The notes under the pieces were generated by a model that saw only the letters and a list, made by a program, of their open reading frames with translations, had not been told where the DNA came from and did no database searches. Both the position numbers and the translations under genes were made by a program. Shown in pieces: positions 1 to 32,193 of a DNA stretch of 32,193 nucleotides (the first letter of the stretch is position 1; each line of letters begins with the position of its first letter). The stretch is from Bacteroidota bacterium. GTDB lineage: Bacteria; Bacteroidota; Bacteroidia; Bacteroidales; PUMT01. The stretch spans positions 1-32,193 of the forward strand of contig PWHJ01000066.1 in assembly GCA_003554865.1 (NCBI GenBank), given 5' to 3'.

Positions 1-72
1 AGAAGCTTGTTAAGAAACAATATAAATACCATATTAGGCACTACAAACGAGTTTGAAAATTTATTTCAATAA
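1..72 (+). CDS. possible 3' end of an upstream gene (partial)
   Basis: Reading frame 1 is open from the first base of the window to a TAA at 70-72, giving 23 residues that end in NEFENLFQ. The sequence after it turns AT-rich and non-coding in appearance. I cannot assign a function, and 23 open codons can occur by chance, so this is only a candidate partial gene. It would lie upstream of porP on the same strand. Confidence 0.3.
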   Translation, partial: RSLLRNNINTILGTTNEFENLFQ

Positions 73-301
73 AAATAGGGGTTACAGAGCGGAGAGAAAA
101 CTTAAACCGCGGAAGTCAGGAATAATATCCGCTTTAAAACTTCATGATCTTATAAACAGTTTAGCGGAAGATATTTAAGGTTTTATAAAAAATTATTCAA
201 ATTTTGAGAAACCTTAAATCCAAAATTCAGTATAAAGAACAACAATCTTTTAATTATATGCGGAAGTTTTCTGCTGATTAACTGAAGGCTTTAAAACAAT
301 A
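73..301. other. gene-free leader upstream of the T9SS operon
   Basis: No convincing gene is visible here. The stretch holds an 11-bp perfect inverted repeat (173-183 and 209-219) and three copies of the heptamer GCGGAAG (109-115, 164-170, 260-266). I could not find a clear TAnnTTTG promoter element. The porP operon promoter presumably lies in this interval, but I cannot place it. Confidence 0.5.
173..219. repeat. 11-bp inverted repeat upstream of porP
   Basis: The arms ATTTAAGGTTT (173-183) and AAACCTTAAAT (209-219) are perfect reverse complements separated by 25 nt. No T-tract follows on the + strand, so it is not a canonical terminator. It could be an operator or a 5'-UTR hairpin of the T9SS operon, about 80 nt before the porP start. 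Confidence 0.5.
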
Positions 302-1264
302 ATGGGAATAAATACAATGAAAATAAAGGGAGCTTTTTGCATTTTGTTCATGGGGTTTACTGTTTTTAGCCATGCACAGCAGGACCCGCATTTCAGTCAG
401 AATATGTATAATATTATGACAGTAAATCCCGGGTACGCCGGAAGCAAAAATGCAATCTGTGCAACAGCTATGAACAGGCAGCAGTGGGTGGGCTTTGAAA
501 ATGCACCTGTTACATCTGTTTTCAGCTTAACTTCACCTTTTAGTTTGTTCGGGGCCAACCATGGGGCCGGCCTGAACGTAATGAACGATCAGATCGGCTT
601 TGAAAACAATATCAGCCTTTCACTTTCCTATTCATATAAAATAACCACCGGGGAAGGGAAGCTTGGGGTAGGCATGAGCTTTAGCATGATAAACAGCTCA
701 CTGGATGCAGAATGGGTAATTCCCGATAGCGAATATCATACACCGCCTTCATCCGACCCTTCTATTCCGTCCGGAAACGAAAGTATTTTAACCCCGGATT
801 TTTCCCTTGGCATATTTTACAATACAGATGAGCTCTATTTTGGGCTTTCAGCCACTCATGTAACTGAACCTGAATTGAAATACACTGAAACGGCAACATC
901 ATTTTTAAGCAGGCACTATTACATTACAGCAGGATACAACTTTAAGCTCAGCAATCCCAAATACGAGCTGACACCTTCACTCTTTGTTCAGTCAGACGGA
1001 GCAGTTTCACAACTGAATATCGGCGGGCAGATCCATTATGACAACAAAGTATGGGGCGGACTGTATTACCGCGCAGGTTCCGCTGTTGTAGGCATGGCAG
1101 GCATGGAGCTTTTTGAAGGCATAAAACTGGGATACTCCTATGACTTTGCAACAAGTTCTCTGAACAGGCACAGCAAAGGTTCTCATGAATTTGTGTTGCG
1201 CTACTGTTTTAGCCTCAGCATAGATAGAACTACTGAAAGCTACAGGAGTATCAGGGTTTTGTAA
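302..1264 (+). CDS. porP: PorP/SprF family outer-membrane protein (T9SS)
   Basis: This is a PorP/SprF-type outer-membrane beta-barrel protein. In T9SS-bearing Bacteroidota such proteins help secrete or anchor cargo, and one copy usually heads the gldKLMN/porKLMN cluster, as here. The N-terminus has a hydrophobic signal peptide ending in SHAQ (cleavage probably before QDPHFSQ). The segment QDPHFSQNMYNIMTVNPGYA is the family hallmark directly after the signal peptide. The rest alternates short amphipathic strands with aromatic residues, as in a barrel. The length (320 aa) is usual for the family. A second in-frame ATG at 317 (MKIKGAFC) gives a more compact signal peptide and is an equally possible start. 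gldK follows 61 nt later on the same strand, taking its internal start. Family assignment is firm; whether it serves T9SS generally or one adhesin (as SprF serves SprB) cannot be read from the sequence. Confidence 0.93.
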   Translation: MGINTMKIKGAFCILFMGFTVFSHAQQDPHFSQNMYNIMTVNPGYAGSKNAICATAMNRQQWVGFENAPVTSVFSLTSPFSLFGANHGAGLNVMNDQIGFENNISLSLSYSYKITTGEGKLGVGMSFSMINSSLDAEWVIPDSEYHTPPSSDPSIPSGNESILTPDFSLGIFYNTDELYFGLSATHVTEPELKYTETATSFLSRHYYITAGYNFKLSNPKYELTPSLFVQSDGAVSQLNIGGQIHYDNKVWGGLYYRAGSAVVGMAGMELFEGIKLGYSYDFATSSLNRHSKGSHEFVLRYCFSLSIDRTTESYRSIRVL

Positions 1265-1325
1265 TGAAATATTAATTTTTTGAAGAAACTTTACGTTGCA
1301 TTATACTTTAATAATCTGGAAGGTT

Positions 1326-2681
1326 ATGAAAAATTTTTTCTTTTTAAGTTTAATGACAGTTGTCATTTTAACCGGTTGCGGCAGAGCTCCCACCGGTGAA
1401 CTTGTTGGGGTACAGGACAGGGACACATGGTTTGAGCCGGACCCCTACGGTATGGTTTTCGTCCCTCAGGGAAGCTTTGTAATGGGACCAAGTGATGAAG
1501 ACGTAATGTGGGCTAATAACGCCTTTAACAGAACCGTTTCAGTTGACGCATTCTGGATGGATGAAACTGAAATAACCAATAACAAATACCGTCAGTTTGT
1601 TTACCATGTAAGGGACTCGATTATGAGGCGCATGCTTGCCGATGCAGGCAGAACAGAGTATGAGATTACAGAAGACGAGTTTGGTGAACCTCTTGATGAG
1701 CCAATATTAAACTGGGAAGAGCCAATAGACATGGAGGACCTGGAGACAAACCAAATTCTGGAGGATATGTACTATCAGGGCGATGAGCGCTTTTGGGGGC
1801 GAAAAGAGCTGGATACACGTAAACTAAACTTCGAATATTTTTGGGTGGATTATGAACAGGCTGCAAGGAGTTCAAATCGTTATAATTTTGAAACAGAGGA
1901 ATATGACGGGGTAGTATATGATCAGGATGGGCAAGAGTCTCCCATAGAAGACCGTTCATCATTTGTTCTCAGGGATGTGGTAAATGTATACCCCGATACG
2001 CTGGTTTGGATTCACGATTTTACATATTCCTACAATGAACCCATGGCCAACATGTATTTTTGGCATCCCTCCTATGACGATTACCCGGTTGTGGGTGTAA
2101 CATGGGAGCAGGCTAAAGCCTTCAGCATTTGGAGAACCCAATATCTAAACGAGCATCTTGCAAGAAGAGGAGAGGGATTTGTTCAAAATTACCGCTTACC
2201 GCTGGAGTCGGAGTGGGAATACGCCGCCCGGGGCGGACTTGAACTATCACCCTACCCCTGGGGCGGACCTTACACGAGGAATTACGACGGATGCTTCCTG
2301 GCAAATTTCAAACCCCTCAGGGGCAACTACACAGATGACGGATGGCTTTATACGGCGCCCGTGGCTTCATTTGAGCCAAACGACTACGGTCTTTACGACA
2401 TGGCGGGTAATGTTGCCGAATGGACAGAAAATGCATACGATGAATCTTTTTACACGGTCACACACGATTTGAACCCCAACTACAGCTACAATGCATTGCC
2501 GGATGACCCTCCGGCCCTGAAACGCAAAGTGGTAAGAGGGGGATCATGGAAAGATGTGGCCTATTATCTGCAGGTTAGTACCAGGAGCTACGAATATCAG
2601 GACACTGCCACATCCTACGTAGGCTTCAGGAATGTAAGATCTTACCTTGGCGATAAAGGGGGAGGCACACAGTGGTGGTAA
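1326..2681 (+). CDS. gldK: T9SS ring lipoprotein GldK/PorK
   Basis: This is the outer-membrane-anchored lipoprotein of the T9SS periplasmic ring, which it forms with GldN/PorN. I take the ATG at 1326 rather than the upstream in-frame ATG at 1296, because it yields a clean lipoprotein signal with lipobox LTGC (Cys18). The mature part is a formylglycine-generating-enzyme/sulfatase-modifying-factor fold: MVFVPQGSFVMGPSDED near residue 43, DAFWMDETEITNNKYRQF, then a long acidic family-specific insertion. It ends with MAGNVAEWTENAY, VVRGGSWKD and GFRNVRS. The 451-aa length fits GldK/PorK. Like other members it is presumably structural rather than an active FGE. Order porP-gldK-gldL-gldM-gldN is the canonical cluster order. 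The gene probably shares the porP transcript. Confidence 0.95.
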   Translation: MKNFFFLSLMTVVILTGCGRAPTGELVGVQDRDTWFEPDPYGMVFVPQGSFVMGPSDEDVMWANNAFNRTVSVDAFWMDETEITNNKYRQFVYHVRDSIMRRMLADAGRTEYEITEDEFGEPLDEPILNWEEPIDMEDLETNQILEDMYYQGDERFWGRKELDTRKLNFEYFWVDYEQAARSSNRYNFETEEYDGVVYDQDGQESPIEDRSSFVLRDVVNVYPDTLVWIHDFTYSYNEPMANMYFWHPSYDDYPVVGVTWEQAKAFSIWRTQYLNEHLARRGEGFVQNYRLPLESEWEYAARGGLELSPYPWGGPYTRNYDGCFLANFKPLRGNYTDDGWLYTAPVASFEPNDYGLYDMAGNVAEWTENAYDESFYTVTHDLNPNYSYNALPDDPPALKRKVVRGGSWKDVAYYLQVSTRSYEYQDTATSYVGFRNVRSYLGDKGGGTQWW

Positions 2682-2737
2682 AACTCTACATTTAAATAAG
2701 TAAAATCTAAAAATGTATAAATTAAAAAAACAAAAAC

Positions 2738-3685
2738 ATGGGATTTAGCGAAATCGTACAAAGTGCTGGTTGGAAAAACTTTATGTCAAAGTTATATGGA
2801 ATTGGTGCAGCCATTGTAATTATGGGAGCCCTTTTCAAAATCCAACACTGGCCACTTGCGGATATAATGCTTTCAGTCGGCCTAACCACGGAAGCACTTA
2901 TATTTTTCTTCTCATCTTTTGAACCGCAACATGAAGAGTATGACTGGTCGTTAGTTTATCCTGAACTTGCCGGGATAGGTGGAGATGATGAAGAAAATCA
3001 GGAGCACCTCCCAAAACAGCAGCCAAGGCCCAGGGTAGTCGAAAGCTATGCTCATGGTGGAGGAGGAGGTAATCCAGCGGTGCTTACCAAATTTGATGAG
3101 ATGATCCAAAATGCGGAAATCACGCCTGAATTATTTGACAGGCTGGGACAAGGACTGAAAAACCTGAATGATACCACCGCAAAACTCTCTGATATCTCAA
3201 ATGCAGCCCTGGCAACAAATGAATATGTCTCGAATGTAAAGAAAGCTGCATCTTCAGTTGACTCTTTGAGTGAAACATTTGAGCAATCATCGGGTAATCT
3301 GAAAGAGTCCACGGAAGCTATTCAAAACTCCAGCAATGAGCTTATTAAATCATACAATCAGCTGGCCGAATCGATAAACGGAGAAAACGGGGCAATCAGT
3401 GAAGGAAATAAAAATGTGGGAGAAAAGCTCGGCCATTTAAACAAGAACCTTTCGGCCCTGAATGCTGTATATGAACTGCAACTTCAGAACAACAACGAAT
3501 ACATGAAGAGTTCACAGGAGGTTTACCAGGGACTGGACAATGTTACAGAAAACCTGAAAACATCAGTGGAAGAGACCGAAAAATACAGGGAAGAGATTTC
3601 CAGGCTTAGCAAAAATATATCTGATTTGAATTCCATTTACGGTAATATGCTCTCTGCAATGAGCATGGTAAACAAGCCTAAATAA
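2738..3685 (+). CDS. gldL: T9SS motor protein GldL/PorL
   Basis: GldL is the inner-membrane component that, with GldM, converts proton-motive force into work for T9SS and gliding. Two transmembrane helices are visible at residues about 19-35 and 43-61, joined by the short turn KIQHWPLAD. Lys34 and His37 in the first helix and Glu52 in the second match, by my recollection, the functionally important Lys27, His30 and Glu49 of Flavobacterium johnsoniae GldL. The loop between them is four residues shorter here. Residues from about 110 to the end form a long Ser/Asn/Glu-rich region with heptad-like spacing, probably coiled coil, facing the cytoplasm. At 315 aa the protein resembles the longer PorL form rather than the roughly 215-aa flavobacterial GldL. 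It lies 56 nt after gldK and 22 nt before gldM. Confidence 0.95.
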   Translation: MGFSEIVQSAGWKNFMSKLYGIGAAIVIMGALFKIQHWPLADIMLSVGLTTEALIFFFSSFEPQHEEYDWSLVYPELAGIGGDDEENQEHLPKQQPRPRVVESYAHGGGGGNPAVLTKFDEMIQNAEITPELFDRLGQGLKNLNDTTAKLSDISNAALATNEYVSNVKKAASSVDSLSETFEQSSGNLKESTEAIQNSSNELIKSYNQLAESINGENGAISEGNKNVGEKLGHLNKNLSALNAVYELQLQNNNEYMKSSQEVYQGLDNVTENLKTSVEETEKYREEISRLSKNISDLNSIYGNMLSAMSMVNKPK

Positions 3686-3707
3686 AAAATAAACCTACTG
3701 AGGAATT

Positions 3708-5330
3708 ATGGCAGGGAAAAAGGAAACCCCGAGACAGAAACTGATAGGAATGATGTATTTGGTGCTTATGGCTTTGCTGGCACTGAATGTATCGGTTGAA
3801 GTTCTAGACGCATTTGTTGTTGTCGACGACGGGCTGTCAAGAACTATCGGCAATTTTATGTCAAAAAATGAAAGGACCTACAGGGAGTTTGACCAGAGAT
3901 ATGCAGAAAACCCCCAAAGGGTAGGTCCATGGAAAGAAAAAGCCGATAGTGTAAGGGAAAAGGCAAACGAGCTTTACGATTATATCGAAGAGCTGAAAGT
4001 TGAAATTGTCAGTACTGCTGAAGGAGAAGATTCAGAGGCAATTGTTGACGGTATAGTTGTAAGCGACAGGATAGTACAAAGGGAGAACCTTTCGGTGCCC
4101 GGACAGGTGATGTTGGGTGCTCACGATAGAGGAAAGGCAAGAGATCTTAAAAATGCAATAAGTGACTACCGTGATTTTCTTTTGACTTTCGTTGACGAAG
4201 ATAATGAAGGCGTAATTTCTGCCATAGAAACAGGCCTTGATACTTCTGACCCACCTCCAAAAGATGGAGCAACCCCAACATGGGAAACCCAAAATTTTTC
4301 ATATATACCGATGATAGGAGTGATTACGCTGATGACCAAAATGCAGGGCGACGTCCGCAATGCAGAAGGGAATGCTATCAATTACCTGCTTCAGCAAATA
4401 GATGCCGGAGCATTTATGTTCAATGCCCTTGAAGCAACCGTAATACCTAACACAAATCATGTGCTGCAGGGCAACGAATACGAAGCAGAGGTTTTTCTGG
4501 CCGCTTTTGACACAACTCAGGCGCCTGAGGTTTTGCTGGGTGATTACAGAACTGTTACCCGCTCTGACGGTACAACTGATTATGAAATGGTGGGAAGAGC
4601 AGATACACTACCTGTCAGAGAAGGAAGAGGAGTCTACAACATCAGGCCCACACGTACAGGCCGCTTTGACTGGGGCGGACTGGTACGTATGAGGGCCTCC
4701 GATGGTTCTTATATTAACAGGCCGTTTGAGGTATCCTATCAGGTGGCAGATCCAAGCCTTGTTGTATCGCCTAGCAGAATGAATGTTTTCTATCAGGGGC
4801 TGGAGAACCCGGTTGAAATTTCCATTCCGGGAGTGCCCGCAGACCAGATAAATGCAAGAATAAACAACGGTAACATAAGGAGGATTTCGGGCACAAATTA
4901 TATTGTTGAGCCTGAAACTACCTCCAGAGAAGCTGTTATATCGGTAACAGGGACAATCAACGGGGAAACAAGGGACTTTGGCACACGGGAGTTCAGGGTA
5001 AGGTCAGTACCGGATCCGGTTGCAGTTGTAGCCGGGCGCACAGGCGGCAACATTGGCAGGGGGGAGCTGGCTGAACAAATGGGAGTTTTTGCTGAAATGG
5101 AAGGTTTTGAATTTGATCTTGAATTTACAGTTCAAAGCTTTACAGTATCTACTTCAGTTGGCGGATATGTCAGGGACGCGCGCTCCAACAGCAACCGTAT
5201 TACCGAAGAACAAAGGGATATAATAGAAAGTGCAAGAGCAGACCAAAGAATATATTTTGACGATATTATAGCGGTAGGACCGGATGGTGAACAACGGCGG
5301 CTACCCACGGTCGGCTTCAGGATAAATTAA
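3708..5330 (+). CDS. gldM: T9SS motor protein GldM/PorM
   Basis: GldM has one N-terminal transmembrane helix that packs inside the GldL pentamer and a long periplasmic arm reaching the GldKN ring. The N-terminus MAGKKETPRQKLIGMMYLVL is the family signature. The helix spans roughly residues 13-30 and is followed by a helical stalk and beta-rich domains D1-D4. The C-terminal domain starts around PDPVAVVAGRTGGNIGRGEL and ends in LPTVGFRIN, as expected for the GldM C-terminal fold. The 540-aa length is close to the usual ~515-520. A Shine-Dalgarno-like GAGGA sits just before the ATG, unusual for this phylum, where starts usually lack one. The gene is followed by a 187-nt spacer containing a duplicated leader and an interspersed element before gldN. 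Confidence 0.95.
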   Translation: MAGKKETPRQKLIGMMYLVLMALLALNVSVEVLDAFVVVDDGLSRTIGNFMSKNERTYREFDQRYAENPQRVGPWKEKADSVREKANELYDYIEELKVEIVSTAEGEDSEAIVDGIVVSDRIVQRENLSVPGQVMLGAHDRGKARDLKNAISDYRDFLLTFVDEDNEGVISAIETGLDTSDPPPKDGATPTWETQNFSYIPMIGVITLMTKMQGDVRNAEGNAINYLLQQIDAGAFMFNALEATVIPNTNHVLQGNEYEAEVFLAAFDTTQAPEVLLGDYRTVTRSDGTTDYEMVGRADTLPVREGRGVYNIRPTRTGRFDWGGLVRMRASDGSYINRPFEVSYQVADPSLVVSPSRMNVFYQGLENPVEISIPGVPADQINARINNGNIRRISGTNYIVEPETTSREAVISVTGTINGETRDFGTREFRVRSVPDPVAVVAGRTGGNIGRGELAEQMGVFAEMEGFEFDLEFTVQSFTVSTSVGGYVRDARSNSNRITEEQRDIIESARADQRIYFDDIIAVGPDGEQRRLPTVGFRIN

Positions 5331-5389
5331 ATCGACATACTGTAATAACTCAGTGAATACTAGTTTAATTAAATAATATACGGATGAAC
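5331..5389 (+). repeat. first copy of the duplicated gldN leader
   Basis: This stretch immediately after the gldM stop is about 80% identical to 5463-5523, with one 2-nt gap near the end. Both copies contain TAATAACT, AGTTTAAT and CGGATGAA. The second copy runs into the real gldN start codon. The first runs into an equivalent ATG (5384) that opens only an 11-residue reading frame. The period is about 132 nt. Confidence 0.75.
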
Positions 5390-5437
5390 CCCCATCAACC
5401 TTTGTCAAACAAAATATGAAGAACAAACATGGGGGCC
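5384..5437 (+). repeat. interspersed element, copy A
   Basis: The sequence from the ATG at 5384 to about 5437 matches 16029-16082 at 45 of 54 aligned columns, with one single-base gap. It is bounded by CCCCCAT and ATGGGGG, which can pair. It encodes an 11-residue ORF (5384-5419, peptide MNPHQPLSNKI) whose TGA overlaps the ATG of a 13-residue ORF (5416-5457). Whether these are translated is unknown. It sits between the two copies of the gldN leader. Confidence 0.65.
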
Positions 5438-5462
5438 CATACGGCCAAAAGAGATAAACTTA

Positions 5463-5523
5463 ATTGACATTCTATAATAACTTGTTGAATATTAGTTTAA
5501 TAAAATACATTTTACGGATGAAA
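5463..5523 (+). repeat. second copy of the duplicated gldN leader
   Basis: Partner of 5331-5389. It ends in TTTACGGATGAAA, which contains the chosen gldN start codon at 5518. The divergence between copies shows the duplication is not recent and not an assembly stutter. Confidence 0.75.
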
Positions 5524-6393
5524 AAGTTAATTTTAATTTTAGTTTTAGCAGGATTCGCTCCTTTGTTTTTCAACGTTCAGGATTTGCAAGCCCAGGTTGA
5601 AACAAGAGGAGTTTATGAAAGGGAAAATGTCCCCTACAGAAAACCTGTTCCCCTGCCTTATTTAAGGGAGGCTGATGTTGCATGGTCAAAGATCGTATGG
5701 CGAATGGTAGACCTGCGCGAAAAGATGAACCATCCCCTATATTATCCTACTGAACCTATGGGGCCAAGAATGAGCTTCATTGATGTAATTTTAAAATATG
5801 TTGAAGAAGGTGAGCTTGAAGTCTATGATGATGAGGATTTCAGACAGCCGCTTGAAATTGATGAAGTCCATTATCGCCTGGGAGCAGAAGAAACAACAAC
5901 AACGGTTACAGATCCTGACACAGGAGAAGAAATTGAAAGGGTAGTTGAAGGAGAGGTCAGGTCACATGAAGTGAAGCAATACCTGCTCGTAGAACAATGG
6001 TACTTTGACAGGAGGCATTCCAGATTTCAGGTGAGAATAATAGGTTTTTGCCCTATACGTGAATACCAGCGGGAGTTTGATGGTGCTGATGATATGGAAA
6101 TGGATGGTGATGATGGAGAAACACTTCGCAGGCAGCTGTTTTGGGTTTATTTCCCGGAAGCAAGGGAGCACCTTGCCCGTCACGAGGTGATTACCCCAAA
6201 CAATGATGTCTCAAACCTCTCATTTGACGATATTTTAATACAGCGGCGTTTTGCAAGCTATATATACCAGGAATCCAACGTCCACGACAACAGAGCTATA
6301 AGTGATTATGCAGTAGGTCACGAAATATTGCACGAATCACAGAGGATCCAGGAAAAATTGTTTAACTGGGAACAGGATCTCTGGGAATATTAA
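5518..6393 (+). CDS. gldN: T9SS ring protein GldN/PorN
   Basis: GldN is the periplasmic partner of GldK in the T9SS ring and contacts the GldM arm. I chose the ATG at 5518 over the upstream in-frame ATG at 5464. It starts a textbook signal peptide (MKKLILILVLAGFAPLFF, cleavage near LQAQ-VET), whereas the longer form adds 18 residues translated from the repeated leader. The mature protein contains the family landmarks RGVYERENVPYRKPVPLPYL, the region around DVAWSKIVWRMVDLREKMN and IGFCPIREY, and a C-terminal segment ending WEQDLWEY. The length from this start is 291 aa, normal for the family. It is the last gene of the cluster and is closed by a strong hairpin terminator. The unusual 187-nt spacer before it suggests it may be controlled partly on its own. 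Confidence 0.94.
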   Translation: MKKLILILVLAGFAPLFFNVQDLQAQVETRGVYERENVPYRKPVPLPYLREADVAWSKIVWRMVDLREKMNHPLYYPTEPMGPRMSFIDVILKYVEEGELEVYDDEDFRQPLEIDEVHYRLGAEETTTTVTDPDTGEEIERVVEGEVRSHEVKQYLLVEQWYFDRRHSRFQVRIIGFCPIREYQREFDGADDMEMDGDDGETLRRQLFWVYFPEAREHLARHEVITPNNDVSNLSFDDILIQRRFASYIYQESNVHDNRAISDYAVGHEILHESQRIQEKLFNWEQDLWEY

Positions 6394-6416
6394 CCCAAAA
6401 ACGGCAAACTATAAAA

Positions 6417-6449
6417 CCCGGACTGCCAGCAGGCAGTCCGGGTTTTTTT
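6417..6449. terminator. bidirectional intrinsic terminator between gldN and manC
   Basis: A perfect 11-bp GC-rich stem, CCCGGACTGCC (6417-6427) and GGCAGTCCGGG (6432-6442), has a 4-nt loop AGCA. It is followed by seven T residues on the + strand and flanked by AAAA on the other side, so it can end transcription from both directions. The + strand T-tract overlaps the manC stop codon (complement of 6448-6450). Confidence 0.93.
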
Positions 6450-7542
6450 ATATATACTCATCTCCCTTATGAATTTTAACATCGTGCAAAAACTGTTTAA
6501 TCATCTGTTCATCTTTCTTTTTGCAAACCAAAAGGGTGTTGTTGGACTCAACTACAATGCAATCCTCAATACCCTGTAGAACAGCAACCTTATTGTCGGG
6601 TAATTTTATTACTGAATTTTTAACATCATATACAAACACATCTTTCCCCGATACTGCATTGCCGTTTTTATCCTTTTCAGAATGCTCATACAATGACCCC
6701 CATGTTCCAAGATCAGACCAACCGAAGTCTGAATAAAACACATAAACATTATCGGCCTTCTCCATAATCCCGTAATCAATTGAAATATTCGGACAAGTTG
6801 CAAAAGCATCATTTATGAAATCCTGCTCTTTGGAAGTGTTGTAATAATCATGGTTTATTGAATTAAACAATGAATTGATCTCAGGGAGATATTTTTCAAA
6901 GGCTTTCATTATAGATTTCAGTGACCAAATAAATATCCCGGAGTTCCAGAAAAATTCGCCGCTCTCGACAAACACCCGCGCAAGCTCATAATCGGGTTTT
7001 TCAGTAAAAGTTTTTACTTTCCTGAGATTTGGAAGGTTTTTTTGAACACATTTGGTTTCAGCCTGAATATAACCGTAGCCGGTTTCTGGCCTGCTTGGCT
7101 TAACCCCAAGAGTTAGCAATGCATCATTTTCTTGGGCAAATTCAAGAGCCTTTTTAACTTCATTTAAAAATGTATCCAGCTTTACTATTAGATGATCGGC
7201 AGGTGAAACAACAACAATTGCCTCAGAATCTTCCCTCAGTATTTTCTGATTTGCGTAAGCAATGCAGGGTGCAGTATTCTTTCTCATGGGCTCACATAAA
7301 ACCTGCTTATCGGAAATCTGAGGGAGCTGCTCATGCACAATACTCCTGTAATCTTCATTGGTGACAATCAATACATTCTCTTTCGGGAAAAGCCGGCTGA
7401 ACCTATCGAAAGTTAATTGCAGGAGGGTATTGCCGGTGCCCAGAATATCCAGAAATTGTTTGGGCATGTCTGTTCTGCTCAAAGGCCAGAACCTGCTGCC
7501 AATACCTCCTGCCATTATAATGCAGTAGTGATTTTTGCTCAT
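6448..7542 (-). CDS. manC: mannose-1-phosphate guanylyltransferase
   Basis: This enzyme makes GDP-mannose from mannose 1-phosphate and GTP, feeding O-antigen, capsule and GDP-fucose synthesis. The N-terminal nucleotide-binding signature MAGGIGSRFWPLSR and PKQFLDI (residues about 10-33) is intact. So are the sugar-nucleotide transferase features VVSPADHLI, the FTEKPD motif and FWNSGIFIW. The short form (364 aa) has only the guanylyltransferase part and lacks the C-terminal cupin isomerase of the bifunctional ~470-aa proteins, which is common in Bacteroidota. It stands alone, convergent with gldN and divergent from mlaE, and shares a terminator with gldN. No polysaccharide cluster is adjacent; the nearest related gene is the sugar transferase at the far end of the window. 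Confidence 0.93.
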   Translation of the reverse strand: MSKNHYCIIMAGGIGSRFWPLSRTDMPKQFLDILGTGNTLLQLTFDRFSRLFPKENVLIVTNEDYRSIVHEQLPQISDKQVLCEPMRKNTAPCIAYANQKILREDSEAIVVVSPADHLIVKLDTFLNEVKKALEFAQENDALLTLGVKPSRPETGYGYIQAETKCVQKNLPNLRKVKTFTEKPDYELARVFVESGEFFWNSGIFIWSLKSIMKAFEKYLPEINSLFNSINHDYYNTSKEQDFINDAFATCPNISIDYGIMEKADNVYVFYSDFGWSDLGTWGSLYEHSEKDKNGNAVSGKDVFVYDVKNSVIKLPDNKVAVLQGIEDCIVVESNNTLLVCKKKDEQMIKQFLHDVKIHKGDEYI

Positions 7543-7820
7543 ATCATAAATATTTGGTTAAATATAATGTTTTCGAAATATGGTATTTTCCTGTCTAAAA
7601 TACACTTTAATATGTATAATTTCTACAAGCTAATTTAAGTAAAAATTGAAAGCTCATTTAATTTTTCAGTTATGATTCTGCGTAAATCAGGCTGTTGAAT
7701 TATCGTGTTTAGTGATTATATACTTTATTCTCAGGTTTTTTGGATCCTTCGGAGGGAAAAGTATTTAATAAAATATTCTGAAATTTTTTGTAAAATTGCC
7801 TTTCAATTCTCAAGCATATT
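7543..7820. other. divergent manC/mlaE intergenic region
   Basis: This 278-nt AT-rich interval must carry promoters for manC (-) and mlaE (+). I see no perfect TAnnTTTG element in either useful position; TAAAATTG at 7790-7797 is the closest candidate for mlaE. No RNA gene or long hairpin was recognised. Confidence 0.4.
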
Positions 7821-8561
7821 ATGACACTGTTCCATCATTTGGGTAAGTATGTCCTGCTGCTTAAAAAGGTCTTTGCAAAACCCGAAAAGGCCCGCGTATA
7901 CTATAAGCAAACCATCAGGGAAATAGAGACTCTTGGTATCAACTCTATCGGGATAATTGCTATGATTTCGGTATTCATGGGAGCGGTAATTACAATCCAA
8001 ACTGCCTATAATACTGAAAACCCACTTCTTCCGACCTATCTGATCGGCCTGGCTGCCAGAGATTCCATTCTGCTGGAATTCTCAAGCACAATAGTAGCTC
8101 TTATACTTGCAGGCAAGGTTGGATCGAACATTGCTTCAGAGCTGGGGACAATGAGCGTAACTGAACAAATTGATGCACTTGAAATAATGGGAATTAATTC
8201 GGCCAGTTATTTAATTCTGCCAAAAATAATTGCTCTTATGTTTTTTGCACCATTTTTGACGTTAATGAGTATGATTATAGGTATATTCGGAGGATGGGCT
8301 GCAGGAACATCGGTCGGAGCGGTTACAACCACCTACTACATTCATGGCATACAATATGAATTTATACCCTACTACGTTACATATTCTCTGATAAAATCTG
8401 TTGTATTTGCATTTATTATAACAACTGTATCTTCTTATCACGGATACTTCACAAAGGGAGGTGCACTTGAAGTTGGGCGCTCAAGCACAAAAGCGGTTGT
8501 TCACAGCAGCGTTGTAATTTTGCTTTTCAATTTAATATTAACCCAACTGCTTTTGTCATGA
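7821..8561 (+). CDS. mlaE: MlaE-type ABC lipid transporter permease
   Basis: This is the membrane subunit of an Mla-type phospholipid transporter, which moves lipids between inner and outer membrane. The MlaE/YrbE signature is present in order: GINSIGIIAMISVFMGAV, LGLAARD-like IGLAARDSILLEFS, AGKVGSNIASELGTM, and TEQIDALEIMGI. About five hydrophobic segments are visible. The 246-aa length is normal. The stop codon overlaps the ATG of the next gene (ATGA at 8558-8561), so the permease and the ATPase are almost certainly translated together. No MCE-domain substrate-binding protein (MlaD) follows, so that partner must be encoded elsewhere. Confidence 0.93.
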   Translation: MTLFHHLGKYVLLLKKVFAKPEKARVYYKQTIREIETLGINSIGIIAMISVFMGAVITIQTAYNTENPLLPTYLIGLAARDSILLEFSSTIVALILAGKVGSNIASELGTMSVTEQIDALEIMGINSASYLILPKIIALMFFAPFLTLMSMIIGIFGGWAAGTSVGAVTTTYYIHGIQYEFIPYYVTYSLIKSVVFAFIITTVSSYHGYFTKGGALEVGRSSTKAVVHSSVVILLFNLILTQLLLS

Positions 8562-9319
8562 TAGAAGTTAACACCTTAAATAAATCATTCAACTGTGTTT
8601 GGGTTCTGAAGGATATCACAACCCGTTTCAGCCGTGGTAAAGCAAATCTTATTATTGGCAGGAGCGGCTCGGGTAAATCTGTCCTTTTAAAATCGATCGT
8701 CGGTTTACTCGAAATTGATTCGGGAGAAATTTTATTTGAAGGCCAGAACTTTACCCGCATGAATTTTGCGGAACGTAAAAAGATCAGGCGTAAATTCGGG
8801 ATGCTTTTTCAGGGTGGCGCCCTTTTTGACTCACTTACCGTCTACGAAAACATAAGTTTTAATCTTGACTTTTTCACCAGCATGACAAAAAAGGAAAAAC
8901 AAAAAAGGGTGAAATATTGTCTTGAGCTCGTAAACCTGAAAAATGTAACCCATCTTTACCCATCCGAGTTAAGTGGAGGAATGAAAAAAAGAACGGCCAT
9001 TGCCAGAGCGATAGTAATGAATCCAAGTTACCTTTTTTGTGACGAACCCAACTCAGGGCTTGACCCGGAAACAGCTACTATAATTGATAATCTTATAAAA
9101 AGGATAACCCTGGAATTGGGTATAACAACTGTAATAAACACCCATGATATCAATTCTGTTCTGGAAATAGGAGACAATGTGCTGTTTATACACGAGGGGC
9201 AAAACTGGTGGGAAGGGACTAAAGAGGAAATATTCACCTCCGGCAATGAAGAGCTGAACGATTTTGTTTTTGCAACAGAAATTATAAAAAGAATAAAGCC
9301 GCCGAATACAAGCATCTAA
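8558..9319 (+). CDS. mlaF: MlaF-type ABC transporter ATPase
   Basis: This is the ATP-binding subunit that pairs with the preceding permease. Walker A GRSGSGKS is at residues 34-41. A Q-loop lies in FGMLFQGGALFDSLTVYEN, where the GALFDSLTV stretch is characteristic of MlaF. The ABC signature LSGGMKKR, Walker B YLFCDEPNSGLD and switch histidine NTHD all look functional. Length is 253 aa. It overlaps mlaE by 4 nt. A 60-nt gap separates it from the following PLP-enzyme gene on the same strand, which may or may not be co-transcribed. Confidence 0.93.
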   Translation: MIEVNTLNKSFNCVWVLKDITTRFSRGKANLIIGRSGSGKSVLLKSIVGLLEIDSGEILFEGQNFTRMNFAERKKIRRKFGMLFQGGALFDSLTVYENISFNLDFFTSMTKKEKQKRVKYCLELVNLKNVTHLYPSELSGGMKKRTAIARAIVMNPSYLFCDEPNSGLDPETATIIDNLIKRITLELGITTVINTHDINSVLEIGDNVLFIHEGQNWWEGTKEEIFTSGNEELNDFVFATEIIKRIKPPNTSI

Positions 9320-9379
9320 AAACAAACGACTTAAAAACCACTAAAATCAAATTATTTAATAACAAAATAACTACATTAT

Positions 9380-10561
9380 ATGGATACAAAAAAGCTAAAT
9401 TTTGACACAAAGCTGATTCATGCAGGTCATTACGACGAACCCTTTGGAAGCGCCACAGTCCCGATTTACCAAACATCCACCTTCGCATTCAAAAGTGCCG
9501 AACATGGCGCTCAGTGCTTTGACAACAATAAAAAAGGTTACATATACACCAGGATTAACAACCCCACTATTGAAGCCCTTGAGAACAACCTGGCCGAGCT
9601 GGAAAATGGTTATGCAGGTATAGCAACAGCTTCGGGAATGGGAGCGTGTACTTCTATATATATGGCTTTACTCGGCAAAGATGCTCACTTTTTGAGCACA
9701 TCATCAGTTTACGGTCCCTCCAGGAGTGTTATGGAAAACCATTTCAACCGCTTTGGAGTAAGCTCAGATTTTATTGACACATCTGACATTGAGCTTGTCA
9801 AAAAATCAATACGACCCGACACACACATTTTATTCATTGAAACACCATCAAATCCGACAATACAGTTAACCGATATTGAAGCGTGCGCACAAATTGCGCA
9901 CGATAACGGGGCCATACTGGTAGTTGACAACACCTTTTCCAGTCCGTGTCTCCAGAATCCGCTGGATATGGGAGCCGATGTGGTTTTTCACTCCCTCACC
10001 AAATTTATTAACGGACATGCCGATGCTGTTGGGGGTATTATAATAACCAAAACAAAAGAGCTGTACGACAAAATAAGGCCGCTTATGATTTCCATGGGGT
10101 GCAACATGGATCCGCACCAGGCGTATCTGATACTGAGAGGGGTGAAAACTCTGGGTTTAAGAATGGAGCGCAGTCAGCAAAACGCAAAAAGGATAGCCCA
10201 GTGGCTCGAGAGTCACCCGAAAGTAGAATGGATAAAATATCCCGGACTTGGCTCATATACACAGAAAGATTTAATGAAAAAACAAATGCGCGGGCCGGGA
10301 GCTATGATGAGCTTCGAGCTAAAGGGGGGAATTGAAGCAGGAGCTAAGCTGATGAACAATGTGAAAGTTGCTACTCTTGCTGTATCGCTCGGTGGGGTTG
10401 AAACACTCATTCAGCACCCGGCTTCAATGACACATTCAGGGCTTCCAAAGGAAATCAGGGAAAAAGCCGGAATAAGCGACGGACTTGTAAGGTATTCGGT
10501 TGGCATTGAAGATATCAACGATCTTTTGAAAGATCTGGAAGAGGCGTTTGATAAAATTTAG
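9380..10561 (+). CDS. trans-sulfuration PLP enzyme (methionine gamma-lyase/cystathionine lyase-like)
   Basis: This belongs to the Cys/Met metabolism PLP-dependent family. The PLP lysine is Lys208 in SLTKFINGHADAVGG, Asp183 (VVDNTF) should bind the pyridine nitrogen, and YTRINNPT (residues 56-63) supplies the Tyr/Arg that bind the phosphate across the dimer. Tyr111 in VYGPSRSV stacks on the cofactor. Canonical methionine gamma-lyases have YGC at this point; here it is YGP, so the catalytic-loop cysteine is absent. That argues against a firm methionine gamma-lyase call, although automated annotation often uses it. Cystathionine gamma-synthase, gamma-lyase or another homocysteine-related activity is equally possible. 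The 393-aa length is standard. No clear riboswitch precedes it. Confidence 0.85.
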   Translation: MDTKKLNFDTKLIHAGHYDEPFGSATVPIYQTSTFAFKSAEHGAQCFDNNKKGYIYTRINNPTIEALENNLAELENGYAGIATASGMGACTSIYMALLGKDAHFLSTSSVYGPSRSVMENHFNRFGVSSDFIDTSDIELVKKSIRPDTHILFIETPSNPTIQLTDIEACAQIAHDNGAILVVDNTFSSPCLQNPLDMGADVVFHSLTKFINGHADAVGGIIITKTKELYDKIRPLMISMGCNMDPHQAYLILRGVKTLGLRMERSQQNAKRIAQWLESHPKVEWIKYPGLGSYTQKDLMKKQMRGPGAMMSFELKGGIEAGAKLMNNVKVATLAVSLGGVETLIQHPASMTHSGLPKEIREKAGISDGLVRYSVGIEDINDLLKDLEEAFDKI

Positions 10562-10581
10562 TTGCTGTATTTCCACTGCTT

Positions 10582-10611
10582 CCGGGACCTGCTGCAAATA
10601 GCGGGTCCCGG
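10582..10611. terminator. hairpin between convergent genes, possible terminator
   Basis: The arms CCGGGACCTGCT (10582-10593) and AGCGGGTCCCGG (10600-10611) form a 12-bp stem with one T-G pair and a 6-nt loop. There is no T-tract on either side, so it is not a canonical intrinsic terminator. Its position between two gene ends suggests a role in ending or protecting both transcripts. Confidence 0.5.
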
Positions 10612-10636
10612 TAAAAAGAAGCGTTTGGGTTAAAAA

Positions 10637-13090
10637 TTACTCTTGCCGGTGTTTTTCTATAAACAGCCTGCCTTGCCTGTAAAAAACGAAGCCGGCTGAC
10701 AAGATCAAAAGAATGGAGGCTGCAAGACTTATCCTTTCTCCAACTGTATATCCCCTCGGGTCAAATTCAAATTCAATTGTATGTTCGCCTTCCGGCACAA
10801 CCATAGCCCTCAGAACATAATTTGCCCTGAAATGTGGAATATTTTCCCCGTTAATATAAGCCTCCCAACCTTTATCATAAAATATCTCCGAGAAAACCGC
10901 AAGCTGGGGGCTATCAGCTGAGGAACGATACTTCAGATAATTTGGTTTATACTCAACAAGCTCAATATTCCCGGAAGAATCGATAGTGTCGGGCAGACCC
11001 TCAAGATGATGCTCAAATTTTCTGTCAACTATAGCCTCTCTTGAGGGGTCAAAATCATATAAAGCCTCAATTTCCTCATCAGCATTATCGACCAGGCGGT
11101 AATTATTAACGAACCAAGCATTACCCAAAGCATCGGGATTCCTTTGAGCACGAGGGGAGCCTTCATCAGAATCGGGCACTATGAAATATTTAGTGTTTAG
11201 CATATTGAACACATCCATATTATTTTCACTCAGGTGAAAATCAATCAAATCCTGATAACGACCAAGTTTTGCACCATGGTATCCGCCAACAGATTTGTGG
11301 TGATAAGATGTTACTGCATCATTGAAAGGGCTGCGGGTAGTATTGAAAACACGGAAATGAGGGTCATCATCTTCCAAAATAGTCATATCTGCCTGAGTTC
11401 TGCGAAAAGTGCGGGTCTTTTCTACTTCAGTGATAAAATCATCACTACTTAAAAACCGCCTGTTCACGGGCCACATATCAGCAAATAAAAGCACCGCAAG
11501 AGCAAACACCAGCCAGTTTGCTTTTACCGTTTTTTTATGATATCCCCATACCAGCAAAGCTGACAGCAAGACAAAAATCAGGGACCTGAAAGCATCGGAC
11601 CGCATAAGAGACTCCCTGTCCTCACGCAATGCATCAACGAGAAAATCGGGCCAGCCACTAGCAAGAAGCTGGCTGTCAACAGGTGCGGAAAAACTGAATA
11701 CTCCGGCAAATAAAACAAAAAAAAGTGCTATAGAGCCGGTTATATAAAATGATTTAAAAAGATATTTTTTTAGTTTCTCATAAGAGACACCTCCCTCTAT
11801 GATCTTTTGCACACCGAGTACACCGAGTAAAGGTATGGTCAGCTGTGCAATCACCAGTATCATAGATACGGTTCTGAATCTGTCATAACCGGGAACATAA
11901 TATATAAACAGCTCTGAGAGGAACATGAAGTTTTTACCCCATGCAAGCATAATTGACAAAACCGTTGCCGTAACAAGCCACCACTTTACTCTTCCCTTTA
12001 ATAAAAATAACCCGAGAACAAAAAAGAATATTACAACCGCACCGATATAAACCGGTCCCTCAGTAAAACGTTGTCCACCCCAATAAACAGGCATTTGTGA
12101 AACAATATCGCCCGGACGCTGCACCCCGGCACTCTGTAGTTCCTCAAAAACATTGGAATCCTCTCCAAGGTCCATTGTTGAAGAACGCCCCTTGAAATCC
12201 GGGATAAAAAGATTCATGGTTTCAACTATCCCATAGCTGTAGTCATCCAAAATATAATCCTTATCCAGACCAGAGGTGCGCTTCTCCTGATCATGAGTTA
12301 ACTCCGAGGGGCCTCTGGTGGAATATTGCCCGTATTCCCATGTAAGGTAAAGTTTTGTAAAGTTTATACCCGCTGCAAGTACAACAGGTATAAAAAGGAT
12401 GCCCAAAATCCTGAAAAACCTTTGAACCGTCCCGTTGCGTATTGCAGCAATTAGTTCGGCGGCACCGAATATGACCACTATTATCAACGTATAATAAGTG
12501 ATCTGCAAATGATTGGCATAAATCTGCAGGGCAAGGAACAGTCCGGTAACAGCGCACCCGAGTAACAATTTGCCTCTGTAGGAAAGATATATTCCGGCAA
12601 TTACAGGTGCCATATATGCCATAGCGTGAGCCTTGGTATTGTGACCTGCAGCTTCTATTATAAAAAAGTAGGTTGAAAAGCCAAAAGCCAATGCCCCGGC
12701 CATTGCGAGCCACGGTCTTACCCGGAAAGCAAGCAACAATATATAAAATCCCAACAAGCTCAAAAAAAGGTATTTCGCAGGAACAGGCAATCCTAACGAA
12801 ATAACGCTGTCAACATGTTGTACAAGATTTGAAGGGTACAAAACAGATATTTGGTATGCAGGCATTCCTCCAAACATACTGTTGGTCCACAAGGGCTCCT
12901 CTCCCGTTTCTTCCCTGAATTCCACGATCTCCTGGGCCATGCCGCGAAACTGGACAATATCGGGCTGTTCAAGTATCTTACCTTCAAGCAGGGGATAAAA
13001 GTATACAAAAGATACAGCAATGAAAACCAGCACTGCAACAACGTGCGGATATAACTTTTTTAACAAATTTCTGTTCATTATTAAATTCAT
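10637..13090 (-). CDS. YfhO-like polytopic membrane protein
   Basis: A large (817 aa) integral membrane protein resembling the bacterial YfhO family, whose characterised members are linked to envelope glycosylation in Firmicutes. The Bacteroidota members are uncharacterised. The N-terminus has a membrane helix (VVAVLVFIAVSFVYFYPLL), then an extracytoplasmic loop with WTNSMFGGMPAYQ, resembling the catalytic-loop region of GT-C glycosyltransferases. More than ten hydrophobic segments follow. A large soluble region from about residue 560 to 780 contains YHHKSVGGYHGAKLGRYQDL and PNYLKYRSSADSPQLAVFSE, ending with one last helix. Met5 (13078) is an alternative start. The gene follows the DUF4834 gene by 16 nt, so the two are likely one operon. 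Function is inferred from family only. Confidence 0.82.
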   Translation of the reverse strand: MNLIMNRNLLKKLYPHVVAVLVFIAVSFVYFYPLLEGKILEQPDIVQFRGMAQEIVEFREETGEEPLWTNSMFGGMPAYQISVLYPSNLVQHVDSVISLGLPVPAKYLFLSLLGFYILLLAFRVRPWLAMAGALAFGFSTYFFIIEAAGHNTKAHAMAYMAPVIAGIYLSYRGKLLLGCAVTGLFLALQIYANHLQITYYTLIIVVIFGAAELIAAIRNGTVQRFFRILGILFIPVVLAAGINFTKLYLTWEYGQYSTRGPSELTHDQEKRTSGLDKDYILDDYSYGIVETMNLFIPDFKGRSSTMDLGEDSNVFEELQSAGVQRPGDIVSQMPVYWGGQRFTEGPVYIGAVVIFFFVLGLFLLKGRVKWWLVTATVLSIMLAWGKNFMFLSELFIYYVPGYDRFRTVSMILVIAQLTIPLLGVLGVQKIIEGGVSYEKLKKYLFKSFYITGSIALFFVLFAGVFSFSAPVDSQLLASGWPDFLVDALREDRESLMRSDAFRSLIFVLLSALLVWGYHKKTVKANWLVFALAVLLFADMWPVNRRFLSSDDFITEVEKTRTFRRTQADMTILEDDDPHFRVFNTTRSPFNDAVTSYHHKSVGGYHGAKLGRYQDLIDFHLSENNMDVFNMLNTKYFIVPDSDEGSPRAQRNPDALGNAWFVNNYRLVDNADEEIEALYDFDPSREAIVDRKFEHHLEGLPDTIDSSGNIELVEYKPNYLKYRSSADSPQLAVFSEIFYDKGWEAYINGENIPHFRANYVLRAMVVPEGEHTIEFEFDPRGYTVGERISLAASILLILSAGFVFYRQGRLFIEKHRQE

Positions 13091-13106
13091 TTAGCAATAC
13101 TTCTAA

Positions 13107-13379
13107 TTACTCGTCCAATTCCTCATAATCAATATATTCACCAGAATCCTTATCTATTTTTTTTGATCTCCGGGGCACATAATCAATTTTTACTTCCCCC
13201 TCTTTTTTTGTTTTGTTTCCACTTCTTCTGTCATATCTCTCACGGTACCTTTTGCCCATTCGGCTGAAAAACAAACGTAAAATAAAAGGGAATATGTACC
13301 TTGTAAATAAACTGATTAAAAGGTAAACCAAAAGAAATATAACTATAAACCTTATCAATCCGGTCATAACAATGCTCAT
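13107..13379 (-). CDS. DUF4834 family small membrane protein
   Basis: A 90-aa protein with one strongly hydrophobic N-terminal stretch (LIRFIVIFLLVYLLISLFTR), a basic middle (MGKRYRERYDRRSG) and an acidic tail containing KIDYVPRRSKK and GEYIDYEELDE. This arrangement fits DUF4834, found in Bacteroidota and of unknown function. It precedes the YfhO-like gene by 16 nt on the same strand. A perfect TAnnTTTG promoter element on the minus strand (13389-13396) lies so close that a start at Met1 would be nearly leaderless; Met5 (13367) is therefore a reasonable alternative. Confidence 0.8.
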   Translation of the reverse strand: MSIVMTGLIRFIVIFLLVYLLISLFTRYIFPFILRLFFSRMGKRYRERYDRRSGNKTKKEGEVKIDYVPRRSKKIDKDSGEYIDYEELDE

Positions 13380-13388
13380 TGAAACCTA

Positions 13389-13396
13389 CAAAGTTA
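13389..13396 (-). promoter_or_regulatory. -7 promoter element for DUF4834-yfhO operon
   Basis: TAACTTTG on the minus strand matches the Bacteroidota -7 consensus TAnnTTTG. No good TTTG was found 19-21 nt upstream. It lies about 10 nt before the annotated start, implying a very short leader. Confidence 0.4.
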
Positions 13397-13551
13397 ACAT
13401 TTTTTCTCTGCAAAAATGAAGTCTTGCCAACCCTTTAAATATACCTGGCAGCTCCTGCTACCTGATAATACGGGCTTTTTTGGTGTTTTTAATTAAATAA
13501 CAGAGATTTTTTTGAACATATTGATATATAATATATTTTTACAAAAATTTA

Positions 13552-13582
13552 AATGCATCGATCAGGATAAACCTGATGCATT
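13552..13582. repeat. palindromic hairpin upstream of the KAS III-like gene
   Basis: The arms AATGCAT (13552-13558) and ATGCATT (13576-13582) pair, and CAGG and CCTG pair inside them, leaving a 4-nt CGAT bulge on one side. No T-tract follows. It is about 60 nt before the start codon and may be an operator or a 5'-UTR hairpin. The rest of the 13380-13644 interval is AT-rich with nothing else recognised. Confidence 0.5.
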
Positions 13583-13644
13583 CAGAATAATATAAACAAT
13601 TAACAAAGGGATCAAATTGTAAACATTCAAAAAATAACCTACGG

Positions 13645-14715
13645 ATGATAAATACAATTATAACCGGCACGGGCAGTTACATTCCGACCGTTAATATTAA
13701 AAACAGCAAATTCACAAAGCAGACTTTCTTTGAAAAGGATCAAACTAAAATAGAAAGCCCTGGAGAACAAACCGTTAACCAATTCAGGGATATAACAGGA
13801 ATAGCAGAACGCAGATGGGTAACCAAAGAGCAGAACACTTCAGATATTGCAGCCATTGCCGCAGAAGAAGCGATAAAAAACTCAGGCATTGATCCTGAAA
13901 CTATTGATCAGATAATAGTCGCCCACAACTTTGGTAATGTCATAAAAGGGACCATCCAGACAGATGTTCTTCCATGTTTAGCTGCCAGGGTAAAAAACAC
14001 AATTGGTATAGCCAACCCTGAATGCGTGGCATACGATATTATTTTCGGGTGTCCCGGTTGGCTGCAGGGAATAATTCAGGCACATTCATACATACTTTCC
14101 GGTATGGCAAAAAGATGTCTGGTAATTGGAGCGGAAACACTCTCGAGAGTATCAGACAAATATGACCGCGATACCATGATATTTTCAGATGGGGCCGGAG
14201 CTACAATAATTGAAGGTGTTGAGTCTGATGAAAAAAAAGGTGTTCTTTCAACAGCAGCTGTAACACATGCAAAAGATGAGCTTTATTACCTCTACCTTGG
14301 AAAATCAAATGCACCTGAGAGTGACCCCAGAGTCAGATATATTAAAATGCAAGGACGTAAAATTTATGAATTTTCAATCTCGAACGTGCCTCTTGCCATG
14401 AAAACTGCCCTTGACAAGTCAGGAGTTCCGGTAGAGAACGTTAAAAAGATTCTCATACATCAGGCTAACGAAAAAATGGATGAGGCCATTGTAAAAAAAT
14501 TCTACAGGCTGTTTGGAATGAAACCTTTAATTGAAGATTTAATGCCTATGAACATTCAGAAGCTGGGGAACAGCTCTGTAGCAACAATACCCACCCTCTA
14601 TGACATGATCATGAAGGGAACGCTGGAAGGCCACCATATCGGTCCGGGCAACATTGTCCTGTTTGCTTCAGTTGGAGCCGGAATGAACATAAACGCAGTG
14701 GTATACAAAAAATAA
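13645..14715 (+). CDS. 3-oxoacyl-ACP synthase III-like enzyme
   Basis: A FabH-type ketosynthase III homologue, which would condense an acyl-CoA starter with malonyl-ACP or carry out a related acyl transfer. The catalytic triad is intact: Cys136 in DIIFGCPGW, His272 in IHQAN, and Asn309 in KLGNSSVATIP. The C-terminal VLFASVGAGMNINAVVY matches the usual family end. At 356 aa it is somewhat longer than housekeeping FabH, with an extra stretch near residues 20-45. It is not next to plsX, rpmF or fabD, which often accompany primary fabH. It may therefore be a secondary KAS III, for example for specialised lipids or aryl polyenes. The divergent and convergent neighbours make it a single-gene unit. 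Confidence 0.88.
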   Translation: MINTIITGTGSYIPTVNIKNSKFTKQTFFEKDQTKIESPGEQTVNQFRDITGIAERRWVTKEQNTSDIAAIAAEEAIKNSGIDPETIDQIIVAHNFGNVIKGTIQTDVLPCLAARVKNTIGIANPECVAYDIIFGCPGWLQGIIQAHSYILSGMAKRCLVIGAETLSRVSDKYDRDTMIFSDGAGATIIEGVESDEKKGVLSTAAVTHAKDELYYLYLGKSNAPESDPRVRYIKMQGRKIYEFSISNVPLAMKTALDKSGVPVENVKKILIHQANEKMDEAIVKKFYRLFGMKPLIEDLMPMNIQKLGNSSVATIPTLYDMIMKGTLEGHHIGPGNIVLFASVGAGMNINAVVYKK

Positions 14716-14728
14716 ATTTAAAACATTT

Positions 14729-15916
14729 TTACCCGGCCGGTTTTGAAAACCTGGCACGCTTGAATTCCCTGTTTCTGTCAAACAGGTACCGGTATGTCAC
14801 ATGTGTCTTGACAACTTTGGCACCAATTTTTTGTGCAACTCTCATCATCGGCGGGTTAAAGTCACCTATCCAGTTTAATTCCAGGTCACTGTAAGGGAAA
14901 CCCGGCTTAAGTGTATAGTCAGTAAACGCTTTAATTATTGCACTTTCAACTCCTTTGCCCTGATGCTCTGGAACTACTCCGAAAACAATTCCAAAAGCCT
15001 TTTTACATCCCTGACGCTTTTTATAGTATAAAAATTTAAGCTTGCCTATCAGATCCATTTTTCCGTTAAGCTTTTTTATTATCTGATTAATTTCAGGAAT
15101 ATTTATAAAAAAGGCGACCGGTTCTCCCCTGAAATATCCGAACCATATCAACCTTTCGTCCATGATAGGCTTTAAGTTCTTAATTAATGCCATAGCATGC
15201 GTCATAGTCAACTGCCTCACACCTTTATGTTTTGCCCAGGCCTTGTTGTAAACTTCAAGAAAATCCGAGGCGGCTTTGTGCAGATTTCTTTTGCTGATAT
15301 TTGTGAAAGAATAAGCTGGATTAGAAAAAACCCGCTCAGCCCTTTTCCATATGTTTTCATCTACTCCATCGGTACTTATGGGGCGCCCGTAGGTATACTG
15401 GTTAAAGTAGTTTCTGAAACCATAACCTTCAAAGAGATCTTTGTAATACAAAAAATTATAAGGCATGCAATAATTTGGTTCGAAAAACCCGTCAACAAGC
15501 AGACCCCACCACCTGTCACGGTCACCAAAATTCACCGGGCCGTCCATTGCCTCCATCCCTCTTGCCTCGAGCCACTTTTTACAACTATCAAACAATTTGA
15601 AGGCAGCATTATTATCGTTTATACATTCAAAAAAGCCCATCCCACCAGTAGGCTGCTCATTGTTAAAAGCATTTTTCCTGTCGATAAAAGCTGCAACACG
15701 ACCAACAGTTTCCCCTTTTTCACCGGTGAGGATCCACCTGATACATTCCCCGTTGAGGAAAGACTTATTATGTCGCCTGTCAAAGACCTTTTCCACATCC
15801 CTGTCAAGAGGACGGACCCAGTTTTTATCATGCCTGTAAAGTTTTATCGGAAGATGAAGGAATTCCCTGACAGTTTTTTTATTGCTAACCTCTACAAGAT
15901 TGTAGCCCTTTCCCAT
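14729..15916 (-). CDS. GNAT-fold acyltransferase-like protein (YghO-like)
   Basis: A 395-aa soluble protein resembling the YghO-type putative acyltransferases, with an acyl-CoA N-acyltransferase fold in the C-terminal half. The likely acetyl-CoA-binding loop is FGVVPEHQGKGVESAIIKAF, matching the Q/R-x-x-G-x-G/A motif. Upstream landmarks include NWVRPLDRDVEKVFD, FIDRKNAF and MDGPVNFGDRDRWWGLLVDG. There is no signal peptide or membrane segment. The substrate is unknown. The gene end is only 13 nt from the convergent KAS III-like gene. Upstream, a 272-nt interval holding interspersed element copy B separates it from the Na/Pi transporter gene. The family call is moderately sure; the function is not. 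Confidence 0.75.
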   Translation of the reverse strand: MGKGYNLVEVSNKKTVREFLHLPIKLYRHDKNWVRPLDRDVEKVFDRRHNKSFLNGECIRWILTGEKGETVGRVAAFIDRKNAFNNEQPTGGMGFFECINDNNAAFKLFDSCKKWLEARGMEAMDGPVNFGDRDRWWGLLVDGFFEPNYCMPYNFLYYKDLFEGYGFRNYFNQYTYGRPISTDGVDENIWKRAERVFSNPAYSFTNISKRNLHKAASDFLEVYNKAWAKHKGVRQLTMTHAMALIKNLKPIMDERLIWFGYFRGEPVAFFINIPEINQIIKKLNGKMDLIGKLKFLYYKKRQGCKKAFGIVFGVVPEHQGKGVESAIIKAFTDYTLKPGFPYSDLELNWIGDFNPPMMRVAQKIGAKVVKTHVTYRYLFDRNREFKRARFSKPAG

Positions 15917-16188
15917 AATTTAAAAATTGTATAACTTTTGAAAATAGCTACCCGGATATGTTCATCAAAAAGCAAATATAACAAAAGCCAAAGATTATTC
16001 ACGTTTTCAGAATTCAATTTAAGCAAAAATGAACCCCCTTCAGCCCTGGCCAGACAAAATAAGATGAACAAACCATGGGGGCATCCGTTTGAAACACCTG
16101 GTATAATTTACCGCGGACTTGCAAAATGCTGGCATCCTTTTAAATAATGTACTGATGCAAAAGGAGCATAACCTCCAAAGGCTTTAAT
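15917..16188. other. intergenic region carrying interspersed element B
   Basis: This 272-nt interval between two minus-strand genes contains element copy B (16029-16082) and a weak hairpin after the Na/Pi gene (GGAG at 16163-16166 pairing with CTCC at 16173-16176). On the minus strand that hairpin is followed by TTTT, a possible weak terminator. A 69-codon plus-strand frame (15938-16147) runs through it but does not look like a conserved gene apart from its tail. Confidence 0.5.
16029..16082 (+). repeat. interspersed element, copy B
   Basis: This matches 5384-5437 at 45 of 54 aligned columns, with one gap. As in copy A, an ATG-AAC-CCC start opens a short ORF (16029-16067, peptide MNPLQPWPDKIR). 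Its TGA overlaps the ATG of a second ORF (16064-16147, beginning MNKPWGHPFETPG). The element lies antisense to the flanking genes, whereas copy A is in sense orientation before gldN. Function and mobility are unknown. Confidence 0.65.
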
Positions 16189-18141
16189 CTAGTTACCGGC
16201 AGCCCTCTTTTTGTCACTTTCACTCCATTTAAGCAGTATCCTGCCAATATTTGTTGAATGACTTGTAATTACTCTCAGCATAGTGATAAGCTCAAGATGG
16301 GTTTGCGAGCTTTGTATTGATTTTTCCACAGAACTTTCCAAACGCTGATAATGCTGTCTTTCCATATCAAAGGAAACCTCACGGTATTTTCTGTGCTTTT
16401 TCTCCATTTCCTGAGCCTTTTCGAGATTGATATCTGAAAAAACCTCCAGAGCACGGCTCAACTGCTTTAGAGTATTTTTGTGACTCTCAAGAATCTCCTT
16501 TTTCCCCTGTTCTGAAAATTCATAATCCGAATCAATCCAGGCGATAGCTTTCCTGTACAACCTTGATGAAACCACATCTGCTATCTGCTCGAGCTCCTTT
16601 ACTGTGTAGAACATCTGAAAAGATTCATTTGTACGCTCTCCTGATACACCTTCATTACTGACCTTTATAAGATACTCATTAACCCTGTCGCGCAAAAAAT
16701 TTACTTTCTTTTCCTTCTCCTCTATAGTTGAAAGTACATTTTTATTCTTTTCAAGAAATGCAGGCAAAAAATCATTAACCATTTCCTTTACGGTCATACC
16801 CATTCTTATAACCTCCTGTTTGGCAACATTGAGTGCCAGAGCAGGCGTCTTCAGCAGGCTGTCATCAAGATGCTTGACTTTCAGATCAAATTCAGGCTTT
16901 TCTCTAACCGGTGGTATGAGTCTGTCGATCAAACCGCCTAAAAACCCCGTAAAAGGCAATAGGACAAATGCTACCAGGATATTGTAAATTGTATGGGCAT
17001 TGGCTATCTGCCGGGGAACAACACCGGCCGAATCTGCCGCATCTCCGGATACAGCAGGTGAGACACTCTCCACCAAAGTAGCGAAAGGTGATATCCACCA
17101 CACAAACAGCAAAACTCCCAAAGTTTTGAAAAGAAATACAGCAGCAGCAACCTTTCTTGCCTCCCTGCCAGCTCTTATACTTGCAATAGCCGCAGTAAAG
17201 GCTGTCCCGATACTGGACCCGAACATGAGAGGGATTGAGGCCTCAAGGCTCAGCATACCCTGCGATGCAAAAATTATTATAACCCCGATGAAGGCCGCGC
17301 TGCTTTGAAGTAACATGGTAAAAAGCATTCCAAGCAAAATACCCAGGACCGGCACCTCAAGTCCGGTTAAAAATCCTGTCAAAGGCTCATATGTACGCAG
17401 GGGAATTACTGCCTCCGACATAATGAACATTCCATAAAAAAGCAGCCCCATACCCAAAAGGGATTCTCCCATATTTTTATAAAACTGAGTTTTTGAAAAA
17501 CCGTAAAGCGCAAAACCACCCGCCACAAGAAGAAGAGAATATTCTGTAATTCTGAAAGCTATTAGCTGTGCTGTAACAGTTGTACCTATGCCGGTCCCCA
17601 AAAGCAAGGCAGTTGTCTGCCTGAATTTCATCAATTTTGAATTAACAAAGCTTACAAGCATTGCACTGGTAGTGCCACTGCTTTGAGTCATTACAGTTGC
17701 AAATGCCCCTGCTGCAATTGCTATTAACCTGTTTTCAGTTATATTGCTGAGTATTCCCCTTATTTTGTCTCCGGCCGATTTAAGCAGCCCCCTGCTAAGC
17801 ATCTCTATTCCGAAAAGAAAAAATGCAAGGCCACCTGCCAGCCCAAGAACTATCACTAACACACCTGCCTCACCACCAATCACATTCAATTCTGACCCGT
17901 TCTGCAAACTGAGTAAATTGTCATTGGAATAAAGAGACGCGACAATTTGTGTTAGATTCTTAACAGGGGAGTTAAAAGCTGATAATTCATCTTCGGGATA
18001 GTGGGAAAAGTAAAAAGGTTTTTCGTCAGAGTCAAAAAAAAACTCAACACCGGAACTACTGGCGAAAACCTTATCAGCTTTAAGCTGATTCGGTGATACA
18101 CAACTAATCAGCAAAACAAAAATCAGCAGATAAAACTTCAT
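16189..18141 (-). CDS. Na/Pi cotransporter family protein with PhoU-like C-terminus
   Basis: A sodium-dependent phosphate transporter of the NptA/YjbB type. The two inverted transport repeats carry their QSS motifs, in VMTQSSGTTSAMLVSF and LLQSSAAFIGVI, and are followed by GTGIGTTVTAQ and GSSIGTAFTAA. About eight to nine membrane segments are visible. The last ~200 residues form a PhoU-like helical domain (EVIRMGMTVKEMVNDF, TVKELEQIADVVSSRLYRKA). I chose the ATG at 18141 over 18165 because it begins a signal-like segment MKFYLLIFVLLISC. This ends in a lipobox-compatible LISC and is followed by an ~80-residue polar linker before the first transport helix, an unusual extension. The gene follows trpS with a 40-nt gap and is probably co-transcribed with it. 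Confidence 0.88.
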   Translation of the reverse strand: MKFYLLIFVLLISCVSPNQLKADKVFASSSGVEFFFDSDEKPFYFSHYPEDELSAFNSPVKNLTQIVASLYSNDNLLSLQNGSELNVIGGEAGVLVIVLGLAGGLAFFLFGIEMLSRGLLKSAGDKIRGILSNITENRLIAIAAGAFATVMTQSSGTTSAMLVSFVNSKLMKFRQTTALLLGTGIGTTVTAQLIAFRITEYSLLLVAGGFALYGFSKTQFYKNMGESLLGMGLLFYGMFIMSEAVIPLRTYEPLTGFLTGLEVPVLGILLGMLFTMLLQSSAAFIGVIIIFASQGMLSLEASIPLMFGSSIGTAFTAAIASIRAGREARKVAAAVFLFKTLGVLLFVWWISPFATLVESVSPAVSGDAADSAGVVPRQIANAHTIYNILVAFVLLPFTGFLGGLIDRLIPPVREKPEFDLKVKHLDDSLLKTPALALNVAKQEVIRMGMTVKEMVNDFLPAFLEKNKNVLSTIEEKEKKVNFLRDRVNEYLIKVSNEGVSGERTNESFQMFYTVKELEQIADVVSSRLYRKAIAWIDSDYEFSEQGKKEILESHKNTLKQLSRALEVFSDINLEKAQEMEKKHRKYREVSFDMERQHYQRLESSVEKSIQSSQTHLELITMLRVITSHSTNIGRILLKWSESDKKRAAGN

Positions 18142-18181
18142 GAAATCCGTCCTGGTTTTGTGCAAAAAAAGTGAACAATCA

Positions 18182-19171
18182 CTAAAACGGTTTAAATCCT
18201 ATCAGCTCCCTTACCTCCCCCAGGGTTTTGACTGCACTCTCCCTTGCCTTCTCTGCACCCGTTTTAACCACTTTTCTTAAATATTCATCGTCGCTTGATA
18301 TTGCATATATTTTTTCTCTTATCGGCTCAATAAAAAGATTCAGATCATGGGCAAGCTGTTTCTTCAGTTCCCCGTAACGAATTTCACAAGAGTTGTATTT
18401 TTCCCTGAAATAATCTATCACCGAGGGGTCGGAAACAAACTCCATTATAGTAAAAAGATTTTTTATAGGTTCGCTCATTTCCTGGTTTTGTTCAACTGGA
18501 CCGCTGTCTGTTACCGCTGCCATAACCTTTTTCCTTATGGTTTTTTCATCATCAACAAGGAAAATCCCGTTGCCTTCGGTTTTGCCCATCTTCCCGGTTC
18601 CGTCAAGCCCGGGGACCTTAACAAGACTCCTGCCAAAATTGTAAGCTTCCGGCTCGGGAAAATAATTAACATTGTACATATTGTTAAACCGCCTTGCAAA
18701 TTTCCTGGTCATCTCAAGATGAGGTTCCTGATCTTTTCCAACCGGGACCTTGGATGCTTTATGGATAATTATGTCGGCAGCCATCAACACAGGATAGGTA
18801 AGCAATCCGGCATTAACATTATCGGGCTGCAGGCGCACTTTTTCCTTGAAAGTAGTAGTACGCTCAAGCTCACCAACATAGGCTATCATGTTAAGTAACA
18901 GGTATAATTCGGCAACTTCATTAAGGTCGCTTTGAATGTAAATGGTTGCTGCCTCAGGATCAAGTCCGCAAGCAAGATATTCCGATATCACCTGGCGAAC
19001 ATGGCCGTGCAGATCGGAAGGGGTAGGATGTGTTGTCAGAGAATGATAGTCGGCTATAAAAAAATAGCACTTGTTTTCATACTGCATTCTTGAAAAATTG
19101 GTTAAGGCTCCGAAATAATTACCAAGGTGCAGATTCCCTGTTGAACGTATACCGCTTACAACTGTTTCCAT
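18182..19171 (-). CDS. trpS: tryptophanyl-tRNA synthetase
   Basis: A class I aminoacyl-tRNA synthetase charging tRNA-Trp. The HIGH-type motif is GNLHLGNY (residues 12-19). The second ATP-binding motif reads KMGKT (194-198) in GLDGTGKMGKTEGN, a variant of KMSKS. TrpRS features such as SGIRSTGNLHLGNY, YPVLMAADI and VPVGKDQEPHLEMTR are present. The 329-aa length is normal for bacterial TrpRS. The gene is divergent from rbfA, and its likely promoter element lies just upstream. It precedes the Na/Pi transporter gene by 40 nt. Confidence 0.96.
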   Translation of the reverse strand: METVVSGIRSTGNLHLGNYFGALTNFSRMQYENKCYFFIADYHSLTTHPTPSDLHGHVRQVISEYLACGLDPEAATIYIQSDLNEVAELYLLLNMIAYVGELERTTTFKEKVRLQPDNVNAGLLTYPVLMAADIIIHKASKVPVGKDQEPHLEMTRKFARRFNNMYNVNYFPEPEAYNFGRSLVKVPGLDGTGKMGKTEGNGIFLVDDEKTIRKKVMAAVTDSGPVEQNQEMSEPIKNLFTIMEFVSDPSVIDYFREKYNSCEIRYGELKKQLAHDLNLFIEPIREKIYAISSDDEYLRKVVKTGAEKARESAVKTLGEVRELIGFKPF

Positions 19172-19197
19172 CTTTTGGTTACATTTAAATTTGAGCG

Positions 19198-19205
19198 CAA
19201 ATTTA
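19198..19205 (-). promoter_or_regulatory. -7 promoter element for trpS
   Basis: TAAATTTG on the minus strand matches TAnnTTTG and lies 27 nt before the trpS ATG. The -33 position has no TTTG, so the assignment rests on the -7 box and location. Confidence 0.45.
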
Positions 19206-19274
19206 GTTAAATGTGACTAAAATAGTTTCAGTTGTTTTCTTAATTTATGATTTTTAAGTTAATGGCACGAAAAA

Positions 19275-19306
19275 TTTCAACTCAAATATAAACTCTGTTA
19301 TCTTTG
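19275..19306 (+). promoter_or_regulatory. promoter for the rbfA operon
   Basis: The -7 box TATCTTTG (19299-19306) matches TAnnTTTG exactly, and TTTC (19275-19278), one base off TTTG, lies 20 nt upstream. Transcription would begin about 19311-19315, downstream of the in-frame ATG at 19304, supporting ATG 19346 as the rbfA start. Confidence 0.6.
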
Positions 19307-19345
19307 CATTTAACAATAAATTTTACAGGATACAAATCACACTTT

Positions 19346-19684
19346 ATGGCAACCACCAGGCAAAACAAGGTAGCGCGGCTTCTACAGAGGGAGTTGGGAG
19401 ATATATTCCAAAAACAAAGCAAGTCACTTTTTCAGGGGGCAATGATCACCGTAACCGTTGTACGCATAACTGCTGATCTAAGCCAGGCAAGGGTTTATCT
19501 GAGTCTTTTCCCCCCGCACAAAAAAAACGAAATATATGCCACAGTCAATGAAAAAGGAAAAACAATCAGACATGAGCTGGGAAAACGCATTAAAAACCAG
19601 TTGCGCATTGTTCCCGAACTCAAGTTTTTCATTGACGACAGCCTTGACTATATGGAAAATATTGAAAACCTTTTAAACACATGA
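19346..19684 (+). CDS. rbfA: 30S ribosome-binding factor A
   Basis: RbfA binds the 30S subunit and assists maturation of the 5' end of 16S rRNA. The start MATTRQNKVARLLQRELGDI and the central ITVTVVRITADLSQARVYLS match the family's KH-like fold. The C-terminal RIVPELKFFIDDSLDYMENI is the usual family ending. I use the ATG at 19346 because the longer frame from 19304 begins inside the likely promoter and adds residues unlike RbfA; from 19346 the protein is 112 aa, the usual size. It heads a cluster with a methyltransferase (8 nt later) and an FtsX-type permease; rbfA next to such a permease is a common Bacteroidota arrangement. Confidence 0.93.
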   Translation: MATTRQNKVARLLQRELGDIFQKQSKSLFQGAMITVTVVRITADLSQARVYLSLFPPHKKNEIYATVNEKGKTIRHELGKRIKNQLRIVPELKFFIDDSLDYMENIENLLNT

Positions 19685-19692
19685 AAAGCTAA

Positions 19693-20508
19693 ATGCGATA
19701 CGATCCCCTCAAAAGCGGGCTGGGAAAATTTTTCAACCGCAACACAATTACACGCAAACTCTTCTTTTTCCTGCTCGACCTCTTACTGCTCCGCGCCTGG
19801 TACATTAAAAGGGAGATAAGAAAATGGGCCAGGCAGCAAAAAAGCTCAAACAGCACAAATATACTTGACGCCGGAGCGGGTTTCGGTCAATACGTCTATT
19901 TTATCTCGGGATTATCCGAAAAGTTTAACGTTAAAGCTGTAGATCTGAAAGAAGAATTAATTTCAGACTGCACAAATTTTTTTTCAAAAACAAAACGTGC
20001 AGGAAGGGTCACTTTTGAAACGGGTGATTTAACAAACTTTGTTGAGAAAGAAAATTTCGATATGATCCTGTCTGTTGATGTAATGGAACACATTGAAAAC
20101 GACCGGAAAGTATTTTCAAACTTTTTCACATCATTGCGCCCCGGCGGCTTATTGATAATCTCTACTCCTTTCGCCAATGAATCAGAAGCTGACATGGAAG
20201 AAAACGAAAAACCCTTCATCGAGGAGCACATTCGTGAGGGATACACTCCCGGAAATATCAGCGAAAAATTAAAAACTGCAGGCTTCTCATCTGTTGAAAC
20301 CTGCTTTTCTTATGGTTTCCCCGGTCACCTCTCCTGGATATTATCAGTAAAATACCCGGTAATAATATACAACAAATGTAAATTATTGTTCCTTTTTATA
20401 CCGTTATATTATATTATTGTTTTACCTTTTTGCTTATTGCTTAATTTTATCGATATAAAAAGGGAAAACAGATCAGGCAAAGGTCTTGTAGTAAAAGCAC
20501 GGAAATAA
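19693..20508 (+). CDS. class I SAM-dependent methyltransferase
   Basis: A Rossmann-fold methyltransferase of unknown substrate. Motif I is ILDAGAGFGQYV (residues 57-68), the acidic residue at the end of strand 2 is Asp84 (KAVDL), and motif II/III features are DMILSVDVMEHIEND and LRPGGLLIISTPF. The N-terminal region is basic and hydrophobic (RKLFFFLLDLLLLRAWYIKR), and there is a C-terminal membrane segment (LLFLFIPLYYIIVLPFCLLL), suggesting attachment to the inner membrane and perhaps a lipid or quinone-like substrate. It is 8 nt after rbfA and 12 nt before the permease gene, so it is in the same operon. Family certain, substrate unknown. Confidence 0.85.
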   Translation: MRYDPLKSGLGKFFNRNTITRKLFFFLLDLLLLRAWYIKREIRKWARQQKSSNSTNILDAGAGFGQYVYFISGLSEKFNVKAVDLKEELISDCTNFFSKTKRAGRVTFETGDLTNFVEKENFDMILSVDVMEHIENDRKVFSNFFTSLRPGGLLIISTPFANESEADMEENEKPFIEEHIREGYTPGNISEKLKTAGFSSVETCFSYGFPGHLSWILSVKYPVIIYNKCKLLFLFIPLYYIIVLPFCLLLNFIDIKRENRSGKGLVVKARK

Positions 20509-20520
20509 TAAAACTGACTT

Positions 20521-21753
20521 GTGAGACTACCCCTTTACATAGCGAAACGTTATCTTCTGGCAAAGAAATCACAAAATGTGATTAACATAATTTCCGGCAT
20601 ATCCGTTATAGGAGTTGCTGTAGGGACAATGGCTTTAATTGTCGTGCTATCGGTTTTCAACGGTTTTAACAGTCTGGTACAATCCCTCTTCAGTGTTTTT
20701 GATCCTGATATTAAAATAGAGCTTGTTGAAGGAAAAACTTTTACTCCCGACAAGAACACCGTTGAAAAGATCCTCAACCATCCGGGAGTTGAGAGCTTTT
20801 CTGAAGTTCTCGAAGAAAACGCCCTGTTTATGTACGATGACAGGCAGCACGTTGTTACAATGAAAGGGGTTGATGAAAATTACAGAAAAGTAAGTGGCGT
20901 GGATACAATGATAATTGAGGGAGATTATATTTTAACCGGTTCAAAAAACAACAATTTCACTGTAATGGGCCGCGGAGTTGCCAACATGCTGGGGGCAGGA
21001 CCCAATCATGTCGATCCGGTCAGTGTTTACATGCCAAGCCGGACAGCTCCTCCGACTTTGAGACCGGAAAGAGCATTTAACAGAGAGGCTGTATTCCCCT
21101 CAGGCATCTTTTCAGTTGAGCAGGAATTTGACATGGATTATGCTCTGGTGCCCATAGCTTTTGCCCGCCGGCTTCTTGAATTCGACAATGAAGTTACATC
21201 TCTCAATATTAAAATTTCTGAAGGTTTCAGCCACAAACGTGTAAAACAGGATCTGCAGGAGATAACCGGCGAAAGGTTGAAGGTTATGGACAGGTACGAA
21301 CAGCATGAATGGCTTTATAAACTTATGCAAACCGAAAAATGGGCAATCTTTTTGATCCTCACATTTATCCTTATGGTAGCCTCTTTCAATATTATTGGAT
21401 CTTTGACTATGCTGATAATTGAAAAGAAAAAAGACATGGCAGTTCTGAGAAGCCTGGGAGCTGACAGTGGACTTATACACAAAATTTTCCTCCTGGAGGG
21501 ATGGATGATATCTGTTGTCGGCGCATTTGCCGGACTTATACTGGGAACTGCCGTATGTCTGATCCAAATGGAATATGAGGTGATTAAGCTCTACGGCACG
21601 GGGGCTTTCATTATTGATGCATATCCTGTTGAACTGCAACTGCAGGACTATCTGTATGTTTTCCTCACGGTCTTGACAATAGGCTTTTTATCCGCCTGGT
21701 ACCCTGCCAAATATGTGATTAAACGCTACCTCTCGGAAAATGAGCAACTCTGA
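20521..21753 (+). CDS. FtsX/LolC-E family ABC transporter permease
   Basis: A 410-aa four-helix permease of the MacB/FtsX superfamily, closest in layout to LolC/LolE, which release lipoproteins from the inner membrane. It starts with GTG at 20521 (RLPLYIAKRYLLAKKSQNVIN, the usual LolE-type opening). One helix spans about residues 22-50 (IISGISVIGVAVGTMALIVV), then there is a ~220-residue periplasmic domain and three C-terminal helices. The last region contains EKKKDMAVLRSLGAD and IHKIFLLEGWMI, the conserved coupling-helix area, and SAWYPAKYVIKRYL at the end. No partner ATPase (LolD) is adjacent. It is the third gene of the rbfA cluster. Confidence 0.88.
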   Translation: MRLPLYIAKRYLLAKKSQNVINIISGISVIGVAVGTMALIVVLSVFNGFNSLVQSLFSVFDPDIKIELVEGKTFTPDKNTVEKILNHPGVESFSEVLEENALFMYDDRQHVVTMKGVDENYRKVSGVDTMIIEGDYILTGSKNNNFTVMGRGVANMLGAGPNHVDPVSVYMPSRTAPPTLRPERAFNREAVFPSGIFSVEQEFDMDYALVPIAFARRLLEFDNEVTSLNIKISEGFSHKRVKQDLQEITGERLKVMDRYEQHEWLYKLMQTEKWAIFLILTFILMVASFNIIGSLTMLIIEKKKDMAVLRSLGADSGLIHKIFLLEGWMISVVGAFAGLILGTAVCLIQMEYEVIKLYGTGAFIIDAYPVELQLQDYLYVFLTVLTIGFLSAWYPAKYVIKRYLSENEQL

Positions 21754-21819
21754 GAATTCAATTACACACGAAATCATGCCCGGGATCCGTTTTAACCAAA
21801 TCAAAAAAATAGATGTGAT

Positions 21820-22605
21820 ATGCCTTATATACCGACCCGTTTTACACTTCTGGTTGCTTTAATATTACTTTTTGCAGGCTGCAGCACAAATCCAAAAGGA
21901 CCGCGAGGGTACAATATTATACCACCCGGTGAAATGATAGATCTGCTTGCTGATCTTCATTACTACGACGGATTGATTTCACAAAACGACGAAATAACCG
22001 CCGGGGTGGACAAAGACAGTACCGATCTCTACAGGTTTATTTTCGAGAAACACGGTGTTGACAGGCTGAAATTTGAAAAATCGATGAATTACTATGCTTT
22101 TGAACCCGGAAATTTTGAGCGGATGTATGCTGAGGTAATTGAAAAATTAAACAAAAGGCAAACCGAAATTTCAGCTACAGCAAAGACTGATCCCGAACAA
22201 AGGGAAACTGAAGATCTGTGGAACAGAAAAAGCAACTGGAGCTTTCCTGAAGACGGTGCCAATAAATATTTGTCAGTTGATGTTACGGCGCCGGGTCCTG
22301 GCGAATATACATTTACGGCGGAAATAAGAATGCAGCCGCATGACTTTTCCGAAAACCCCCGAATTACCTTGTGGTTTTGGTATGATGACGGCACTGAGGA
22401 GGGCGAACGGATATACTTCCCTGAAGAAAACATCATAAAAGACGGAAGGCTGCGCGAATACTCCATAACCAAGGAGCTGGAAGATCCCGACGTAACAAGG
22501 ATAAAAGGTAAGGTTTTAAACCACAGCAATCCTGACTCAACCTGGGAAAAACATGCCGACGTTTACAACATAAAACTTGAATACCGGGAATTCACCGACA
22601 GATGA
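21820..22605 (+). CDS. DUF4296 family lipoprotein
   Basis: A 261-aa predicted lipoprotein with a signal peptide ending at FAGC (Cys21). The N-terminal half matches DUF4296: IPPGEMIDLLADLHYYDGLI, LYRFIFEKHGVDRLKFEKSM, NYYAFEPGNFERMYAEVIEKL. This domain is known in Bacteroidota and has no established function. The C-terminal ~120 residues look like a beta-sandwich (SVDVTAPGPGEYTFTAEI, WFWYDDGTEEGERIYF). It follows the permease by 66 nt on the same strand and ends 18 nt from the convergent hemerythrin gene. Acting in the envelope is an inference from the lipobox. Confidence 0.82.
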   Translation: MPYIPTRFTLLVALILLFAGCSTNPKGPRGYNIIPPGEMIDLLADLHYYDGLISQNDEITAGVDKDSTDLYRFIFEKHGVDRLKFEKSMNYYAFEPGNFERMYAEVIEKLNKRQTEISATAKTDPEQRETEDLWNRKSNWSFPEDGANKYLSVDVTAPGPGEYTFTAEIRMQPHDFSENPRITLWFWYDDGTEEGERIYFPEENIIKDGRLREYSITKELEDPDVTRIKGKVLNHSNPDSTWEKHADVYNIKLEYREFTDR

Positions 22606-22623
22606 TAAGAGTGGCAAGCCGAT

Positions 22624-23067
22624 TTATTTATTATGGTCTTCTTTTAAGGAAGATATTGCTTCCCTGTCATCCTTAAGAATGTGATTTTTAAGCCAGTCCT
22701 TTAAAAAATCATACAGGTCTTCACAAACATCCTGCTTTCCTTCTTTAAAATCCTTCTGAAATTTTATAATGCGGCCCACAAAACTATTATGTTTTTCTTT
22801 ATGCTGATTAAAACTGGAATATTCGGATTCTTTCAGATAAATCTCCTCGTTTACCAGATGGTTTTCGGCATAGTAAACCAGCGAGAAAAAAATGTCCGAT
22901 ATGTCTTCCCTGCTGGGCTTGTGAGAAATTACAGAGTGCAGATTGTTCAATATATCTATAAACTTCTTATGGTGATTGTCAATCAGATCCAGATTAACAC
23001 TGTATTCCTCTTTCCAGACAAAAGGTCCGCAAGATCTTTTTCCTGCCATACCGGTTATAGTTTTCAA
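22624..23067 (-). CDS. bacteriohemerythrin
   Basis: A single-domain hemerythrin-like di-iron protein, likely binding oxygen or sensing it or nitric oxide. The full ligand set can be read: His33 (IDNHHKKF), His70 and Glu74 (NHLVNEE), His89 and His93 (HKEKH), His129 and Asp133 (HILKDD). The FVWKEEYSVNLDLID opening is typical of the bacterial family. The 147-aa length is slightly above the usual ~135 because of the N-terminal extension; Met7 (23049) gives a more typical size and is an alternative start. It is a single gene, convergent with the DUF4296 gene and divergent from the radical SAM gene. Confidence 0.93.
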   Translation of the reverse strand: MKTITGMAGKRSCGPFVWKEEYSVNLDLIDNHHKKFIDILNNLHSVISHKPSREDISDIFFSLVYYAENHLVNEEIYLKESEYSSFNQHKEKHNSFVGRIIKFQKDFKEGKQDVCEDLYDFLKDWLKNHILKDDREAISSLKEDHNK

Positions 23068-23084
23068 TTATAAATATTTAAATA

Positions 23085-23092
23085 CAAAAATA
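23085..23092 (-). promoter_or_regulatory. -7 promoter element for hemerythrin
   Basis: TATTTTTG on the minus strand matches TAnnTTTG and lies 18 nt upstream of the first possible start. The -33 region is a poor match (TTGT-like). Confidence 0.45.
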
Positions 23093-23174
23093 AAGAGGTT
23101 ATACACCCCCATACAATGACAATTATCATCAGCTCCCGAATATGTGAATGGTATAACAGTTTTCATAAATTTTA

Positions 23175-23182
23175 TACATTTG
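23175..23182 (+). promoter_or_regulatory. -7 promoter element for the radical SAM gene
   Basis: TACATTTG matches TAnnTTTG exactly and lies 17 nt before the ATG at 23200. I see no TTTG 19-21 nt upstream. Confidence 0.45.
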
Positions 23183-23199
23183 CAGCCATAATAAATTAA

Positions 23200-23979
23200 A
23201 TGGCTACCTTTTTATTTGATAAAATAGTTTTCGGTCCGGTTCAAAGCAGGAGGCTGGGCGTATCCCTCGGTATAAATCTGCTGCCTACCAATGCCAAATG
23301 GTGCAGTTTTAACTGCATATACTGTGAATGCGGGTGGACCTCCAAAGGTCCCTACAACAGCTCACTTTTCCCCTCCAGGGAAAAAGTGAGAACAGAGCTT
23401 TACAATATGCTGAAAAAGATGAAAATTGACGGTAAAGCTCCAGATGTAATTACTTTTGCCGGCAACGGAGAGCCAACTATACATCCAGAATTCCCCGGTA
23501 TTATTGATGATACAGTTGCAATGCGTAATGATCTCTTTCCGCTTGCCCAAATTGCAGTACTCTCGAATGCCAGCATGATACACATGCCCGGTGTGTTCGA
23601 CGCGCTGAAAAAAATAGAACAAAACATACTAAAGCTGGACTCGGGAATTGAATCTACAATTCGCTTTCTTAACCAGCCTCATGAAAGTTTCAGCCTGAAA
23701 AAAACTATTGAGCACCTTAAGAAGTTCAAAGGGAAGTTTATACTACAAACCCTTTTCGTAAGGGGGAGATATAAAAACCGGCAGGTTGACAATACTACCA
23801 CCGGCGAGCTCAACGCATGGCTGCCGCTGGTCAGGGAACTCAATCCCAAACAGGTAATGATATACACAATTGCAAGAGACACGCCGGCAGAATGGCTTAA
23901 AAAAGTGCCATATAATGAGCTTGAAAAAATTGCTTCAAAAGTTGAAGCAATGGGTATAGCGGTAAGTATTTCCGCTTGA
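23200..23979 (+). CDS. radical SAM protein (COG0731-like)
   Basis: A 259-aa radical SAM enzyme. The 4Fe-4S cluster motif CxxxCxxC is Cys35, Cys39 and Cys42 in AKWCSFNCIYCECGW. It is preceded by FGPVQSRRLGVSLGINLLP, typical of the COG0731/UPF0026-like group, which is related to wyosine-forming enzymes but not shown to share their activity. TFAGNGEPTIHPEFP is the glycine-rich SAM-contact region, and LSNASM and KLDSG follow the usual order. The TGA stop overlaps the TTG that may start the next gene, suggesting co-expression with the glycosyltransferase. The substrate is unknown. Confidence 0.85.
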   Translation: MATFLFDKIVFGPVQSRRLGVSLGINLLPTNAKWCSFNCIYCECGWTSKGPYNSSLFPSREKVRTELYNMLKKMKIDGKAPDVITFAGNGEPTIHPEFPGIIDDTVAMRNDLFPLAQIAVLSNASMIHMPGVFDALKKIEQNILKLDSGIESTIRFLNQPHESFSLKKTIEHLKKFKGKFILQTLFVRGRYKNRQVDNTTTGELNAWLPLVRELNPKQVMIYTIARDTPAEWLKKVPYNELEKIASKVEAMGIAVSISA

Positions 23980-24587
23980 CCCCCGTTAAAACTGATACGG
24001 ACAAACAGACGCCGGCAAATATTAAAAAAGTGGACAGAATCCGTAAAACAGTACTGGTAAGTCCTCTTGACTGGGGACTGGGTCATGCCACCCGAATGCT
24101 GACAATTGTTCACCTGCTGAAAAACGATTTTAAAGTAACAATAGCAGCAGAAGGCGATGCACTTTCAATAATGAAGAAAACTTTCCCTCAGTGCTCTTTT
24201 GTTGAACTTCCGGGTTTTAAGGTCAAATACAGCAGCAGGCTTCTTCTTTTCAGACTGGCAATACAGCTTCCCGGTTTTATAACTCACTGTATAAAAGAGC
24301 ATTTGCTGACAAAAAAGATTGTAGAAAAAATAAAACCCTCTGTTATTATTTCTGATAACCGTTACGGGGTTTTCAACAAAAAAACATACAATATACTTGT
24401 AACCCATCAGCTATTTTTAAACCTTCCCCGCGGTACAGGCTTTCTCAGGCCGTTTGTTTCTCTTGCTTTAAAAATAGCTGCCGGTTTTTTTAACGAGTGC
24501 TGGATCCCCGATGTGCCAGGCCAATACAGTCTGTCCGGATCACTTTCGCGAACGGATAAACTTTATGGTAATTTTTTACATGCCTGA
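23976..24587 (+). CDS. MurG-like glycosyltransferase, N-terminal part (interrupted)
   Basis: The N-terminal Rossmann half of a GT-B glycosyltransferase resembling MurG-type and UDP-GlcNAc-type enzymes. The donor/acceptor loop motif SPLDWGLGHATRM (residues 29-41) is clear, and KPSVIISDNRYGVF and ILVTHQLF follow as expected. The frame begins at TTG 23976, overlapping the previous stop; GTG at 24030 is a plausible later start (RIRKTVLVSP follows). The frame ends at TGA 24585-24587 within the inter-domain region. The downstream frame continues in the same phase with the C-terminal domain. This is therefore half of a gene split by a single stop codon: a recent nonsense mutation, a sequencing error, or a two-piece protein. 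Confidence 0.75.
   Translation: MTPVKTDTDKQTPANIKKVDRIRKTVLVSPLDWGLGHATRMLTIVHLLKNDFKVTIAAEGDALSIMKKTFPQCSFVELPGFKVKYSSRLLLFRLAIQLPGFITHCIKEHLLTKKIVEKIKPSVIISDNRYGVFNKKTYNILVTHQLFLNLPRGTGFLRPFVSLALKIAAGFFNECWIPDVPGQYSLSGSLSRTDKLYGNFLHA
24585..24587 (+). other. in-frame TGA splitting the glycosyltransferase
   Basis: Codons on both sides are in the same phase (FLHA-stop-WLSHFSLMKN). From memory, homologues have a glycine before the W/P-L-S segment (as in YIGPLSRF), so the codon could be GGA changed to TGA by one base. TGA ends other genes here (mlaE, the radical SAM gene, the FtsX-like gene), so a reassigned code is unlikely. Confidence 0.75.
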
Positions 24588-24608
24588 TGGTTAAGCCACT
24601 TCAGCTTA

Positions 24609-25127
24609 ATGAAAAACCTCCCTGAAGCTTTCACAACCAAGCCTTTTAAGATTGTAGCAATTGTTTCGGGTCCTGAGCCCCAAAGGAAAATACTGGAGGA
24701 CATCCTCGAGAGTGAACTGGTAAAAGCCGATTTACCCGCTCTGCTGGTGCAGGGTCTTCCTTGCGAAAACTACCCCCTTGAACAAACATTCGGTAATCTG
24801 AAAAAAGTCTCATTTATGGATACCGAAAAACTTATGTTTGCCATAAACAAATCTGAAACAGTTATTTGCCGATGCGGATACAGTTCGGTAATGGATATGG
24901 TTACACTTAACAAAAAGGCTGTTTTTATTCCGACCCCTGGTCAGCCTGAACAGGAATACCTTGCAGCCAGATTAACTGAAAATAAATGGTTTTACCATGA
25001 AAGTCAGGATAACTTTAACCTCCTGCGTGCACTTGAGAGATCAAAAAATTTCTCATTTCCTGCCTCAGGCAGTAACCTGGGTATGCTGACAGGTTTGATT
25101 GAAAGGTTGAAAAAAAATCAAATGTAA
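24609..25127 (+). CDS. MurG-like glycosyltransferase, C-terminal part (interrupted)
   Basis: The C-terminal nucleotide-sugar-binding half of the same GT-B enzyme, in the same reading phase as the N-terminal part. Features are VSGPEPQRKILED (residues 19-31), the region CRCGYSSVMDMV (87-98) that should contact the nucleotide sugar, and PTPGQPEQEYLA (108-119), equivalent to the MurG HQ-containing loop. The first internal ATG after the stop is 24609, eight codons downstream, so re-initiation could make this half separately. Its 3' end overlaps the convergent PAP2-like gene by 10 nt. Without both halves joined, activity is doubtful. Confidence 0.75.
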   Translation: MKNLPEAFTTKPFKIVAIVSGPEPQRKILEDILESELVKADLPALLVQGLPCENYPLEQTFGNLKKVSFMDTEKLMFAINKSETVICRCGYSSVMDMVTLNKKAVFIPTPGQPEQEYLAARLTENKWFYHESQDNFNLLRALERSKNFSFPASGSNLGMLTGLIERLKKNQM

Positions 25128-25723
25128 AATACAAGAAGCATTATCCCGGCTCCCTTTAAAAACCCGGCATATACCTGAGCAGGTGTATGTGCTTTAAGCT
25201 CCAGTCTTGAAAACCCCAAAAGTCCGGCAACAATAATCACAGGTATTATTAAGCCGAGCAAATTTAGCGAATGTATAAATGAAACAGCCAGCAACATTCC
25301 CGCCAGACCTCCCACTCCGACCATATGTGCACTGATTTTCCACAAGATTGAAATAAAAAAAACCGCCGAAACACAAATAATCGTCCCTGTCAGAAACAAG
25401 TTTATAACCCTGGGGAGGGAAAAACCTGAGATAAGATAAAACGTGAAAAAATAAATTGCCGTAGTAAAAAAAAGCGGCAATATCCTCTCCCGCAGGGAAT
25501 TCATTTCAACGTTTCTTATAATCTTAAACAGCATGTAAAGAGGTATTAAGCAAACAGGCAAGAGCAATGTTCCGGTAAAAACTATTAAAAATATAGCTCT
25601 CTTTTGTTCAAATGTTAAAAACCCGGAATATATCCCCGAGAAAAAAATGAGTAATATCCCAATGGATGGCATCACCAGAGGATGAAAAATAACTGAAAAA
25701 ACTTTGGCCAGGTTGTTTTGCAT
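25118..25723 (-). CDS. PAP2-like membrane protein
   Basis: A 201-aa protein with about six hydrophobic segments and degenerate phosphatidic-acid-phosphatase type 2 motifs. SRLELKAHTPAQVYAGFLKG near the C-terminus matches the SR-x5-H-x4-V-x2-G pattern of motif C3. SAHMVGVGG may be a reduced version of the PSGH motif (C2). The C1 motif is weak (around LRERILP). The enzyme may act on lipid pyrophosphates such as undecaprenyl pyrophosphate, but the altered C1 and C2 leave activity uncertain. It starts 18 nt after rpoN on the same strand and is probably in its transcript. Confidence 0.7.
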   Translation of the reverse strand: MQNNLAKVFSVIFHPLVMPSIGILLIFFSGIYSGFLTFEQKRAIFLIVFTGTLLLPVCLIPLYMLFKIIRNVEMNSLRERILPLFFTTAIYFFTFYLISGFSLPRVINLFLTGTIICVSAVFFISILWKISAHMVGVGGLAGMLLAVSFIHSLNLLGLIIPVIIVAGLLGFSRLELKAHTPAQVYAGFLKGAGIMLLVFYI

Positions 25724-25741
25724 ATCTTGTTGAGGTAAATA

Positions 25742-27196
25742 TCATAGTTTTTTTCTCAGCCTTGCAACGGGTATGTTCAGCTGCTCGCGGTACTTTGCAA
25801 CTGTACGTCTTGCAATATTGTAGCCCTTCTCTTTAAGAATGGAGGCCAGTTTTTCATCTGTGAGTGGTTTACGCTTGTCTTCATTATCAATGCACTCTTT
25901 CAATATTGTTTTTATCTCTCTTGTTGATACTTCTTCTCCGGCCTCATTTTGTAATCCTTCGGAAAAGAAATACTTCAGGGGAAATATCCCGAAATGAGTC
26001 TGGATATATTTACTGTTGGCAACCCGGCTAACTGTCGATATATCCAGTCCGGTCATTTCAGCAATATCCTTCAGAATCATTGGTTTAAGCCTGGTCTCAT
26101 CACCTTCTTCAAAAAACTCCTTTTGAAACTCCAAAATGGCATTCATTGTGAGCATAAGTGTGTTTTGCCTTTGAACAATTGCATCAATAAACCACTTTGC
26201 AGAATCAATTTTTTGTTTTACAAAATTTAAGGTCTCCTTGTTCTTTTTCGACTTTTCACTCTTGTTGGCTGTGTAATTTTCCAGCATTTCACAATATCCC
26301 CTGTTTAGCTTTAAATCCGGTATATTCCGGGAATTTAGGCTCAGGACAAACTCCCCGTCAACATAATCCAGTATAAAATCGGGTACGATCTGATATGAAG
26401 AATTGGTGGTAGAATCACTGTAAAGGCTTCCCGGCTTAGGGTTGAGCTTCAGAATTTCATTTATTGCCTCTCTTAGCTCCTCTTCAGATATATTTAAACG
26501 TTTGACAATTTTGTCATAATGCTTCTTTATAAATTCCTTGAAATGATCCTTTATAATCTTGCTGGCAAGCTGAAATGCCTTTGAGTTTTGATCTTTGCGG
26601 TTTATTTGTAAAAGAAGGCATTCCTGTAAATCACGGGCTCCCACCCCGGGAGGATCGAATTCCTGAATTATCTGTAAAAGCTCATAAAGTTCAGATTCAT
26701 CGGTCTTTATATTCTGGGTAAAAACAAGATCATCTACAATAGCATCAAGACGCCGGCGCAAATAACCGTCTTCATCCAAATTTCCGAGAATATGCTCTGC
26801 AAGCATTTGCCTGCGCTCATCAAGTGAGTAAAGACCAAGCTGGTTTTCCAGATGTGACCTGAATGTGGATTCTGAACTTAATGGTATTTCCTCCCTTTTG
26901 TCGTCTTTTGAATAATTGCTTGCGTTAAGCCTATATGCTGGCGTTTCATCATCCTCTATATAATCTTCAATGGAAAATTCATCCTGATTTTCCTCCTGAT
27001 TATCTGTGGCCTCATCGTCGTTGTAATTTTCTTCATCACCGTGACCTTCAGCCTCCTCCAAGGCAGGATTTTCCTCCAGCTCTTTTTTTATCCTCTGCTC
27101 CAGCTGCATAGCGGGGATCTCCAACAGCTTTATCATTTGTATTTGCTGTGGAGAAAGCTTTTGAAGCAGCTTTTGTTGTAATCTTTGCTTTAACAT
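25742..27196 (-). CDS. rpoN: RNA polymerase sigma-54 factor
   Basis: Sigma-54 directs RNA polymerase to -24/-12 promoters and needs AAA+ activators. The N-terminal Gln/Leu-rich region I is clear (LQQKLLQKLSPQQIQMIKLL, IPAMQLEQRIKKELEENPAL). It is followed by a very acidic stretch (about residues 50-85), the core-binding region (DPPGVGARDLQECLLLQ), the HTH region (LKDIAEMTGLDISTVSRVAN) and the RpoN box ARRTVAKYRE (462-471). The 484-aa length is normal. Neither an enhancer-binding protein nor a convincing -24/-12 promoter is visible in this window. It lies between asnS and the PAP2-like gene, all on the minus strand. Confidence 0.95.
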   Translation of the reverse strand: MLKQRLQQKLLQKLSPQQIQMIKLLEIPAMQLEQRIKKELEENPALEEAEGHGDEENYNDDEATDNQEENQDEFSIEDYIEDDETPAYRLNASNYSKDDKREEIPLSSESTFRSHLENQLGLYSLDERRQMLAEHILGNLDEDGYLRRRLDAIVDDLVFTQNIKTDESELYELLQIIQEFDPPGVGARDLQECLLLQINRKDQNSKAFQLASKIIKDHFKEFIKKHYDKIVKRLNISEEELREAINEILKLNPKPGSLYSDSTTNSSYQIVPDFILDYVDGEFVLSLNSRNIPDLKLNRGYCEMLENYTANKSEKSKKNKETLNFVKQKIDSAKWFIDAIVQRQNTLMLTMNAILEFQKEFFEEGDETRLKPMILKDIAEMTGLDISTVSRVANSKYIQTHFGIFPLKYFFSEGLQNEAGEEVSTREIKTILKECIDNEDKRKPLTDEKLASILKEKGYNIARRTVAKYREQLNIPVARLRKKL

Positions 27197-27337
27197 ATTA
27201 AATAGAAAAATCTGTTCCCGTCAGCAATTTACTAAATTTTCACAATATAATACCTTAGGGAAGTATACCTGCTAAAAAAGTTCTGCCCTTAATAAGCTCA
27301 CAAAAAGGCTTTTCAAATTTAAAAGGGAAAGTATATG

Positions 27338-28735
27338 TTAAAATTCAGCATTTTTGGGTGTTCTGGGGAAAGGAATTACATCCCGTATGTTGCTCATGCC
27401 GGTCACAAAAAGCATCAAACGTTCAAAACCCAGTCCGAAACCACTGTGAGGCGCTGTCCCGAACCTGCGGGTATCCAGATACCACCACAAATCATCCTTA
27501 GAAATACCCAATTCCTCGATTCTGCTGACCAGCCTCTCCATAATTTCCTCTCTTTGCGAACCACCTATAATTTCCCCTATTTTTGGAAAAAGAACATCCA
27601 TTGCCCTTACGGTCTTATTGTCATCATTCTGCTTCATGTAAAAGGCCTTGATAGTTTTTGGATAATCGGTTATGGTCACCGGCCTTTTAAAATGCTCTTC
27701 CACGAGAAATCTTTCATGTTCCGACTGCAGATCCGCTCCCCAGTTTGTTGGAAATTCAAAATTACGCCCCGAAGAGGATAGAATATCAATTGCCTCGGTA
27801 TAAGTTATTCTCTCGAATTTCTTTTCCACAACATGACTGATGCGCTCTATCAGTTCCTTGTCATACATTTTATTGAGAAACTCAAGATCTTCCCTGCAGT
27901 GCTCAAGTATATACACAAGCAAATACTTAAGGAACTCTTCGGCAAGATCCATATTGTCATCAATATCATAAAATGCCATTTCCGGTTCTATCATCCAGAA
28001 TTCGGCAAGATGTCTCGGGGTGTTAGAATTTTCGGCACGAAAAGTTGGGCCGAAAGTGTAAACCTCCGAAAGCGCCAAAGCTCCAAGTTCAGCTTCAAGC
28101 TGTCCCGAAACAGTAAGGTTGGCTTCCTTCCCGAAAAAATCCTCACTGAAATCTACTTTGTTTTCATTTGTCATAGGCGGATTCGACAGATCAAGCGTTG
28201 TAACACGGAACATTTCGCCGGCACCTTCGGCATCCGCGCCAGTTATGACAGGTGTATGAATATAGTAAAAGCCTTTATCGTTAAAATAGTTGTGAATTGC
28301 AAAAGCTAACGCATGTCGTATACGCAAAATCGAGCCGAAAGTGTTGGTGCGGGGGCGCAAATGTGCTATCTCGCGCAAAAACTCAAGAGTATGGCCTTTC
28401 TTCTGCAAAGGATAAGCCGAGGGATCTGCAGTTCCATATACCTCAATCTTATTTGCAACAATTTCAACATTCTGCCCCTTGCCCATACTTTCCTTCAAAA
28501 CTCCAGTTACTGAGATACATGAGCCTGTGGTGATTTTTTTCAGCAACTCTTCTCCGAAAACAGGCACATCAGCAACAACCTGAATACTATTTATGGTAGA
28601 ACCGTCATTTAGCGCAATAAATGCGACATTCCTGCTGCCACGCCGTGTACGCACCCAGCCTTTGAGTGTGAACTCTTTTCCGTAATCAGATGAAGAGAGC
28701 GCTTCCTTAACCTTGGTTCTTCCTTTAATAATCAT
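27338..28735 (-). CDS. asnS: asparaginyl-tRNA synthetase
   Basis: A class IIb synthetase charging tRNA-Asn. The OB-fold anticodon-binding domain opens with [20 protein letters not shown]. Motif 2 is [20 protein letters not shown], where the [13 protein letters not shown] stretch marks AsnRS, and motif 3 is [16 protein letters not shown] chose the ATG at 28735 instead of 28798. The resulting 465 aa equals the usual AsnRS length, and a good promoter element (28796-28803, minus strand) lies across the longer start. rpoN lies about 140 nt downstream on the same strand. The gene is divergent from the gldA-like gene. Confidence 0.96.
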
Positions 28736-28775
28736 TATCGAGTTTTTAAATAAATAAAATATGTCTGTGCCTTTG

Positions 28776-28803
28776 TTACCGTAAACTACATCCTGCAAAA
28801 ATA
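28776..28803 (-). promoter_or_regulatory. promoter region for asnS
   Basis: The minus-strand -7 box TATTTTTG (complement of 28796-28803) matches TAnnTTTG. TTTA, one base off TTTG, lies 20 nt further upstream. The start of transcription would be near 28790, giving a leader of about 55 nt to the ATG at 28735. Confidence 0.5.
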
Positions 28804-28864
28804 CAATTTTGAAATAAATATATTAAATAAGAACGCTCATTTCAGGTTAAACCATGTTAATCTG

Positions 28865-28872
28865 TATTTTTG
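28865..28872 (+). promoter_or_regulatory. -7 promoter element for the gldA-like gene
   Basis: TATTTTTG matches TAnnTTTG; TTTC (28840-28843) lies 21 nt upstream. It is 48 nt before the ATG at 28921. Confidence 0.45.
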
Positions 28873-28920
28873 ACCGTTGTTACATTTTTAGTAATTTAGC
28901 CAAAATTAATTCCAGCTACT

Positions 28921-29838
28921 ATGTCGGTTGTCGTAGATAATGTAACAAAAATATTCGGGAAGCAGAAAGCTCTTGATAATATTTCCTTTAAGATCAACAC
29001 GGGTGAAATACTCGGGATTCTCGGTCCAAACGGAGCCGGGAAAACCACTATAATGAGGATAATAACCGGTTTCCTCCCCCCCTCGTCAGGTAAGGTATAT
29101 ATAAACGGTAAACCGGTTGGCGACAACAAAAAGGAGATTAAAAAACATATAGGTTATCTGCCCGAGAATAACCCTCTCTATCCCGATATGTATGTAAAGG
29201 AGTATTTGCAGTTTGTAGCAGCCCTTTACAAGACGGGCGAAAAAAGGCGTATTACCGATGATATAATTGAATTAACAGGCCTTACAGCAGAAAGGCACAA
29301 AAAAATTGGTAATTTATCGAAAGGATACCGTCAGAGAGTAGGACTGGCCCAGGTGCTTATTCACGATCCCGAGGTACTTATCCTGGATGAGCCAACATCA
29401 GGACTGGATCCCAACCAGATAATCGAGATCCGCAATCTGATCTCGGATGCGGGCAAAGAAAAAACAGTAATGCTTTCAACACATATAATGCGGGAAGTTG
29501 AAGCCATATGTCACAGAATAATTATCATTAACAACGGTAAAATTGTAGCAGACCGGAAAGCCGACTCTATTTCGGCCGGACTTGTTGCAGACCGCCAGGC
29601 ATTTACCGTTGAATTCAGCGAACATGTTGAAGAATCCAGCCTTTTGAAAATACCAAATGCCAAAAAGGCGGTCATGATAAAAGATAACCTGTGGATAATT
29701 GAAAGCAGCGGCAATTATGATTTAAGAGAAGCTATTTTCAATTTTGCAGTTGAGAATAATATAGCCGTGCTGTCACTTCAAAAGCAGGAAAAATCACTCG
29801 AAGAAACATTTCAAGAACTTACTAAAGATGATACTTAA
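28921..29838 (+). CDS. gldA: GldA-type ABC transporter ATPase
   Basis: An ABC ATPase of the GldA/DrrA type; GldA with GldF and GldG is associated with gliding in Flavobacterium, and close homologues occur in many non-gliding Bacteroidota. Walker A is GPNGAGKT (residues 35-42), the Q-loop region is HIGYLPENNPLYPDMYV, the signature is the family-typical variant LSKGYRQRVGLAQ, and Walker B is VLILDEPTSGLD with STHIMREVE carrying the switch histidine. A ~90-residue C-terminal domain follows, usual for this family. The length is 305 aa. No permease (GldF) or GldG gene is adjacent, so the partner is elsewhere. A weak terminator follows. The gene is expressed alone, divergent from asnS. Confidence 0.82.
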   Translation: MSVVVDNVTKIFGKQKALDNISFKINTGEILGILGPNGAGKTTIMRIITGFLPPSSGKVYINGKPVGDNKKEIKKHIGYLPENNPLYPDMYVKEYLQFVAALYKTGEKRRITDDIIELTGLTAERHKKIGNLSKGYRQRVGLAQVLIHDPEVLILDEPTSGLDPNQIIEIRNLISDAGKEKTVMLSTHIMREVEAICHRIIIINNGKIVADRKADSISAGLVADRQAFTVEFSEHVEESSLLKIPNAKKAVMIKDNLWIIESSGNYDLREAIFNFAVENNIAVLSLQKQEKSLEETFQELTKDDT

Positions 29839-29863
29839 AATTTTTCCCCTTTTTAAAATATAA

Positions 29864-29899
29864 CCTTAGCCCTTATAAACAGAGGGGGAGGTATTTTTC
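29864..29899 (+). terminator. weak terminator after the gldA-like gene
   Basis: CCT-TAG-CCCT (29864-29873) can pair with AGGG-GG-AGG (29883-29891), with a small internal loop, and is followed by the T-rich run TATTTTTC. It is a plausible but imperfect intrinsic terminator. Confidence 0.4.
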
Positions 29900-29934
29900 T
29901 CCTTTAAAAGCAGATTAATAAATATAAAAAATAT

Positions 29935-29966
29935 TTTGGTATACTTATTTATTATGAATAGGTTTG
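29935..29966 (+). promoter_or_regulatory. metK promoter
   Basis: TTTG (29935-29938) and TAGGTTTG (29959-29966) are both exact matches to the Bacteroidota -33 TTTG and -7 TAnnTTTG elements with a 20-nt spacer. Transcription would start about 29971-29974, just ahead of the riboswitch. Confidence 0.75.
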
Positions 29967-29983
29967 CAGCTGAAAAATTTTAA

Positions 29984-30032
29984 AGTGGAAAGATTTGACT
30001 GATTGCAACCACAGTAAAAAATGCTAAAACGT
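29984..30032 (+). ncRNA. SAM-II-type riboswitch upstream of metK
   Basis: This 49-nt stretch matches the SAM-II layout as I remember it. P1 is GTGG (29985-29988) pairing with CCAC (30009-30012). The enclosed loop contains GATTT, then ATTGCAA directly before the 3' P1 strand. An A-rich tail follows, with AAATGCTAAAA. In SAM-II the loop segment ATTT pairs with the downstream AAAT to form the pseudoknot, and the TGCTAAAA segment completes the binding site. Its place between a good promoter and metK fits feedback control by S-adenosylmethionine. SAM-V has a very similar core and cannot be excluded without a covariance search. Confidence 0.8.
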
Positions 30033-30105
30033 ATAATACTGCCTTTTTCCAGTCACCATATTCCACCTTATTAATTGATTATTTAACTAAAAATTTAAAA
30101 ATAAT

Positions 30106-31419
30106 ATGGGATACCTATTTACTTCTGAATCGGTGTCTGAAGGACACCCGGACAAGATAGCTGATCAGATTTCTGATTCTTTGCTGGATGAGTTTCTTAA
30201 AATGGACCCCAACTCCAAGGTAGCATGTGAAACACTTGTAACAACCGGCCTTATAATTTGCAGCGGAGAGGTCAACACTACCGGATATGTTGACATTCAA
30301 AATATTGCAAGAAGTGTAGTCAGCAACATAGGATACACCAAGTCGGCTTACAAGTTCGATGCCGAATCGTGCGGGGTTATTTCAACAATTCACGAACAGT
30401 CTCCCGACATAAGCCAGGGAGTTGTAAGAGAAAGCGAAGAAGAGCAAGGCGCAGGCGACCAGGGAATGATGTTTGGTTATGCTACCACTGAAATGGAAAA
30501 TTACATGCCTGTGCCAATTGAGTTGTCGCATGTTATTCTGCAACAACTTTCCGAAATCAGGCATGAAGGTGAATATATGACCTACCTGCGCCCTGATTCA
30601 AAGGCACAGGTTACAGTCGAATATGATTCAAACAATGTACCAAAAAGGATAGACACAATTGTTATTTCAACACAGCACGATGAATTTGACAATGAAGATC
30701 AGATGAGACGTGTTATTGAAAAAGATATCCATGAAGTACTCATACCGAGAGTGCGCAAGGTAAGCTCCCTGCCGGAGAAGATCAGACGCCTTTTTGACAA
30801 TAATTACCGGCTTCTTGTAAACCCCACCGGCAAATTTGTAATTGGCGGCCCGCATGGTGATACCGGCCTTACCGGAAGAAAAATTATCGTTGACACATAC
30901 GGAGGAAAAGGTGCTCACGGTGGCGGGGCTTTTTCAGGTAAGGATTCTTCAAAGGTTGACCGTTCCGCAGCTTATGCTACAAGACATATAGCAAAAAATA
31001 TGGTAGCGGCAGGAGTTGCCGACGAAATGCTGGTTCAGGTTGCATACGCTATAGGCAAGGCTGAGCCGGTTGGGATATTTGTAAATACATATGGAACCTC
31101 CAAGGTAAATATGACCGATACGGAAATAGAGGAAAAAATAAGAAAGCTTTTCGACATGAGGCCATATGCTATAATCAACCGTCTTGGACTTAAAAATCCC
31201 GTGTTTAAAGAAACCTCCACTTACGGCCATTTCGGTCGCTCACCCTCAACAAAGGAAGTTGAAGTTGGATACTCCGACAAGGACACCTATACAAAAAATG
31301 TTGACGGCATGGTAAAGAATTTCAAAAAAGTTGAGCTCTTTGCATGGGAAAAACTTGACTATGTCGAAGCTATAAAAAAGGAATTCGGACTTGTCAAAGC
31401 CGAAAAAAAGGAAGTTTAA
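30106..31419 (+). CDS. metK: S-adenosylmethionine synthase
   Basis: MetK makes S-adenosylmethionine from methionine and ATP. The family signatures are present: [14 protein letters not shown] (residues 11-24), [12 protein letters not shown], and the phosphate-loop region [18 protein letters not shown]. The [20 protein letters not shown] segment is also typical. At 437 aa it is longer than the E. coli enzyme (384 aa), as is usual in Bacteroidota. It is a single gene with its own promoter and SAM-responsive riboswitch. The 3' end lies only 4 nt from the convergent sugar transferase gene. Confidence 0.97.
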
Positions 31420-31423
31420 TAAA

Positions 31424-32095
31424 CTAATTACTGCGGATTTTTTTGAAAATTATATTGTATACTGCTTTAAAAAAGTATACAATATCGGTTCTGACCGGGT
31501 TTTTTTCATAGCTTGAAAGATACCCTTTTTCCGATTTCATTATCTCGTTAAATGAATTTGGCAAATCAGCATAATAGGGAGGCACAAGCCCCGGCTTGTG
31601 CCTTATCCTTTTATTTCTTAACTTTTTGTCATAAAGGGAAAAATATTGTTTACTCAAGGGGCGAACACCTACCAGTTTCAGGTCTCCCCTGAGCAGATTG
31701 AAAACCATCGGCAACTCGTCCAGCCATACACGCCGCATAAACCTGCCTGCAGTTGTTATCCTGAAGTCCTTGTTAATTTTACCGTTTTGCTGGAGATCAT
31801 TTAGCCTGTATACATACTCCTGGAGATACTCTGAATAGGCATGCATTGTCCTCATTTTATAGACTTTTATTGTCTTTCCCCCCTTGCCAATTCTTGGCAG
31901 AGTTATAACAGGGCCGTAAGAAGTGCTGCCATTCAAATCGGGAGATGTTTTCTTTTGGGCTGCAAAGCAGAACAATCCGGCGGCATACCCTTCATGAATT
32001 ATTTCAAATCCGTTAAAACAAAGACATCCGAGAACCTCTGCCCTTGATAAAACCTTGCTGCGTTTGCCGTTTAATAAATTACTAAAGTTTCGCAC
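31424..32095 (-). CDS. bacterial sugar transferase (phosphoglycosyl transferase-like)
   Basis: A 223-aa protein with the catalytic domain of initiating sugar-phosphate transferases (WbaP/PglC-like), which load a sugar phosphate onto undecaprenyl phosphate for exopolysaccharide. Recognisable parts are LPRIGKGGKTIKVYKMRTM, RITTAGRFMRRVWLDELPMV (containing the conserved DELP) and LLRGDLKLVGVRPL. The expected basic-hydrophobic membrane helix just before the catalytic domain (KRxxDxxxS type) is absent. In its place is a soluble-looking stretch containing SRAEVLGCLCFNGFEIIHEG. The start is GTG at 32095; a TAG stands five codons upstream in frame, and the upstream DNA looks non-coding. It may be a short variant or a 5'-truncated gene. 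The gene abuts metK tail to tail. Confidence 0.75.
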   Translation of the reverse strand: MRNFSNLLNGKRSKVLSRAEVLGCLCFNGFEIIHEGYAAGLFCFAAQKKTSPDLNGSTSYGPVITLPRIGKGGKTIKVYKMRTMHAYSEYLQEYVYRLNDLQQNGKINKDFRITTAGRFMRRVWLDELPMVFNLLRGDLKLVGVRPLSKQYFSLYDKKLRNKRIRHKPGLVPPYYADLPNSFNEIMKSEKGYLSSYEKNPVRTDIVYFFKAVYNIIFKKIRSN

Positions 32096-32151
32096 TAAAT
32101 TAATATGCTAAAAAACAGCAAAAAAAGATAAAAAAAGCAGCATGGTACTTA

Positions 32152-32182
32152 TGTTAATATACAGAATATTAGTATATTAACA
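32152..32182. promoter_or_regulatory. 11-bp palindrome, possible operator
   Basis: TGTTAATATAC (32152-32162) and GTATATTAACA (32172-32182) are perfect inverted repeats with a 9-nt spacer (AGAATATTA). There is no GC-rich stem or T-tract, so a protein-binding site is more likely than a terminator. It lies about 57 nt upstream of the sugar transferase start; a gene beyond the window edge could also be the target. Confidence 0.5.
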
Positions 32183-32193
32183 GTGTAATCCAA

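Follow-up and report, generated by a model that had tools for sequence, protein, structure and literature searches.

Two Related Elements in the Window

Between gldM and gldN, in the 32,193-nucleotide stretch of DNA analyzed here (the window), lie the truncated right half of an older copy of a short repeat (module B) and, directly after it, a complete copy of the same repeat (copy 1); an eroded full-length copy (copy 2) is present elsewhere in the window (Table 1). The module B remnant begins right after the gldM stop codon (TAA, 5328–5330) and terminates in ATGA, which served as the target of copy 1. The start codon of gldN is itself the right-end ATG of copy 1 (5518–5520). Copy 2 is situated between two minus-strand genes, antisense to both neighbors, and its right end is degenerate, reading ATGC at 16155–16158. 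A SAM-II riboswitch (29979–30037; RF01726, 67.8 bits) also lies in the window, upstream of a gene at 30106 that resembles those for methionine adenosyltransferase.

The first-pass annotation of this DNA had drawn attention to the similarity of 5384–5437 and 16029–16082, counted by hand as 45 identical columns of 54 with one gap, and our alignment reproduced that count exactly. Aligned against the rest of the window, copy 1 reaches a best score of 35, compared with at most 21 among 30 shuffled windows. Scanning the window with a covariance model of the family returned copy 1 at 54.2 bits (E = 1.8e-13) and copy 2 at 48.9 bits (E = 6.1e-12), and no other place in the window was significant for the structure model. 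Both copies open with ATGAACCCCC and contain ATGGGGGC internally. The element delimited by these coordinates is real, but its boundaries had been drawn too short: at both places the unit extends about 80 nt further rightward, and the 54 nt first described represent the left half of a unit of approximately 137 nt.

Table 1. Positions of the repeat copies and their parts in the window
Feature	Position	Strand	Evidence
Older copy, truncated right half (module B)	5331..5387	+	82% direct repeat of 5453-5507; family-unit BLAST match 5322-5388
Copy 1, left flanking target ATGA	5384..5387	+	ATGA left of 73/91 scored copies; single ATGA at empty sites
Copy 1, complete element, 134 nt	5388..5521	+	Alignment, BLAST, model match; gldN protein match begins at 5518
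Copy 1, P1 stem-loop enclosing small hairpin P1a	5389..5435 (arms 5389-5395 and 5429-5435)	+	Model alignment; family covariation
Copy 1, internal guide CCATACG	5437..5443	+	Family P2 covariation; guide/left-base table
Copy 1, right end: P2 3' strand CGGATG plus A, restores ATGA	5515..5521	+	Right-end alignment, P2 covariation, direct reading
Copy 2, left flanking target ATGA	16029..16032	+	Direct reading; model match
Copy 2, eroded full-length element	about 16033..16158	+	Model match 16030-16088; full-length alignment with copies of genomes G012 and G014

Copy Number and Distribution of the Repeat Family

In aligned copies the unit resolves into two modules, about 57 nt at the left and about 80 nt at the right, the right one occurring in several subtypes that terminate ...TTTGTACGNATGA. 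The source genome assembly (3.2 Mb in 243 contigs) contains at least 49 left ends with up to three mismatches to a 26-mer, against 0 for a reversed-pattern control, and BLAST yielded 48 matches to the whole unit. Of 60 genomes searched with the left-end pattern, 16 have copies, and these 16 belong to one GTDB family, with variants that are species-specific; all 15 relatives in the source genome's GTDB family carry copies. All family genomes are drafts, and metagenome-assembled genomes (MAGs) often lose multi-copy transposase contigs.

With the structure model, 8 to 34 copies each were detected in four genomes of the family; elsewhere in the order, 18 of the scanned genomes gave weaker copies, one or two apiece. 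The one named match is a Bacteroidales MAG, isolate CSSed162cmA_274. Some of the top-scoring order-level copies can be read as complete units with all stems, and several end at gene starts; a few of the weakest matches are unconvincing when read. Because the order-level copies came from the structure model, their P1 pairing is partly selected for, while their P2 pairing (L229, L235) is not. No copies were found in the plasmids, phages, and viral contigs searched. Genome G006 has many near-identical copies no more than about 120 nt from a contig end (L132–L149), which suggests that the element has been active recently and has caused assembly breaks.

Insertion Site and Element Ends

Four pairs of filled and empty sites (L224/L249, L199/L251, L196/L247, and L200/L246) show a single ATGA turned into ATGA-element-ATGA. 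The empty site TTTGC-ATGA-CCACTTTT, for instance, corresponds to the filled site TTTGA-ATGA-element-ATGA-CAACTTTT (L224/L249), and the L196/L247 pair sets three tandem units against none. The gldM-gldN spacer is short, ordinary, and without the element in 15 of 15 relatives. Three tandem units also occur at L116; tandems are arranged head-to-tail, and their junctions read ...CGNATGA/AAACCC..., where the slash marks the boundary at which the right end of one unit serves as the target of the next.

The tetramer in the left flank, scored in 91 copies, is ATGA in 73, TTGA in 6, CTGA in 4, and GTGA in 2, with NTAA making up the remainder. Because complete copies beside TTGA, CTGA, or GTGA end in ATGA all the same (e.g., L023, L226, L156, L155, L223, and L170), the right ATGA is the element's own and the left NTGA is the target. 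The element is mobile, inserting directly 3' of NTGA, mostly ATGA. Simple target duplication was rejected, as left and right tetramers differ. A MITE of DDE transposons was rejected as well, since the inverted repeat covers only the left half and no duplication is seen when the left base differs. A dispersed non-autonomous repeat was among the readings proposed from the two window copies alone, and it is backed by the number of copies, by the empty sites and tandem arrays, and by the occurrence of the repeat in relatives; further copies and conserved pairing, whose absence would have spoken against that proposal, proved abundant and present, respectively.

Paired Stems and the Internal Guide

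At the left end, AAACCCGCAT/ATGCGGGTT and variants form the stem P1, which encloses an inner hairpin, P1a, in which TTCG loops are found. The paired ends suggested by the first-pass annotation are borne out, as the arms ACCCCCAT/ATGGGGG covary. Nine of the 14 P1/P1a pairs are changed on both sides, with 27 double-changed cells compared with 6.9 in shuffles, and P1/P1a covariation stands at 0.247 versus at most 0.07 when slid. G-U intermediates are nearly absent from the stems that covary, with 2 one-sided cells among 320.

P1 is followed by TTCCATN, the CATN of which pairs with the right-end NATG to form a second stem, P2. This stem lies outside the search model, and right ends were picked by length alone. 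Among 47 unique copies, the P2 base that adjoins ATG is paired in 34, compared with 16.1 when shuffled (0 of 2000), and C-G, G-C, A-T, and T-A are all common at this N-N pair. CCAT is also able to pair with the left target; in copy 1, the guide CCATACG shows complementarity to the left ATG as well as to most of the CGGATG at the right end. Guides that end in a base other than T agree with the base at the left: CCAA stands beside TTGA (2/2) and CCAC beside GTGA (2/2), and nowhere else (p about 2e-5), a match that comprises four cases, in three of which the copy no longer has its right end. The match could also stem from template-switch correction of palindromes. No guide complementarity to the left flank was found beyond ATG.

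One copy from another family of the order (L237) has a GTGA target, a CCAC guide, and a right end reading TTGTGA, all three changed together. This right end resembles a GTG start codon, that of a response regulator gene.

Nested and Neighboring Repeats

Some copies harbor a second short repeat, TGAATTTCACAT...ATGTGAAATCGACCGCAGGTCAA, of about 70–80 nt with hairpin ends, nested in either orientation. It sits inside or after P1 in L010, L012, L034, L108, L115, L125, L206, and L214, is also found at TGAA, and probably represents a mobile element related to this one. Another multi-copy element, a longer one that starts GGGTAGCGCCGAG/TTGCGCCGTG, is inserted in the right arm of P1 at L005, L015, L017, and L269 (contig ends of genome G000) and at L256 (genome G010). 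The GGGTAGCGCCGAG sequence, which stands beside some left ends, proved to be this separate multi-copy insertion in the P1 arm; contigs end about 100 nt into it, and its interior and genes are missing from the assemblies. Y1 genes of other Bacteroidales (L277–L306) are embedded in short palindromic repeats of their own, e.g., GCCCTTTCAGGGC, and represent separate REP-like systems.

Proposed Mechanism and Alternative Explanations

We favor, with a probability of roughly 0.6, the reading that the repeat is non-autonomous and depends for its movement on an HUH/Y1-type transposase acting in trans, in an IS200/IS605-like manner. The element would travel as a folded single DNA strand, which the transposase would cut much as in IS200/IS605, and the internal guide CCATN would mark in turn NTGA, the target at the left, and the cleavage site at the right. 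As the right end rebuilds ATGA, a start codon hit by insertion remains usable. Membership in IS200/IS605 is not claimed; that the element may work like these systems is the reading favored by our analysis, and a host function is unnecessary to explain it.

The enzyme was sought in the genomes that carry copies. No Y1 transposase (PF01797) was found in the source genome or in eight other copy-bearing relatives, and the Y1 genes that turned up in relatives and in other families, where 18 further genomes with single copies were searched, are flanked by other palindromes and not by this element. The IS91-type Y2 (PF04986) is nearly absent in the family. IS200 fragments at the contig ends of relatives were rejected, since their right end differs. 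A full-length copy with the same ends was not found in these draft MAGs, from which a contig may be missing.

The main rival of the IS200/IS605-like reading is a site-specific recombinase (serine, tyrosine, or IS110-type DEDD) that would act at the shared TGA core and for which the fold would serve as recognition DNA or guide RNA. TGA is common to both ends while the left N is unlike the right A, an arrangement that fits a circular junction with a core, and the failure to find an HUH gene in the source genome also speaks for such an enzyme. No recombinase gene was seen with these ends, however, and the stem-loop together with guide-like pairing to both target and right end is closer to HUH single-strand systems, so that we consider a recombinase unlikely, if still the strongest competitor.

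The placement of copies at gene starts bears on a different alternative, in which the repeat would be a cis-regulatory leader (a promoter plus a structured 5' UTR) kept for gene control and spread by occasional duplication. In 24 of 51 complete non-tandem family copies, an ORF at least 60 codons long begins with the right-end ATG, compared with 22% of a background of ATGA sites, either intergenic or at gene starts, with gene starts called by simple ORF rules (p 1e-4). About half of these copies thus stop at a gene start, and the conserved 3' consensus includes a TA-N-TTTR box, present in 34 of the 62 copies versus 5.5 in shuffles, both of which a leader would explain. Against this, the canonical Bacteroidetes promoter TTG-N17-23-TANNTTTG was rejected, occurring in 1 of 62 copies; half of the copies, including the antisense copy 2, lie away from gene starts; the downstream genes are unrelated; and the element is absent at gldN in relatives. 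The gene-start excess arises because the ATGA target is a common gene start and the end of the element restores ATGA, and any extra enrichment may reflect selection. Many copies stand directly before genes such as gldN because the restored ATGA keeps an insertion at a start codon readable. A regulatory leader is a distinctly improbable account of the family.

Slightly less probable again is an RNA-based mobile element, retro- or intron-like, whose RNA fold would reverse-insert at NTGA and might splice out. Pairing of the guide with both the left target and the right end recalls internal guide sequences, and the TTCG loops of P1a are in keeping with an RNA. A known structured RNA family was nevertheless rejected, as neither the window nor the copy-bearing loci gave a relevant Rfam match; 137 nt is below the size of known self-splicing introns; and the scarcity of G-U intermediates noted above is unusual for RNA. 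A small regulatory RNA, which had also been proposed from the window copies, received no support as such from any test run.

Chance similarity or a coupled micro-ORF cassette has a negligible claim: the overlapping tiny ORFs are indeed present in both window copies, but the arrangement is not conserved among the dozens of copies in the family, where the stop/ATG overlap occurs in just 44 of 112 unique copies, the ATG is absent in 24, and a one-base difference in left-arm length between species shifts the reading frame, which refutes the cassette.

A broader proposal, which reaches beyond the family, we put forward tentatively and with considerable doubt. Self-guided mini-elements might be distributed Bacteroidales-wide, with a 4–5-base guide (CCATN) that alternates between NTGA and the element's own right end, a one-base guide change that re-targets the element (CCAA to TTGA, CCAC to GTGA), an enzyme that is not a recognizable HUH, and an ATGA design that allows the element to settle in start codons without harming them. 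Should the single-guide model hold, this insertion system would be very small and open to re-targeting. The repeat family is able to enter between gldM and gldN, genes of an operon of the gliding/secretion machine, while regenerating the start codon it hits. It accounts for a large class of unannotated repeats in a Bacteroidales family and probably for many assembly breaks too.

Comparison with Known Systems

A search of the open-access literature found no description of this repeat. BOX/RUP and Correia-type repeats are modular short intergenic repeats with variable inserts, as is the element described here, while their ends, target, and structure differ from it. The resemblance to REP/RAYT systems extends to short palindromic intergenic repeats in many copies, a small mismatched hairpin, and tandem arrangement. 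The REP tag GTAG or CGTC at the hairpin foot is, however, absent, the foot here being NTGA, and this element is larger, at about 137 nt, and has precise NTGA/ATGA ends. The RAYT-like genes of related Bacteroidales carry other palindromes, and Y1 loci are not flanked by the element. HEARO/IscB elements, which are structured and related to IS200/IS605, share the preference for insertion at ATGA/GTGA; in contrast to them, the copy-bearing loci gave no Rfam HEARO match, and the 137-nt unit is without a nuclease gene.

The closest comparison is with IS200/IS605 and its non-autonomous derivatives, including PATE-like elements. Neither a linked or matching Y1 transposase nor a full-length copy, as expected of that group, was found here. 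The right end in IS200/IS605 has its own hairpin, whereas here it pairs with the internal guide, and the target here is NTGA. The guide of IS608 is found 5' to the foot of the hairpin, whereas CCATN lies 3' of the hairpin. IS608 inserts 3' of TTAC, which is kept in the flank at the left and recognized through its pairing with a guide (PMC5934647), and a Bacteroidetes Y1 subclass, 2.6, has been described with "atypical secondary structures" (PMC6006769). There are several points of agreement: as in IS200/IS605, the left flank holds a short, fixed target, 3' of which the element lies, and no target duplication is made; the element possesses a subterminal hairpin (P1/P1a at the left, with the right end paired to the internal guide through P2), carries its own tetranucleotide at the right end, and contains guide bases complementary to its target.
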